A stretch of DNA of 64,000 bases, taken from contig JADFWU010000005.1 of NCBI GenBank assembly GCA_015234045.1, forward strand, positions 1 through 64,000, given 5' to 3'. The number at the start of each line of letters is the position of its first letter. Position 1 is the stretch's first letter. The stretch is from Magnetococcales bacterium (GTDB lineage: Bacteria > Pseudomonadota > Magnetococcia > Magnetococcales > JADFWU01). Below are positions 1 to 64,000 of the stretch, piece after piece. A model generated the notes under the pieces. That model was given only the letters and a program-made list of their open reading frames with translations. It made no database searches and was not told the DNA's origin. A program made the position numbers and the translations under genes.

Positions 1-67
1 AGGCTGGGTGTGGAAGTGTGGCGACACACGAAGCTAACCAGTACTAATTGGTCCATTGGCTTAATAT
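1..67 (+). rRNA. rrl: 23S rRNA, 3' end only
   Basis: The first bases match the conserved 3' end of bacterial 23S rRNA: GCTAACCAGTACTAAT is followed by a GGCTTAA tail. The rest of the gene lies before the window. The exact 3' end is estimated. It is the upstream member of an rRNA operon that continues with 5S rRNA and an initiator tRNA. Confidence 0.9.
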
Positions 68-169
68 TGATGCTCCAAGACTCTTGCTTGCCCATTCCCT
101 TCAGTTGTTCAAGAACATTATTGTCAAAATTCGTTTTGGCACAGAATGAGATCTTCGGATCTCAAAAAG

Positions 170-288
170 TGTTCTGGTGGCTATAGCGAGGCTAAAAAAC
201 CCGATCCCATTCCGAACTCGGAAGTGAAGAGCCTCAGCGCCGATGATACTGCATCTTAAGATGTGGGAAAGTAGGTCACTGCCAGGCA
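170..288 (+). rRNA. rrf: 5S rRNA
   Basis: About 119 bases with the typical 5S core (CCGATCCCATTCCGAACTCG, then GAAGTGAAGAGCCTCAGCGC). The closing GCCAGGCAT pairs with the 5' end. It follows the 23S rRNA by about 100 bases and precedes the initiator tRNA by 8 bases. Ends are set by the terminal helix and may be off by a base or two. Confidence 0.95.
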
Positions 289-296
289 TTTTTTAT

Positions 297-373
<77 letters not shown>

Positions 374-380
374 AAATTAA

Positions 381-415
381 AAAGCCCGCAGGCTATATGC
401 TGCGGGCTTTTTTTT
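381..415 (+). terminator. Rho-independent terminator of the rRNA operon
   Basis: A perfect 9-bp stem AGCCCGCAG/CTGCGGGCT with loop GCTATATG is followed by eight T. It lies 10 bases after the tRNA-fMet CCA end. Confidence 0.93.
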
Positions 416-498
416 GGTTTTAGGGTCTGCACTGCTTTGATTATTGGTTTTAGGGTCTGCACTGCTTCAAATTTTTGGTTTTTGGGTTTGCTATGCTT
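414..498 (+). repeat. Three direct repeats leading into the rsmD start
   Basis: A 24-base unit (TTGGTTTTAGGGTCTGCACT followed by GCTT) occurs exactly at 414-437 and 444-467. A third, degenerate copy at 475-498 matches about 20 of 24 bases. Spacing is 30 to 31 bases. The third copy contains the rsmD ATG, and the first begins in the T-run of the rRNA operon terminator. Confidence 0.85.
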
Positions 499-1050
499 CG
501 AATTTGTGGCGGTGAAAAACGCGGATTGCGTCTGTTTTCTCCTAAAGTAGACTGGATTCGTCCAACTACTGAGCGGGTGAGAGAAGCGCTGTTTAGTCGG
601 TTGATACATTTAATTCCAGATAGCCGTGTTTTGGATCTGTTCGCTGGGTCCGGTATCCTTGGGCTTGAAGCGATTAGCCGTGGAGCTAAACAGGCAGTTT
701 TTGTTGATCAGAATAGACAGGCACTACAACTTGTGCAAAAAAATCTGACTAAAACCGGTATGGACCAAAAAGGGATCACAATTAAAGGCTCGTCAGTGAG
801 TAGTGCGCTCTATCATCAGTTAACCAAAAAAATGCTTGGGCCGTTTGATCTGATTTTTCTTGATCCACCTTATGGTAAGGGGTTGGCTGAAAAGGCCTTG
901 AATCAGTTGACTGATTCAGGTCTACTCGCCTCAGAGGTTTATGTGATCGTTGAGCAAGGGTCTCATGATGCTGAGAAAATTCCGAGTCCTTGGCAGGTTG
1001 AAGAAGTGAGAAGTTACGGGTCTTCTGAGATTGTGTATTGCCGGCTGTAA
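493..1050 (+). CDS. rsmD: 16S rRNA (guanine966-N2)-methyltransferase RsmD
   Basis: RsmD methylates G966 of 16S rRNA in the 30S subunit using SAM. The 185-residue protein has the SAM-binding motif LDLFAGSGILGLEA (48-60) and the catalytic DPPY motif (124-127), and its N-terminus (RICGGEKRG) is typical of the family. I chose ATG 493 because family members start just before this motif. An in-frame TTG at 475 would add six residues with no support. There is no clear Shine-Dalgarno sequence; the start lies inside the direct repeats at 414-498. The next gene is coaD, a common neighbour of rsmD. Confidence 0.93.
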   Translation: MLRICGGEKRGLRLFSPKVDWIRPTTERVREALFSRLIHLIPDSRVLDLFAGSGILGLEAISRGAKQAVFVDQNRQALQLVQKNLTKTGMDQKGITIKGSSVSSALYHQLTKKMLGPFDLIFLDPPYGKGLAEKALNQLTDSGLLASEVYVIVEQGSHDAEKIPSPWQVEEVRSYGSSEIVYCRL

Positions 1051-1136
1051 TAGAAATTTTGATTTAAAATAAGACAATGGTGCCCAATCAGAAGTGCAAT
1101 GATATGTTCTGAAAGGCGCATGGAGATTTTGCTACG

Positions 1137-1625
1137 ATGAGAAAAATCGCACTCTATCCAGGTACATTTGATCCGGTAACATTGGGTCATTTAGATATCA
1201 TTCGGCGTGGTTTGCGTTTGTTTGACTCTGTCGTAGTGACGGTTGCCGGTAATTTAGGTAAGAAGTCTCTGTTCAATGCTCAAGAGCGGAAATCTCTTGT
1301 TGAAGCCAGTGTAAAGGGTTTGAAGGGTGTGTCAGTTATTACCCATGAAGGATTGACTGTGGATTTGGCACAGGAGATTGGCGCAGTTGCCATACTGCGC
1401 GGTCTGCGTTCTATGACTGATTTTGATGACGAATATCAAATGGCGGCCATGAATGCCCGCATGCAACCGGATGTTGAAACTGTTTTTCTTTCGGCTCGGG
1501 CGGATCATGCGGCCACCGCTTCACGACTCATCAAAGAAGTGGCAAAAGGGGGTGGTGCTGTGGATCTATTTGTACCAAAACCTGTTGTTATACCTTTGAC
1601 AGAGCGTCTCAAGCAGTTGAAATAA
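1137..1625 (+). CDS. coaD: Phosphopantetheine adenylyltransferase
   Basis: CoaD joins ATP and 4'-phosphopantetheine to give dephospho-CoA, the penultimate step of CoA synthesis. The 162-residue length is normal. The nucleotidyltransferase motif is complete (YPGTFDPVTLGHLDII, residues 7-22, with T/HxGH-type GH), as is the later ISSTxxR-type region (AATASRLIKEVA). ATG 1137 has a GGAG about ten bases upstream. It ends 10 bases before miaB, so the two may be cotranscribed. Confidence 0.96.
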   Translation: MRKIALYPGTFDPVTLGHLDIIRRGLRLFDSVVVTVAGNLGKKSLFNAQERKSLVEASVKGLKGVSVITHEGLTVDLAQEIGAVAILRGLRSMTDFDDEYQMAAMNARMQPDVETVFLSARADHAATASRLIKEVAKGGGAVDLFVPKPVVIPLTERLKQLK

Positions 1626-1635
1626 AGGACTGAAA

Positions 1636-2985
1636 TTGAAAAATCGTTTTCATATCAAAACGTTTGGATGCCAAATGAACACCTACGACTCCGTGCGTAT
1701 GGCTGAGTTGCTCAATGGTACCGGCATTTATGAATCAGTAGACGATCCCGCTCACGCTGACCTGATCATCTTCAATACCTGTCATATTCGTGAAAAAGCC
1801 GAAGACAAGCTGTTTTCAGAACTGGGACGCATGCGCAAATCCTTGAAAGGTCGGGATGTACGTTTTGCTGTTGGGGGGTGTGTAGCTCAGGCGGAAGGGT
1901 ATCAAATCTTTCGGCGGGCACCGTTTGTTGACTTGGTTTTTGGTCCACAAAACTACCACCGTTTGCCGCGCTTGTTGCAGCGTTTGGAAGCGGGAGAAAG
2001 TCGTATTTGTGATGATGCCGAGCATGCGGAATCCAAGTTTGAGGCACTTCCAGATACGCGCACTGGTGGTCCTATTGCGTCGGTTGCTGTTCAGGAAGGG
2101 TGTGACAAATTCTGCGCTTTTTGTGTGGTTCCTTTTACCCGTGGACGGGAGTGGAGTCGTCCGGTTGATGAAATTCTTGCCGAGGTGACTGAACTTGCCA
2201 GGGGCGGCACACGAGAGATTCATCTGCTGGGTCAGAACGTCAATGCCTATAAGGCGATGGATGGCGATGGTGTTGACCATGATTTGGCGTTATTGATTCG
2301 TCAGGTAGCGTTGATTGATGGTATTGATCGAATTCGTTTTGTTACCTCACATCCAGTGGATATGAATGAAGATCTGGTAGAGGTGTTTGGTGATGTACCA
2401 GAGTTGTGTGCTTATTTACATCTGCCCATCCAGAGTGGGTCTAACCGCGTATTGGATGGTATGGAACGCGGCCATGACGTTGATGCATATCGGCATTGGG
2501 TGAAACGCCTGCGTGAGACATCTCCTGACATTGCTTTGGCATCGGATTTTATAGTTGGTTTTCCGGGTGAGGATGAGGCCGCCTTTGAGGAGACGTTGGC
2601 CTTTGTTGAAGAGATTGGTTTTGATCATGCCTATTCGTTTAAATATTCGTCTCGACCGGGTACGCCAGCGGCGGAAATGGAACATGCAGTTGAGGAGTCG
2701 GTAAAAACCGAGCGTTTGGCGCGTTTGCAGGCGGTATTAAACAGACATCAAGAGATGAAAAATAAGGCACAGGTTGGCAAAATTGAATCGGTCTTGGTGG
2801 AAGGTGTTTCCCGTCGTCATAGTGGTGAGATAATGGGGCGGACATCGGGCATGCGTACGGTTAATTTTGCTGGTTCTGAATCATTGATTGGAAAGATTGT
2901 TTCTGTTCAACTCACTGAAGGACGGGCAAATTCACTGCGCGGGTGTCTTATTGATGAAGAGTGTGACAGATTGGATGCAGAGTGA
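1636..2985 (+). CDS. miaB: tRNA-2-methylthio-N6-dimethylallyladenosine synthase MiaB
   Basis: MiaB is a radical SAM methylthiotransferase that adds the 2-methylthio group to i6A37 in tRNAs. The 449-residue protein has the three N-terminal cluster cysteines (C12, C49, C82), the radical SAM cysteines in CDKFCAFC (C156, C160, C163) and a C-terminal TRAM-like part. The start is TTG 1636; the sequence from KNRFHIKTFGCQMN is family-typical and no ATG fits. Its stop overlaps the GTG start of phoH by four bases. The enzyme making its substrate, MiaA, is at 49474. Confidence 0.96.
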   Translation: MKNRFHIKTFGCQMNTYDSVRMAELLNGTGIYESVDDPAHADLIIFNTCHIREKAEDKLFSELGRMRKSLKGRDVRFAVGGCVAQAEGYQIFRRAPFVDLVFGPQNYHRLPRLLQRLEAGESRICDDAEHAESKFEALPDTRTGGPIASVAVQEGCDKFCAFCVVPFTRGREWSRPVDEILAEVTELARGGTREIHLLGQNVNAYKAMDGDGVDHDLALLIRQVALIDGIDRIRFVTSHPVDMNEDLVEVFGDVPELCAYLHLPIQSGSNRVLDGMERGHDVDAYRHWVKRLRETSPDIALASDFIVGFPGEDEAAFEETLAFVEEIGFDHAYSFKYSSRPGTPAAEMEHAVEESVKTERLARLQAVLNRHQEMKNKAQVGKIESVLVEGVSRRHSGEIMGRTSGMRTVNFAGSESLIGKIVSVQLTEGRANSLRGCLIDEECDRLDAE

Positions 2986-3965
2986 ACGATACTTCTCAGC
3001 CCAGGATGCATTTTCCCGATAATCAACTGGCTGTAGCGTTATTTGGTGAGGTAGACGCGCATCTGAAGCTGATTGAGAAACGGTTGAACGTGGTGCTTTA
3101 TCCACGGGGCAATACCGTTACGATCGCCGCACCGACTCGTAAGCAGGCCCAGCAGGTTAAGGAACTTCTTACAGAGCTTTATCAGTGTCTTGAGCGTGGA
3201 GAAACTGTGGATATTGACAGGGTACAGGATTGTGTACAAGCGGTTGAAGAGGATGCGCCGCTGGATGCTCTTCTCACTGAAAAATTTGCCATAGAGACAC
3301 CGAAAAAATTAATTTTGCCGCGCAATGTTCGACAAGTGCGTTTCATAGAATCTTTAATCAAGAGTGATTTGCTATTTGGTGTTGGTCCAGCGGGTACGGG
3401 TAAAACATATTTGGCAGTGGCAATGGCGGTTCAGGCACTTATGCAAAATCGTGTAACGCGCATTGTATTGACACGACCTGCCGTTGAGGCAGGTGAAAAT
3501 CTTGGTTTTTTGCCAGGTGATCTTCAGGCCAAGGTTGATCCTTACCTTAGACCGCTATACGATGCACTGCATGATATGGTTGGTGGTCCAGAACGTATTG
3601 AAAAAATGGTTGAAAAAGGCCAGCTTGAAATAGCACCATTGGCATATATGCGTGGTCGAACGCTGGATGATGCGGCCATTATTCTGGACGAAGGACAAAA
3701 TACCACGCCTCAACAGATGAAAATGTTCTTGACCCGGTTGGGAAAGGGGTCCAAAGTCATCGTTTCTGGTGATGTGACACAGATTGATTTACCAAGTGGG
3801 CAACGCTCAGGACTTGTGGAGGCACTTTCGGTGCTGAAAGGGGTTGAGGGTGTTTCCATGACGTTTTTCCGAGAGCGGGATGTTGTGCGCCATCCATTGG
3901 TGCAACGCATTGTAGTAGCTTATGATCAAGCCAGATTACCCGCTTCACATCCATCAACGTTGTAA
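2982..3965 (+). CDS. ybeZ: PhoH family ATPase (PhoL type)
   Basis: PhoH/YbeZ is a cytoplasmic P-loop NTPase linked to YbeY and RNA metabolism. The 327-residue protein has the Walker A motif GPAGTGKT (135-142), a Walker B-like IILDEGQNTTPQQM, and the SGDVTQIDLP motif characteristic of PhoH. The start is GTG 2982, overlapping the miaB stop. It precedes the HD phosphohydrolase and ybeY in the compact order known from many bacteria. Confidence 0.94.
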   Translation: MNDTSQPRMHFPDNQLAVALFGEVDAHLKLIEKRLNVVLYPRGNTVTIAAPTRKQAQQVKELLTELYQCLERGETVDIDRVQDCVQAVEEDAPLDALLTEKFAIETPKKLILPRNVRQVRFIESLIKSDLLFGVGPAGTGKTYLAVAMAVQALMQNRVTRIVLTRPAVEAGENLGFLPGDLQAKVDPYLRPLYDALHDMVGGPERIEKMVEKGQLEIAPLAYMRGRTLDDAAIILDEGQNTTPQQMKMFLTRLGKGSKVIVSGDVTQIDLPSGQRSGLVEALSVLKGVEGVSMTFFRERDVVRHPLVQRIVVAYDQARLPASHPSTL

Positions 3966-3980
3966 GGTGGTTGACGGGCT

Positions 3981-6467
3981 ATGCCTGAAGGATTGGAACA
4001 GACTCGTTTGAGAGGACGTAAGAAGCAACGTAGCCCGCTAGTGAATTGGTTTCGTTCCTCTATTCTTGTAGACCAGTTTTTTTTCGGATTACTGGTTGCA
4101 CTGCTTACGCTCATATACTCCCCTGTCGTACTCAGACCGCCCTATTTGCCAAATGTTGGTGAAGTAGCTGGCTACGATATCAAAGCAGATCGTGATTTGC
4201 TTATTGAAGATAGCGAATCAACAGAACGGCGCCGCAATGAGGCGGCTTCAGCCATTCTTCCTGTTTATGATTGGGATGCGGGCATGATGGATCACATCAT
4301 GACCCATATTGAGAGAAGTTTGACTTGGATGGCTGATACGCGCCGTGCCAATCCAGGAATCTCTGAAGAGAAATTACGCGATGGCTTGATCCAACGGCTT
4401 GAATTGGATGAACCGGTGCCCATTCCGGTATTTCGAATTCTATTTGATTTGGATACACCTTTTGAAGATCAGCCCATTCAGCCAGAAATTCAAACTGATG
4501 ACACTGAACCATCTTCGAATGTGGTTGATTCTAAACGTGTTGTTGATGACCAAACAGCGGCCACTCAACCCATCACAACAGGTTCAGATCTCTCAGCATC
4601 CACGCCTACAACAGATATTACTGCACTAGCACAGCCTATTGCTACAGCAAGTCCACCTCAGTCATATGTTGATATTGTCAAAGAGTTGCGTTCTTGGCTT
4701 CAGCCTTTTGCCCAACAACGGATTGTCAGTCGTCGAGAAATATTGAGAGATCTGGCTCGTTCAGCTTATACAGTGCGTAAAGTCGAGCAGCAGGGCGTGG
4801 AGAGCCGTGCGTCCGGTTCCGCCGAGTTGATGGATATAGAGTCCTTTCGAGAAGTGCTTAAACGTACTGTGGGCAGGCTGTTTTTGGATCATCCTGGAAT
4901 ATTACGCAGTTGGATTCTTAAGCTTGTAGATGATCAGATTCGTCCGAATTTAGCGCTGAACCTTACTGAAACCAAACTGCGCCGCCAGCATGCATCTGAA
5001 GCGGTTGAGCAAGCCTATTTCAGTATTCGCAAGGGCGAGATTCTGCTGCGTGAAGGTGAGGTGGTCAAACCTGTCAATCGTTTGAAAGTTGAGCGGCTCT
5101 ATAAGTCTGATAGTAAAAGCCGTAATTTCATCAAACTGCTGGGTATGGCTGGTGTGTTGGGTATGATCTTTGTGGTAGGGCGTGGTTTTTTATTGCGTAC
5201 TGCTGCGACTTTCCCAAGAGATAAGAAGACGCTCTATCTACTGGGCACAATTTTGTTGGTAGTGGCACTGGTTTGTATCAGTATCAACGCTATAGGTGAT
5301 GGATTGGCGGATCTTTTCCACTGGCCGGATCGTATGGTTGCCTATTTGCCTCCGGTTGCTTTAGGGTCTGCACTGGCTTCATTGATGGTGGGTGCTCGGA
5401 CTTCCATTCCGGGTGGTTCTTTGGTTTTGGGCACCACGTTATCGTTCCTTTCAACCATGGCGGTCAATGGCGGAACGTCCATTTTTGCATACTATCTGCT
5501 TGGTTCTTTGGTTGGTGGTGCGGGGTTGCGTACCTCTCGGCATCGGTTTGGTGTGCTTAAATCTGGATTGTGGATTGGTATCTTTCAGTTGGCGGCATTT
5601 CCTGTTATTGAGTTGTTGATGGGGTATCCGCCCTCTATTGATTGGATTACCGGGGCAACGATGGCACTGTCCAGTGGGTTGTTGGCTGGTCTGTTTGGGC
5701 TTGCTATCATTCCGCTTATGGAGTGGGCTTTTAATATCACGACTGATTCAAGGTTGTTGGAACTGGCTTCAGGTGATCATCCATTATTGAAAGAACTTTC
5801 ACTGCGAGCACCGGGTACTTATCACCACTCGGTGATGATGGGCAATCTGGCGGAAGCCGCTGCTGAAAAAATCGGAGCCAATCCGCTGATGGCACGGGTT
5901 ATGGCGCTTTATCACGATATCGGCAAGATGACCAAGCCGCACTATTATGTTGAGAATCAATCTGGTGAAAACCGGCATGATCAGCTCTCACCGTCCATGT
6001 CAGTGAAGGTGATTCAGTCCCATATCAAGGATGGTGTGGAGTTGGCGCGGAAGTATAATTTAAGCGGTCCGGTGCTTGATGCCATTACCGAGCACCAGGG
6101 GACTGGTCAGCTTCGTTTTTTTTATAACAAGGCGTTGCAGGAATCCACCAAGAAGGGTGAAGAAATTCGCGAAGAGGAGTACCGCTATCCTGGTCCACGG
6201 CCGCAAAGTAAGGAGTCGGGTATTCTTATGGTAGCCGATTCTGTAGAAGCGGCTGCGCGTACGTTAAAGACACCTTCACCGGCACAGATTCAGGCATTGG
6301 TACGGCGTATCATCAATATCAAAATTGAAGATAGACAGTTAGATGAATGCAATCTGACATTAAAAGATCTTTCTCAGATCGAGGAAGCTTTTACGAGGGT
6401 TTTGACCCTTGGATTTTACCATCATCGTATTGCTTACCCCGACCAAATTCGCAAACGCCCGACCTGA
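3981..6467 (+). CDS. 7TMR-HD family membrane phosphohydrolase (PgpH/YqfF-like)
   Basis: An 828-residue membrane protein. An N-terminal membrane segment (about 27-50) is followed by a long extracytoplasmic domain, then a seven-helix membrane block and a cytoplasmic HD domain. The HD site is intact: HHSVMMGN, later LYHDIGK and a final TEHQG histidine. Family members such as Listeria PgpH hydrolyse c-di-AMP; the substrate here is not known from sequence. The extracytoplasmic domain has a Ser/Thr/Pro-rich insert at about residues 170-225. It lies 15 bases after phoH and 2 bases before ybeY. Confidence 0.88.
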   Translation: MPEGLEQTRLRGRKKQRSPLVNWFRSSILVDQFFFGLLVALLTLIYSPVVLRPPYLPNVGEVAGYDIKADRDLLIEDSESTERRRNEAASAILPVYDWDAGMMDHIMTHIERSLTWMADTRRANPGISEEKLRDGLIQRLELDEPVPIPVFRILFDLDTPFEDQPIQPEIQTDDTEPSSNVVDSKRVVDDQTAATQPITTGSDLSASTPTTDITALAQPIATASPPQSYVDIVKELRSWLQPFAQQRIVSRREILRDLARSAYTVRKVEQQGVESRASGSAELMDIESFREVLKRTVGRLFLDHPGILRSWILKLVDDQIRPNLALNLTETKLRRQHASEAVEQAYFSIRKGEILLREGEVVKPVNRLKVERLYKSDSKSRNFIKLLGMAGVLGMIFVVGRGFLLRTAATFPRDKKTLYLLGTILLVVALVCISINAIGDGLADLFHWPDRMVAYLPPVALGSALASLMVGARTSIPGGSLVLGTTLSFLSTMAVNGGTSIFAYYLLGSLVGGAGLRTSRHRFGVLKSGLWIGIFQLAAFPVIELLMGYPPSIDWITGATMALSSGLLAGLFGLAIIPLMEWAFNITTDSRLLELASGDHPLLKELSLRAPGTYHHSVMMGNLAEAAAEKIGANPLMARVMALYHDIGKMTKPHYYVENQSGENRHDQLSPSMSVKVIQSHIKDGVELARKYNLSGPVLDAITEHQGTGQLRFFYNKALQESTKKGEEIREEEYRYPGPRPQSKESGILMVADSVEAAARTLKTPSPAQIQALVRRIINIKIEDRQLDECNLTLKDLSQIEEAFTRVLTLGFYHHRIAYPDQIRKRPT

Positions 6468-6469
6468 TT

Positions 6470-6955
6470 ATGGATTTATCTGTAGAGATTCAACAGAATC
6501 AGGGGGATTGGCCAGCGGATGCGGGTCACTGGATTACAACAGCGATACAAGCCACGTTGGATCACACGAACCTGTTTGATCGTGATGATCAAGATATTGA
6601 AGTCAGTGTTCTTCTGACTGATGATCCTGGAATTCAAGCATATAATGCGGATTATCGCGGTATGGATAAGCCGACAAACGTGCTCTCTTTTGCGATGGAA
6701 GAGGGTGATGATCTGCCAACTGATTCAGTTCCAATTCGATTTCTTGGTGATCTGATTCTATCCTTGGATAGTTGTGTCAGAGAGTCTGACGAGCGGGCGA
6801 TTTTGTTTGAAAATCATCTCATTCATCTTGTGGTTCATGGTGTATTACATCTTCTCGGTTATGACCATGAACGTTCGGAATGGGAAGCTGAACGGCAGGA
6901 ATCCATGGAACGTTCTGTTCTAGCTGAATTAAATATATCAGATCCCTATGCGTGA
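6470..6955 (+). CDS. ybeY: Endoribonuclease YbeY
   Basis: YbeY is a zinc-dependent RNase involved in 16S rRNA 3' maturation and ribosome quality control. The zinc motif H-x3-H-x5-H is present in HGVLHLLGYDH, within a 161-residue protein of normal size. I chose ATG 6470, two bases after the upstream stop. The longer open frame from 6347 only overlaps the HD gene. The 3' end overlaps lnt by eight bases, indicating translational coupling. Confidence 0.94.
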   Translation: MDLSVEIQQNQGDWPADAGHWITTAIQATLDHTNLFDRDDQDIEVSVLLTDDPGIQAYNADYRGMDKPTNVLSFAMEEGDDLPTDSVPIRFLGDLILSLDSCVRESDERAILFENHLIHLVVHGVLHLLGYDHERSEWEAERQESMERSVLAELNISDPYA

Positions 6956-8555
6956 ACGGTCTCACCATCAGCCGCTGTTTCGTGATCCTTATCCTTTAGG
7001 ACGACTCAAGGGTAAGGGTATCCGATTGGTCTTGATATTAGCGGCACTATTGTGTGGTGCTGTGGTGGTGCGTGGATTTGAGCCTTGGAATGAGCCATGG
7101 TCCATGGTGTTGGGTTTTGGTGTGTGGATGCGTATGGTGATTGCATCACCACCGCGCCGGGCTGTTTTATTGGGATTTTTCTTTGGTCTCAGTCATTTTG
7201 CACTGGGTTTTTCCTGGTTGTTGACCAGTTTGATAGATCACGGTGGTTTATATCCACTGGCAGGCTATGGAGTGTTGTTGGTTCTGGCTGCGGTGATGAG
7301 CCTATATCCAATGCTCTACGCCTGGTTGCTTTCACGGTTGATTGCCAACCGGTATTGGACGTTGGTCATTGCCGGGCCTTTGTTGTGGGTTGGGCTGGAG
7401 TGGGTACGCGCCCATTTTGCGACCGGTTTTCCATGGAACCTGGTGGGATATGCCTGGAGTTGGTGGTTACCTGTGCTTCAGGTTGCTGATCTGGGCGGGG
7501 TTTATCTGCTTTCGTGGTTGACGGTGTTTTTGGCTGCATTAAGTACGCGTTTTATGTTTTGGGGTGGCAAAATTTGGCCACTCGTTATTGCATTGAGTCT
7601 GGGTGCTGTTGTTTTTTTATCGGCTTATCAATATGGTGAATGGCGGTTAGATCAGAATCCGGTTGTAGAAGAAGGGGCTGAGGGTATTACCGTTGGCATG
7701 GTTCAAGGCAATATTTCTCAAGCGATGAAGTTTGATCCGCAATACCGTTATGAGCAGGTCGATCTTTATCTCAGATTGACAGAATCCACACCAAATTTTG
7801 ATTTGATGATCTGGCCGGAGACGGCGTTACCCTATTTTGTCCAACGTGACCGGCTGGCTATGAACCGTATTGGCAGTGTGGCGGCGTTGCGTCAGACAGC
7901 GATATTGACCGGTGCGCCGACTTTTACCAAACGACCTTCCATAGATGATGAACGCCCTGAGGTGGATTACTACAATTCGGCGATGCTGTTTTTGCCGGAA
8001 TCGGGTGGTGTGTTGGAGTATCACAAGCACCATTTAGTGCCTTTTGGTGAGTTTTTACCGTTTCGAGGTTGGATTCCAGACAATTGGTCAAAGATGACCC
8101 ATGGGACAAAGGACTTTACCAGAGGTCCTGGACCATCGGTTTTGGATTGGGAAAAGGGTCCATTGGGGCCGCTTGTCTGTTATGAGGTGATATTCCCGGA
8201 TGAAGTGCGGGAGGTTGTGGCGCAGGGGGCAAAATGGTTGGTTAATATCACCAACGATGGTTGGTTTGGTGCTACAGCTAAACCGCAGCATTTAGCCATG
8301 ACGCGGATGCGGGCGGTTGAGAATCGTGTGCCGATGATTCGGGTTGCCAATACCGGCATATCGGCAATATACGATGCTATGGGCCGCCAATTGCAGCGGA
8401 TTAATGTGGATCGAATGGCTGTTATTGGGACATTTGTTCCGGAAAATCTCGTCTCTCCTGGACCGTTTTTTTGGATTGGAACAGCATGGGCTTGGTTGAT
8501 GGGTTTAACATCGTTAGTCGTGTTGATTTTTCTGCGTTGGCGATTCCGATGGTGA
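6948..8555 (+). CDS. lnt: Apolipoprotein N-acyltransferase
   Basis: Lnt adds the third acyl chain to the N-terminal cysteine of lipoproteins at the inner membrane. The 535-residue protein has N-terminal membrane helices and a nitrilase-like periplasmic domain. The triad is visible as E291 (WPETALP), K360 (EYHKHHLVPFGEF) and C411 (LVCYEVIFP). A last membrane helix is at about 508-530. It is the final gene of the miaB-phoH-HD-ybeY-lnt run. The corC gene often found between ybeY and lnt is absent here. Confidence 0.95.
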   Translation: MRERSHHQPLFRDPYPLGRLKGKGIRLVLILAALLCGAVVVRGFEPWNEPWSMVLGFGVWMRMVIASPPRRAVLLGFFFGLSHFALGFSWLLTSLIDHGGLYPLAGYGVLLVLAAVMSLYPMLYAWLLSRLIANRYWTLVIAGPLLWVGLEWVRAHFATGFPWNLVGYAWSWWLPVLQVADLGGVYLLSWLTVFLAALSTRFMFWGGKIWPLVIALSLGAVVFLSAYQYGEWRLDQNPVVEEGAEGITVGMVQGNISQAMKFDPQYRYEQVDLYLRLTESTPNFDLMIWPETALPYFVQRDRLAMNRIGSVAALRQTAILTGAPTFTKRPSIDDERPEVDYYNSAMLFLPESGGVLEYHKHHLVPFGEFLPFRGWIPDNWSKMTHGTKDFTRGPGPSVLDWEKGPLGPLVCYEVIFPDEVREVVAQGAKWLVNITNDGWFGATAKPQHLAMTRMRAVENRVPMIRVANTGISAIYDAMGRQLQRINVDRMAVIGTFVPENLVSPGPFFWIGTAWAWLMGLTSLVVLIFLRWRFRW

Positions 8556-8702
8556 GAGCATGCTTTTTTACTTGCCAGAGTGTTGACGAAACGGGCGGGG
8601 ATTGTTAGCCTGTCGGGCACGTTGTTGCTGGATGCCAGATCAATAATTGATGGGGGATGACAGCCTCCATACTCACACCGAAAATAAACGCTCTGCGGAT
8701 AT

Positions 8703-8739
8703 TTCGGTAAACCAGATAATAGGCCGGAAACGGACCGAA
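8703..8739 (+). other. Possible hairpin in the glyQ leader
   Basis: TTCGGT (8703-8708) pairs with ACCGAA (8734-8739). A small inner CCG-GAAA-CGG hairpin sits in the 3' half. The structure ends three bases before the glyQ ATG, so it would cover the ribosome binding area. The rest of the 187-base lnt-glyQ gap shows nothing I recognise. The short stems could occur by chance. Confidence 0.35.
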
Positions 8740-8742
8740 TAC

Positions 8743-9654
8743 ATGACACGGGTCTTGACGTTCCAAGATTTGATCTTGGCCCTCCAGAAATACTGGGCGG
8801 ATAGGGGCTGCATTCTTCAGCAGCCTTACGATATGGAAGTTGGTGCAGGGACGTTTCATCCTGCCACTTTTCTTCGGGTCTTAGGACCGGAGCCATGGAA
8901 AACCGCTTACGTTCAGCCTTCGCGCCGTCCAACTGATGGGCGATACGGCGAAAATCCCAATCGTATGCAGCACTATTATCAGTTTCAGGTAATTCTGAAA
9001 CCATCTCCACCGGATATTCAGGATCTTTATCTGGATTCTCTGCGTGCCATTGGCATTGATCCGTTGGCTCATGATATCCGCTTTGTTGAGGATGACTGGG
9101 AAAGCCCGACTTTAGGTGCTTGGGGTTTGGGTTGGGAAGTGTGGCTGGATGGGATGGAGGTGACGCAGTTTACCTACTTCCAACAAGTCGGTGGACTTGA
9201 TCTTAAACCGGTTTCCGGTGAGATCACCTACGGCATTGAGCGTCTGGCGATGTATATCCAGGGCGTTGAAAATGTGTACGACCTGGTCTGGACAGAAGGG
9301 ACCACCTATGGCGATGTGTTTCTTCAGAATGAGGTGGAATATTCCCACTATAATTTTGAACACGCTGACACGGATTCGCTGTTTGAGCGGTTCACTACAT
9401 ATGAGCAGGAAGCCATTCGCCTGGCAGAGGCGGCGTTGCCCTTACCAGCTTATGATCAAGTGATCAAATGTTCGCATGCGTTTAATCTACTGGATGCACG
9501 CGGTGTAATCAGTGTGACTGAGCGAGCGCGATATATCGGTCGCGTGCGACATCTCGCGCGTTTGGTGGCGGAATCCTACTATGCACAGCGTAAGGCATTG
9601 GGATTTCCACTATTGAAAAACCGCTCTGATGCTACAAATACGGAAGACTCCTGA
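8743..9654 (+). CDS. glyQ: Glycyl-tRNA synthetase alpha subunit
   Basis: The catalytic subunit of the bacterial alpha2-beta2 glycyl-tRNA synthetase. From ATG 8743 the protein has 303 residues, the usual length. It begins [20 protein letters not shown], with the conserved [20 protein letters not shown] region next. The open frame runs back to 8647, but those extra residues match nothing. The stop is two bases before glyS. Confidence 0.97.
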
Positions 9655-9656
9655 CA

Positions 9657-11792
9657 ATGACGACCAGTGGCGAATTGCTTTGGGAAATTGGTTGCGAGGA
9701 GATTCCAGCCCGCATGTTGGCAGGTGCTCTGCAATCTTTTAAGACATTGATGACGAATGCGCTCAATGAGGCCAATTTGGCCTTTGACAGCATTCAAACC
9801 GATGGTACACCACGGCGTATGGTGGTGGCGATCACCGGCCTTGCTGATGCTCAAGAGGCATCGGAAACGGTTCGACGTGGTCCGGCGGTAAAATCTGCAT
9901 TTGATGCTGATGGCAATCCGACTCGGGCTGCTCAGGGCTTTGCCAAGGGGTGTGGTGTTTCGGTTGAGGATCTACAGCGGATGGAGACACCGAAAGGTGA
10001 CTACCTCTGTTATCAGATCCGCGAAGAGGGACGCACGGCACAGGATATCCTGTTGGAAGTGATTCCAGAGGTGTTTGCCAAACTGCCTTGGCCAAAATCG
10101 CAACGTTGGGGCGCGGGTGATATTCGTTTTGTGCGTCCTGTGCATCGTATGACGGTATTGTTTAATGGTGCCGTGTTGCCGGTTGCGCTTGATGAAAAGG
10201 CCGATCCAGCCATTTCTGCGCTGTTGGTAACCGGTAATCAGACGGTGGGGCATCGCTTCATGAGTCCGGGACCGTTTACGGTGACTGGTATTGAAGAGTA
10301 TCGGCGTGTTTTGTCAGAAAACAAGGTCGTTTTGTCGTTGGATGCACGTTTGAATATCATCCGAGACGGCGTTGTCGCATTGGCACAACAAGCGGATGGT
10401 GATGCGGTATTGGATGATGGCTTGTTGATGGAGAGTGCGTGCCTGGTTGAGTGGCCGGTTCCGTTGATGGGTTCATTTGACGAGCAGTATCTGGATGTGC
10501 CGCCTGAGGTGTTGATCACCTCTATGAAAAACCATCAGAAATATTTTCCGGTTCGTGGTCGTGATGGAAAGCTTCTGCCGAAGTTTATCCTGGTGAGCAA
10601 TATGGTCACTCGGGATGATTCGGTATTGATTCGCGGTAATGAGCGGGTTTTGCGTGCGCGTCTTGAAGATGCGGCGTTTTACTGGAAGGTGGACAGCAAG
10701 ACCGATCTGGCCTCGCGCCTGCCGGGCTTGGATGATGTGGTCTTCCAGGTGAAGTTAGGATCAGTGGGTGCCAAGAGTCGGCGCATTGAAGCGTTAGCGG
10801 GTTGGTTGGCTGAAAAAATGGCACCGGATGCGGTGGAAATTGCTAAAAAAGCCGGTCAGTTGTGCAAATGTGATCTTGTATCCGGCATGGTGGGCGAGTT
10901 TCCTGAGCTACAAGGCATCATGGGTGCCTATTATGCACAGGCTTCTGGTTTGGGTGAGAAGGTGGCGGATGCGATTCGTCATCACTATCAACCACAAGGT
11001 GCCAGTGACGATCTGCCGACATCGGATGGCGCGGTCATGGTTTCCATGGCTGACAAGCTGGATACACTTGTCGGGTGTTTCAGTATTGGTCTTGAGCCTA
11101 CTGGAAATAAAGATCCGTTTGCTTTGCGTCGTTCGGCGTTGGGTATTATTCGTCTTATTTTGGATCGTGGTGCTGCGTTGTCGCTCTCAGCGGCAATTAA
11201 TCAGACCTATGGTGCTTATGATGCGTCGGTACCTGAACGGAGTTTGCAAGAGACACGTAAGCGCGTATTGGACTTTTTCTACGGTCGTTTAAAGAACCAT
11301 CTTAAAGCGGATGGTTTGGATTATGATCTGATTGATGCGGTTCAGGCGTTGGATCTGGATGATTTGGCGGATGTTGTCAGCCGTATTCGGGCATTGGATG
11401 CATTCAGGCAACTGCCTGAATATGAATCCTTGGTTGCGGCTAACAAGCGTGTTGCCAATATTCTCAGTAAGTCAGCAATGGATTTGGATGCGCTGAGTGT
11501 TGCTGAAGATCTGTTAAAAGACTCTGAAGAAAAGGCGTTGTTTGAGGCGGTTACTGCCAATGCGGATACAGTGGCCAAACGGACAGCAGACGGTGATTAT
11601 TCAGGGGCGTTAACGGCGTTGGTTGCGTTACGTCCGGTTATTGATCAATTTTTTGAAAAAGTGTTGGTAATGGATCCAGATCCTGCGATTCAGAAGAATC
11701 GACTGGCGTTGCTGGCATTGATGAGAACGTTATTCCATCGGGTGGCAGATGTCAGCCGACTGGTACTTGGGGACAGCAAGCAGACTTCGTAA
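9657..11792 (+). CDS. glyS: Glycyl-tRNA synthetase beta subunit
   Basis: The tRNA-binding beta subunit. Its 711 residues are within the usual length, starting with the family motif LLWEIGCEEIPARML and carrying TSMKNHQKYFPV in the middle. It follows glyQ by two bases, so the subunits are made together. The 3' end precedes ppdK by about 60 bases, an order seen in several Alphaproteobacteria. Confidence 0.97.
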   Translation: MTTSGELLWEIGCEEIPARMLAGALQSFKTLMTNALNEANLAFDSIQTDGTPRRMVVAITGLADAQEASETVRRGPAVKSAFDADGNPTRAAQGFAKGCGVSVEDLQRMETPKGDYLCYQIREEGRTAQDILLEVIPEVFAKLPWPKSQRWGAGDIRFVRPVHRMTVLFNGAVLPVALDEKADPAISALLVTGNQTVGHRFMSPGPFTVTGIEEYRRVLSENKVVLSLDARLNIIRDGVVALAQQADGDAVLDDGLLMESACLVEWPVPLMGSFDEQYLDVPPEVLITSMKNHQKYFPVRGRDGKLLPKFILVSNMVTRDDSVLIRGNERVLRARLEDAAFYWKVDSKTDLASRLPGLDDVVFQVKLGSVGAKSRRIEALAGWLAEKMAPDAVEIAKKAGQLCKCDLVSGMVGEFPELQGIMGAYYAQASGLGEKVADAIRHHYQPQGASDDLPTSDGAVMVSMADKLDTLVGCFSIGLEPTGNKDPFALRRSALGIIRLILDRGAALSLSAAINQTYGAYDASVPERSLQETRKRVLDFFYGRLKNHLKADGLDYDLIDAVQALDLDDLADVVSRIRALDAFRQLPEYESLVAANKRVANILSKSAMDLDALSVAEDLLKDSEEKALFEAVTANADTVAKRTADGDYSGALTALVALRPVIDQFFEKVLVMDPDPAIQKNRLALLALMRTLFHRVADVSRLVLGDSKQTS

Positions 11793-11853
11793 TGGATTAT
11801 CAGCCGTTCAAATGTTTGGGCGGCTGATTTCATTTAGAGGGATTAAACGACAG

Positions 11854-14544
11854 ATGGATACTCAACACCACGGGCACAAACTGGTTTTCTTCTTCGGTGA
11901 TGGACGGGCTGAAGGGGATGCAAGCATGAAAGATCTGCTGGGTGGCAAAGGTGCCAACCTTGCAGAAATGACCAATATCGGAGTGCCGGTACCGGCTGGT
12001 TTTACCATCAGTACCGAAGTATGCACCGAATATTATGCCAATGAAAAAACCTTTCCAACGAACCTTTCCTGGCGTGTTGACGCGGCGTTAGGTCAGGTGG
12101 AAAAGGTCATGAACGCCAATTTTGGTGACGTTGATAATCCGTTGTTGTTATCGGTTCGTTCCGGTGCGCGGGCATCTATGCCCGGCATGATGGATACTGT
12201 GCTGAACCTTGGATTAAATGATGAGACCATTGTCGGCTTGATCAAAAAATCTGGTGATGAACGGTTTGCGTATGATTCTTACCGCCGTTTTGTTCAGATG
12301 TATGGCAACGTGGTTATGGGTGTTGAGCATCACGCTTTTGAAGCCTGCCTGTCTGAGAAGAAAAAAGAGCTTGGTCTGACCAATGATACCGAAATTACAG
12401 CCGCTGTATTAAAAGAACTGGTTGCTGATTTTAAAGCGATTATCAAAAAAGAGACTGGGAACACCTTCCCGGAGGTGCCCAAAGATCAATTATGGGGTGC
12501 CATTGCTGCGGTTTTTGACTCTTGGATGAAAGATAGCGCCATTACCTATCGTCGTCTGCACGGCTTTCCTGAAGATTGGGGTACAGCGGTTAATGTGCAG
12601 TCCATGGTATTTGGTAACATGGGTGATGACTGTGCGACGGGTGTCTGTTTTACCCGTGATCCTGCCACCGGTCAGAATCGTTTCTATGGTGAATATTTGA
12701 TCAACGCTCAAGGTGAAGATGTGGTGGCGGGTATTCGCACACCACAGCAGATCACCCTTGAGGGTAAAAAGGCGATGAACTCTGATCTGCCTGCCATGGC
12801 TGAAACCATGCCTGGGCTGTATGGCGAGTTGGTGCGGATCTATAAGCGGTTGGAAAAGCATTACCGTGAAATGCAGGATATGGAGTTCACCATTCAGCAA
12901 GGTAAGCTGTGGATTCTCCAAACCCGTACCGGTAAACGGACCGCTCGTGCAGCGTTGAAAATCGCTGTGGATATGGTTGGTGAAGGTTTGGTGAGCAAAG
13001 AAGAGGCAGTTTCTCGGGTTGATCCAAGCAGTTTGGACCAGCTTCTGCATCCCACTTTGGATCCTGATGCAGATAAACAGGTGTTGGCCGTTGGCTTGGC
13101 CGCTTCTCCGGGTGCAGCCACTGGTAAAGTTGTTTTTACCGCTAATGATGCTGAATCTGAAGCAAATAAAGGCGAAGCTGTGGTCCTGGTTCGTGAAGAG
13201 ACCAGTCCTGAAGATATTCACGGTATGCACGCTGCTAAAGGCATTATCACCAGTACTGGTGGCACGACATCTCATGCGGCTGTTGTTGCGCGTGGTATGG
13301 GCCGTCCTTGTGTATCCGGTTGTGGTGCGCTTGTGATTGATTCCGAATCTGGTTCTTTTACAGCTGGTGGTGTCACTGTTAAGCGTGGTGAATGGATTAC
13401 TCTGGATGGAGCTACCGGTGAAGTCATGCTCGGTAAGGTTCCAACGCGTGAACCGAGCCTGACTGGTGATTTCGCCGCCTTTATGACCTGGGTGGATGAG
13501 GTGCGTCGTCTGCGTGTGCGGACCAATGCGGATACGCCGAATGATGCCCGTGTGGCGCGTAAGTTCGGTGCTGAAGGTATTGGACTGTGCCGTACTGAGC
13601 ATATGTTCTTTGAAGGGGATCGGATTATTGCGGTTCGTGAAATGATCCTTGCCGAGAACGAAAAGGGCCGCCGTAAAGCGCTTGCTAAGATTCTGCCCAT
13701 GCAGCGGAGCGATTTTGAAGGCATTTTCCGTGAGATGAAAGGCTTTCCGGTGACGATCCGCTTGCTTGATCCGCCGTTGCATGAGTTTATTCCTCATGAT
13801 GAGCAGGGACAAAAAGAGGTTGCCAAGGTTTTAAAGAAAAGCATAGCCTCTGTTAAAGCCCGTGTAGATGCGCTACATGAGTTTAATCCGATGCTGGGTC
13901 ATCGTGGCTGTCGTTTGGGTGTGACCTATCCTGAAATCTACGAGATGCAGGTACGCGCCATCATGGAAGCGGCTTGTGGCTTGGTGAAGAAGGAAGGATT
14001 CTCCATTACACCTGAGATTATGATTCCTCTGGTGAGCAACGTTACGGAATTTTCTTTCCTAAAAGAGCGTTGTGAGGCAGTTTGTCAGAAAGTGATGAGT
14101 GAATCTGGTATTGCAATCAGCTATATGATTGGTACGATGATTGAGTTACCACGTGCTGCTCTGACTGCTGACGCGATTGCTCAAGAAGCTGAATTCTTTT
14201 CATTCGGCACCAATGATCTGACCCAGACCACAATGGGTATTTCCAGGGATGATGCCGGGCGCTTCTTGACCGAATATGCTGAGAAAAAACTGATTTCCAA
14301 AGATCCCTTTGTTTCCATTGATCAAGAAGGTGTTGGTCAACTGGTTGTTATGGGTGCGGATAAGGGTCGTCAAACCAATCCTGATATTAAATTGGGAGTG
14401 TGTGGTGAACATGGCGGTGATCCTGATTCAATCGCTTTCTTTGAGAAAGTTGGTTTGGACTATATTTCCTGTTCGCCTTATCGGGTGCCTATTGCACGGT
14501 TGGCCGCTGCTCAGGTGGCTTTGAGCAAGAAAAATCAGAAATAG
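11854..14544 (+). CDS. ppdK: Pyruvate, phosphate dikinase
   Basis: PPDK reversibly converts ATP, phosphate and pyruvate to AMP, PPi and PEP. The 896-residue protein has the N-terminal ATP-grasp part (KDLLGGKGANLAEM), the phosphohistidine loop (TSTGGTTSHAAVVARGMG) and the C-terminal PEP/pyruvate barrel with LGVCGEHGGDP. ATG 11854 gives the normal N-terminus. The open frame back to 11749 overlaps glyS and is not conserved-looking. It suggests PPi-linked glycolysis or PEP synthesis in central metabolism. Confidence 0.96.
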   Translation: MDTQHHGHKLVFFFGDGRAEGDASMKDLLGGKGANLAEMTNIGVPVPAGFTISTEVCTEYYANEKTFPTNLSWRVDAALGQVEKVMNANFGDVDNPLLLSVRSGARASMPGMMDTVLNLGLNDETIVGLIKKSGDERFAYDSYRRFVQMYGNVVMGVEHHAFEACLSEKKKELGLTNDTEITAAVLKELVADFKAIIKKETGNTFPEVPKDQLWGAIAAVFDSWMKDSAITYRRLHGFPEDWGTAVNVQSMVFGNMGDDCATGVCFTRDPATGQNRFYGEYLINAQGEDVVAGIRTPQQITLEGKKAMNSDLPAMAETMPGLYGELVRIYKRLEKHYREMQDMEFTIQQGKLWILQTRTGKRTARAALKIAVDMVGEGLVSKEEAVSRVDPSSLDQLLHPTLDPDADKQVLAVGLAASPGAATGKVVFTANDAESEANKGEAVVLVREETSPEDIHGMHAAKGIITSTGGTTSHAAVVARGMGRPCVSGCGALVIDSESGSFTAGGVTVKRGEWITLDGATGEVMLGKVPTREPSLTGDFAAFMTWVDEVRRLRVRTNADTPNDARVARKFGAEGIGLCRTEHMFFEGDRIIAVREMILAENEKGRRKALAKILPMQRSDFEGIFREMKGFPVTIRLLDPPLHEFIPHDEQGQKEVAKVLKKSIASVKARVDALHEFNPMLGHRGCRLGVTYPEIYEMQVRAIMEAACGLVKKEGFSITPEIMIPLVSNVTEFSFLKERCEAVCQKVMSESGIAISYMIGTMIELPRAALTADAIAQEAEFFSFGTNDLTQTTMGISRDDAGRFLTEYAEKKLISKDPFVSIDQEGVGQLVVMGADKGRQTNPDIKLGVCGEHGGDPDSIAFFEKVGLDYISCSPYRVPIARLAAAQVALSKKNQK

Positions 14545-14586
14545 AAGCACGGAAAAGGGCATGATTGTCCATTGAAGGAAGTAATG

Positions 14587-14625
14587 GCCGCACTGGTGAG
14601 ATGATTGCTAGTGCGGCTTTTTTTT
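14587..14625 (+). terminator. Rho-independent terminator after ppdK
   Basis: An 8-bp stem GCCGCACT/AGTGCGGC with a 15-base loop is followed by eight T. Confidence 0.9.
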
Positions 14626-14632
14626 GTGTTAT

Positions 14633-14662
14633 TTAGGCGTTATGCAGTTGCCAGTTGAAACA
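14633..14662 (+). repeat. Dispersed 30-bp repeat, copy 1
   Basis: This 30-base stretch matches 28 of 30 bases of 42253-42282, including an exact TTGCCAGTTGAAACA end. It lies just after the ppdK terminator and about 110 bases before pabBC. Nothing recognisable is encoded here. Confidence 0.75.
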
Positions 14663-14774
14663 GGTATCTCCTATGGTAATAGAAATTTTACCGTTAGCTA
14701 AATAGAACCTCCGTCTGCTACTGTGGCTTGAGGGCGGCTTATATTGGTGAACCACTGACAGTGCAGGTCTTATT

Positions 14775-16661
14775 TTGATTCTTTCTCCCGAACAATTGCG
14801 TTCATCTATCTGTTTTCTGGCCGATTGGAAGGCGTTGGGTGGTCCAAAGTTCTTTGATGATCCTGTTGATATTCTTGTCGCTTGGCGACCTGGACAGATC
14901 TTGCCGCTGTTGGAACAGCTGGAAAGAAGTATCAGAGAAGAGAAACTTTGGGCAGCTGGTTTTCTCTCCTATGAGGCTGCCCAGGCTTTTGGTTTGCCTT
15001 GTCATAACACGCTGAAGCGATTGCCGTTGGCTTGGTTTGGTCTGTTCAGAGAACCAAAATCGGTGATCTATCCACCGTTGTCCGCATTGGATTCTTTAAA
15101 TAAACCGCAGTGGTCCATATCTGGATCAAAACGGGATTATCATGCAGCTGTTGATCAGGTACTATCATGGATTAAAGCGGGTGATACCTATCAGGTCAAT
15201 TTAACACGTCCTGCCTGGGTGAAAAATATACAAGATCCAGCTGCTCTTTTTCTAAATTTACATCAACAACATCGACATCCCTATGCCGCTTGGATTAATT
15301 CCGGCGATGGCAATACGATAGCCAGTTTCTCACCAGAGCTATTTTTTAAAACCGAAGGACAACGAATCACATCAGCGCCAATTAAAGGAACTCGTCCGCG
15401 TGGTTGTGATGTGGTTCAAGATTGTGTTTTGGCACACGCTCTTGAAGTGTCGGCAAAGGATCATGCGGAACATGTGATGATTGTTGATATGGTGCGTAAT
15501 GATCTTGGACAAGTGTGTCAGCCAGGCACTATTCAAGTGCCGCATCTGTTTGAACGGCGCAGTTTTCCAACGGTGCATCATTTGGAAACACGCGTTGAGG
15601 GTGTGTTGAAGGATCACATTGGCATCACAGAAATAATGGTGTCTCTGTTTCCGGCTGCATCCATCACCGGCGCACCAAAACGGCGTACCATGGAGATTAT
15701 CCGGGAGTTGGAAACCTCTGCACGCGGGATCTATACCGGCACTATTGGCGTTATTGCACCAAATGGACAGGCAACTTTTAACGTAGCGATCAGAACCTTG
15801 CTTTGTCAAAAAGATCAACAAGGGCGTTTGGGATTAGGTGGTGGCGTGGTGGCTGAGTCTGATCCTGCTTCTGAGTGGCAGGAGTTGAAGGATAAAGGCC
15901 ACTTTTTGGATAGTGGTGATGATCTGGATGAAATCGGCCTGATCGAAACCTGTTTTGTCGATAAAAATGCATCAATGCCATTTGCTGAACAGCATCAAAA
16001 GCGTATGGCAGACTCTGCAAAAATGCTTGGTATTGCTTTTGATGCGCTGACAATGCAACAGCATATGAACCATGTATGCAATCGTTTGAAGGAGGAAGGC
16101 ACTGTGCCTGCTGTGCTCCGTTTTGAGCTGAAATCCGCAGGTTTGACTTGTACCGTGCGTGATCTTGGTCAGAACGCTTTGACGGCACTTGATCTTCTGC
16201 TGTATCGGCAAGAGCCGGTGGATAGAATGAATATCCTGCTTCGGCATAAAACCACGCGCCGTGAGTTCTATAATCGCGCCTTGAAGAGTGCACAGGATGC
16301 GGGATCCGATGAGGCATTGTTAATCAATAATCTCGGCAATATTACTGAGGGATCAATTAGGTCCATTATGATGTATGTGGATCATAAATGGATCACGCCT
16401 GCACGGCATGAAGGTGTGATGAAAAGTGTGTGGCGTGATCACATGAAAAAAGCACTCAACCCTGAATGCTGTTCGGTGACTTTCGAGATGTTGAAGAAAG
16501 CGGAGTTGATTATCATGGGTAATAGTGTTCGTGGTAGTGTTGTGGTCCATTCAATTCAGGAGCAGGATGGGCAGATAGTATGGCGTTATGTGCCATCAAC
16601 CAATTCAAAGGCGATACTCTCCACCATTAACAGGGATTTCAATCCCTGGAACGCAGAGTAA
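14775..16661 (+). CDS. pabB: Aminodeoxychorismate synthase component I fused to aminodeoxychorismate lyase (PabB-PabC)
   Basis: A bifunctional enzyme for p-aminobenzoate (folate) synthesis. Residues about 1-380 are the chorismate-binding part (GDTYQVNLTRP, IKGTRPRG, ITGAPKRRTMEIIRELE). Residues about 390-628 are a class IV PLP enzyme with the putative PLP lysine in RHKTTRREFYN and the NLGNITEGS motif. Such fusions are a known type. The start is TTG 14775. The 3' end overlaps the convergent CinA-like gene by 76 bases. The glutamine amidotransferase PabA is not in the window. Confidence 0.92.
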   Translation: MILSPEQLRSSICFLADWKALGGPKFFDDPVDILVAWRPGQILPLLEQLERSIREEKLWAAGFLSYEAAQAFGLPCHNTLKRLPLAWFGLFREPKSVIYPPLSALDSLNKPQWSISGSKRDYHAAVDQVLSWIKAGDTYQVNLTRPAWVKNIQDPAALFLNLHQQHRHPYAAWINSGDGNTIASFSPELFFKTEGQRITSAPIKGTRPRGCDVVQDCVLAHALEVSAKDHAEHVMIVDMVRNDLGQVCQPGTIQVPHLFERRSFPTVHHLETRVEGVLKDHIGITEIMVSLFPAASITGAPKRRTMEIIRELETSARGIYTGTIGVIAPNGQATFNVAIRTLLCQKDQQGRLGLGGGVVAESDPASEWQELKDKGHFLDSGDDLDEIGLIETCFVDKNASMPFAEQHQKRMADSAKMLGIAFDALTMQQHMNHVCNRLKEEGTVPAVLRFELKSAGLTCTVRDLGQNALTALDLLLYRQEPVDRMNILLRHKTTRREFYNRALKSAQDAGSDEALLINNLGNITEGSIRSIMMYVDHKWITPARHEGVMKSVWRDHMKKALNPECCSVTFEMLKKAELIIMGNSVRGSVVVHSIQEQDGQIVWRYVPSTNSKAILSTINRDFNPWNAE

Positions 16662-17350
16662 ACCATATTGGCATCACTTCCTCGGACCCCCATTTCAATT
16701 CTTGGGTTGGTGCCCATCTTAGGCAGGCTGTAAAGCTCTATGGATGGGAAGCGTTTTCCCAGTTGTTCCATAATCGGTACTACACGACTCTCCATCACAT
16801 CCAGAGCGAACAGGCTTTTATCCAGATCGGCTGTAATATGGTCGGAGAAATAGCTATCCAGTACCCACTCCATCATGGGATGGGCAAGCTCTGGGAAGCC
16901 GGGTAGAAAATGGTGGTGATTGAGAGAAAAGCCAGGAATGGAATTATAGGGATTGGGTATGATTCGGCTCTGCTCTGGTAGTTCAGCCATTTTAATGCGT
17001 ATGGGATAGGCCTGTTTGCCAAACTGTCCTTCAATATCAGCAACCGCATCGGGATGACGGATGAGCGGCATGTCCAGGGCTTTGGCCGCACATTGACGTG
17101 TTCTATCATCCGGCGTGCCACCGATACCACCGAAACAGAAAGCAGGAGTAGGGCCTGTGAGGGTCTGTTTTAACATTCTGGTCAGATTGACAGGATCATC
17201 GCCCAACATGTGGACCCAGGAAATTCTCAAACCATAGGGTTTGAATGCTGTAAGCGCGTGGGAAAAATGGCTGTCCTGCCGTTTCCCGGTGAGAATTTCA
17301 TCTCCAATAATGATTAAACCGACACGATTATTGGTGGTTGGGTCAGACAT
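16586..17350 (-). CDS. CinA-like molybdopterin-binding domain protein
   Basis: A 254-residue protein of the MoaB/Mog-fold CinA N-terminal family, with the opening motif VGLIIIGDEILTGKRQDSH and the later FCFGGIGGTPDDRTR. Family members lacking the deamidase domain are common and their role is poorly defined. The ATG at 17350 puts this motif near the N-terminus. The frame stays open to 17434, which would overlap tatD. The stop lies inside pabBC, giving a 76-base tail-to-tail overlap. The tatD gene is divergent, 82 bases away. Confidence 0.85.
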   Translation of the reverse strand: MSDPTTNNRVGLIIIGDEILTGKRQDSHFSHALTAFKPYGLRISWVHMLGDDPVNLTRMLKQTLTGPTPAFCFGGIGGTPDDRTRQCAAKALDMPLIRHPDAVADIEGQFGKQAYPIRIKMAELPEQSRIIPNPYNSIPGFSLNHHHFLPGFPELAHPMMEWVLDSYFSDHITADLDKSLFALDVMESRVVPIMEQLGKRFPSIELYSLPKMGTNPRIEMGVRGSDANMVYSAFQGLKSLLMVESIAFELVDGT

Positions 17351-17432
17351 GGCGTTATAATCCATATGTGCTGTTACGATGAGTCGTTCAGCGATTATCA
17401 TATAGTCGATATTCTCAAACTCAACGGTCACC

Positions 17433-18821
17433 ATGATTTTTGCCGATAGTCACTGCCATCTGCTGTTTCCTGACTTTGAAGATGATCGGGAAGCTCTCCT
17501 TCAACGGGCCAGAGCGGCCGGTGTTCGTTATATGAACATCATTGGAACCCGCAATCGGGAAATTCCACTGCTTCACGCACTGGCTGAATCCGATCCTGAT
17601 CTCTATTGCACTGTTGGTATTCATCCGCATTATGCAGCAGAGGAAGAGGTGTCACTGGAAGCACTTCTGGAAGCAAGTCACCATCATAAGGTGGTTGCCA
17701 TCGGTGAGACGGGTTTGGATTATCATTATGACTTCTGCGAAAAAAAGGCCCAGCAACAGGCTTTTCGTACTCAGATTCAAGTCGCGCTGGCTGCTGGAAT
17801 GCCTTTGGTGATCCATACGCGGGAAGCGGAAGAAGACACTCAAAAAATCATGGTCGAGGAGGGTGCTCATCAATGCGGTGGTGTGTTGCACTGCTTTACT
17901 GGTTCCAAAGAGATGGCGCAATGGGGCATTGAACACGGTTTTTATATCTCTTTTTCCGGGATTCTGACCTTTAAGAATGCTGAAGAATTGCGAAAAGTCG
18001 CGGCATCGGTGCCTCTTGATCGGACTTTGATTGAGACGGATGCACCTTATCTGGCACCAATTCCACATCGTGGCGAACGCAATGAGCCGGCCTATGTGGT
18101 TCAGGTTGCCGAGATTTTGGCAGAGATTCATGATTGCACTGTGCAAGAGGTCGCGGAAGCAACTACGGCAAATTATGGTCATCTGTTTGGAGTTGCCGTA
18201 CAGCCTGAGATGGTGCCGGATGTTGGTAAGCTGGCCTATACGCTTGGTAATAGCCTTTATCTCAATATCACCAGAGGCTGTACGCTAAAATGTCAGTTTT
18301 GTCCTAAATGGACCAAACCCATTGTCGGGAAGCACGATCTTACTTTGGAGCGCAATCCAACCGCTCAGGAGTTGATCAACGCCATGGGCGATGTGACGGG
18401 CTATGATGAGGTGGTTTTTTGTGGCTTTGGCGAGCCAACTTTGCGCTGGAAAGTGGTTATGGCGGTGGCTAAGTCAGCCAAAGAGCAGGGCGCGAAACGG
18501 ATTCGACTTAATACAGACGGTTTGGCAAATCTGGTTCATAAGCGGGATGTAACGCCTGAGATGGCGGGTGTGATTGATGTTGTCTCCATATCTCTGAATG
18601 CTCAAGATGAGGCGCTTTATAATCGTCACTGTAAACCCGCTTTATCAGGATCTTATGAGGCGATGAAAGGGTTTGCAAAAAAAGCCAGTGTGCATGTGCC
18701 TGAAGTGGTTATGAGCGCGTTGGACGGCTTGGAAGGGGTTGATATCGAAGCGTGCCGAAAAATTGCTGAACAGGAAGTCGGTGTGCATTTCCGCAGGCGG
18801 ATATATGGGCGTGTGGGATAG
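17433..18821 (+). CDS. TatD family hydrolase fused to a TatD-linked radical SAM domain
   Basis: A 462-residue, two-domain protein. Residues 1-255 are a TatD-type metal-dependent DNase/hydrolase with its ligands visible: DSHCHL, IGETGLDYH, LVIHTRE, LHCFTGS and ETDAPYLAP. Residues 265-462 form a radical SAM domain with C-x3-C-x2-C in CTLKCQFC and the GFGEPTLRW motif. A radical SAM family linked to tatD genes is known, so the fusion joins two normally neighbouring proteins. The 3' end overlaps the glycosyltransferase start by 17 bases. Confidence 0.9.
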   Translation: MIFADSHCHLLFPDFEDDREALLQRARAAGVRYMNIIGTRNREIPLLHALAESDPDLYCTVGIHPHYAAEEEVSLEALLEASHHHKVVAIGETGLDYHYDFCEKKAQQQAFRTQIQVALAAGMPLVIHTREAEEDTQKIMVEEGAHQCGGVLHCFTGSKEMAQWGIEHGFYISFSGILTFKNAEELRKVAASVPLDRTLIETDAPYLAPIPHRGERNEPAYVVQVAEILAEIHDCTVQEVAEATTANYGHLFGVAVQPEMVPDVGKLAYTLGNSLYLNITRGCTLKCQFCPKWTKPIVGKHDLTLERNPTAQELINAMGDVTGYDEVVFCGFGEPTLRWKVVMAVAKSAKEQGAKRIRLNTDGLANLVHKRDVTPEMAGVIDVVSISLNAQDEALYNRHCKPALSGSYEAMKGFAKKASVHVPEVVMSALDGLEGVDIEACRKIAEQEVGVHFRRRIYGRVG

Positions 18822-20067
18822 AAGGAATCTCAGTAAGTATCTGAAAAAACAGGCGCGTTTTGATGCCTTTACACAGCCGTCAAATCGGTCTGCTGATCTG
18901 ACAGTTGTGATTCCTTGCTATGGTGAAGAGGCCATTAGTGATACTCTTTTATCATTATTTGATAATGAACAGATTGATAACCATGTAGAAATTATTGTCG
19001 TTATTAATCATGGTGAAAATAGTGATAAGTCGGTTAAGGAACTAAATTATAAATCACTGATTGAGTTAAAAAAAATAGCAAAAGAAGCGCCGAATTGGTG
19101 TCAGTTGCTGTTGATTGATCTGTTTGATCTGCCTGAAAAAGCCTCCGGTGTTGGCGTGGCCCGAAAAACAGGCATGGATGAAGCGGTCAGACGGCTGGAT
19201 GAATCATCGGGATCAGATGGCATTATCGTGTGTCTGGATGCCGATTGTACAGTTGAAAGAAACTATTTTAAATCAATTATTAATGGTTTTAACAACCATC
19301 CTGGCTTTGTTGGTGCTACGCTTCATTTTGAGCATCCATTAGAAACGTTATACGGTGCCCATCGTCAAGCAATGGCACAGTATGAACTCTATCTGCGCGT
19401 TCATTGTCATGGTCTTCGGTGGGCGGGGATGCCGTTTGGACACTATGCTGTTGGTTCAACGATAGCCTGTCGGGTTTCGGCTTATTGCCAAGCACAGGGG
19501 ATGTCACGTAAAAAAGCGGGAGAAGATTTTTATTTTATTCAGAAAATCTTACAGTTAGGTGATTTGTTTTATCTAAATACGACAACAGTCTACCCTTCTG
19601 CTCGTCTCTCGACTAGAACACCGTTTGGTACAGGGCCAGCGCTTCAACAGTGGCTGTCTGAATCGGCCTATGAACCCATGCATAGCTATGATTCACGCTG
19701 CTATGCGTCTTTGGCGACGCTGAAAAAGACATTAGATGACTCTGTATATCCAATTGATTTTGATGTTTTTATGAAGAACATTGATTTATCATTAGCGGAC
19801 TTTTTTAAACAGCGTGGCATATCATGCCATTTTGATCGATTTAATCGAGAATCAAAGAATTATGAGGATTTTTTAAAGCGCCTATTTACCTGGTTCAACG
19901 GGTTCCAGGGATTGAAGTATATCCATACACTGACTCGAATGCAGTATCCAAAACAGGCTATAGGTACAGTAGCTTGTAGATTATTGGCTGAAATGGAAAA
20001 ATCTTATCAAAGCTGTGAAATTGAGGCACTATTGGAGCAGTTCCGATCTTTGGATCGATTAAGGTGA
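18805..20067 (+). CDS. Glycosyltransferase family 2-like protein
   Basis: A 420-residue protein with a GT-A fold start (LTVVIPCYGEEAISDTLLSL, residues about 33-52) and a metal-binding DxD motif in CLDADCTVERNYF. No membrane helix is evident, so it is probably cytoplasmic. ATG 18805 overlaps the tatD fusion by 17 bases; the open frame to 18739 only overlaps further. It is five bases from the protease gene. The acceptor sugar or protein is unknown. The gene looks more AT-rich than its left neighbours. Confidence 0.8.
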   Translation: MGVWDRRNLSKYLKKQARFDAFTQPSNRSADLTVVIPCYGEEAISDTLLSLFDNEQIDNHVEIIVVINHGENSDKSVKELNYKSLIELKKIAKEAPNWCQLLLIDLFDLPEKASGVGVARKTGMDEAVRRLDESSGSDGIIVCLDADCTVERNYFKSIINGFNNHPGFVGATLHFEHPLETLYGAHRQAMAQYELYLRVHCHGLRWAGMPFGHYAVGSTIACRVSAYCQAQGMSRKKAGEDFYFIQKILQLGDLFYLNTTTVYPSARLSTRTPFGTGPALQQWLSESAYEPMHSYDSRCYASLATLKKTLDDSVYPIDFDVFMKNIDLSLADFFKQRGISCHFDRFNRESKNYEDFLKRLFTWFNGFQGLKYIHTLTRMQYPKQAIGTVACRLLAEMEKSYQSCEIEALLEQFRSLDRLR

Positions 20068-20071
20068 GTGG

Positions 20072-23000
20072 ATGAGAATGAATGCCATCTATATCGCTCT
20101 ATTTATTGCTCTGGCTACGTTTTGGTTTCCAGAACAATCAATTGCTGCGGAAAGTGGCCGAATGCCACGCATTATCGGTGGTAGCCATGCTACACCAGGG
20201 CATTGGCCTTTTATGGTTGCCATCTTTGATAGCTATAGTGGTGAGCAATACTGCGGTGGAGCGCTGATCTCGCCTGAATGGGTTGTCACCGCAGCTCACT
20301 GTGTTTATGATGAAAACTTAAAGATGGTATATGCTCTGGATGAGTTTGATATCTTAATCAATCAAAATGATCTTGGCGAAACTACCAACCAGTGGTATTC
20401 AGCAAGCAAAATCATTATGCATAACAGATATGATCATTATACTGTTGAAAATGATATTGCTCTCATCAAGCTTGCTAGTACTTCTTCTGAAACACCAATA
20501 AAATTTTTTCCGAACATGTGGGCAGATCTGCTTGTGCCGGAAGAAACCGATGTAATCGCAATCGGTTATGGTTGGACTGATCCTTGGGATGAATATTCCG
20601 CTTCAAATATGCTCAATGAAGTAACTCTGCAAGTAAAAAGTGATGAAACCTGTAACGCCGCCATGCAAGAAGAGGGCGGTATAACGGAAAATATGATCTG
20701 TGCTGGAACAGAAAAAGGCGGAAAAGATAGTTGTAGCGGTGATAGTGGTGGCCCACTCATTGTTGAAAACCTGAATGGAGAGTCATATCTACTCGGTCTA
20801 ACCAGTTGGGGTGGATCATACTGTGCTGAAAAAGGGGAGTATGGCGTTTATACCCAGCTGGATAAATATGCAACTTGGATAAAGAAGAAAAGCGGCGTTG
20901 ATAGTGCTGCGGTGAGTAATGAATTGTTGGTATCAATAACGCCCGTAGATGGTGCATCCAATGTAACAGGAAATATGCCGGTTCAGATTCAGTTTAATGC
21001 CGCATTGGATTCTAATTCGATAACTAAGAATAATGTAAAAATTCAAGAGCAAACCGGCACGATCATATCTGGAAGTTTAAGTTATGATCTACAATCCAAT
21101 ACCATGGTATTTCAACCCATCACGAATTGGGAAAAAGGCATAGATTACACAATTACGCTTTCAAATCTTGTCATGGGTAATGGGCTTGATTTTCCAACCA
21201 TGACATCCTCATTCTCTACTCCACTGAATCCGCCAATAGCATTTGAACAGACTTTTATCACTTATCAGGACAATAATATTGTAAACACCTTGTCAGCACA
21301 ACTTGGTTCATCAAGCCAAGCTATAGTTTATCTCGTTGTTGAACAGCCAATCCATGGTCAGGTTTCTATTGATAACCCCTGGACTGGTGCTTTCACTTAT
21401 CAACCTGATATTGACTTTCTTGGCGAAGACAGTTTTAAATTCCAAGTCAGTGAATCATCCGGTACAAAGTCAGAGAGTGCAATTGTTACTATTCAAGTGA
21501 TTGAACCGCCTGATGTAGAAATTACATCAATTTCAGTCCCAGACAGCTTGTTGACAGATACTTCTTTTACAATCATATCTAAAATAAAACATAACACAGA
21601 TACAGATTTAATATATTCATGGCAAATTGATGATAATGAAGCAATAATTGGTGAATCTTCACAATCATTTACCATTGAAACATCAGGAACGCACCTGATT
21701 ACTCTGGAAGTGATTGGTTATCAAGGACGCGCAGCAAGTCAGATGTTTGTGGTGGTGGTTGGTGAGAGGGATAAATCAATTTCTGGATCAATCGCTAATC
21801 TTGCGGCAGGAGAATTTGCAACGATTCAAGCTTACTCGGAGCTGTTGCACGCAGCCAGTACGGTTACTGTACAAGGCAGCGATGATCAAGAAACTGTACC
21901 ATTTGAAATCAGTGGATTAGTCAGTTCCAGTGAGTATAGGCTCTATATCGCTTCAGATACTCATCCCGATGGATATTGGTTCAACGCTGCAAACAACGGC
22001 ACTGTAACCGGACAATGGGCTGAGGCAACGCTGATTGATGTGTCGGGTCAAGATGCCGAAAATATTAAAATATCTTTGGAAAATCAGTATGAAGCAGAAA
22101 TACTATTAACTGGTTTTTCAAAAGAAATCGGAGAGCAGGTTGAGATAACACTATTTTCTCAAAAAAAAGCTGTGTTGATTGATCGAACGATAACGATTTC
22201 TGGTGCCTCAGCAGTCGTAACCTTTGATGAACTGGCCGCATCCGATGATTACCTGCTCTCTTTTAATGTCATATCCGGTGAACAATCCAGTGGCTACTAT
22301 CGTGGTGCCTATCGGTCACCTGGAACCATCCATGGCGCACAGTTGCTTTCCATTCCTACAGACCAACGCATTGTTACATCATTTGTGACAGGTAACACCC
22401 TTTCAGGGGTCTTTCTGTCTGAAGATAGTGATGAAATCACAAGTAAAACAGATGAGTTCATTGTTTCACTCTGGTCTGATCGACTGAAACATGGTGTTCA
22501 GAAGCGTATCACATATAAATACGGCGCAGGCTGGAGTGGAGGCGTAGGGTTTGATTTCAATAATTTATTGAAAGCGAAGGATTATAGGCTCTGCATTGAG
22601 GCTCACGATCACATCAATGGCTGTTGGTCAGCTGAGAAAACAAGCGGTCTGGTCCATTATACCCAAGCTACAGCACTGGATGTGACCGTTGCAGATCCAG
22701 TACAACCCGTCATTACCGTTAGATTGGCAAGCACGTTAACAGGTACGGTGCAAAATCACAGTGTGGGCATCAAGGCTAAAGTGACGCTTAACAGCTCAGA
22801 TTATTCTTATTATGAAACGACCTTGACCGATAGCCAAGGCGCATTTGCCTTTCACGGATTGCCGCTCAATGACAGTATGACTGTCACCCTTGAAATGGAT
22901 GGATATGTAACCGTGAAATCAACGGTTGTCAGCGCTGTGGAGTCAGGTGGAACACAGTCTGTTGTGCTCACGCCAGGACAGGCAACCATGCGTCTGGATG

Positions 23001-23593
23001 GTGCTGTAACTGGCCTTTCGCCAGGAAAATATGCCACTCTGGTTCTGATATCTGACTCTGGTTACTCTTCGATGACTCAAGAGGTGTATGGTGATGCTGT
23101 AGGAGAGGCTGACGTTTCATTTTTTGATGTGGTTGAAACCAGCCTGTATCGTTTGATAATCATGATGAATGGTCAATCCTATTATCTTTCCGATTCGGGT
23201 GGTACAACGTCCCAATTGGATCAAGCACTGGTTATTGATCCCTCTGTTCAGACAGAACCTGTTGAAATCTCGATGCCTGCTTTGGAAGGTAAGGAGATGA
23301 GTCTTGTGATTTCAGGTTTGGATAATAATTCAGATGAGTTTATCAATGTAACATTATGGAATAATGATGGATTTTATAATCAGTCAGGTCGATTTGGCAA
23401 TGGTGTATTGTTGGTGAATGTGCCTGAGAGTTCGGGTGTCTATATTTGGGTTGAACAGAGTGGTGTTAGAAGTTTGTTTTATGATGGTTCTGGTGGAAGT
23501 AATGCTTGGACTGAAGCGCTTTCAAATGCCAGTCTGTACACCGGCTCTACTGGTTCTGGTACGCTAAATGTCGATGTAGATACAGCACAATAG
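20072..23593 (+). CDS. Secreted trypsin-like serine protease with long beta-domain tail
   Basis: An 1173-residue exported protein. A signal peptide covers about residues 1-26. A zymogen-type cleavage site (R33/IIGG) precedes a complete S1 protease domain with H76 (TAAHC), D128 (ENDIALIKL) and S225 (GDSGGP). D219 sits where trypsin has D189, predicting cleavage after Arg or Lys. The tail holds an SbsA-like Ig domain (about 290-385), a cadherin-like domain (about 390-480), a PKD-like domain and several carboxypeptidase-regulatory-like repeats. No anchor is seen at the C-terminus. AAGGTGAG precedes ATG 20072. It follows the glycosyltransferase by 4 bases. Confidence 0.9.
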   Translation: MRMNAIYIALFIALATFWFPEQSIAAESGRMPRIIGGSHATPGHWPFMVAIFDSYSGEQYCGGALISPEWVVTAAHCVYDENLKMVYALDEFDILINQNDLGETTNQWYSASKIIMHNRYDHYTVENDIALIKLASTSSETPIKFFPNMWADLLVPEETDVIAIGYGWTDPWDEYSASNMLNEVTLQVKSDETCNAAMQEEGGITENMICAGTEKGGKDSCSGDSGGPLIVENLNGESYLLGLTSWGGSYCAEKGEYGVYTQLDKYATWIKKKSGVDSAAVSNELLVSITPVDGASNVTGNMPVQIQFNAALDSNSITKNNVKIQEQTGTIISGSLSYDLQSNTMVFQPITNWEKGIDYTITLSNLVMGNGLDFPTMTSSFSTPLNPPIAFEQTFITYQDNNIVNTLSAQLGSSSQAIVYLVVEQPIHGQVSIDNPWTGAFTYQPDIDFLGEDSFKFQVSESSGTKSESAIVTIQVIEPPDVEITSISVPDSLLTDTSFTIISKIKHNTDTDLIYSWQIDDNEAIIGESSQSFTIETSGTHLITLEVIGYQGRAASQMFVVVVGERDKSISGSIANLAAGEFATIQAYSELLHAASTVTVQGSDDQETVPFEISGLVSSSEYRLYIASDTHPDGYWFNAANNGTVTGQWAEATLIDVSGQDAENIKISLENQYEAEILLTGFSKEIGEQVEITLFSQKKAVLIDRTITISGASAVVTFDELAASDDYLLSFNVISGEQSSGYYRGAYRSPGTIHGAQLLSIPTDQRIVTSFVTGNTLSGVFLSEDSDEITSKTDEFIVSLWSDRLKHGVQKRITYKYGAGWSGGVGFDFNNLLKAKDYRLCIEAHDHINGCWSAEKTSGLVHYTQATALDVTVADPVQPVITVRLASTLTGTVQNHSVGIKAKVTLNSSDYSYYETTLTDSQGAFAFHGLPLNDSMTVTLEMDGYVTVKSTVVSAVESGGTQSVVLTPGQATMRLDGAVTGLSPGKYATLVLISDSGYSSMTQEVYGDAVGEADVSFFDVVETSLYRLIIMMNGQSYYLSDSGGTTSQLDQALVIDPSVQTEPVEISMPALEGKEMSLVISGLDNNSDEFINVTLWNNDGFYNQSGRFGNGVLLVNVPESSGVYIWVEQSGVRSLFYDGSGGSNAWTEALSNASLYTGSTGSGTLNVDVDTAQ

Positions 23594-23613
23594 TGTACCA
23601 ACAGCATGGATAA

Positions 23614-23648
23614 TCAAAAAAAATCCCGCCATAAGACGGGATTTTTTT
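23614..23648. terminator. Bidirectional terminator between protease and LysR genes
   Basis: AAATCCCG pairs with CGGGATTT around loop CCATAAGA, with A-tract on the left and T-tract on the right. It can stop transcripts from both convergent genes. Confidence 0.9.
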
Positions 23649-23667
23649 ATCAATTATTGTCGTGACT

Positions 23668-24585
23668 TCAGAGTTCAGTTGCTAAATTTGGACATTGATC
23701 TTTTGCATAATTGAGGAACTCTTCTACCGCTTTGGAGCGGAATTTCTGTTTCTGATAGACAAAATTGATCTTACGCATCATGGAAACGCCTTTGACACGT
23801 CTTGCTACCAAAATCCCGAGTTTGACCTCTTTTCGTATGGTCGCACTGGAAACAATACTGAAGCCCACATGACCTTCAACAGCCCCTTTTACCGCCTCGG
23901 TTGAGCCAAGTTCCAGGATTGTGTTGAGTTGCTCATAAGGTAAGCCACCGTTACCAAGGAAATCAGCAATCACATCCCGTGTACCAGACCCTTCTTCACG
24001 GGAGACGAAAGGAAACTCTTTCAAGCGTTGAATGGGAATTTCGCCCTCGTCAGCCAGTGGATGATTGGGAGGGAAGACGACCACCAGTTCATCTTCCGTG
24101 CAGGGCGTGAGTACGATATTTTTATTTTTGACAGGACCTTCAACCATACCGACATCAATGGTAGCGTCTTCAAGTTTACGAATCACCAAGCGGGTGTTGT
24201 GGATCGTCAAGCGTACTTGAACGTTTGGAAAGCGGTCATAATAGCCTTTCATCACACCGGGAAGCAGATATTCACCGATGGTGGTGGAGGCACCTAGCTT
24301 AACCACGCCACGGGTGACACCGGTCATTTCATTAATGGCCTTGTCTGTCTCACGATAAAGCTCCAAAATCCGTTCAGCATAACCATATACAACATGGCCT
24401 GCTTCGGTCAGGGAGATTCTATTATGATGACGATCAAACAATCGGGTATTAAAGTGCTCTTCCAGTTGCCTGATCTGGAAAGTGACAGCTGGCTGAGTCA
24501 AATATAGCTCTTCAGCAGCACGTGTGAAGGAAAGTTGTTTTGCGACAGCGTGAAAAACACGCAGACGAGTGTCAGAAAAACTCAT
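23668..24585 (-). CDS. LysR family transcriptional regulator (CbbR/CysB-like)
   Basis: A 305-residue LysR protein. The N-terminal HTH is clear (LRVFHAVAKQLSFTRAAEEL, then LTQPAVTFQIRQLEEH), followed by a periplasmic-binding-like effector domain. The phrase LTQPAVTFQIRQLEEHF is close to CbbR-type regulators, but no Calvin-cycle genes are in view. ATG 24585 is chosen because the HTH begins within ten residues; the frame is open to 24654. It is divergent from the HAD gene, with a 284-base AT-rich gap. Confidence 0.9.
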   Translation of the reverse strand: MSFSDTRLRVFHAVAKQLSFTRAAEELYLTQPAVTFQIRQLEEHFNTRLFDRHHNRISLTEAGHVVYGYAERILELYRETDKAINEMTGVTRGVVKLGASTTIGEYLLPGVMKGYYDRFPNVQVRLTIHNTRLVIRKLEDATIDVGMVEGPVKNKNIVLTPCTEDELVVVFPPNHPLADEGEIPIQRLKEFPFVSREEGSGTRDVIADFLGNGGLPYEQLNTILELGSTEAVKGAVEGHVGFSIVSSATIRKEVKLGILVARRVKGVSMMRKINFVYQKQKFRSKAVEEFLNYAKDQCPNLATEL

Positions 24586-24728
24586 GATAATACCTACAGT
24601 GGGGGAGTGATAGGGATATTCTATACTCAATAATTGTCCTGCCCTCGAAGACATAATAAAAAATTATGCCCGATTCGTACAGCAAAAAAAGCACAGAATT
24701 GAAAATTTTATAACTGTATGAGTTTATG

Positions 24729-24757
24729 ATAATATTAAAACAGTATGATGATATTAT
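24729..24757. promoter_or_regulatory. Possible operator between lysR and the HAD gene
   Basis: ATAATAT (24729-24735) and ATATTAT (24751-24757) form a 7-bp inverted repeat in the divergent intergenic region, about 115 bases before the HAD gene. LysR proteins usually bind such dyads. The region is very AT-rich, so chance is possible. Confidence 0.3.
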
Positions 24758-24869
24758 TTAAAAAAAACAAAATATCAGAAATTACTCAACAAAACAATCA
24801 TATATGAAAAATAAATTTCTCTTATCTATGTAGGTAAAATAACGACAAGTTGCGAGCTTTGGAACTGAC

Positions 24870-25838
24870 ATGAAAATAATAGAAAAACCGGTCATAAATA
24901 ATCCTGAAAGTCTGACACACTACTATGCAGCCTATCGGAAGGCGCTGTGTGAGCAACGCCCTCAACTAAGTGAAATACTCATAAATGGCGAAGCACGGTT
25001 CGTAAAGAAGTTTTCCGAACTCTCAGAACAGTTTGATCTAATCCTGTTTGATGCGTTTGGTGTGCTGAATCGTGGTTCAGAAATTATTGATGGGGCAGCA
25101 GAAACAATTCAGTTTCTTCAAAAAAAGCAAAAGCCTTTTCTAGTGGTCTCCAATAACGCCTCTCAATCGCCTATCAAACTTGAAAAGCGTTTTGCAGATA
25201 TAGGTATGTCGATTCCAGAATCAACCATCATTGCTTCAGGAATGACCGTACAGCCCTATGTTGCACAATCTGAACTAAAAGGGCGGCCATATCTTCTTAT
25301 TGGAACCGATGATAGCCGAAATTTTTATGCACCAGATCCAGAGAAATTGATGGTTGGAGCTGGTGATAATGGCCTGAAATGGTCTGATGCAGAATATATT
25401 ATCGCTTGTAGCAATCGGGACTACTACGCCACAGAGCAAGGGGATCAGGTTGAATATCTGGTAAAGCAGAAGGGGGTGCCGGTACTATTGGCTAATCCTG
25501 ATATGATCGCGCCAGGTGAAGGGGATTCCGTCTATGCCGTAATGGGCTATACTGTGTCTATATTGGCCGAGCAGGCTACATTTCCAATCATTGGTCTTGG
25601 TAAGCCGTATCCTGCAATTTTTGAATTAGCAACAGCGCGTTTTCCAGATATACATCCTGAACGCATTCTAATGGTTGGTGATACATTGGATACCGATATT
25701 CTTGGAGGTTCTGCCATGGGGTTTAAGACATGTCTGACCCTCAGCGGTGTCTATGCAGGGAAAAAGGATCAGCTGGAAAATCTCTATCAGGTGCGTGGTA
25801 TTCGGCCTGATTATGTTGTTGACTCTATTGCTGGTTGA
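24870..25838 (+). CDS. HAD-superfamily subclass IIA hydrolase (NagD-like)
   Basis: A 322-residue cytoplasmic phosphatase-like protein. Motif I is LFDAFGVLNRG, motif II VVSNNAS and the last motif MVGDTLDTDILGG, as in NagD/TIGR01459-type proteins. The second motif I acidic residue is replaced by Phe, as in a subgroup of this family. The substrate is not predictable. The gene starts at ATG 24870, divergent from lysR, and its 3' end overlaps the convergent membrane methyltransferase-like gene by 14 bases. Confidence 0.85.
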   Translation: MKIIEKPVINNPESLTHYYAAYRKALCEQRPQLSEILINGEARFVKKFSELSEQFDLILFDAFGVLNRGSEIIDGAAETIQFLQKKQKPFLVVSNNASQSPIKLEKRFADIGMSIPESTIIASGMTVQPYVAQSELKGRPYLLIGTDDSRNFYAPDPEKLMVGAGDNGLKWSDAEYIIACSNRDYYATEQGDQVEYLVKQKGVPVLLANPDMIAPGEGDSVYAVMGYTVSILAEQATFPIIGLGKPYPAIFELATARFPDIHPERILMVGDTLDTDILGGSAMGFKTCLTLSGVYAGKKDQLENLYQVRGIRPDYVVDSIAG

Positions 25839-26475
25839 TAGAAAATCGTGGCTTTATGGATCTGGGAACAAGTGCGGGCACCTTCTGGCAATAGTCGATA
25901 TAAACAGCGCCGTGGATCACTTTGAGTTTACGCTCTTCAAAGTGCAGCCCAATGATAAAGTAAAGACTGGCCAGAAGGTTGGTTGCCAAGCTGTCCAGAT
26001 CCAGAGGGCGACACCAGAGAATGATCAATGCAGAGGCGTAGAGTGGGTGACGGATATAGCGGTGTAATACGCCCATTTTAAACGGCTCTTCCTGCTGTGA
26101 TCGGGCCTGGATCGCCCGTTTAATCTGGCCAATTCCACTGAATAGGCCAAGATCATAACTTCGCAGTGCAACAATGAGCATAATCAGGCCGCAGCCTTGA
26201 AACAGGGCGAGTAGGGTGCGACCCAGTGGTTCAGGCTGAAAAATAATCATTGCGGGAATTTGGCTGTGTGCATAGGTCATTAGACCCAGTGTTGCTAATA
26301 GGGAAACAAGATTATAAATTGCTCTTTCAAGCATTGAAAAATAACCAAGTTTATCAGCAAACCAGCGTCTGAATGTAAGGGTTGCCATGCCAGAATGCAA
26401 CGCGGCAAAACCAAGCCAAAGTAGAGTATACTGCGCTAAAATGAAGACAGGAATTTCAGCGGTTGATTGCATCAT
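25825..26475 (-). CDS. NnrU/isoprenylcysteine methyltransferase-like membrane protein
   Basis: A 216-residue protein with several hydrophobic helices. The C-terminal half has the signature of the membrane-bound isoprenylcysteine/phospholipid methyltransferase group: RYIRHPLYASALIILW and, later, HFEERKLKVIHG with a following YxxYCQKVPALVPR. NnrU-type proteins share this region. The substrate is unknown. It is divergent from fumarase (65-base gap) and overlaps the HAD gene end. Confidence 0.75.
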   Translation of the reverse strand: MMQSTAEIPVFILAQYTLLWLGFAALHSGMATLTFRRWFADKLGYFSMLERAIYNLVSLLATLGLMTYAHSQIPAMIIFQPEPLGRTLLALFQGCGLIMLIVALRSYDLGLFSGIGQIKRAIQARSQQEEPFKMGVLHRYIRHPLYASALIILWCRPLDLDSLATNLLASLYFIIGLHFEERKLKVIHGAVYIDYCQKVPALVPRSIKPRFSINQQ

Positions 26476-26539
26476 GTCGTCTGCTTTCTTAACATTGGAT
26501 CAATTCAACTGATTACTAAACCAGGAGGGATCATCCCAC

Positions 26540-28150
26540 ATGGCTGACTCAAACTATACTGAACTGCTTCCTTTGGGCCCGGATCAGACCGAATATCGGA
26601 AATTGACCGATAAATATGTCTCTACCAAAAGCTTCAACGGTCAGGAGATGCTGATTGTTGAACCGGAAGGGCTGACGCTTTTGGCTAAACAGGCCATGCA
26701 GGATGTTTCTCACCTGCTCAGAACCAGTCATCTTGAGCAATTGAAAGCTATTTTGGATGACCCGGAAGCGTCAGACAATGATTGCTATGTGGCATATGAG
26801 CTTCTGAAAAATGCCAATATCGCTGCGGGGATGACCTTGCCCAGCTGTCAGGATACCGGGACAGCTGTTGTGATGGGCAAAAAAGGTGAGAACGTTTTCA
26901 CCGGTGGTGGTGACAAAGCCGCGTTGACCGAAGGGATCATGCGTACCTACTCTGAAACCAATCTGCGCTACTCTCAGGTGGCACCGCTCACTGTATATGA
27001 AGAGAAGAATACTGGTACCAATCTGCCAGCCCAAATTGATCTTGAAGCCATAGACGGCTCTGCCTATAAGTTTATGTTCATGGCTAAAGGTGGCGGATCG
27101 GCGAATAAGACCTTCCTTTATCAACAGACTAAAGCGTTGTTAACGCCTGAGAAGCTCATGCCGTTCCTAAAAGAAAAAATTGCCTCTTTGGGTACGGCAG
27201 CTTGTCCGCCATACCATCTGGCAATTGTTATTGGTGGCACATCACCTGAATTTACCTTGAAGACGGTCAAACTGGCTTCAGCCCACTATCTGGATAATCT
27301 ACCAGAGCAGGGCAGTGAATCCGGCCATGGGTTTCGTGATCGTGGTTTGGAAAAAGAGATTCTGGCCATGACCCAGGAACTGGGCTTGGGTGCTCAGTTT
27401 GGTGGAAAATATTTTGCCCATGATGTCAGGGTGATCCGCCTGCCGCGTCATGGTGCATCCTGTCCGGTTGGTCTTGGTGTTTCCTGCTCTGCGGATCGTC
27501 AGATCTTGGCTAAAATTGATAAGGATGGCATCTGGTTGGAAGCACTTGATAAAGATCCTGCCCGCTTCCTGCCTGAGACAAAACCTTCAAGTTTGAACGC
27601 ACAGGTGGTTGATTTGGATCTCAATCGTCCTATGGCTGAGATTCGTGCCGAACTCAGTAAATATCCCATCAAGACCCGTGTCATGCTGAATGGTCCTATT
27701 GTGGTTGCTCGTGATATTGCCCATGCCCGTATTCAGGAGCGGTTGGAAAATGGTGGCGGCATGCCGGAATATCTTCAGAACCATATTGTTTACTACGCTG
27801 GTCCGGCTAAAACCCCTGAAGGCTATGCATCCGGTTCATTTGGTCCTACCACGGCAGGACGTATGGACAGCTATGTGGACAACTTCCAGGCCAATGGCGG
27901 CTCCTTCATCATGCTGGCCAAGGGCAACCGTAGCCAACAGGTCACTGATGCTTGTAACACGCATGGTGGCTTCTATCTTGGATCAATCGGCGGTGCTGCG
28001 GCTCGTTTGGCAGAAGATTGCATCCGTAAGGTTGAGGTGATTGACTATCCTGAACTGGGAATGGAAGCGGTCTATCGTATTGAAGTGGAGAATTTCCCAG
28101 CTTTTATCATCGTGGATGATAAGGGAAACGACTTCTTCTCACAATTGTAG
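26540..28150 (+). CDS. fumA: Class I fumarate hydratase (iron-sulfur)
   Basis: Interconverts fumarate and malate in the TCA cycle; class I enzymes use an oxygen-sensitive 4Fe-4S cluster. The 536-residue length is typical. Candidate cluster cysteines lie in [18 protein letters not shown] and GASCPVGLG. The C-terminal part has [15 protein letters not shown]. An excellent ribosome site (AGGAGGGA) precedes ATG 26540. The choice between FumA and FumB naming is arbitrary. Confidence 0.95.
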
Positions 28151-28193
28151 AATGTCTACAAACTGTCAGTGTAACCTGTTGAAAGGAAAACGC

Positions 28194-28676
28194 ATGCACA
28201 TCCGGTCCTGGTTTTTTGCACTTGTCGTTGTTGTCTGGCCATGCGCCTCATTTGCTGAGATCGTTGGCAGTGTGGATACGGTTTTTAAGTTGCTGGGACC
28301 GGATGATAAAATTGTCATTGAGGCGTTTGATGATCCAAAGGTTGACGGAGTAGCCTGTCATCTAAGCCGCGCTAAAAAAGGTGGAATTACTGGTGGTTTG
28401 GGTTTGGCGGAAGATCTTTCCAACTCGTCCATCGCTTGTCGTCAGATTGGTCCGGTTCGATTTCGGGAAGAGATAAAAAACGGTGAAGAGGTGTTCAACA
28501 AGCGCACCTCCATTCTGTTTAAAAAACTTCAGGTGGTTCGTTTTTTGGATAAGAAACGCAACACATTGATCTATCTTGTCTATAGTGACAAGTTGATCGA
28601 GGGATCACCAAAGAATTCGATTTCAACTGTGCCAATCATGCCATGGCGGACAGCAGAGCCTGGCGTGGCGAAATAA
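28194..28676 (+). CDS. creA: CreA family periplasmic protein
   Basis: A 160-residue exported protein with a clear signal peptide ([20 protein letters not shown], cut near AEIVG). The rest matches CreA, a conserved protein of unknown function ([47 protein letters not shown]). GAAAGGAAAA precedes ATG 28194; the frame upstream of it only overlaps fumarase. It is 43 bases after fumarase. Confidence 0.88.
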
Positions 28677-28796
28677 TTGTGAAGGATGTCGAATAATCCT
28701 GATGTTTCTGTTCCAAGTGGCGTAATCTGATACAGGTCTGGTTTTTAGAGGCTATTCACCCATTTTTTCCGTGACCCTTACCTAAGGAGATAGGAC

Positions 28797-29039
28797 ATGA
28801 CAACAAGTGCATTGGATCATTTGAATGCTCTTAAAGCGGAACGTAAAAATCTTAAAAAACGGTATAAAGAGATCAAAAAAGAGATCAAGAAGGCAAAAAA
28901 ATCCGCCAAATTGGATCTGAAACTGGTTTCGGCACAAAAGAAACTGGAGAAACTCCAGGCCCAGAAAGCAAGCTTGTTGGCATCTGTAGAAGAGACTGTC
29001 GCTGATGCTGTTGACGCTGTTGAAGGTGCTGTGAAATAG
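28797..29039 (+). CDS. Small lysine-rich coiled-coil protein
   Basis: An 80-residue protein with no family I recognise. Residues 8-65 form a highly charged Lys/Glu/Leu helix with heptad spacing, probably a coiled coil. The last 15 residues are acidic and alanine-rich (VADAVDAVEGAVK). A strong AAGGAG lies nine bases before ATG 28797, supporting real translation. It has its own upstream gap of 120 bases from creA. Function is unknown. Confidence 0.75.
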   Translation: MTTSALDHLNALKAERKNLKKRYKEIKKEIKKAKKSAKLDLKLVSAQKKLEKLQAQKASLLASVEETVADAVDAVEGAVK

Positions 29040-29072
29040 CGTTGCTTGAAAAGTGGTTGATAAATCAGTAAT

Positions 29073-29110
29073 GGGAAAGGGATTTCCCAACCTCTTTATT
29101 GGATTTTTGT
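29073..29110. terminator. Possible terminator after the coiled-coil gene
   Basis: GGGAAA pairs with TTTCCC around GGGA (29073-29088), with outer GGTTG/CAACC. A T-rich stretch follows after about 10 bases. It separates two convergent genes. Confidence 0.45.
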
Positions 29111-29113
29111 TTG

Positions 29114-29680
29114 TTATTGTTTGATTGCTTTTAAGATAGTCTGTGTGCTCTGCACGACATTATTATATTGTCTTTCCGCATGATAAATCTCTTCTTCTGT
29201 CACCTGACCTTCTGCTAATTTCTTTTGCCAAGCTGGATCAAGATTCATTGTTGTTTCAATGAGATCAAAATCAACTTCGATAATTTGTCCCAAAGGTGTA
29301 TTGGCGGCACCCATCTGTTGCCATTGGCGGTTTTTTTTCTGAGAAAACAGCGCCAATCCATTGGGCGTTACTGCCCTGACATGGGTAGGATCATTGAGAA
29401 AATCATCATGTCTTGGGTGCGGAACTATGATATGAATCAGTGCATTTGGTTGGCATACACGATACATTTCCTTAAATATATTTAAGTAGGTATCTGTATC
29501 TGCACCAAGATGTTCCAATACATGGCTGAGAAAGATAGATTCAACGCTATTATCTGGCCAAGGCCAAGGCAGGTGTTCCAGATCAAGTATCAGATCCGGT
29601 TCACCATATTTATCGACATTGAGATAACCGTCTAGCGTTCGGGAACCGCAACCGAGATTGAGTTTGATAGGCTGTGTCAT
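29114..29680 (-). CDS. Class I SAM-dependent methyltransferase
   Basis: A 188-residue protein with a SAM motif I (KLNLGCGSRTLDGYLNVD), an acidic motif II and the SHVLEHL-type motif of the class I methyltransferase fold. Proteins of this type often occur in sugar or surface polysaccharide modification, but nothing nearby shows the substrate. ATG 29680 is preceded by an 11-bp inverted repeat (29692-29732) and has no strong ribosome site. Confidence 0.8.
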   Translation of the reverse strand: MTQPIKLNLGCGSRTLDGYLNVDKYGEPDLILDLEHLPWPWPDNSVESIFLSHVLEHLGADTDTYLNIFKEMYRVCQPNALIHIIVPHPRHDDFLNDPTHVRAVTPNGLALFSQKKNRQWQQMGAANTPLGQIIEVDFDLIETTMNLDPAWQKKLAEGQVTEEEIYHAERQYNNVVQSTQTILKAIKQ

Positions 29681-29691
29681 CGGATCAGGTT

Positions 29692-29732
29692 GGAGTAAAC
29701 CTCAACCTTGGTCATGGGGCAAGGTTTACTCC
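29692..29732. promoter_or_regulatory. Inverted repeat with alternative pairings before the methyltransferase
   Basis: GGAGTAAACCT (29692-29702) pairs perfectly with AGGTTTACTCC (29722-29732). A competing stem pairs AACCTTG (29704-29710) with CAAGGTT (29720-29726), using partly the same bases. It lies 11 bases before the minus-strand methyltransferase start. It could be an operator or a leader RNA switch. Confidence 0.55.
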
Positions 29733-29778
29733 GAATATATCTCGAATTCAGATGAGAAGGGCAGATCTGAGTCATTGA

Positions 29779-30009
29779 TCAAGAAGCCGTTTGTGCTTGT
29801 CGAACCGCAGCCATGGAAAGGCTTACCCGGTACGCCGGATTTTTGCGAGTGACGGAATTGATATCAACCTTCTTAGCGTCGGTATTCTCTTTCATACCCC
29901 GATGAACAGCCCGTGCATTGCGGGCATCTTCGCGGGAATGTTGGCTAAGTTCAGTAGCAGTTCTCACTGCCTGGTTGATTAAATAACTGGTGGCTTGTGC
30001 AATGCCCAT
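29779..30009 (-). CDS. Small hypothetical protein
   Basis: A 76-residue protein, MGIAQATSYLINQAVRTATE at the start, then Ser/Arg/Asn-rich and basic. ATG 30009 is chosen because GGAGAG lies seven bases upstream; the frame is open to 30066. I recognise no family. It shares direction with the methyltransferase. It is divergent from the sensor kinase at 30305; the 295-base gap between them shows only a possible TAGATAAT -10 element near 30250. Confidence 0.55.
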   Translation of the reverse strand: MGIAQATSYLINQAVRTATELSQHSREDARNARAVHRGMKENTDAKKVDINSVTRKNPAYRVSLSMAAVRQAQTAS

Positions 30010-30304
30010 GATCAACTCTCCGTTTTCAATCCTCTGAGCGACCGATCTTTGCCGGTCATTATTCAAGTGTCTGATTGAATAGTTAGGTCTGTTGAGTAGG
30101 TTTCATACTCTGTTGTAATTTACATATGCAGTTACTGTGCCATAAAAACTGAATTCCGGTGCCATGCCCGATGTTTAAGTCAATTGTTTATGGTGATAGG
30201 TGAAAAATCAGTGCTGAATTTTCAATGAAAATGGTCGAACGCTGCCCGTAGATAATTAAATGTGATACCTTGGTTAAACGGGTCATGTATCGGAGTGGTG
30301 AAAA

Positions 30305-32347
30305 TTGGAAAAAACATTTAAAAACAGAATATTATTAATTGATGATGCACCGATTACCGGTGTGTTGCTACGTCGATATTTTCAACATGAACCAGAATTT
30401 GAGCTGCGCCACTGTACAGATGCCTTGCGCTCTGAGCAGGAGATTGAGCAATTTAATCCACATGTTGTGCTACTGGATCTGTTGATGCCCGAGCGAGATG
30501 GGCTTGATGTATTGAAAAATTTGCGTACCCGGAAAAAATTTCGCCATTTGCCTGTGGTCATTCTTTCCTCAGAGGAAGATCCAGAGCAGAAGGCGCGTGC
30601 ATTTGATCTGGGTGCCAATGATTATATGGTCAAACTGCCTGATAAGGCCGAAGTCATTGCACGGATGGCCTATCATGTTTCTCTTTACCACAATCGCCAA
30701 CGGCGTATAAAAAGCGAAGCGCTGGAAGCACAGCGCCGCGAATCTGCCGAAACTATCAGTGCATTACTTCAAACCGCTCTGGAACCGTTGACGCTACAGG
30801 AACAACTCTCCGTCATTCTCGACCACATACTCTCCATCGGTTGGCTGCGAATTCAGGCAAAAGGTGCCATCTTTTTGATGGATGAACAAAAAACCCGTTT
30901 GCTTCTTGCCGCACAAAAAGGGTTGGCTCCTGAGCTTCAGACTTTGTGTGCTCAGGTCAATTTGGGACAATGTTTGTGTGGTAGGGCTGCGTTATCACGG
31001 CAGTTGATTTTTTGTCATGATGTTGATGAGCGCCATGAAACCCGCTTTGATGGCATGCAGCCGCATGGACACTACTGCGTACCTATCATGCGTCAGGATC
31101 AGGTGTTGGGCGTTATCACGCTCTATCTGGAACCAAACCATCAGAGTCAAAAGGAGGAGAGGGCGTTTCTCATCGATGTATCCAGAACCATTGCCGGACT
31201 TTTGGAACGGAAACTCGTCGAAAAAACGTTAAAACTACAAGCGGCTGCCATTGATCAGGCTGGTGATTTGGTATTGATCACCAATGCAGCGGGTAAAATT
31301 GAATATGTAAATCCCGCATTTGAACAGATCTCTGGTTATCCTTTTTCCCAATTGAAAGGGAAAAATCCGAATATTTTAAAAAGTGGCTATCAGGATCAGA
31401 GATTTTATCAGCAGTTATGGCGCACTTTGAAGCGGGGTAAGGTTTGGCAAGGCCGCTTTGTTAATAAAAATAAAGATAACCAGCTCTATGATTTGGAAAC
31501 CAGTATCTCGCCCATTCGGGATGAGTCGGATACCATTACCAACTATGTCGCTGTGTCTCGTGATATGACCGAGCGAGTACGGTTGGAAAAACAGTTGGTT
31601 CAATCCCAAAAAATGGAAGCAATTGGTACGCTGGCAGGTGGTATTGCCCATGATTTTAACAATATTCTCGGTGCGATTACCGGGTATGTGGAACTATCCC
31701 AGCGAAAACTGGATAAAGAACATCCCGTTTTTGGTCATTTAAAAAAGGTGCTCAGGGCATCGAAGCGGGCAAGAAATCTGATTGCTCAGTTGTTGACGTT
31801 CAGTCGTCACGGTGAAATAGGTGTACAGCGGGTCATTTTAGCACCGTTAATCAAAGAGGTGCTAAAACTGCTCACGGCGGGCGCACCTGAAAATGTCCGT
31901 TTGGTCAGCACTATTGTTGATGGAGAGTTGACCATATCCGCTGATCCAACCAGTATTCATCAGGTATTGATGAATCTGTGTACCAATGCGTTTTTCGCTA
32001 TGAAAGCACAAGGTGGTACTCTGACTGTTACTCTGAAACAGGCAATCGTTGATGCAGATGATAGTTTGAGTGACCTTTCACCCGGGAATTATGCCCTTTT
32101 AACTGTCCAAGATACCGGAGAAGGTATTCCTCAGGAGATTCAACAACGGATATTTGATCCCTTTTTCACTACAAAAAATGTAGGTGAGGGCACAGGATTG
32201 GGCCTTTCAGTGGTCCATGGTATTGTTTCTCACCTGAATGGACGTATCACAGTTTGGAGTAGAGCGAAAAAAGGTACGCTTTTTCAAGTCTATCTACCGC
32301 TTGTTACAGCAGAGAACAACAGTAATACTACTATAATGGAAAAATAA
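30305..32347 (+). CDS. Soluble sensor histidine kinase, REC-GAF-PAS-HisKA-HATPase
   Basis: A 680-residue cytoplasmic kinase without membrane helices. An N-terminal receiver has phosphoacceptor D58, followed by a GAF domain (about 160-305) with several cysteines including CLCG, a PAS domain (about 315-425), and a kinase core with H449 (GGIAHDFNNILG) and the ATP motifs DTGEGI and GTGLGLSVVHG. The start is TTG 30305, with GGAG upstream. It is two bases from the next receiver gene, which is its likely partner. Input signal is unknown. Confidence 0.9.
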   Translation: MEKTFKNRILLIDDAPITGVLLRRYFQHEPEFELRHCTDALRSEQEIEQFNPHVVLLDLLMPERDGLDVLKNLRTRKKFRHLPVVILSSEEDPEQKARAFDLGANDYMVKLPDKAEVIARMAYHVSLYHNRQRRIKSEALEAQRRESAETISALLQTALEPLTLQEQLSVILDHILSIGWLRIQAKGAIFLMDEQKTRLLLAAQKGLAPELQTLCAQVNLGQCLCGRAALSRQLIFCHDVDERHETRFDGMQPHGHYCVPIMRQDQVLGVITLYLEPNHQSQKEERAFLIDVSRTIAGLLERKLVEKTLKLQAAAIDQAGDLVLITNAAGKIEYVNPAFEQISGYPFSQLKGKNPNILKSGYQDQRFYQQLWRTLKRGKVWQGRFVNKNKDNQLYDLETSISPIRDESDTITNYVAVSRDMTERVRLEKQLVQSQKMEAIGTLAGGIAHDFNNILGAITGYVELSQRKLDKEHPVFGHLKKVLRASKRARNLIAQLLTFSRHGEIGVQRVILAPLIKEVLKLLTAGAPENVRLVSTIVDGELTISADPTSIHQVLMNLCTNAFFAMKAQGGTLTVTLKQAIVDADDSLSDLSPGNYALLTVQDTGEGIPQEIQQRIFDPFFTTKNVGEGTGLGLSVVHGIVSHLNGRITVWSRAKKGTLFQVYLPLVTAENNSNTTIMEK

Positions 32348-32349
32348 AC

Positions 32350-32727
32350 ATGGCCTTAATTGTAGTCATTGATGATGATCCTGATTTCCGGGAAATGTTG
32401 CAGGATGTGCTGACAAATGAAGGTCATAGCGTGGCAACAGCGGTGGATGGCAATGATGGTGTGCGTGTTGTTCGACAGAAGAAACCGGACTTGGTTATTA
32501 CCGATATTCTCATGCCGGAAAAAGAGGGGATTGAGACGATCCAAGAACTACGTGCCGATAATGAAAGCCTGCCCATAATTGCAGTTTCAGGCGGTAGTCG
32601 TCATCTTCCCAGTCAAGTGGGATTGAAGGTTGCAGCCCATATGGGCGCTGTTATAACGCTCTCAAAGCCGGTTGCTATAGCTGATTTGATTGATGCTGTA
32701 GATTCCCTTTTGCCCGGAAATAAATAG
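32350..32727 (+). CDS. Single-domain response regulator
   Basis: A 125-residue receiver with no output domain. The acidic pocket DDD (8-10), phosphoacceptor D52 (ITDILMP), a Ser in VSGGS and the Lys in LSKP are all present. It lies two bases after the soluble kinase and 16 before the hybrid kinase, so it may pass phosphoryl groups between them. Confidence 0.92.
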   Translation: MALIVVIDDDPDFREMLQDVLTNEGHSVATAVDGNDGVRVVRQKKPDLVITDILMPEKEGIETIQELRADNESLPIIAVSGGSRHLPSQVGLKVAAHMGAVITLSKPVAIADLIDAVDSLLPGNK

Positions 32728-32743
32728 ACTCTAAGGAGCGTCC

Positions 32744-35700
32744 TTGATAATGCATCATCCAGAACACATCCCAGACGATTTATCACAGTCTAGCCTGCGA
32801 AAAAAAGTCCTGTTTATAATTTTCTTAGCAGTTGTTATATCAGGAAGTATGATCTGGTTTGGTGTTTCTACTATTCAACGTATTAAAAACGTTGAACAAC
32901 GCTGGAATTCCTATAATCAGCACGCTGCCACAACCGCCTATGTGTTAGACCAAATTCACCGGCATCTTGGTTACGGTGGTTTGATTCATAACTTTAAAAA
33001 TATGGTGTTGCGACAAGAGTCAGGATATTTTCCCAAAATAGAAGATAATTTTCAATCTCTTTATAATGATCTGAAAAACTATAGAGAAATCAGCCTCACA
33101 GAAGATGAAGATCACGCTCTCAATAACCTTGAAGAAGTGATCACTGAGTATGAAAATCGTTTTGAAATAGCAAAAAATATGGTGCAAGAGCGTTGGTCTG
33201 CAAAAGATATGGACGCTCTTGTTCGTGTCGATGATACGCCTGCATTCAAAGCACTGGACCATTTAGCCAGCAATGCGTTACAACGCAGCCACCAAATGAA
33301 ACAGGAAACGTCAACGGCTTTGGATGAGACCATCCATTTTATTGTCATTGGTGGCATAATCGTACCTTTCATCCTGTTTGTTGGTATTATATTAATTCGA
33401 TTTTTGATTCAGATTACCAGAGCAAACAAGGCATTGGATCGAGCACGTAAGGAAATGGATCAACTCCTCGAGACTGCCCCTGATGCCATCATTCAAATTG
33501 ATCAAGCCGGTCAGCTCATTCGAGCTAATCAAAAGAGTGAGCAATTATTTGGTTATTCCCGCACAACATTGATGTCAATGAATGTGGATGCTTTGGTTCC
33601 CGAATCTCAGCGTAAAATCCATACAAGCCATCGTCACTCATTTGAACAACACCCTGATGTGCGTCCCATGGGGAAAAGCCGAGCATTAATAGCGGTGTGT
33701 CAAGATGGTAATGAGGTGCCGGTTGAGATTAGTCTCAGTGCCATTGGCAGAGAGGAGAGTTTCCAAGTTACTGCGATCATTCGTGATATTTCAGCGCGTA
33801 TTGAAGTGGAAAAAGATCTGCATCGTGCCAGGCAGGATGCAGAATCTGCCAATAAAGCCAAAAGCAGCTTTTTGGCCAATATGAGCCATGAAATACGCAC
33901 ACCGATGAATGCCATTATTGGGCTTTCAATGTTGGCTATGAAAACAGATTTATCCATTAAACAGAGAGACTATCTGCAAAAAATCAATAATGCAGGTCAA
34001 ACATTATTGCGTATCATCAATGAAATACTGGATTTTTCGAAGATAGAAGCGGGAAAACTGGAGGTAGAAACGGTTCCTTTCAAATTAGATCAGGTGATGA
34101 GTAATGTGACCAGCCTGGTTGCGGTCAATGCAGAACATAAGGGGCTTGAACTTGTTTTGCGAATTGATCCAGACTTGCCATTAACACTTGAAGGGGATTC
34201 ACTGCGCCTGGAACAGGTTATTTTGAATCTGACTGGCAATGCGATCAAATTCACCCAACAGGGCGAAGTGTTGATAGAAGCGTGTCTGCTGGAGAAAACG
34301 GATCAACAGGTAGCGGTTCAGTTTTCCGTTCAGGATACCGGTATCGGTATGAGTGAAGCGCAATTGGGTAAATTGTTCAACAGCTTTGCACAGGCGGATA
34401 TCTCTACTACACGCCGTTTCGGTGGAACGGGATTGGGATTGACCATCAGTAAACGATTGGTCGCGTTGATGGGTGGTAACGATCTCATGGTAGAGAGTAC
34501 TCCTGGACAGGGCAGTACTTTCTCCTTCGTCCTGTGGCTCTCCTATGATGAACAAACGCATAAGAGATCACAACACGCTGGCGTAAGTGTACTGCGTGAT
34601 ATGCCAGTATTGATTGTCGATGATAATGAGATGGCGCGTCAGGTGTTTGAAGAGTGTTTGCGCTCGCTTTCGATGTCAGTGAGTCATGCGTCTTCTGGTA
34701 CACAGGCACTCTCTGTTTATCAACAGAGTTTAAAAAATGGAATGCCACCAGCGTTAATTCTGATGGATCTGAAGATGCCAGATATGGATGGTCTGGAGAC
34801 CACACGCCGTATCATGTCGTATTGCCAATCAGAAGAGCAGTCACCACCACAGGTGATCATGGTAACGGCATATGGTCAGCAGGATCTGGCAGTAGAGGCA
34901 AAGAATGTAGGTATCAATAAGGTATTGTCCAAGCCTGTAGATCGTTCCACACTGTTCAATGCCCTTGCAGAATCCTGTGCAGGTGACCGTCTGAGTAGTG
35001 ATGATGAGTCCGACAACTCAACGATCACTTTGATTGGCCATATTCTGCTGGTTGAAGATAATGAGATTAATCAACAAGTAGCCCAAGAGATACTGGAGGG
35101 ATATGGATTAACGGTACAGTGTGCCAAAGATGGTGTTGTGGCTCTTGAAGTCTTGGCAGAAAATGCCTTTGATCTTGTCTTGATGGATATCCATATGCCA
35201 CGTATGGATGGTTATCAATGCACCGAGAACATCCGACAAAATCCAAAGTGGAATGCATTACCCATTTTGGCACTTACCGCTAATGCTATCAAAGGCGAGG
35301 CTGAAAAATGTCAACGTTGTGGTATGAATGGATTCATTACCAAGCCCATTGATCCTGATACACTGTTCAAAGCGCTTTCCGAATGGTTGCCGGAAGGTGA
35401 AGCGGACAGGGTCGTTGATGCTGATGTGACAGTGCCAGAAGACGAAGAGATTTTACCTGATACACTGGCAGGCTTTGATTTGGCGTTGGGGCTAAAGCGG
35501 GTCAATAATAATAAAAAACTGATGAAACGTTTGATCCTCAAACTGGTTAGGGATCACAGTGATGTCATCAATCGCATTGATGATGCACTCTCTGCCGATG
35601 ATCAACAATTGGCTATTCGATTGGCGCACACTATCAAAGGTGCGGCTGCCAATCTGGGTGCTTTGCGCCTTTCAAGTGCGGCAAGCCGATTGGAAAAAGC

Positions 35701-36079
35701 ATTTAAAAGCAATGAAGGAGTCGAGGTGTGTGCCAATCTGACTTCCCAGCTTTCCAATACCCTGAATGAAGTGACACTATCTGCACAACAGCTTGAAAAG
35801 AGTAGATATAATCAATCAAATCATTCTGTTTCTGACTCAACCTCTCTGAGTGAGATGGCGCGTGAAGCTTTGCGTTCTTTAGTGTCAGATGTTCATAGAG
35901 AATTGACAAGAAACAGCATGTCAGTGGATGATCTACTTATTGCCCTACAAGAAAAACTTAATGATAGTTCGCTGTCATTGGGATTGAAAGAGGTTGAACA
36001 GTCTGTTTTTAACCTGGACTTTGATAAAGCATTACAACAGTTTGAAGAATTTCAGAATAAACTATATGATGATTCGTGA
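32744..36079 (+). CDS. Membrane hybrid histidine kinase, PAS-HisKA-HATPase-REC-REC-Hpt
   Basis: A 1111-residue BarA/TorS-like phosphorelay kinase. Membrane helices at about 21-43 and 198-222 flank a helical periplasmic sensor. PAS (about 235-355), H382 in the H-box ([10 protein letters not shown]), an ATPase domain ([12 protein letters not shown]), two receivers ([13 protein letters not shown]-type at about 670; [14 protein letters not shown] at about 815) and an Hpt domain ([13 protein letters not shown]) follow. AAGGAG lies 5 bases before TTG 32744 and 11 before ATG 32750, so the start could be either. Confidence 0.92.
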
Positions 36080-36183
36080 GTTATCATATTGTTTTTGAAT
36101 AAAAATATTTACTTTATCTGGCTGTGTTTCGAAGGGCGCATACAAACAACCCCTTCATGAAACGGGTATCTGAGAGGTTTTGT

Positions 36184-37101
36184 ATGAGTCTGGATAGTGG
36201 CACAAATGCCAGGGTACTCATCGTGGATGATGAGCCGGGAAACATCCGTATTTTAAAAGAGATTCTGGGAAATGACTTCCAGATATTTTTTGCCACTGAT
36301 GGTGAAAAAGCGCTGGAGATTGCCAGTGCCGAGCGGCCAGACATCGTGCTGTTGGATATCATGATGCCCGGTATTGATGGGTTTGAAGTGTGCCGACGAC
36401 TGAAGGCAGGGCCGATGACCAGTGCGATCCCTGTTATTTTCGTCACAGCCAGCATCTCTGAAGATGATGAAGCCAAAGGTTTGGAAATTGGAGCAATTGA
36501 TTATATTACCAAGCCATTGCGACCGGCCATTGTCAATATCCGTGTTCGTAACCATCTTGAGCTAAAAAAACATCGTGACATGCTTGAGAAGCTTTCAACC
36601 AAAGACGGATTAACCGGGATTGCCAATCGGCGTTTTTTCGACACCATGTTGGAGCAGGAGTGGCGGCGCTCGTCACGTTCTCGTTCCTCACTGGGTCTAA
36701 TTATGATGGATATCGACTTTTTCAAACAGTACAACGACCATTACGGTCATTTAATGGGTGATCGCTGTTTGCAACAGGTTGCTAAACGGCTGGAAGAATC
36801 CATGGAGCGGTCTACTGATTTGATAGCCCGTTATGGTGGAGAAGAGTTTGTCTGTTTACTGCCGGAGACCGATCTGGAGGGGCTTGAGCTGATTGGTCAG
36901 AAGCTGAGACAGGTCATTGTAGAGAGCGCTATTCCTCATGAAGTTTCTCAGGTTGCGGACCATATCACGGTCAGTTTGGGTGGTGTTTCTCTCAAGCCGA
37001 CCCAATCCGGCACACCAAGTGATTTGATTCAACTGGCTGATGAAGCGTTATATCAAGCCAAAAGCGAAGGCAGAAACTGCCTGATTATACGTGCTGATTA
37101 A
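36184..37101 (+). CDS. Response regulator diguanylate cyclase (REC-GGDEF)
   Basis: A PleD/WspR-like protein of 305 residues that makes c-di-GMP when its receiver is phosphorylated. The receiver has D58 (VLLDIMMPG). The active site is GGEEF, and an RxxD product-inhibition site (RSTD) lies five residues before it. I chose ATG 36184 because GAGAGG lies six bases upstream and the receiver begins within ten residues; GTG 36124 is a longer option. It follows the hybrid kinase and is its plausible output. Confidence 0.92.
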   Translation: MSLDSGTNARVLIVDDEPGNIRILKEILGNDFQIFFATDGEKALEIASAERPDIVLLDIMMPGIDGFEVCRRLKAGPMTSAIPVIFVTASISEDDEAKGLEIGAIDYITKPLRPAIVNIRVRNHLELKKHRDMLEKLSTKDGLTGIANRRFFDTMLEQEWRRSSRSRSSLGLIMMDIDFFKQYNDHYGHLMGDRCLQQVAKRLEESMERSTDLIARYGGEEFVCLLPETDLEGLELIGQKLRQVIVESAIPHEVSQVADHITVSLGGVSLKPTQSGTPSDLIQLADEALYQAKSEGRNCLIIRAD

Positions 37102-37200
37102 GGATCACTCAAAATGCGTTCTTAATTGATGTGTTCAGCGTAATTGTCCAGGGGTTGATCACTCTCTGATTGTAATCTTGGCAATCGTGTCTACTTTTTA

Positions 37201-37250
37201 ATCAATTTTATTGATAATGAAAAATTATTAACCATATTGTGATTAATAAT
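37201..37250. other. Two AT-rich inverted repeats before glnK
   Basis: ATCAAT/ATTGAT (37201-37215, 3-base loop) is followed by ATTATTAA/TTAATAAT (37224-37250, 11-base loop). They lie in the 297-base gap between the diguanylate cyclase and glnK. They could be a weak terminator, a binding site or chance in AT-rich DNA. Confidence 0.35.
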
Positions 37251-37333
37251 TCATCTTCCTGACTCAATTCCCATCACGCCGATTTTCCAACAATATTCGA
37301 TATATCAATCAGTTGACTGTTTATTAGTCAACA

Positions 37334-37349
37334 TGGCGCGTCAATTGCC
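37334..37349 (+). promoter_or_regulatory. Sigma-54 promoter of glnK-amtB
   Basis: TGGCGCG-TCAA-TTGC matches the -24/-12 consensus TGGCACG-N4-TTGC with one change and exact spacing. It is placed about 50 bases before the glnK ATG, predicting a start near 37361. glnK-amtB operons are classically driven by sigma-54 and NtrC under nitrogen limitation. Confidence 0.8.
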
Positions 37350-37398
37350 CTATCTTCCAGCAGTAAATGCCTGAAAACCATTCAGCAGGGAGATATTC

Positions 37399-37737
37399 AT
37401 GAAGTTCCTCATTGCCATAATAAAACCGTTCAAATTGGATGAAGTGCGCCAAGCGCTCTCTGATGTTGGCGTGACTGGTGTAACAGTCACCGAAGTACAG
37501 GGATTTGGCAGACAGAAAGGCCACACGGAAATCTATCGTGGCGCTGAATACAATGTCGATTTTCTCCCAAAATTAAAAATTGAAGTCGCCCTGACTGAAG
37601 ATCTGCTGGATCAGGCTGTCCAGGCAATTCAAAGCGCTGCCAGTACGGGCAAGATTGGTGATGGAAAAATCTTTGTGCTCGATTTGGAAAATGCGTACCG
37701 GATTCGTACCGGTGAAAGTGGAAATAACGCCCTCTGA
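37399..37737 (+). CDS. glnK: Nitrogen regulatory protein P-II
   Basis: A 112-residue PII signalling protein that senses 2-oxoglutarate and ATP/ADP and blocks AmtB when nitrogen is ample. The T-loop has the uridylylation site Y51 (YRGAEYNVDF), and the C-terminal GKIGDGKIFV region is intact. AGGGAG lies seven bases before ATG 37399. The neighbouring amtB supports the glnK name over glnB. Confidence 0.95.
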   Translation: MKFLIAIIKPFKLDEVRQALSDVGVTGVTVTEVQGFGRQKGHTEIYRGAEYNVDFLPKLKIEVALTEDLLDQAVQAIQSAASTGKIGDGKIFVLDLENAYRIRTGESGNNAL

Positions 37738-37769
37738 TCAGACCAGTCAATCGAAGGAAATAAGATCCA

Positions 37770-39077
37770 ATGAAACGTTTCATTGCCCTGTTAGGGTTAC
37801 CTGCATTTCTGTTGATGCTGCCTTTTGATGCTGCCGCAGATACGTTGAACCAAGCTGATACTGCCTGGATTATGACCAGCACCGCGCTGGTTCTATTCAT
37901 GTGTATTCCCGGCCTTGCCTTGTTTTACGGTGGTTTGGTCCGCACCAAGAATATTCTGTCCATTTTGATGCAGTGTTTTGCCATTACTGCTGTGGTATCT
38001 GCACTTTGGCTGGCCTTTCTTTATAGTCTCTCTTTCAGTGATGGCGGAGGCATGAATGCCTGGATCGGGGGGCTGGATAAGAGCTTCTTGGCTGGTGTCA
38101 CGGTTGATTCACTCTCTGGCACCATTCCTGAGTCGGTTTTCTCGATGTTTCAACTCACTTTTGCCATCATCACACCAGCATTGGTTATCGGCGGCTTTGC
38201 TGAGAGAGTGCGCTTTTCAGCGGTGATGATGTTCACCGTACTCTGGATGATATTAGCCTATGCACCGCTTTGTCATATGGTTTGGGGTGGTGGTTGGCTG
38301 GCTGAAATGGGTGTGAAAGATTTTGCTGGTGGCACGGTGGTTCACATCAATGCCGGTGTGGCTGCGTTGGTGGCCGCTTTGATGATGGGACCACGTCGCG
38401 GTTTCCCGACGACCATGATGTTGCCACATAACATGACCATGACTTTCACCGGTGCGGCCATGCTTTGGGTTGGCTGGTTTGGATTTAATGGCGGTTCCGC
38501 TGTTGCGGCCAACGGATCTGCGGGTATGGCGATTCTTGCGACACATATGGGTGCTGCTGCGGGTTCTCTGGCCTGGATGGCCATGGAATGGATTCGTCAT
38601 GGCAAGCCAAGTATGTTGGGTATTGTGACAGGCATGGTGGCTGGTCTGGGTACTGTAACACCTGCTTCTGGTTTTATCGGACCGATGGGTGGTTTCATGA
38701 TTGGTCTGATTGCCGGTGTTGTTTGTTACTGGTCTGTGATCATCATTAAGCAGAAGTTGAAAATTGATGACTCTTTGGACGTATTTCCTGTTCATGGTGT
38801 CGGCGGTATCATGGGTACGATTCTTACCGGTGTATTTGCCGCACCAGCTTTGGGTGGACTCGGATTTGACGAAGGGATTACCATGATACAGCAAGTCGGT
38901 ATTCAAACCGTTGGTGCGGTTGTGACTATAGCTTGGAGTGCGGTTGCGTCCTACATCGTTTTCAAGCTTACCGATGCCTTGGTTGGTCTACGTGTTGATC
39001 AGCAGGAAGAGACAGAAGGTCTTGACCTGGTGTTCCATGATGAACGTGGTTACAACTTCGACTCCGGTTCACGCTAA
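37770..39077 (+). CDS. amtB: Ammonium transporter AmtB
   Basis: A 435-residue trimeric channel for ammonium. It starts with a signal peptide (FLLMLPFDAAADT) as in E. coli AmtB, followed by about 11 membrane helices. The pore histidines are seen in GGTVVHINAG and FPVHGVGGIMGT. It lies 32 bases after glnK and shares its promoter. Confidence 0.96.
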   Translation: MKRFIALLGLPAFLLMLPFDAAADTLNQADTAWIMTSTALVLFMCIPGLALFYGGLVRTKNILSILMQCFAITAVVSALWLAFLYSLSFSDGGGMNAWIGGLDKSFLAGVTVDSLSGTIPESVFSMFQLTFAIITPALVIGGFAERVRFSAVMMFTVLWMILAYAPLCHMVWGGGWLAEMGVKDFAGGTVVHINAGVAALVAALMMGPRRGFPTTMMLPHNMTMTFTGAAMLWVGWFGFNGGSAVAANGSAGMAILATHMGAAAGSLAWMAMEWIRHGKPSMLGIVTGMVAGLGTVTPASGFIGPMGGFMIGLIAGVVCYWSVIIIKQKLKIDDSLDVFPVHGVGGIMGTILTGVFAAPALGGLGFDEGITMIQQVGIQTVGAVVTIAWSAVASYIVFKLTDALVGLRVDQQEETEGLDLVFHDERGYNFDSGSR

Positions 39078-39095
39078 CTCTAATAAAAAACAACG

Positions 39096-39141
39096 CATCC
39101 CCTGGCAGAGTCTCGTTTGTCAGGGGATGTTATATTTTTTT
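39096..39141 (+). terminator. Terminator of glnK-amtB
   Basis: CATCCCCTG pairs with CAGGGGATG (39096-39129), extended inwards by a few pairs, then TTATATTTTTTT. Confidence 0.88.
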
Positions 39142-39267
39142 CTATAATTTTCAATTTGTTTTGTATGTTGGGCTTTTTACGTGCCATATTGAATAGTTAT
39201 CAGTTAGTAGATGATTATTTTTCGTTAATATTTTTTTATCCCTAGCGGTAGCGGACTGATTTATTTA

Positions 39268-39291
39268 CCCTTTAGTGTTCTTCACAAAGGG
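39268..39291. other. Hairpin in the chemoreceptor upstream region
   Basis: CCCTTT pairs with AAAGGG, and inner GTG with CAC, around TTCTT. It is the only clear structure in the 377-base gap between amtB and the chemoreceptor gene. No T-run follows. The rest of the gap is AT-rich with no gene. Confidence 0.4.
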
Positions 39292-39454
39292 AATCTTCGT
39301 GAAAAAACGAGATAGTTTGAGATGAATTTAGCCACGGATTTTCGCTATCAAAGCTGAGATCCCTGATTATGTGTATTTTTCATTTAACTATCTATAAAAA
39401 TTAGTACTATCTTTTTCTGGAAGAATCTTCAACGTTTACGCAGGGTGATACTAC

Positions 39455-42235
39455 ATGTGGATGCAACGGTTTGGTCTTCGCGGACTGATTCTTACAGCAA
39501 TCATTGTTCCTTTGATTTTGCTTTCTTCTCTGGCTGTCTGGACATCCATGGTCAGTGGAACTGTTCAGGAAGAGACGCTGCATATTCGGGAAGTTAGCTT
39601 CACTTTGGCTTTAACAGCCAAAGAGATGGAAAATGATGTCATCCAGGTCCAACAATGGTTGACTGATATCTCAGCCACCCGAGGCCGTGATGGGCTGGAT
39701 GATGGCTTTAAGGAAGCGCAAGCCAGTGCCGAACGTTTTCGCCAAAAGCTAACGCTGTTCAAAAAGCATTTTCAACAGAGTAGTCAACAGGCCAGTCTAA
39801 ACGCTTTGAAAGAGCTGTCCAATCGGTTTGACAACTACTACGAAGCAGGTCAAACCATGGCACAGGCTTATGTTGAACAAGGACCAGCTGGCGGTAATGC
39901 CATGATGGCTGGTTTTGACCAAGAGGCTGAAGCGTTGGGTCAAGCGCTGAGTCTCTTTGTTGAGGGGCAGCTTCACGATGCCAAAGGGCGTATTGATATC
40001 ACGGTTAAAGACATTACCGGGCTGAGAAACGGTATTATCTTTTCGTCAATACTTGCCTTGATTCTGTTGTCTCTTCTTGGTGTGATTATCATTGTTACGG
40101 TTAATCAGGCGTTCAATCAGTTGAAAAACGCCATCCAGAAAATTTCTGACGGCAATTTGGATGATGAAGTTCAACAAGAAGACTATTCCAACGAATTTTC
40201 CATGGTTGCCAATCCGATCAATGAGATGGCCAAACATCTTTCATTCAGCCATCGGGTCATTGGTTTGCACGCAGGTTCATTGACTGCCTGTGCTTCCGAG
40301 TTGGTCAAAATTCGTGATCTGATTGCTGCGGATTCTCAAGATGTGGATCGCTCTGTTCGTACAGCAGCGTTGGAAAATACCAATTTGGGTGTTGAAATCA
40401 GTACAGTTGATGATTCAGTCAAAAAAGCATCTGAAAATATTCACGCGATTTCAGCGGCATCTCAACAGGTTTCTGATAGTGTAAACACCATTGCAGCAGC
40501 TGCCGAAGAGGCAAGCGCCAATATCACCACCATGGCATCCGCCGCTGAAGAGATTACCGCCAATATTGGTGGTGTTAATAATAATTTGGAACAGGTTGAT
40601 TCAGAAGTGAAACTTGTTGCCACTTCAGTACAAGAAATGACCGCAGCACTACAAGAGGTACGGAAACGCGCACAAGCAGCCAGCAAAGAGTCCAACCAAG
40701 CCAATGAACGCGCACAAAGTGCGACAACGGTGATGGATAAATTGGGTTCCTCAGCACATGAGATCGTCAATATGGTCAAGATGATCAACAGTATTGCTGA
40801 CCAAACCAACATGCTGGCACTTAATGCCTCCATTGAGGCCGCAGGGGCTGGTGAAGCGGGTAAAGGTTTCGCTGTGGTTGCCAATGAAGTAAAAGATCTT
40901 GCCCAGCAGACAGCGGATGTCACAAAAACAATTTCTGATAAAGTTGTTGAAATTCAGACCAATACAGAAGCAGTTGCAGAAGCTAATATGGAGATTGTCG
41001 AAAGTATTGATCGAATCAATCAGGTCAATGCGGAGATTTCCGAATCCGTTGATGAGCAGTCAGAGACCATCAACGGTATTGCCGATGCCATTCATGGTGT
41101 CGCAAGTGCTGCGGAAGAGGTGACGCGTAATGCTTCTGAGCTGAATCAAGCCGCTGAAGATGTGGCGCGTGCCGCTCTGGAAGCAGCCAACGGCACATCG
41201 GAAATTGCACGCTCTGCCACAGAAGTTGCTGAATCCGGCAGTGCTGTTTCCAATGATAGTCGCAATGCCATGCAGTTTATGGATAAGATTGTTCAAGCAG
41301 TGGGAAGAACGGTTGTCTCTTCTAAAACAGTACAGGAGCAGATGCGGGCCACGGGTAACACAGCCACAATGATGCGCGGTGCCGCTGAACATTTTAATAA
41401 TCTTGGCACTGTACTGCAAAAAATGGCTAACGCGCTCTATGTTTCTCAACTTGAAGTAGAAAGCGGACCTCAACCCTTTAATATTCGTGGCTTCAAGGAT
41501 GAACTCTTTGAGTTGCAGGGAAAACTAAACAGCTATGCCATGGGCCGTTCTGAATTTTCCGAACAGGATCTGCCCAACGCTGACCATTATACACTGGTAA
41601 AATGGTTACAGAATGAGGGGACCGCCGATTTTGGTCACTACTCCCAATTTAATGGGGCCAATAAGTATCTCGCCCAACTCAGTGATGAAGCGCGTCATGT
41701 TATAAAGCTTAGGGAAGGGCATCAAGATCCATTTCCTGCTATCAAAGCGTATAACTCGGCTCGTAATAGTCTGTTCCGTTGTCTGGATCAACTATACCTG
41801 GGTGAAGAGGGCATGAAACGTGAGAAGGAGCTTTTCTTCCCTTGGGATGACTCCATGAGCGTGGGTGTCAAGCAGTTTGATGATGATCACAAGCAATTAG
41901 TTGCTTATGTCAATGAACTACATCAAGCACTTAAAACTGGTGAAGGTAATGAGGTTTTAGGTGCTATTCTCACCAAACTCGCTTCCTATACAGAGACGCA
42001 TTTTGACAGGGAAGAGCAGTTAATGCGTAAACACAACTATCCCGGTTTGGACAATCAGGAAGGTGAGCATACGCGCATGATTGCTCAGGTCCAGGAGTTG
42101 GCTCAGGAGTTTAATAATGGTCGTTTCTCTGTTGCCATGGATGTTATGGGTTTTGCAAAATTCTGGCTGACGGAACATATTCTTGGTACAGATATGTCAT
42201 ATAAAGACTTCTTTCACAAAAAAGGGGTCAAGTGA
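39455..42235 (+). CDS. Methyl-accepting chemotaxis protein with C-terminal hemerythrin domain
   Basis: A 926-residue DcrH-like receptor. Membrane helices at about 9-30 and 192-216 flank a helical sensor domain. HAMP and a long signalling coiled coil follow, with the conserved tip region ([20 protein letters not shown]). A helical stretch at about 674-770 resembles a CZB domain but lacks clear zinc ligands. Residues 794-926 are bacteriohemerythrin: H812, H849, E853, H872, H908 and D913 are in place, but the first His of the usual HxxxH pair is Q868. Such receptors sense oxygen or redox state. Confidence 0.9.
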
Positions 42236-42252
42236 TTTTCTTGTCTATTGGG

Positions 42253-42282
42253 TTAGGCGTTACGCAATTGCCAGTTGAAACA
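42253..42282 (+). repeat. Dispersed 30-bp repeat, copy 2
   Basis: Matches 14633-14662 at 28 of 30 positions. It lies 18 bases after the chemoreceptor stop. Two hairpins follow directly: CACGC/GCGTG (42281-42296) and GTTATTTC/GAAATAAC (42304-42329). Neither has a T-run. Confidence 0.75.
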
Positions 42283-42394
42283 CGCGTTAGGGCGTGAGAA
42301 GTCGTTATTTCTATTTTTGCGGAAATAACAGCTACCAATCCTTATTCAATTGCGTAATTTCATGGGTATTAACATCGGTAAAGTTGAAATAATT

Positions 42395-43711
42395 ATGCAT
42401 TCAAGTAATAAACCACTCGTTCTTGTCGCTGATGATTCAAGCTCTGCCAGGAAGCTGATTGCAGGTCATCTTGCTACGCTTGATTGCCGTGTCGTTGAAG
42501 CTGAAGACGGTAAGGAAGCGGTAAAAAAATTCAAAAAAGAGCTGCCAGACTTGGTTCTGATGGATGCCAATATGCCGATGGTTGACGGTTATCGCGCCTG
42601 TCAGGAAATCAAAAAGACACCAGAAGGTAAGCTTACGCCGGTTATCATGGTTACGGCTAATGATTCGCCAGAATCCGTTGATCAGGCTTTTGATGCCGGT
42701 GCGCAGGAGTATCTTACCAAGCCGGTCCACTGGCCTATTCTTCAACATCGCGTGCGTCTGGTCATTGAGGGCAAGCGGGCGCGTGATGCGCTTTCCGAGC
42801 AACATGCGCGTATGGATAGCATTTTCAATACTGCTGCTGACGCAATTATTGTTATTGATCAACAGGGTATTATTGAATCCCTAAATCGCGCTGCACGTGT
42901 GATGTTTGGCTATGATAAAGGGGCGCTATATGGAAAAAACATCTCCTGTCTGATGCCGGAACCCTATCACTCAGCCCATGATGGTTATCTGAAACAGTAT
43001 AAAAAAACCGGTAATAAGCATATTATTGGTGTTGGACGGGAAGCAGATGGACAGCGTAAAGATGGTACAACATTTCCAATGGAATTAGCGGTCAGTGAAG
43101 TCCGCTTGCCAGGTCGAACGCTTTATACCGGTATTATCCGAGACATAACCGAGCGTAAAGAGGCACAACGGTTGATCTCCTATCAGGCCAATTATGATGC
43201 CTTAACTGATCTGCCTAACCGTGCGCTGTTTATGAAGAAGCTCAATGCAGCCGTTGATCGTCCCATTGAAGATGACAATGGCTTCAGCTTGATCTTCATT
43301 GATCTGGACCGTTTTAAGTGGGTGAATGACAATCTGGGTCACCCAGCCGGTGATACGCTGTTACAGGACAGTTCAGCCCGGATTAAGGCATGCCTTGATG
43401 ATTCTGATGTCGTTGCGCGGTTGGGTGGTGATGAATTTACTGCCATTGTGCATCATGCCAAAACAACGGATCAGGCAATCAAAGTGGCCAATAAAATCTT
43501 GGATGCGCTTAATGAAGCCTTTCCGCTGGAAGGCAAGGAAGTCTATATCTCCGGTTCATTGGGCATTTCACTCTATCCTGAAGATGCATCCGATGTGGAA
43601 GCTTTGCTTAAAGCGGCTGATGAAGCCATGTACTGCTCAAAACGCGCTGGCCGCAATGGCTATCACCTTCATACCGGTGAATCAGAAATGCGTGAAAAGA
43701 AATATGAATAA
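42395..43711 (+). CDS. Response regulator diguanylate cyclase (REC-PAS-GGDEF)
   Basis: A 438-residue predicted c-di-GMP synthase. The receiver has its phosphoacceptor in LVLMDANMP, a PAS domain follows (IFNTAADAIIVIDQQG to RDITERKEA), and the cyclase has the intact GGDEF motif (RLGGDEFTAIV). There is no RxxD inhibition site at the usual place (DDSD instead). ATG 42395 brings the receiver to the N-terminus, but no good ribosome site marks it; TTG 42350 and ATG 42362 are alternatives. Its position after the hemerythrin receptor suggests a shared signal. Confidence 0.88.
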   Translation: MHSSNKPLVLVADDSSSARKLIAGHLATLDCRVVEAEDGKEAVKKFKKELPDLVLMDANMPMVDGYRACQEIKKTPEGKLTPVIMVTANDSPESVDQAFDAGAQEYLTKPVHWPILQHRVRLVIEGKRARDALSEQHARMDSIFNTAADAIIVIDQQGIIESLNRAARVMFGYDKGALYGKNISCLMPEPYHSAHDGYLKQYKKTGNKHIIGVGREADGQRKDGTTFPMELAVSEVRLPGRTLYTGIIRDITERKEAQRLISYQANYDALTDLPNRALFMKKLNAAVDRPIEDDNGFSLIFIDLDRFKWVNDNLGHPAGDTLLQDSSARIKACLDDSDVVARLGGDEFTAIVHHAKTTDQAIKVANKILDALNEAFPLEGKEVYISGSLGISLYPEDASDVEALLKAADEAMYCSKRAGRNGYHLHTGESEMREKKYE

Positions 43712-43724
43712 TTGATCACGATCG

Positions 43725-45512
43725 CTACTTAATCCACCATGAATAGACCCAGGAAAGTGGCTGGAAAAATTTTGGTGCGGTTGCTGGTCTGTTAAACTTA
43801 TTGGCGTAGGCAATGCGGTGGTACGGAATGTACCAATTTGGAATCAGATAGTGGTTGGTTTGTAGGATTCGGTCCAGTGCATGGCACGCTGTTATAAGTT
43901 CTGAACGGCTTTTGGCATAGATAATATGGTCCACCATGGCATCAACCACAGGATTGGATAATCCCATATAATTCCGGCTACCATTGGTGTTTGCCGTTGA
44001 GCTGTGCCACATATTGCGCTGTTCGTTGCCTGGTGAATGGGATTGCGGGAACACCGAAACGATCATGTCATAGTCAAAATCATGCACCCGACGTTGGTAG
44101 AGTGATGCGTCAACCGTGCGATAGTTCAGCGTGATACCCAATCGTTTGAGATTAGCCGCATAGGGTGCAAGGATTCTCTCAAAGGCTGGTGAGATCAAAA
44201 CCATTTCAATTTCAAAGTGTTTTCCCTCAGAATTTACAAGCATTCTCCGTTCGGAATCGATATGCCAACCCGCTTCTGTGAGCAGTTTTTTTGCTTTGCG
44301 CAGGTTCTTGCGAATGCTGTTTGGCGGCTTTGTAGAGTAGGGCGGTTGTATCGCTTTAAAGACATCTGGATTTAATTGAGCTTCAAATGGTTTGAGAAGT
44401 GCCAATTCCTCTTTTGATGGCATGCCGTTAGCAGCTAATTCTGAGTTAGAAAAGTAACTTTCATTTCTATCATACTGATCATAAAATAGATTTTTGTTAC
44501 TCCATTCGAAGTCAAACGCAAGGCTCAATGCTTTTCTGACTCTTAAATCCTTAAAGCGATCTCTGCGAAGGTTGAATACAAATCCTTGGATTCCTTGACC
44601 ATTTTCATGTGCCAATGTCTCTTTTATAATCCGCTTTTCATCAAAAGGCTTGCCCAAATAGTCACGGGCCCACTGTTTGGAGTTCATTACATGGATAAAA
44701 TCAAACTCACCCGCTTTAAAAGCCTCTAGTGCCACCACAGGATCTTTGAAAAAGGTGATCACAATCCGCTCAAAATTAAACTGACCGCGCCGGGCAGGCA
44801 CATCCCAACCCCAATAGTCAGGGTTTCTATGGTAGGTTATTGTTTTACCAGGTTTAAATGATTCAATAATATAAGGGCCAGAGCCGACTGGTGTTTCCAA
44901 ACCGCCTTTTTCAAACGGGTGTTTGTCATAGTAGGCTTGGCTGAGTACCGGCAATTCACCGGTGATATAGGCAAGCTCTCTATTCTTCTGCGAAAAGTGA
45001 AAACGAATACGCTGATTATCCAGGACTTCAGCTCGAATGATGTCTCGATAGTAGTTCTGATACAGCGGATGGGCTGCACTGGATTTCAATATCTCCAATG
45101 AAAAACGCACATCCTCAGCGGTTATCGGCGTGCCATCCGAAAATCGAGCATTTTTTCTCAGCGTATAGGTAACGGATAACGCATCATCGGCAACATCAAT
45201 ATCTTCCGCCACAAGGCCATATTGGACAGAGGCTTGATCCAAGGCGGATTCGGTTAACGTCTCGAAAACCAGCGTACCGAGCAGATCAGGAGCCATCCCT
45301 TTGAGTGTAAAGGGATTCATTTTATCGAACCCGCCCAAACTATGAAGCGTCAGCGTGCCACCAATTTTGGCTTTGTCGGGTTCGGTATAGGAAAAATTCT
45401 TAAAATCAGCTGGATAGTTCAATGGACCGTCCAAACTGAGACCATGAGCCGCAAAAAGGGCGCTACTTTGAAAAATGAGTAGCAAAGCAAAGGCAATCGT
45501 TTGTTTTTTCAT
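43725..45512 (-). CDS. Peptide ABC transporter periplasmic binding protein (YejA-like)
   Basis: A 595-residue SBP_bac_5 family protein with a signal peptide (MKKQTIAFALLLIFQSSALF). Family motifs include LRKNARFSDGTPITAEDVRF and GSGPYIIESFKPG. The C-terminal region (NEQRNMWHSSTANTNGSRN) resembles YejA of oligopeptide transporters. ATG 45512 starts the signal peptide; the frame runs to 45548. The permease and ATPase genes are not in the window. It is divergent from the Memo-AMMECR1 gene. Confidence 0.9.
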   Translation of the reverse strand: MKKQTIAFALLLIFQSSALFAAHGLSLDGPLNYPADFKNFSYTEPDKAKIGGTLTLHSLGGFDKMNPFTLKGMAPDLLGTLVFETLTESALDQASVQYGLVAEDIDVADDALSVTYTLRKNARFSDGTPITAEDVRFSLEILKSSAAHPLYQNYYRDIIRAEVLDNQRIRFHFSQKNRELAYITGELPVLSQAYYDKHPFEKGGLETPVGSGPYIIESFKPGKTITYHRNPDYWGWDVPARRGQFNFERIVITFFKDPVVALEAFKAGEFDFIHVMNSKQWARDYLGKPFDEKRIIKETLAHENGQGIQGFVFNLRRDRFKDLRVRKALSLAFDFEWSNKNLFYDQYDRNESYFSNSELAANGMPSKEELALLKPFEAQLNPDVFKAIQPPYSTKPPNSIRKNLRKAKKLLTEAGWHIDSERRMLVNSEGKHFEIEMVLISPAFERILAPYAANLKRLGITLNYRTVDASLYQRRVHDFDYDMIVSVFPQSHSPGNEQRNMWHSSTANTNGSRNYMGLSNPVVDAMVDHIIYAKSRSELITACHALDRILQTNHYLIPNWYIPYHRIAYANKFNRPATAPKFFQPLSWVYSWWIK

Positions 45513-45679
45513 CGTGTTTCCAGATGGTATTTCATTGGAAAGGGCCAAACATGCATGATATCCTAAAGGATGACCTGGATGGTATGTTTTTTCAAGTTCG
45601 AAAAAATCCTTGATGAATCAAAGGTCAAACAATAGTGCTGGAACGAGTGACTGTTTGGAAGAAATAAAGGAGTAATTCT

Positions 45680-47137
45680 ATGGCTGTTGAACAGAGTAGG
45701 GTGCGTCAACCGGCAGTTGCTGGTATGTTCTATCCCGATAATCCAGATGAATTACGCCAAATGGTTCAAGGGTTTATGGATAAAGCACCGGTACCGGATC
45801 AAGACCCGGTTGCTTTAGTGGCACCACATGCCGGTTATGTGTATTCCGGCTATACGGCAGCCTGTGCCTATAACAGTCTGCCAGAAGCAGACGCAGCTGC
45901 ACCACGCCGGGTTTTTCTGTTGGGTCCAAGCCATCGTGTCCATTTGGATGGTGTTTCTGTGGGCAACTATCAGGCCTATAATACACCGCTGGGTCAGGTT
46001 GCCATTGATCAGCAAAAAGTGGCTGAAATGCTCACAGAGCCTGATATCATTGATAATCCTGCACCGCACCAGTTTGAACACTCTCTGGAAGTGCATCTGC
46101 CTTTCATCATGGCATCGGTAAAGCACTTTACACTGGTGCCGTTGGTATTTGGAAAAATGGAACCAGCGCGTTTGGCTCAGATTCTTGATAAGTATACTGA
46201 ACCTAATGATTTAATTATTGTTTCATCCGATTTGTCACACTACTATCCCTATGATGAAGCCCGGCAACTGGATGGTAAATGTCACGCTGCAATGTTGGGT
46301 CAACAGCCTGGTTCCATGGCGGACTGCAAAGCCTGTGGCAATACCGGCATGACCGCGCTTTTGAATAGTGCGCGTGGCCGTAAATGGCAAACCACATTGG
46401 CGGATTATCGTACCTCTGGTGATACAGCTGGTGACAAGGCCAAAGTGGTTGGATATGCCAGTTATCTATTCTATCCTGACGATAAATATATTGATTCTAA
46501 ATGGAAAAAACATCCAGAATCCGGTGAAATTATTGACGGTTCAAGGGCAGGTAGCGCAACTAAGAATGACCAGGATACCGATAATCGCGGAAAAGAGATG
46601 ATTGCTCTGGTTCGTGAGCATCTGAAGCGTGTATTAAGTGGTCAGCCCGGACTGAATCCATTGGATATTGTTGCAAAAATACCGGATGCTACCAAAAATG
46701 GAGCCACTTTTATCACCCTGAATCAAAACGGCCAACTCAGAGGCTGTATTGGCTCTTTGGTGGCGCATAGGCCACTGAGTCAGGATCTGTTGGAAAACGG
46801 TGTTTCTGCCGCTGTACGTGATCCGCGTTTTAAACCGGTTCAATCTGGAGATTTGGACTCAATTTCCATTGAAATCTCGATTTTGTCCAATCCTGAGCCA
46901 CTGAGCTATAAAAATGACCTGGAACTGCTCAGAAAGCTCAAACCCGGTGTGCATGGCGTGATTCTGACCAAGAACGGCAAACGCGGCACTTTTTTGCCTC
47001 AGGTATGGGAGCAACTGCCAACACCGAGAACTTTTATGAAACGGCTGTGTCAAAAAGCTGGGCTGTCTGAATCATGCTGGCGGGATAAGCCAGAGATCCA
47101 AGTCTATACGGTGAAAAAGTATAAAGAGTCGCTGTAG
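45680..47137 (+). CDS. Memo family protein fused to AMMECR1 domain
   Basis: A 485-residue fusion of two parts of the AmmeMemoRadiSam set. Residues 1-275 are Memo-like: VAPHAGYVYSGYTAA, LLGPSHRVHLDG, HSLEVHLPFI and SDLSHYYPYDEA. After a hydrophilic linker, residues about 305-485 are AMMECR1, with the family signature LRGCIGSL, then AAVRDPRF. These families usually sit beside a radical SAM protein, which is not in this window. AAAGGAG precedes ATG 45680. The biochemical role is unsettled. Confidence 0.92.
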   Translation: MAVEQSRVRQPAVAGMFYPDNPDELRQMVQGFMDKAPVPDQDPVALVAPHAGYVYSGYTAACAYNSLPEADAAAPRRVFLLGPSHRVHLDGVSVGNYQAYNTPLGQVAIDQQKVAEMLTEPDIIDNPAPHQFEHSLEVHLPFIMASVKHFTLVPLVFGKMEPARLAQILDKYTEPNDLIIVSSDLSHYYPYDEARQLDGKCHAAMLGQQPGSMADCKACGNTGMTALLNSARGRKWQTTLADYRTSGDTAGDKAKVVGYASYLFYPDDKYIDSKWKKHPESGEIIDGSRAGSATKNDQDTDNRGKEMIALVREHLKRVLSGQPGLNPLDIVAKIPDATKNGATFITLNQNGQLRGCIGSLVAHRPLSQDLLENGVSAAVRDPRFKPVQSGDLDSISIEISILSNPEPLSYKNDLELLRKLKPGVHGVILTKNGKRGTFLPQVWEQLPTPRTFMKRLCQKAGLSESCWRDKPEIQVYTVKKYKESL

Positions 47138-47276
47138 TCGTTGGCTTTTCGTCAAAAATAGCCATAAATTCGGATATATAGGTATGATAACCAAATATGC
47201 ATAAATGTCGCATAAGATATATTATGTTAAATTTGCTGTGCGATTGATATTTGCATACCCATTTTCAAGCCCCTAT

Positions 47277-47332
47277 TGTTCTTGTGCCAATGTTCTTGTG
47301 CCAATGTTCTGGTGCCAATGTTCTGGTGCCAA
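47277..47332 (+). repeat. Tandem 14-bp repeat, four copies, before metG
   Basis: The unit TGTTCTKGTGCCAA occurs four times head to tail; the first two have T and the last two G at the seventh base. It lies in the 282-base gap between the Memo-AMMECR1 gene and metG, 88 bases before the metG ATG. No gene is seen in the gap. Confidence 0.92.
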
Positions 47333-47419
47333 CTTGCTAATGGTTGCCTTTGGGCTTTACTATCCTTGCCTGTCACATTGTCATCACATCTTACCTCTCT
47401 AAAGGTCTGAAACTGTTCC

Positions 47420-49471
47420 ATGGATACCCAATCACCGCGTCGTATTTTGGTTACCAGTGCTTTACCATATGCCAATGGTCACATTCATTTGGGCCATTTG
47501 GTTGAATATATCCAGACCGATATCTGGGTCCGTTTTCAGAAAATGCGTGGTAATGACTGCATTTACATCTGTGCGGATGATACCCATGGAACGCCGATCA
47601 TGCTTCGCGCCCAGTCTGAAGGTATTACGCCTGAGGAACTGGTTAATGCCATGCATGGCGAACATCTGGCCGATTTCAGCGGATTTCTGGTGGATTTCGA
47701 TAACTACTATTCGACAAATTCTGAGGAAAATAAACAACTTTCCCAAGAAGTCTATCTAAAACATCGTGAATCCGGCCACATTGAGATCAAAACCATCCAG
47801 CAGGCATTCTGCCCCAATGATAAGATTTTTCTGCCTGATCGCTATATTCGCGGCACATGTCCATCCTGTGGTGCTGAAGATCAATATGGCGACTCCTGCG
47901 AAAAATGCAGCGATACCTATGCACCAACCGATCTAAAGGATGCCGCGTGTTCGCTGTGTGGCACAAAACCGGTTGAAAAAGAGTCAGAACACCACTTTTT
48001 TAAACTGGCTGATTTCGAGGATTTCCTCAAAGAGTGGACACGCTCCGGTGCATTGCAGGATGAGATGTCCAACAAACTGCAAGAGTGGTTCACCGATGGC
48101 CTGAAAAGCTGGGATATCTCGCGGGATGGTCCCTATTTTGGCTTTGAAATTCCCGATGCACCGGGTAAGTATTTCTATGTCTGGCTGGATGCGCCGGTTG
48201 GCTATATGGCCAGTACGATGAATTACTGTGAAAAAACAGGACGTTCATTTGATGAATATTGGCGACAGGATGACCTTTCCGAGGTTTACCATTTCATTGG
48301 TAAGGATATTCTCTATTTTCACACCCTGTTTTGGCCAGCCATGCTCAAAGGCGCGGGTTTCCGCACACCCACAGCGGTATATGCCCATGGCTTTTTGACC
48401 ATCAATGGTCAGAAAATGTCCAAATCGCGCGGCACTTTTATCAATGCCCGTAACTATTTGAAGTATCTCAATCCAGAATATCTGCGTTACTACTATGCCG
48501 CCAAGCTTTCCAGCCGTGTTGATGATATTGATCTCAGTATGGATGACTTTATCCTCAGGGTAAACAGTGATTTAGTCGGTAAAGTAGTCAATCTGGCCTC
48601 ACGTACTGCCGGGTTTGTTAATAAGCGGTTTGGTGGTCAGTTGGCGGATAGCTATCCCGATGATAATGGTCTTTATCAAACGTTTTTGGATGCTGGTGAA
48701 GAGATTGCCCAACTCTATGAGTCACGCAACTACGCTAAAGCCATGCGCCGTATCATGGCGTTGGCTGATCTGGCCAATCAGTATGTTGAACAAAACGCCC
48801 CTTGGGTGTTGGCAAAGGAAGAAGGACGTGAACAAGATCTTCAGAATGTATGTTCTATCTCTCTGAATCTATTTAAAGTTCTGATTGCCTATCTCAAACC
48901 AGTTCTTCCAAAATTGGCGGAACAGGTTGAAGGTTTTCTGGGTATTGATCCCCTCACCTGGACCAATCTTGATACACCGCTGGCAGCTCATGGTATCAAG
49001 AAATTCAAACACTTAGTCTCTCGCGTAGATCCAAAGCATGTGGCCTCTTTGATGGATGCCTCCAAGGAGACTACAGCAGCAATACCTGCGCCCTCCTCCA
49101 CTTCCAAGAATAAAGAAAACAATAAAAACAAACAAAAACATATGGAAGAGATAGGAATAGAAGACTTTCTCAAAGTAGATCTACGTGCGGCATTGATTGA
49201 AAAGGCACAATCAGTTGAAGGCGCAGATAAGTTGCTACAATTGACCCTGGATGTTGGCCCCATGGGCAAACGCAATGTCTTTGCCGGAATCAAGGCAAAC
49301 TATGCGCCTGAAGATCTTGAAGGCCGGTATGCTGTTCTGGTGGCGAATCTTAAACCGCGTAAGATGAAATTCGGTTTGTCAGAAGGTATGGTGTTGGCCG
49401 CTGGTGATGGCAAAGGATTGTTTTTACTTGGTATTGATGACGGTGTTACAGCTGGAAGCAAGATTAAATAG
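47420..49471 (+). CDS. metG: Methionyl-tRNA synthetase
   Basis: Charges both methionine tRNAs, including the initiator at 297. The 683-residue protein has HLGH (HIGH-type), KMSKSRG, and a zinc knuckle (CPSCG, then CEKC and CSLCG). A Lys/Asn-rich linker at about 555-575 leads to a C-terminal OB-fold tRNA-binding domain, which dimerises in relatives. ATG 47420 begins at the family N-terminus ([20 protein letters not shown]). miaA starts two bases after its stop. Confidence 0.97.
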
Positions 49472-49473
49472 CC

Positions 49474-50370
49474 ATGAAATCCTGGGATTCCATAGTCGTG
49501 CTGGGTGCCACTGCCTCTGGTAAAACAGGTCTGGCAGTGGCGCTGGCCCGTCAACTGAACGGTGAAATTATCTCTGCTGATTCCAGGCAGGTGTTTAAAG
49601 GCATGGATATCGGCACGGGTAAGGAGCTTGAAAGCTATGGCGAGATACCGGTGCATCTGGTGGATGAAGTTGAATGCGGTGAACCGTTTTCGGTTTATGA
49701 TTTTCAGAAGCGTTTTTATCAATATTATCAAGAGATAAAAACTAGAAATATGATGCCGATTCTAGCGGGAGGAACCGGCCTTTACCTGGATGCTGCACTC
49801 AGCAAAACACGCATATTGGCTGTGCCAATAAATCCTACCTTTCACAAGCTAATGGGTGCCCTGCCCCTTGAAACGTTACAGGAAAAGTTGATCTCAATTC
49901 AACCTGATCAACACAATACCACGGATATTAAAGATAAAAATCGTCTGATACGTGCGTTGGAAATCGCTGAAGCCAAGCTGGTCAGTCCAGTGGAGCCGGC
50001 ACCCGAAAGTCATCCACTTATTTTTGGTATTCGTTGGCCCAGAAAAGAATTAGCCAAACGCATTGATCAACGTTTGAAACAACGGCTAGAACATGGCATG
50101 ATCCAGGAAGTACGCAATCTGCTTGATGGCGGTGTACCTGCTGAAACATTAGAATATTATGGCCTGGAATATCGTTTTCTGACCCAGTTTGTAACCGGTC
50201 GCTTGCGTCGAAACGATATGGTGCAAAAATTGAATAGTGCTATTCGACAGTTCGCCAAACGTCAAGAGACTTGGTTTCGCCGTATGGAAAAAAACGGTAC
50301 ACAAATTCATTGGCTTGATGGCTATCAAAACCCCCTGCAACACGCACTAAAAAGGTGTGGAATTCAATGA
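49474..50370 (+). CDS. miaA: tRNA dimethylallyltransferase
   Basis: Transfers the dimethylallyl group to A37 of tRNAs, the step before MiaB (1636). The 298-residue protein has the P-loop GATASGKTGLAV, the SADSRQVFKGMDIGTGK motif and the C-terminal FAKRQETWFRR. It lies two bases after metG, and its stop overlaps the PilZ gene start as ATGA, so metG-miaA-pilZ form a unit. Confidence 0.96.
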   Translation: MKSWDSIVVLGATASGKTGLAVALARQLNGEIISADSRQVFKGMDIGTGKELESYGEIPVHLVDEVECGEPFSVYDFQKRFYQYYQEIKTRNMMPILAGGTGLYLDAALSKTRILAVPINPTFHKLMGALPLETLQEKLISIQPDQHNTTDIKDKNRLIRALEIAEAKLVSPVEPAPESHPLIFGIRWPRKELAKRIDQRLKQRLEHGMIQEVRNLLDGGVPAETLEYYGLEYRFLTQFVTGRLRRNDMVQKLNSAIRQFAKRQETWFRRMEKNGTQIHWLDGYQNPLQHALKRCGIQ

Positions 50371-50747
50371 CAGCCTCTGGAAATCAACGAGAATGGGAAC
50401 GGATCAGCTATAACCATCCAGAAGTCGTTCTTAAAATGGATCGGCGGCGTGTTTATAAAGGGATCACTTCAGATGTCAGTCTTGGTGGATTGTTTGTTAA
50501 AACACAAACACCGCCACGTGATATTGAGCAAGGTGAAGAAGGTACACTGATCTTTGTTAGTCATAAGGGTAAAGAGACCCAATTTCCATGTGAAACCATC
50601 AGGATCTCTGAAGGTGGCATAGCCATCCAATTTTTGGATAGTCGGGCTGCCTTTGGGATAAGTCTAGTTCAGGAAATTTTTGAAGGATTTCAAGAAAAGC
50701 ATGATGAAACAAGAGGAAATATTAAGAATAGATATAAATCAAAGTAA
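50367..50747 (+). CDS. PilZ domain protein (predicted c-di-GMP receptor)
   Basis: A 126-residue single PilZ domain. Both c-di-GMP contact motifs are visible: RxxxR in REWER near the N-terminus and D-x-S-x2-G in DVSLGGLFV. ATG 50367 overlaps the miaA stop and has AAGGTGTGG upstream; GTG 50355 is possible. It could respond to c-di-GMP made by the cyclases at 36184 and 42395. Its cellular target is unknown. Confidence 0.85.
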   Translation: MTASGNQREWERISYNHPEVVLKMDRRRVYKGITSDVSLGGLFVKTQTPPRDIEQGEEGTLIFVSHKGKETQFPCETIRISEGGIAIQFLDSRAAFGISLVQEIFEGFQEKHDETRGNIKNRYKSK

Positions 50748-50850
50748 ATGATTTGCTCTATATTTGATTATAGTGATTTTGTCTGAAATTTGAACAGTCA
50801 GCATCGAAATCACTATATCCATGCATAAAGTCCAAGCCACCGGCTTGAGC

Positions 50851-50899
50851 AGTATAAAAAAAGCCCGAACTTAAAAAAAGTCCGGGCTTTTTTTATACT
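50851..50899. terminator. Long bidirectional terminator between pilZ and DHH genes
   Basis: A perfect 17-bp stem AGTATAAAAAAAGCCCG (50851-50867) against its complement (50883-50899). The GC core is flanked by an A-tract and a T-tract, so it works on both strands. The inner ACTT/AAGT lengthens it further. Confidence 0.95.
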
Positions 50900-50914
50900 C
50901 AATTCAACAGATGC

Positions 50915-51856
50915 CTATCCATCAGCATTGATTTGCTTGATAAGCTCCTGAAGAACCTGTTCTGCTTTATCATTATCAATCTGGCAGGTGCCGGCATTGG
51001 CATGTCCGCCGCCGTTATATTTCAGTGCCAGTTGACCGATATTGGTATTGGAAGAGCGATTCAGAATCGATTTGCCGATGGCAAAGACCGTATTCTGTTT
51101 CTTAAAGCCCCACAATGCGTGGATGGAGATATTGGTATCCTCAAACAGTGCATAGATAAGGAACCGGTTACCCGCCCAAATGGTTTCTTCATTGCGCAGA
51201 TCAAGCACAACAAGGTTTCCATGAATAGTTGAACACCGTTTCAGCTGCTCTTTGAACTTTTCTTCATGTTCAAAGTAGAGATCCACACGCTCTTTGACAT
51301 CCGGTGTTTTGAGGATCTCTTCGATACTCATCACACGGCAGTCATCAATCAGCTGCATCATCAACTGATAGTTGGAAATGCGGAAGGTGCGGAAGCGTCC
51401 CAAACCAGTACGTGCATCCATCAGGAAGTTCATCAATTCCCAACCTGTTGGGTTTAGAATCTCTTCACGATTGAATTGGGCTGCATCGCCTTTATCCACC
51501 GCGTCCATCATCTCTTTGGAGATGTGAGGAAACGATTTCGCGCCGCCGTAGTAGTCAAAAACCACACGAGCAGCCGAAGGGGCCTCGGGATCAATGATAT
51601 GATTCTCTGGCTTATTCTCACCACGACGTGCAACTTCACTCTCATGATGATCAAAGGCCAGACGAACGCCTTCAACATAGGGTAGATTGGTGGTGATGTC
51701 CTGATCGGTGATTTCGATTTTACCATCCTGCATATCTTTGGGATGGACAAATTTGATATCGTCGATCATATCCAGCTCTTTAAGCAGAGCCGCACAGACC
51801 AAACCGTCAAAATCACTTCGCGTCACCAGACGATATTTCTCTTTTGCGCCGGGCAC
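50915..51856 (-). CDS. DHH family phosphoesterase (exopolyphosphatase-like)
   Basis: A 313-residue DHH-DHHA1 protein. The metal site motifs are RSDFDGLVCAALL and LAFDHHESE, and the C-terminal substrate motif is GGGHANAG. Relatives cleave oligonucleotides, cyclic dinucleotide products or polyphosphate; the substrate here is uncertain. I place the start at GTG 51856, because AGGAGG lies seven bases upstream; the frame continues to 51916 with unrelated residues. Confidence 0.88.
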   Translation of the reverse strand: MPGAKEKYRLVTRSDFDGLVCAALLKELDMIDDIKFVHPKDMQDGKIEITDQDITTNLPYVEGVRLAFDHHESEVARRGENKPENHIIDPEAPSAARVVFDYYGGAKSFPHISKEMMDAVDKGDAAQFNREEILNPTGWELMNFLMDARTGLGRFRTFRISNYQLMMQLIDDCRVMSIEEILKTPDVKERVDLYFEHEEKFKEQLKRCSTIHGNLVVLDLRNEETIWAGNRFLIYALFEDTNISIHALWGFKKQNTVFAIGKSILNRSSNTNIGQLALKYNGGGHANAGTCQIDNDKAEQVLQELIKQINADG

Positions 51857-52018
51857 CGAATCACCTCCTATAGTAGATTTATCCATTTCTTTACCATCAA
51901 GAAAAAGGACATTCAAGTTCTCTGATTGCTATTAAATAAATACGTACACTCTACCCAAGAGTGAATCGAAGTGAAAGTTTTTTCGTTTTGTTTTTCATTT
52001 GGAAAGCCCCTTCTCTCA

Positions 52019-54217
52019 CTAATTTTGACGAACAATCTGCCAGCATCGGTGTATCCAAGGCTGTCGTTGAAAGTCAAATCTCAGTGTAGCCCGGCTGATT
52101 TCATTGATGGAAAGTCCATTGGATAGCGCATCTTGATCCAATTGAAATTTCCGTCGATTGGTTGAAAAAATCAGCACACCGCCACGATTGAGTAAAGCCG
52201 CACTATTCCGTATTAATTCAACATGATCTCTTTGAATATCCAGAACATCATCCATCTTTTTTGAATTGGAAAAAGTCGGAGGATCAAGGAAAATCAGGTC
52301 AAATCGGTCATCGCATTCCGTCAACCACTGGATCACATCGGCCCGGATCAATTGATGGCGCGCAGGATCGTTGAGCAGGCCATTGAGCTTAAGATTTTTT
52401 TCAGCCCAGTTCAGATAGGTGTTGGAAAGATCAACGGTGACGGTTTCGTCTGCACCACCTGCGGCTGCATAGACAGTCGCTGCACCAGTGTAACCGAACA
52501 GGTTCAGAAAAGAGCGGCCACGCGCCATTTCACCAATCATGGTACGGGTTGCAGCATGGTCAAGAAAAAGTCCGGTATCCAGATAATCGGTTAGATTGAC
52601 CAAAAATTTGAGACCATTCTCTTCCACTTCGATAAAATTGCCATCATCATTTTGGCGTTGATATTGCGATTCACCTTTCTGAATTTTCCGCTCTTTGAGC
52701 ACAATGCGCTCTTTGGGGATCTTCAGCACCTCTTCAAGGGCTATCAACGCTTCTTGAAGCCGTTTTGCAGCCCGTTCCGGGTCTACTGTTGAAGGGGGTT
52801 TGTACTCTTGAACATGTACCCAATCCTTGTAGACATCCACGGCAACGGCATACTCCGGCATATCGGCATCATAGAGCCGATAACACTGCACACCCTGGCG
52901 ACGTAACCAACGCCCAAGGCGGCGTTTGTTTTTGCGAATGCGGTTGGCAAACATCGTACCGCCGACAGAGTCAGAATTTGACGCAGCCGGCATCCGTCTT
53001 TGCATCTGTGCTTTAGCGCGTTGCTGACGTTCGGCAATGGCTGAAGCTTGATGCATTTGATGGTATGAGAGTGTACAGCGCAGACTCCCATTGAATACCG
53101 TCCAGTTTCGATGGGCATATAATCCCATGGAGCGGCTCATTCGAGCATCACTGGTGATCACCATCGCTCGCCAACCGGCAAACCTGGTCTTAAGAATGTC
53201 GCCCAATTGTTGATAGAGTGGTCGTAGATCTTCATCCCGTCCCATTCTCTGACCATAGGGCGGATTCACCACCACCAATCCACCTTCAACGCCTTCTGGT
53301 GGTTCCAGTCTGCCAAGCGGACGATTTTCGACGGTTATTGCATCTGTCAATCCTGCATTTTCAATGCTTTCACGTGCAAGATCTAATGTGGATTCATCAG
53401 AGTCATAGGCAAACAATGGTGGTAGCGTCAAGCGGCCTTGTTCGGCTTTTTGTTGCGCCTCTCCCAACACTTTTTGCCATATTTTCTCATCATGTTTGAG
53501 CCAATTGCTAAAGCCAAAGTGCTTCCGGTTCAGCGCAGGCGCAATGCTTCCGGCAATCATTGCGGCTTCTATCACCAAAGTTCCTGAACCACACATGGGA
53601 TCAATAAGTGGCTTGCCGCGTCCCCAATTGCCAAGCAACAGGATGGATGCTGCCAGATTTTCTTTCAATGGTGCCGGTGCGCCCTGTGGACGGTAACCGC
53701 GTCTGTGCAGGCTTTCACCCGAGAGATCAATACCGATATAGGCTTGATTTTGTCGCAACAGCACGTTGATTCGCAGGTCTGGTGCTTCAAAATCAACACT
53801 GGGTCGTTGGCCGGTACGGTCACGAAAACGGTCTACTACCGCATCTTTGACCAATTGAGCACCAAATCGGGTATGTTTAATGGCTGGATTGGTGCCTTGG
53901 AACTCAACTGTCAGTGTTTGATCAACATTCAGATGTTCTTCCCAGGCAATTTTATTAGCCGCTTCGTAGAGCTCTTCCACATTGCCAGCAGATACTGACT
54001 TGATGGGCATTAAAATCCGTGAAGCCACACGTGACCAGAGGCAAACACGGTAAGCTGTTTCAAGAGAACCCTTGAATGAAACGCCAGCACGAACAGAACT
54101 CGGATCTTGAGCACCAAGTTCTGTTAACTCTTTAACAAGAAGACTTTCCAATCCCTTTGGAACGGAGGCAAAGAGATTTATAAGTGATGAGTTTGGTGAA
54201 TCGCTATTGTTATGCAT
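52019..54217 (-). CDS. rlmL: Bifunctional 23S rRNA methyltransferase RlmKL
   Basis: A 732-residue fusion that modifies 23S rRNA at G2445 (RlmL half) and G2069 (RlmK half). A THUMP domain (about 60-170) is followed by the RlmL Rossmann domain with PMCGSGTLVIEAA and VVNPPYGQRM, then RlmK with FLNLFGYTGAATVYAA and LIFLDPPTFSNS. Length is close to the E. coli protein. The gene is alone, with 162 bases to the DHH gene. Confidence 0.95.
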   Translation of the reverse strand: MHNNSDSPNSSLINLFASVPKGLESLLVKELTELGAQDPSSVRAGVSFKGSLETAYRVCLWSRVASRILMPIKSVSAGNVEELYEAANKIAWEEHLNVDQTLTVEFQGTNPAIKHTRFGAQLVKDAVVDRFRDRTGQRPSVDFEAPDLRINVLLRQNQAYIGIDLSGESLHRRGYRPQGAPAPLKENLAASILLLGNWGRGKPLIDPMCGSGTLVIEAAMIAGSIAPALNRKHFGFSNWLKHDEKIWQKVLGEAQQKAEQGRLTLPPLFAYDSDESTLDLARESIENAGLTDAITVENRPLGRLEPPEGVEGGLVVVNPPYGQRMGRDEDLRPLYQQLGDILKTRFAGWRAMVITSDARMSRSMGLYAHRNWTVFNGSLRCTLSYHQMHQASAIAERQQRAKAQMQRRMPAASNSDSVGGTMFANRIRKNKRRLGRWLRRQGVQCYRLYDADMPEYAVAVDVYKDWVHVQEYKPPSTVDPERAAKRLQEALIALEEVLKIPKERIVLKERKIQKGESQYQRQNDDGNFIEVEENGLKFLVNLTDYLDTGLFLDHAATRTMIGEMARGRSFLNLFGYTGAATVYAAAGGADETVTVDLSNTYLNWAEKNLKLNGLLNDPARHQLIRADVIQWLTECDDRFDLIFLDPPTFSNSKKMDDVLDIQRDHVELIRNSAALLNRGGVLIFSTNRRKFQLDQDALSNGLSINEISRATLRFDFQRQPWIHRCWQIVRQN

Positions 54218-54536
54218 TGGACCTCAACAACTGTGACTATACAGAGTCTATATACTGTCAGACACGCATTTCTTATTATAGTTGATATGGTTGCGTGTAT
54301 ATTTAGACTGGCTCCAAGACTCTTGGTATGTAGAAAAATCAGATCACTACCAGTTGAATCACGCTCTTCTGGTTGTGGAAGTCCTGTGAGTTCGGTAAAT
54401 TATCAAACGAAAAAGAAATTTGTTAGCATCAGTCATAATTATATCCTTTTTTATCTGACCGATTGATTTTGCCCTCAAAGTACCAGCAGAATCAATAAAA
54501 TGAGCCTAACATTAGTCGTAATAGGAGTGCTTCATA

Positions 54537-54809
54537 GTGAAAAAGATGTACAAGAAGAACAGCCCCTATCAGGTGCCATGCAAGCCTGGTGAACAGCTCG
54601 CCATATGTCTATGTGGACATTCTGACGACCCCCCATTTTGTTCGGGAGCTCACAAGAAAAAAGCGCCGGAAATCTCACCCAAAATCATCAATCGTGATCA
54701 TGATGAAACTCTCTATATTTGTGGTTGCGGGGAGAGCAAGAACATACCGGAATGCGACGGAACCCATAATACCTGTCCAGAAAACGAGGCCTATCGGAAC
54801 CGTTGGTAG
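54537..54809 (+). CDS. Double CDGSH iron-sulfur domain protein
   Basis: A 90-residue protein with two CDGSH-type motifs, each expected to bind a 2Fe-2S cluster by three Cys and one His: C24, C26, C35, H39 (CLCGHSDDPPFCSGAH) and C62, C64, C73, H77 (CGCGESKNIPECDGTH). Such proteins are thought to act in redox or iron-sulfur handling. GTG 54537 is favoured because GGAG lies nine bases upstream; ATG 54546 is too far. The 319-base gap upstream to rlmKL shows no gene and no promoter I can defend. Confidence 0.9.
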   Translation: MKKMYKKNSPYQVPCKPGEQLAICLCGHSDDPPFCSGAHKKKAPEISPKIINRDHDETLYICGCGESKNIPECDGTHNTCPENEAYRNRW

Positions 54810-54906
54810 AGTAAGCTCTACCTGATTTGTCAGAATACCGCCCCCCGGTGGATTCTGACAGTCGGCCATGGTCCTTCATGCCTAAACAGGCCATGGCGAT
54901 TCATGC
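54805..54906. repeat. Hairpins and direct repeats after the CDGSH gene
   Basis: GGTAGAG/CTCTACC (54805-54822) covers the CDGSH stop codon. GTCAGAAT/ATTCTGAC (54829-54859) has inner ACCG/CGGT. Then a direct repeat, GGCCATGG-N3-TTCATGC, occurs at 54864-54881 and 54889-54906, 25 bases apart, matching 15 of 18 bases. No coding frame is convincing here. Confidence 0.7.
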
Positions 54907-54929
54907 ATAGTCGGATTGTGACTGCCCTC

Positions 54930-54970
54930 AACAAAATTGTATGGGTGGAGGATGTTCTTCCACCCATACA
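54930..54970 (-). terminator. Minus-strand terminator of the candidate small RNA
   Basis: TGTATGGGTGGA pairs perfectly with TCCACCCATACA around a 9-base loop. On the minus strand it is followed by ATTTTGTT; on the plus strand no T-run follows. Confidence 0.65.
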
Positions 54971-55079
54971 CATGAAAATCTCTCATTGAGAATTTCATGT
55001 GTATTTGGAAAGGTTCATAAGAACCTTCATTTCTCAGTACTTTTTCAAGAAGATTCTCAAATACTGAATCCCTTCACGT
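54930..55079 (-). ncRNA. Candidate anaerobically controlled small RNA
   Basis: On the minus strand, a perfect FNR box and a TATGAT -10 element predict a start near 55079. The transcript would contain CAGTATTT/AAGTACTG, AAGGTTC/GAACCTT (55010-55027), and ACACATGAAA/TTTCATGTGT with inner TCTC/GAGA (54968-55002). It would end in a perfect 12-bp stem (54938-54970) followed by ATTTTGTT. The last two stems share three bases. No convincing open reading frame is inside. It lies between two convergent genes. All of this is prediction. Confidence 0.55.
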
Positions 55080-55085
55080 TAAAAA

Positions 55086-55125
55086 ATCATACTAAAGTCT
55101 AAAATAGATCATTGATCCAGATCAA
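55086..55125 (-). promoter_or_regulatory. FNR-type box with -10 element
   Basis: TTGATCCAGATCAA (55112-55125) matches the FNR consensus TTGAT-N4-ATCAA exactly. On the minus strand TATGAT (55091 to 55086) lies so that the box is centred about 40 bases before the expected start, close to the -41.5 of class II FNR promoters. No gene start follows on either strand. Confidence 0.65.
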
Positions 55126-55151
55126 CTTTTTTATCAAAAAGAAATAAATGG

Positions 55152-56555
55152 CTAAATATGTATCGCCTCACCAACAGCAGCCATGGCAGCTTCACGGATC
55201 GCTTCAGAAAGTGTTGGATGAGGTAATACAGTCTCCACTAATTGATGCCGGGTCCAGCCCGCACACAGCGCTGTGGTAACCGAGGCAATCAACTCTGATA
55301 CATGTGGTCCCAATAGATGACCACCGAGCAATTTCTCAGATTGAGCATCAAAAATCAGTTTTACCACACCGTCAGCATGGGTTGAACAACGCGCCCGACC
55401 ATTGGCCATAAAAGGAAAACTACCGATCAGGATATCCTTCCCAGACTGTTTTGCTTGTGCCTCTGTCAGGCCAACAGTAGCAATTTCCGGCTGGGTATAG
55501 ACCACAGCTGGAATATGTTCGTAATGGACCACACTGGTTCTTCCAACCATGCGCTCAACTGCAACAACCCCCTCCTCTTCGGCTTTGTGGGCCAACATCG
55601 GACCCGCCACCAAGTCGCCCACGGCATACACACCAGGACAGCTGGTTTGGTACGATGCATCAACGTTGATACGTCCTTGCCTATCCAAGTCAATACCTAA
55701 AGCGGACAGGCCAAGAGCGTTGCTGTTTGCTCGACGACCAACAGACACCAATACACACTCTGCGGTCAGATCCTGTTGTTGATCTTTACTGTCACGACAG
55801 GTGAGTGTAACCGCTGTTTCAGATACCACAGCTTTGGTGACACGCTGTTTGGTCATCAGTTTAAGCCCTTGTTTTTTATAGAGCCGTTTAGCATGACGGA
55901 CCAATGTGACATCAATTCCCGGCAAAATATCAGTCAGCGCTTCAACAACGGTCACCTTACAGCCGAGACGTTGCCAAACAGAGCCTAACTCCAAACCGAT
56001 CACACCTCCGCCAACCACGATCATCTGTTTTGGCGCCGTGGAAAAGGCCAGCGCATCTGTTGAATCAACAATGCGTTTTCCATCAAAAGGCATGAAGGGT
56101 AATTCGATTGGCACGCTGCCGGTAGCTAACAAAACCCGATTAGCCGTCAGGGTCGAGAGTGTTTCATCAGGATGGACCACCGTGATGGTGTTCGCACTTT
56201 CAAGGGAGGCCCGTCCAACAATGTGCTGGACTTTGTTTTTCTTGAATAGTTGGACAATACCACGTGACAATCCGGCAACAATTTTATCTTTACGCGCCAT
56301 CATGGCCGCTAAATTTAGACTGGGATTTTGGACATCAACACCATGTTCTGCCAGATCTTTTACACTGGTCTGCCAGAGAGAGGAAGATTCCAATAGTGCT
56401 TTTGAAGGAATACAACCGCGATTCAAACAGGTACCGCCAAGGCGTTGTTCCTGTTCAATGCAGGCGGTTTTCAAACCCAGTTGAGCAGCTCGAATTGCAG
56501 CTACATAGCCGCCAGGGCCACCACCGATTACGATAAGATCAAAAATGTTATCCAT
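55152..56555 (-). CDS. lpdA: Dihydrolipoyl dehydrogenase
   Basis: The E3 flavoenzyme of 2-oxoacid dehydrogenase or glycine cleavage complexes; it reoxidises lipoamide with NAD. The 467-residue protein has an FAD motif (DLIVIGGGPGGYVAA), the redox disulfide (GGTCLNRGCIPSK), an NAD motif (VVGGGVIGLELGSV) and the C-terminal HPTLSEA with the catalytic base. ATG 56555 sits just before the FAD motif; the frame is open to 56624. No E1 or E2 genes are nearby. Confidence 0.95.
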   Translation of the reverse strand: MDNIFDLIVIGGGPGGYVAAIRAAQLGLKTACIEQEQRLGGTCLNRGCIPSKALLESSSLWQTSVKDLAEHGVDVQNPSLNLAAMMARKDKIVAGLSRGIVQLFKKNKVQHIVGRASLESANTITVVHPDETLSTLTANRVLLATGSVPIELPFMPFDGKRIVDSTDALAFSTAPKQMIVVGGGVIGLELGSVWQRLGCKVTVVEALTDILPGIDVTLVRHAKRLYKKQGLKLMTKQRVTKAVVSETAVTLTCRDSKDQQQDLTAECVLVSVGRRANSNALGLSALGIDLDRQGRINVDASYQTSCPGVYAVGDLVAGPMLAHKAEEEGVVAVERMVGRTSVVHYEHIPAVVYTQPEIATVGLTEAQAKQSGKDILIGSFPFMANGRARCSTHADGVVKLIFDAQSEKLLGGHLLGPHVSELIASVTTALCAGWTRHQLVETVLPHPTLSEAIREAAMAAVGEAIHI

Positions 56556-56753
56556 AGCACCTTGATTGCATGACGAATGGAAGAAATCAGCGACAGGTCT
56601 GATAGACTCAATTAATGGATACAAGAATAGCTTGCGATAAATAGAGGGAATTGTGGCTTAAAGAGAGAGGACAGGCAAGTGGAAAATTTCAAATAAGCGG
56701 TGGATTACAAAGTAAAAAAATGAGTTGATACATATGAATATCAGTTATTCTTA

Positions 56754-56969
56754 TCACTTGGATAACAATTTTCCCATTTGGCAATTTTTTACCAGCTGAT
56801 AAAAATGGTTCAGCCGTTCTTGTTCTATAAAGGTATATTTATCATGCCACCAACGGTTAACGGTTTGTTCAGGCAGTTCCATATCCCGAGCCAACAGTCG
56901 AATCATGACTGCTTCTGACATTTTTGGGCCGTAGAGCATTTTACAGGCTTTTTGCAATGCCACGTTCAT
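56754..56969 (-). CDS. Small helix-turn-helix-like protein
   Basis: A 71-residue protein of no family I recognise. Residues 19-43 (AVMIRLLARDMELPEQTVNR) look like a helix-turn-helix, so it may bind DNA. ATG 56969 has AAGAG eight bases upstream. An imperfect dyad (57033-57048) lies about 65 bases before the start. It is downstream of, and in the same direction as, the AcrVA2-like gene, separated by 216 bases with no other gene. This recalls acr-aca pairs, but the gap is larger than usual. Confidence 0.6.
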   Translation of the reverse strand: MNVALQKACKMLYGPKMSEAVMIRLLARDMELPEQTVNRWWHDKYTFIEQERLNHFYQLVKNCQMGKLLSK

Positions 56970-57032
56970 CGAAATTACTCTTGTTGAGAATATTTAAACA
57001 AACTCAAAGTGTCTCTTCAGAGCAAGAATTGA

Positions 57033-57048
57033 GATGCGCAAGCGTATC
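57033..57048. promoter_or_regulatory. Possible operator of the small HTH gene
   Basis: GATGCGC-AA-GCGTATC is a 7-bp dyad with one mismatch, 64 bases before the small HTH gene start on the minus strand. It stands out as GC-rich in an AT-rich gap. Confidence 0.4.
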
Positions 57049-57185
57049 ATAGTGATGGAAAAAAAGCGCTTATTTCTTGATGGTAGCTGAAAATACAAAC
57101 ATGTGTAAAGCGTAGGAATTTAAGATGCAACTGAAAAAATAGAAATAAGGGCTCTGTTAGCATATGTTTGCCAACATGATTTCAG

Positions 57186-58151
57186 TCAATATTTGGACGG
57201 AATCCATTTTATTGCTGGTCTTTTCATTGTTTTATGGGATTCATGTGCAACCCAGAACAGTTGCCAAGTGGCAGGGTGGATTGGTGGAATATAACTTCCT
57301 GAATCAACAGCGTTAAATTCTTTCTGTAACGCGAGTAAAGCGGCTTTTGAATCACACTGTTGCGCTTTGTTCATCAGTGTGCCAAATCGTTGGCCAAGAT
57401 GCCACTCAACTGGATTTTCAGGCGGGAAAAAACGTGGTCCTTTTTTTATTTCCCGTTCAGAAGACCGTTTAGGCAGGATAGAATAAGGAGTCTCTGGATC
57501 AGCGCCTTTCATGATTAATTCACGATTTTCCGCAATTAAATAAAGCACAGCAGAGATGAGAGATCCCAGCTTGATCTGCACGGCAGGAAGGCCGCCGGGT
57601 TCATTTTGAATAAGGTAAGCCCGTTTTGTTGAGAGTTTCTGAATGGTTTTGCGGATTGAAGACTCCAAACCATCATTGGCCAGAATGATTGGTATCGGTA
57701 TCAAGTCTCCTTCACTATTTTCCAGAAGCAGACGCAGTTCTCGATGTTTTAGCGTGTCATCAATATCAAGATGAGCAAAAAAACCGATGAGTTGATGACC
57801 AAATATGGAGATACAGCGCGGTAAAGAGAGATAGACACACCATTCAGGCAGAAGAAACAGTAACTTGATTGGCAGACGACCGCGAACTGGTGTGCGTAAT
57901 ATGGCGCGGAGCAGTTGTGGATGAAAACGGTAAACACCTTGGGTGCTGCGCCAAGCCGAAAGTGCTGCAATCTGAGCGGACAAATCAAGACGACTATCCA
58001 GACCCTTTTTTGCCAAATATCGGGCAATACGCTGAATAGGCACATAACACCAGTTTGGCCAGCTTTTCGCCAGATAAATCGCGTCTAGATCCCGCCAGAT
58101 TCCTGGAAACGCCAGTTCAATGCGCTTCAGATGCCGTGTTGGCTGGACCAT
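57186..58151 (-). CDS. AcrVA2-like protein (anti-CRISPR family homologue)
   Basis: A 321-residue protein. From my memory of the AcrVA2 sequence of Moraxella bovoculi (322 residues), shared motifs occur in the same order along its length: AWRSTQGVYR (66-75; AWRNTLGIYQ there), LPEWCVYL (101-108; LPDWCVYV), an IGFFAHLDI stretch, WHLGQRFG (250-257; YQIGERLG), and a C-terminal W-x3-W then KWIP (RWQP). AcrVA2 lowers Cas12a production during translation of its mRNA. Homologues are also known outside cas12a hosts. No cas genes or phage genes are near; flanking genes are nadC and the small HTH gene. Confidence 0.75.
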   Translation of the reverse strand: MVQPTRHLKRIELAFPGIWRDLDAIYLAKSWPNWCYVPIQRIARYLAKKGLDSRLDLSAQIAALSAWRSTQGVYRFHPQLLRAILRTPVRGRLPIKLLFLLPEWCVYLSLPRCISIFGHQLIGFFAHLDIDDTLKHRELRLLLENSEGDLIPIPIILANDGLESSIRKTIQKLSTKRAYLIQNEPGGLPAVQIKLGSLISAVLYLIAENRELIMKGADPETPYSILPKRSSEREIKKGPRFFPPENPVEWHLGQRFGTLMNKAQQCDSKAALLALQKEFNAVDSGSYIPPIHPATWQLFWVAHESHKTMKRPAIKWIPSKY

Positions 58152-58225
58152 AGTGTTATCTCAGATCGCCTGTAATAGAGGAACGTGTATGCCACACTAT
58201 TAATCATTACTTAGCTATATTCTAG

Positions 58226-59074
58226 CTATTTTTTCAAGCTCTTGTCTCCAATAATGCGCAAGGAAACATCTTTACTACCCGCACTGTGAGTCAACGCACC
58301 AACAGAGATCAGGTTTACACCAGTAGAGGCAATTTCACGCACAGTGGATAGCATGACATTACCACTGGCTTCGAGAATAGCCCGACCATCAACCAGTTGG
58401 ACAGCTTTTTCAATCTGCTTTAAGGTCATATTATCCAACAGAATAATCTGAGTGCCTGCGTCAATTGCTTCAGAGACCTGTTCCAATGTCTCACACTCCA
58501 CCTCAATCTGCTGAAGGTGGCAGGTTGCTTCACGTACTTGGTTGATTGCTTCGGTGATACCACCTGCGATGGCAATGTGGTTCTCTTTGATCAAAACACC
58601 GTCATCCAAGCCCATCCGGTGATTATGGCCACCACCAACCCGAACCGCATATTTCTGTAACAGACGCAAACCGGGCGTGGTTTTACGCGTATCTACCACT
58701 TTGGTCTGCGAGCCGGCGACTTGCTCAACGTATTGACGGGTAAGGGTGGCAATGGCTGAAAGGTTTTGCAAAAAATTCAACGCCACACGCTCGCCGGTCA
58801 GAATTGCCCGTCCCGGACCACGCAAGGTGCAAATGGTATTGCCGGCGCGCACACCTGTTCCATCCGGTGCCTCTGGTAACATGCGCACGCGCTTATCCAG
58901 TTGACGAAACACTTCCGCCATCATCGGAATGCCGCAAACAACCATATCCTCTTTGGCGATTACCACGGCTTCGATCTCACTGCCAGCAGGAATGAGCGTG
59001 TTGGTAGTTACATCGCCGCGACCGATATCTTCATTCAGCGCTGTTTTTACTATATCAGACCACATGGGAATCAT
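58226..59074 (-). CDS. nadC: Nicotinate-nucleotide pyrophosphorylase (carboxylating)
   Basis: Converts quinolinate and PRPP to nicotinate mononucleotide in NAD synthesis. The 282-residue protein has DTRKTTPGLR and KYAVRVGGGHNHRMGLDDG, with catalytic Lys and Arg residues in place. It starts four bases after the valS stop and is likely cotranscribed with it. nadA and nadB are not in the window. Confidence 0.96.
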   Translation of the reverse strand: MIPMWSDIVKTALNEDIGRGDVTTNTLIPAGSEIEAVVIAKEDMVVCGIPMMAEVFRQLDKRVRMLPEAPDGTGVRAGNTICTLRGPGRAILTGERVALNFLQNLSAIATLTRQYVEQVAGSQTKVVDTRKTTPGLRLLQKYAVRVGGGHNHRMGLDDGVLIKENHIAIAGGITEAINQVREATCHLQQIEVECETLEQVSEAIDAGTQIILLDNMTLKQIEKAVQLVDGRAILEASGNVMLSTVREIASTGVNLISVGALTHSAGSKDVSLRIIGDKSLKK

Positions 59075-59078
59075 ATCA

Positions 59079-61871
59079 CTAGCCTCGCAATGCCTGAATA
59101 CGTGTCAATGCTTCGGTCAGTCCGTTCTGTTTTTCTTTTAATTCATGCTCTTTATTACGTTCTTTTTCAACCACTTCTGGTTTGGCTCTCGAAACAAAGT
59201 TAGGGTTTGCCAGCTTTTTGATAACACGTCCAAGTTCATTATCAAGCTTTTTCAAACTTTTTTCCAGTCGAACCGCTTCTGCATCCAGATCAACCAGCCC
59301 TTTTAGTGGAATAAAAAGCGTCATTTGATCGATAACGGCAGTGGCACTGCCTTCTGGCTCAGTGGTTCCCGCCTCTTCCCATTCGCTCAACCGTGCCAGA
59401 TTGACGATGAAATCATTGTGGTCCCTCAGACGATTGATGGCCACGGTTTCACCTTGAACGATGGTCTTCAACCGCTTGCCCGGTGGAATGCCCATTTCAC
59501 CACGAATATTACGAACGGCCGTGACAAAATCCATCACCCAGTTCATTTCTTTATCAGCGGTTTCATCAATCAGCGCTTCATCCACAGTGGGCCAATTGGC
59601 CAACATGATGGAGGGGCCTTTATCACCGGTCAGAGGTGCCACTTTTTGCCATAACTCTTCGGTGATATACGGCATCAGAGGGTGTAGAAGTCGCAATGAT
59701 GTATCCAGCACATCTACCAAAGTCAATCGAGCCGCTAATTGCTTTTCAGCGGTGGCGTTCTCATCATAGAGTGTGGTTTTGACCAGTTCCAAATACCAGT
59801 CACAATAACTGCCCCAAAGAAATTGATAGATGCTGTTTGCCGCATCATTGAGACGATACTCATCAATGGCGTTGCCAACCTGGGTGATCACACGTTGAAG
59901 TTGTGAGCGTATCCAGCGTTCGGCAAATCCATTCTCTGGTTTGATCGACTGAGTGGTGAGGTCGTGATCTTCCACATTCATCAATACGAAACGCGTGGCG
60001 TTCCACAATTTATTGCAGAAGTTACGATAGCCTTCGATACGGCCCAGAGAAAATTTAATATCCCGTCCTTGGGTGGCAAGACTGGCCATGGTGAAACGCA
60101 ATGCATCGGTTCCGAACGCGGGAATTCCGTTTGGAAACTCCTTGCGAGTCGCCTTGGCGACTTTTTCCGCCAGGTGGGCTTGCATCATATCCTGGGTACG
60201 TTTTTTTACCAGAGGCTCCAACTCAATGCCATCAATGAGGTCCAGAGGGTCAAGCACGTTACCCTTGGATTTACTCATTTTGTTGCCTTCACCATCCAGG
60301 ATCAATCCATGGATATAGACCGTGTGAAAGGGCACCATATCGGTAAACTTCGTACCCATCATGATCATTCGGGCAACCCAGAAGAAAATGATATCAAAGC
60401 CAGTTACCAAAACATTAGTGGGATAGTGCTGTTGCAATTCGTTGGTCTGTTCGGGCCAACCCAAGGTTGAAAACGGCCACAATGCTGAAGAGAACCAAGT
60501 ATCCAGTACATCTTCATCCTGATTTAGCGTGACTTCTTTGCCATAATGTTCAGTGGCTGCCTGCATGGCTTCCGCTTCACTATGGGCAACAAAAGGTGTT
60601 CCATCTGGACCATACCAAGCGGGAATCCGATGTCCCCACCAGATTTGACGGGATATGCACCAGTCTTGAATATTGCGCATCCACTCGAAGTAGGTTTTGG
60701 ACCAGTTTTCCGGTACAAAACGAATACGGCCATCCTCAACAACCCGAATAGCTTCTTCAGCAAGGGTTTCCGCTTTTACAAACCATTGATCAGTCAGAAA
60801 AGGTTCAATAACCGTTTTTGAGCGATCCCCGCGTGGTACCATCATGGTGTGGGGTTCGATCTTCTCCATGAGACCCTGTTGCTCGAGATCGGCAACGATT
60901 TTTTTACGGGCATCATAACGGTCCAGATCCCGGTATGCTTCAGGACAGACCTCATTCATTTTGGCATCAATGGTTAGGACATTGATGATTTCCAGATCAT
61001 GTCGCTTGCCCACTTCATAGTCATTGAAATCATGGGCGGGTGTGATTTTTACACAACCGGTGCCAAACTCAGGATCAACATAGTCATCGGCAATGATGGG
61101 AATTTCGCGGTCAGTCAGCGGTAGTTTGACCATCTGACCAATCAATTTTTGATACCGCTCATCATCAGGGTGGACCGCAACAGCTGTATCACCGAGCATT
61201 GTTTCCGGGCGGGTTGTAGCAACAATCAGGTGTCCAGAGCCGTCTGCCAATGGATAGCGCATGTGCCAGAAGTGGCCCTGCTCTTCTTCGGAGAGTACTT
61301 CAAGATCGGATACTGCGGTGTGTAATACTGGGTCCCAGTTTACCAGCCGCTTCCCACGATAGATCAATCCCTCTTCATGGAGTTTAACAAACACTTCACG
61401 CACAGCGGTGGAGAGGTGCTCATCCATGGTAAACGCTTCGCGGGACCAGTCGCAGGAGGCACCCAACCGACGCAATTGATTGACAATGGTACCACCAGAG
61501 GTATTACGCCATTTCCAGATTCGTTCAATAAAGGCATCACGGCCCAGGTCATGCCGACTTTTTCCTTCCCGCTCCAGTTGTCGCTCGACCACCATTTGGG
61601 TTGCTATGCCCGCATGGTCAGTACCGGTCTGCCAAAGGGTGTTATCCCCTTTCATGCGATGAAAACGAATCAACGCGTCCATAATGGTATCTTGGAAAGC
61701 GTGCCCCATGTGCAGGCTTCCGGTCACGTTTGGCGGTGGAATCATGATGCAATAGGACGGTGCAGAAGCATCACCAGAAGGGGCGAAGTAACCGCTCTCC
61801 TCCCATTTTTTATACCAGCGCTGTTCTACACTGGCTGAGTCGTAAGTTTTGGGCAAAGATGGTTCGGACAT
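59079..61871 (-). CDS. valS: Valyl-tRNA synthetase
   Basis: A 930-residue class I synthetase. HMGH (HIGH-type, in [16 protein letters not shown]), [12 protein letters not shown], the [19 protein letters not shown] region and a C-terminal coiled coil (about 865-930) are all present, as is an editing domain ([17 protein letters not shown]). The start ATG 61871 is at the family N-terminus. It heads valS-nadC on the minus strand. Confidence 0.97.
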
Positions 61872-62032
61872 AAAGCAGTACCGTCAATTGTTGGGATAGC
61901 TCAGAGCATGTGCAGCTCTCAGTGTAAAGAATATATTAACAAGGGCTATAAATAGCGCCTTAAACGTTAGAAAGTTGCTCGGAGTTGTACCAAATTGCAG
62001 GTAGAAAATGCAAGGTCAGGCCAGAAACGACA

Positions 62033-62064
62033 AACGCCCCGCCTTCAGGAAAAGGCAGGGCGTT
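62033..62064 (-). terminator. Terminator after the acidic repeat gene
   Basis: AACGCCCCGCCTT (62033-62045) pairs with AAGGCAGGGCGTT (62052-62064) with one wobble. On the minus strand it is followed by T-rich TTGTCGTTTCT, 19 bases after the stop codon. Confidence 0.8.
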
Positions 62065-62082
62065 GTATCCATTATCGGTCGA

Positions 62083-64000
62083 TTAATCAGTCTTGATGCG
62101 GGCAAGCTCTTCTGCAACGGCCTTTTCCAGCATTTCTGGGAGCATCTTACGCGCCAACTCTTCAGCCGCTTTACGGGCCATGGCTTCGATCTTGTCGCCA
62201 AATAGCGCTTTAACCTGATCCGTGGTCAATACCGTGAGGATATCGGGTTTACCGTCGGTTTCCTCAGGTTCAGACACTTCGGCGGTTTCAGGTTCAGGTG
62301 CTTCAGCGGTTTCAGGTTCAGGCGCTTCAGCGGCTTCAGGTTCAGGTGCCGGTTGTTCAGTAGATTCTGTTACATCTGCATTTGTCTCATTCGAGGGTGT
62401 TTCGTCTTCCATGGCGGCCTCGATTTCGTTGACATCAGACTCTGCGGCCTCAACCTCTGTGGTTTCCGGTTCAGATTCTGATAGGGGTTCGTCAGTGGCT
62501 TCAGCAACCTCGGGTTGGGCCTCCCTGGCCTCTTCCGCAGCCTCAGTTTCAGGCTGAGATTCTACAGGTGCTTCTTTACTGACCTCGTCTTCCTGGGCAG
62601 TCTCTTCTGTCACAGATTCGGAATCGGCTTCTACTTCATCTTCATCAGCATTCAGTGATTGGACAGCTGCTTCCAAGAGATCCTCTTCACTCATGATCTC
62701 ATCAACAGCCTCTTCTAAAGACTCATCGGCGGTTGGATCAGATTCTGGAGTGGTTTCTTCATTTTCTTCCAAAATATCATCAACTACAGATTCAGAAACA
62801 GAATTTGCTTCAACGCCCTCTTCTTCGGATTCTTCCACGAGTGCTATTGATTCTGCTTCACTCAGAGCTTCTGTCATATCTGGATCAGAAGAGGTTTCAA
62901 TGACTTCTTCCAATTCGGCCTCAGGAGCTGATTCAACTTCTGACTCAGGTTCACAAACGGCTTCAACTTCGGGCTCAGGCTCAGTAACCGCTTCAACCTC
63001 AACTTCAGCTTCAGGGGTCGTTTCAACGTCTGGCTCAGGCTCAGGAGCGGCTTCAAATTCAGGCTCAGGAGCGGCTTCAACTTCAGGCTCAGGAGCGGCT
63101 TCAACTTCAGGTTCAGTAGCGGCTTCAACTTCTGGCTCAGGTTCAGGAGCCGCTTCAACTTCAGGTTCAGGAGTCGCTTCAACTTCGGGCTCAGGCTCAG
63201 GAGCGGCTTCAACTTCAGGTTCAGTAGCGGCTTCAACTTCGGGCTCAGGCTCAGTAGCCGCTTCAACTTCAGGTTCAGGTTCAGGAGCCGCTTCAGGTTC
63301 AGGTTCAGGTTCAGGAGCCGCTTCAACTTCGGGCTCAGGCTCAGGAGCGGCTTCAACTTCAGGTTCAGTAGCGGCTTCAACTTCGGGCTCAGGTTCAGGA
63401 GCCGCTTCAACGTCTGGCTCAGGCTCAGGAGCGGCTTCAACTTCAGGTTCAGTAGCCGCTTCAACTTCGATCTCAGGCTCTGGAACTGCTTCAATTTCAG
63501 CTTCGGATTCAGGAGAAGATTCAGAAATTATTTCTTTTTCTTCAGCGTTTTGCGTGTCATCATCCCAGGAAGAGAATGAATCCGAACCAGCATCCGGTGC
63601 GAGAGAGAGTTCATCAGTTGCTTTAGAATCCGTGCTATCGTCTTCGTCCTGCCACGGCTCAAAATCAGCTTCTACAGGAGTGAGGATTTCCGAATCATCT
63701 TCATCACCAGCAAGATCTAATGGTTCAGGGTCAGCCTCTAACACATCATCCAATGCATTATCAATTGCTTCGCTCTCAACCGGTTCATCAACTTCAACTG
63801 GACTCTCTTCATCATCATCCAATAAATCATCAATTTCGTCTGAATCAAGTGCTTCGATATTTTCTTCAGAGTTAAGATCAGTGCTTGGATCTTCGGAGGT
63901 TTCATCTTCATCTAGCAAGGCATCAACATTAGCAAGATCCAACGCCTCTTCAGCGACTTCAGCAACCGGCTCCTCGGGAATCTCTTCCTCGTCTTCATCT
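62083..64000 (-). CDS. Very acidic repeat protein, 5' end beyond the window
   Basis: The frame is open to the window edge, so the N-terminus is missing; at least 638 residues are seen. Almost all are Glu, Asp, Ala, Pro, Val and Ser. The core is a tandem array of PEPEVEAA-type units, probably disordered. The last 55 residues differ: a helical domain ([20 protein letters not shown], then [20 protein letters not shown]) that may bind partners. The in-frame TTG at 63942 is not a start, as acidic sequence continues before it. Function is unknown. Confidence 0.8.
62937..63490 (-). repeat. Imperfect tandem repeats in the acidic protein gene
   Basis: Units of about 24 bases, such as GGCTTCAACTTCAGGCTCAG on the plus strand, repeat roughly twenty times with variants, encoding (A/T)PEPEVEA units. 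Some units are shortened by six bases. Long near-identical stretches point to recent expansion or contraction, always in multiples of three. Confidence 0.9.

Follow-up and report, generated by a model that had tools for sequence, protein, structure and literature searches.

The plasmid fertility inhibitor FinQ belongs to the same protein family as the anti-CRISPR AcrVA2, and a divergent member of this family stands among housekeeping genes on the chromosome of a Magnetococcales bacterium. The chromosomal gene is read here, with a probability of roughly 0.55, as an old gene of mobile-element origin preserved on the chromosome: its protein would retain the peptide-binding body of the family while the presumed mRNA-decay module is disabled, making it an effector-dead, repurposed binder and no inhibitor of Cas12a. 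The more valuable result is the family-level link between AcrVA2 and FinQ, together with its C-terminal signature. This link would join two phenomena that have been studied separately, anti-CRISPR and plasmid fertility inhibition, and the question of how FinQ removes tra mRNA, which dates from 1989, would become testable with the tools of AcrVA2, and vice versa.

The gene lies in a window of 64,000 nucleotides (the whole stretch of DNA that was analyzed, from contig JADFWU010000005.1), where it and the genes beside it occupy the following positions.

55152-56624, minus strand: lpd, dihydrolipoamide dehydrogenase (Pyr_redox_2, E 1e-66), part of the context
56754-56969, minus strand: 71-aa HTH-like ORF (HTH_26, E 0.0036, below the cut-off), 217 bp downstream of the gene under study
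57186-58151 including the stop codon, minus strand: AcrVA2/FinQ-family protein, 321 aa, assigned by phmmer, PHROG 6160 and fold
58226-59074, minus strand: nadC, by Pfam, upstream of the gene under study
59079-61871, minus strand: valS, by Pfam, upstream of the gene under study

The gene has an ATG start and an intact frame of 321 codons. When the protein was searched as a single sequence with phmmer against 177,635 distinct PDB sequences, AcrVA2 (7ci1/7ci2) was the sole significant match (E 2.2e-7). Matches were also obtained to PHROG 6160, an unnamed phage family without assigned function (E 2.2e-23), and to plasmid homologues at up to E 9e-37, covering 98% of the length. A family profile recovers the ORF at 6e-95, but the window sequence is itself in that profile and the independent test is the phmmer match to 7ci1. 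Pfam, NCBIfam and PADLOC were searched and hold no model for the AcrVA2/FinQ family. The family signature residues W67, R68, G72, Y74, L101, P102, W104, Y107, G123, G253, G257 and W316 are all present in the protein. It is near certain that the ORF is a true but divergent relative of AcrVA2. This agrees with the first-pass annotation, whose ordered motifs are genuine signatures of the family; the near-equal length that it reported is confirmed, and the profile searches gave no better match to an unrelated family. Its further statement that the likeness extends over the whole length holds for the alignment, which spans all of the protein, but not for the last ~37 residues, which are without the family's most conserved motif. 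Two fainter signals were set aside. A relation to YheS appears in the C-terminal part only (NCBIfam E 0.0045, PDB E 0.06), far below curated cut-offs, and was judged to be chance because two other family members were scanned without such a match. A Knl-2-like match in Pfam (E 0.12) is also far below its curated cut-off.

The predicted structure of the protein is that of AcrVA2. An AlphaFold2 model computed from 80 family sequences and no templates reached a pLDDT of 91.7 and a pTM of 0.90. Foldseek with this model against the PDB returned AcrVA2 only (E 6e-17), and VIA-align against 7ci1 gave Z 24.3 with an rmsd of 3.5 over 269 residues, the next unrelated row standing at Z 2.5. A relative beyond AcrVA2 that could name the biochemistry was listed by neither Foldseek nor VIA-align, and the C-terminal consensus alone, compared with the PDB by sequence, also found AcrVA2 only. 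Following the domain division of AcrVA2 (PMC10846135), the protein can be divided as follows.

57957-58151, minus strand: N-terminal helical domain, residues 1-65, with 7 of 8 near-invariant residues kept
57360-57956, minus strand: central domain, the main body, residues 66-264, with 25 of 30 near-invariant residues kept
57189-57299, minus strand: C-terminal module, residues 285-321, with 2 of 9 near-invariant residues kept
57261-57284, minus strand: motif position, residues 290-297, reading P-I-H-P-A-T-W-Q, all four conserved residues replaced

The central domain of AcrVA2 is reported to bind a Cas12a peptide, in the complex 7CI2 described in PMC13131331. The losses in the window protein are concentrated in the C-terminal module, where the share of near-invariant positions kept (2/9) contrasts with that elsewhere (32/38; Fisher p 7e-4).

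The C-terminal module of the family carries H-x-R-x-x-H-x-H, a signature defined in this analysis and with no published definition. It is present in 134 of the 136 distinct full-length members, AcrVA2 and FinQ included, where full-length means that the match reaches the C-terminal end, which itself demands some similarity there. The motif was not used for selection in this count or in the genome scan; one of the two patterns in the viral scan includes it, and alignments A3 and A4 consist of members picked for having it, so that their invariant columns overstate it. Of the 136, just a Lactobacillus phage protein, which differs at the last motif position alone, and a member with a Phage_integrase domain depart from the signature. 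In the window protein, the four conserved residues read P, H, T and Q. A frameshift hiding the motif was considered and rejected, as no other reading frame of the gene encodes it, and no frame-shifted remnant is present either. The motif loss lowers the claim of AcrVA2-like activity and leaves homology untouched. The beta hairpin of the module is still predicted, and W296 and W316 are retained. Natural losses of the module, together with conservation in almost all other members, make the four motif residues the likely effector site of the family; no published test of these residues was found in the papers searched. Unusual C-terminal or domain arrangements were also observed. The protein of Desulfogranum mediterraneum (L140:5899-6921), encoded near an aminotransferase-like gene, also has a degenerate C-terminal module, and trees place it, with weak support, near the window protein. 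In a Bacillota MAG (L126:5968-7671), an AcrVA2-like ORF continues in frame with a phage-integrase domain to give 568 aa.

Natural loss of the module is seen in a clade of Methylococcaceae proteins (L145:5914-6846, L166:2975-3880 and L167:4640-5509); in L179, of the same clade, the gene is cut by its contig end. The module-less clade is monophyletic with support 1.0, and its dN/dS of 0.17-0.34, a figure that belongs to this clade and not to the window gene, indicates that the body alone can be maintained. ParA/ParB-like genes are found near L166, L167 and L179, which accordingly look plasmid-borne. In the tree, this clade and the window protein stand apart, so the module was lost independently in the two.

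Members of the AcrVA2/FinQ family were found on phages, plasmids and genomes of many phyla, the carriers including Pseudomonadota, Bacillota, Deinococcota, Myxococcota, Acidobacteria, Nitrospirae, Bacteroidota, Spirochaetes, Synergistaceae, Planctomycetes and Actinomycetota. A survey in 2019 had recorded AcrVA2 homologues in two phyla (PMC6739104), and huge phages have been reported with proteins that cluster with AcrVA2 (PMC7162821). The commonest neighbors of family genes are integrases and recombinases, and no operon partner is universal across the family loci. At L119, L122, L030, L045 and L062, a pair of DUF3440/PAPS-reductase and ParB_N genes (IbrA/IbrB-like) lies directly upstream of the AcrVA2-like gene. 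On the Thioflavicoccus plasmid pTHIMO01 (L015:5541-9017), pglZ, brxL and a small ORF precede the AcrVA2-like gene, an arrangement that gives it the look of a terminal BREX operon gene. Cas12a was detected in 0 of 58 genomes that carry a family member, with 3 of 61 Moraxellaceae positive in the control of the same search. The general function of the family must therefore be something other than Cas12a inhibition.

FinQ was reached by tblastn with the C-terminal consensus, which matched the IncI1 plasmid protein FinQ on several hundred plasmids from Escherichia, Salmonella, Shigella and Klebsiella; with FinQ itself as the query, the number of matching plasmid records is 564. As a member of the family FinQ is full-length (186.6 bits against the family profile, positions 64-324); it matches AcrVA2 by phmmer at E 3.6e-17, and its direct similarity to the window protein is weak (45.8 bits). 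FinQ and AcrVA2 both keep HIRRGHWH and group together in the tree with support 0.76. On plasmid pHUSEC2011-1, finQ (L229:3110-4171, plus strand) is annotated with too late a start, giving 260 aa instead of 354 aa. Among the papers searched, none names FinQ together with AcrVA2 or with anti-CRISPR. The name of anti-CRISPR homologue given earlier to the window gene is thus correct as to AcrVA2 homology but too narrow, as the family exceeds Cas12a hosts and includes FinQ; the suggestion of an older or wider role is strongly supported at the family level.

FinQ lowers tra-operon mRNA, an effect described as Rho-independent transcription termination (PMC8744291), and AcrVA2 recognizes the nascent N-terminal Cas12a peptide and triggers loss of the cas12a mRNA (PMC13131331). 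According to a meeting report, AcrVA2 can also be directed to tagged enzymes (PMC12908700). By these published mechanisms, each protein reduces one particular mRNA belonging to a rival or defense system, tra in the case of FinQ and cas12a in the case of AcrVA2, and the two may share one mechanism. A broader proposal, which is offered tentatively and is rather doubtful in its full extent, is that AcrVA2, FinQ and hundreds of unnamed phage and plasmid proteins form one family of co-translational mRNA silencers directed against rivals or defenses, composed of a peptide-reading body and an H-x-R-x-x-H-x-H effector module. Under this proposal, the termination ascribed to FinQ would be translation-coupled decay of tra mRNA, and the window gene would encode a chromosomal version with a dead effector, which might act as a decoy shielding transcripts from silencers of this kind. 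If true, this mode of action would reach beyond CRISPR, to many phyla and to carriers among which the search found no Cas12a.

The chromosomal setting of the window gene is that of housekeeping functions. The host genome comprises 3.65 Mb in 117 contigs and is 93% complete. Pfam names the flanks of the gene as miaA, PilZ, rlmKL, CDGSH and lpd on one side and nadC and valS on the other, in line with the description of the locus (nadC, valS and lpd, with no phage genes) in the first-pass annotation. The surroundings of the gene were found to contain neither an integrase nor a phage gene, and no tRNA close by; the marks of insertion looked for at the gene amount to short imperfect repeats, and the one tRNA, at 297-373, is far off. 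In all 29 relatives of the order Magnetococcales that were examined, valS adjoins nadC, and in none of them does an AcrVA2-like gene stand behind nadC. Because the valS-nadC pair is order-wide and the AcrVA2-like gene has its place behind nadC in the host only, the gene is most simply an acquisition of the host's lineage. Nine other Magnetococcales genomes have a family match at other places, some of them fragments or broken frames (G004, G006, G011 and G027). The codon usage of the window gene resembles that of its neighbors, which fits long residence. The 71-aa HTH ORF downstream belongs to an unnamed regulator family that has six copies in the host genome and is matched in 15 of the 48 genomes of the order; an Aca-like regulatory role for it finds no clear support, as it is one of six genomic paralogues, and it is probably unrelated to the window gene. 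On the other side, adjoining valS, an acidic protein of 619 aa with long E/P/A repeats and no assigned function is encoded at 62083-63942 (minus strand).

How would such a gene have come to be kept? It would have entered the host's Magnetococcales lineage from a mobile element, to stand now behind valS-nadC, and its protein would have been kept intact, with the N-terminal and central domains holding the AcrVA2 fold. A short peptide, which may be nascent, would be bound by the central domain of the family, and mRNA decay at the ribosome would normally be performed or recruited by the C-terminal module, a role suggested for this module by conservation; the window copy would then bind without triggering decay. 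A copy of this kind would be functional and domesticated. The kept-binder reading is drawn from the intact ORF, the native-like codon usage, the kept fold and the concentration of losses in the C-terminal module. It was further examined by simulations of neutral decay, each of which continued until the C-terminal module equaled that of the window protein in the number of key residues lost, and 0 of 300 simulated genes were free of stops (mean 11 stops), an argument that local replacement of the module in a few steps would weaken.

The main alternative is that the gene is a relic of a mobile element, captured, deprived of its function and drifting before its first stop codon, and this deserves a substantial minority of the weight. 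The window protein is divergent in all domains, its identity to the family consensus being the third to fifth lowest of 80 in the first two domains and the lowest in the third, and its branch is one of the longest in the tree, in which its placement has weak support and shifts with the sequence set used. The divergence of the first two domains and the long branch also fit relaxed constraint, against the kept-binder reading, and the lost motif, the broken or fragmentary copies in other Magnetococcales and the failure to detect Cas12a in the host would all be expected of a relic. However, a relic accords poorly with a frame open over 321 codons with native-like codons, with the high-confidence predicted fold, with losses concentrated in one module and with the outcome of the simulations. 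The kept, repurposed binder is favored over the relic at about two to one; of the two readings raised by the first-pass annotation, domesticated inhibitor and relic, the domesticated one, though no more than probable, fits the window copy better.

It is unlikely, if conceivable, that the window protein is a still-active silencer, which would cause specific mRNA decay through a changed C-terminal site, its target being not Cas12a but something else in the host or in an element. The predicted hairpin and the two retained tryptophans of the module would suit this, as would the work of the family in hosts without Cas12a, but each of the four motif residues, near-invariant in members from different phyla, has been replaced. 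Activity against Cas12a itself is very improbable in spite of the homology to AcrVA2. Searches of the host genome, of which that for cas12a had been named at the outset as a check, detected neither Cas12a nor Cas1, nor a TnpB/Cas12f zinc-ribbon gene, within the limit that an absence from a genome of this completeness is not absolute; a TnpB or Cas12f target gave no match in 8 Magnetococcales carrier genomes, with the control working. The lost C-terminal motif, the chromosomal housekeeping setting and the result for the 58 carriers also speak against such activity. That the protein is no kin of AcrVA2 and its motifs are due to chance or to another family can be dismissed, since nothing weightier than the YheS and Knl-2-like signals favors it, sequence, profile and fold comparisons all point to AcrVA2 alone, and the fold (Z 24 versus 2.5 for the next unrelated chain) already refutes it.

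The window protein can be compared with its four closest known systems. AcrVA2 from Moraxella prophages (7CI1, 7CI2) shares with it the fold, the ordered residues of the first two domains and a near-equal length, but AcrVA2 keeps HIRRGHWH and acts on the Cas12a of its host, whereas the window protein is without the motif and is chromosomal in a host where no Cas12a was detected. FinQ is of the same family, but is plasmid-borne, keeps HIRRGHWH and acts on plasmid transfer genes. Among phage proteins, PHROG 6160, which the window protein matches, is tied by this analysis to both AcrVA2 and FinQ. The Methylococcaceae members resemble the window protein in having kept the N-terminal and central domains and lost the motif; in them, however, the module is missing outright, whereas in the window protein it is present but altered.
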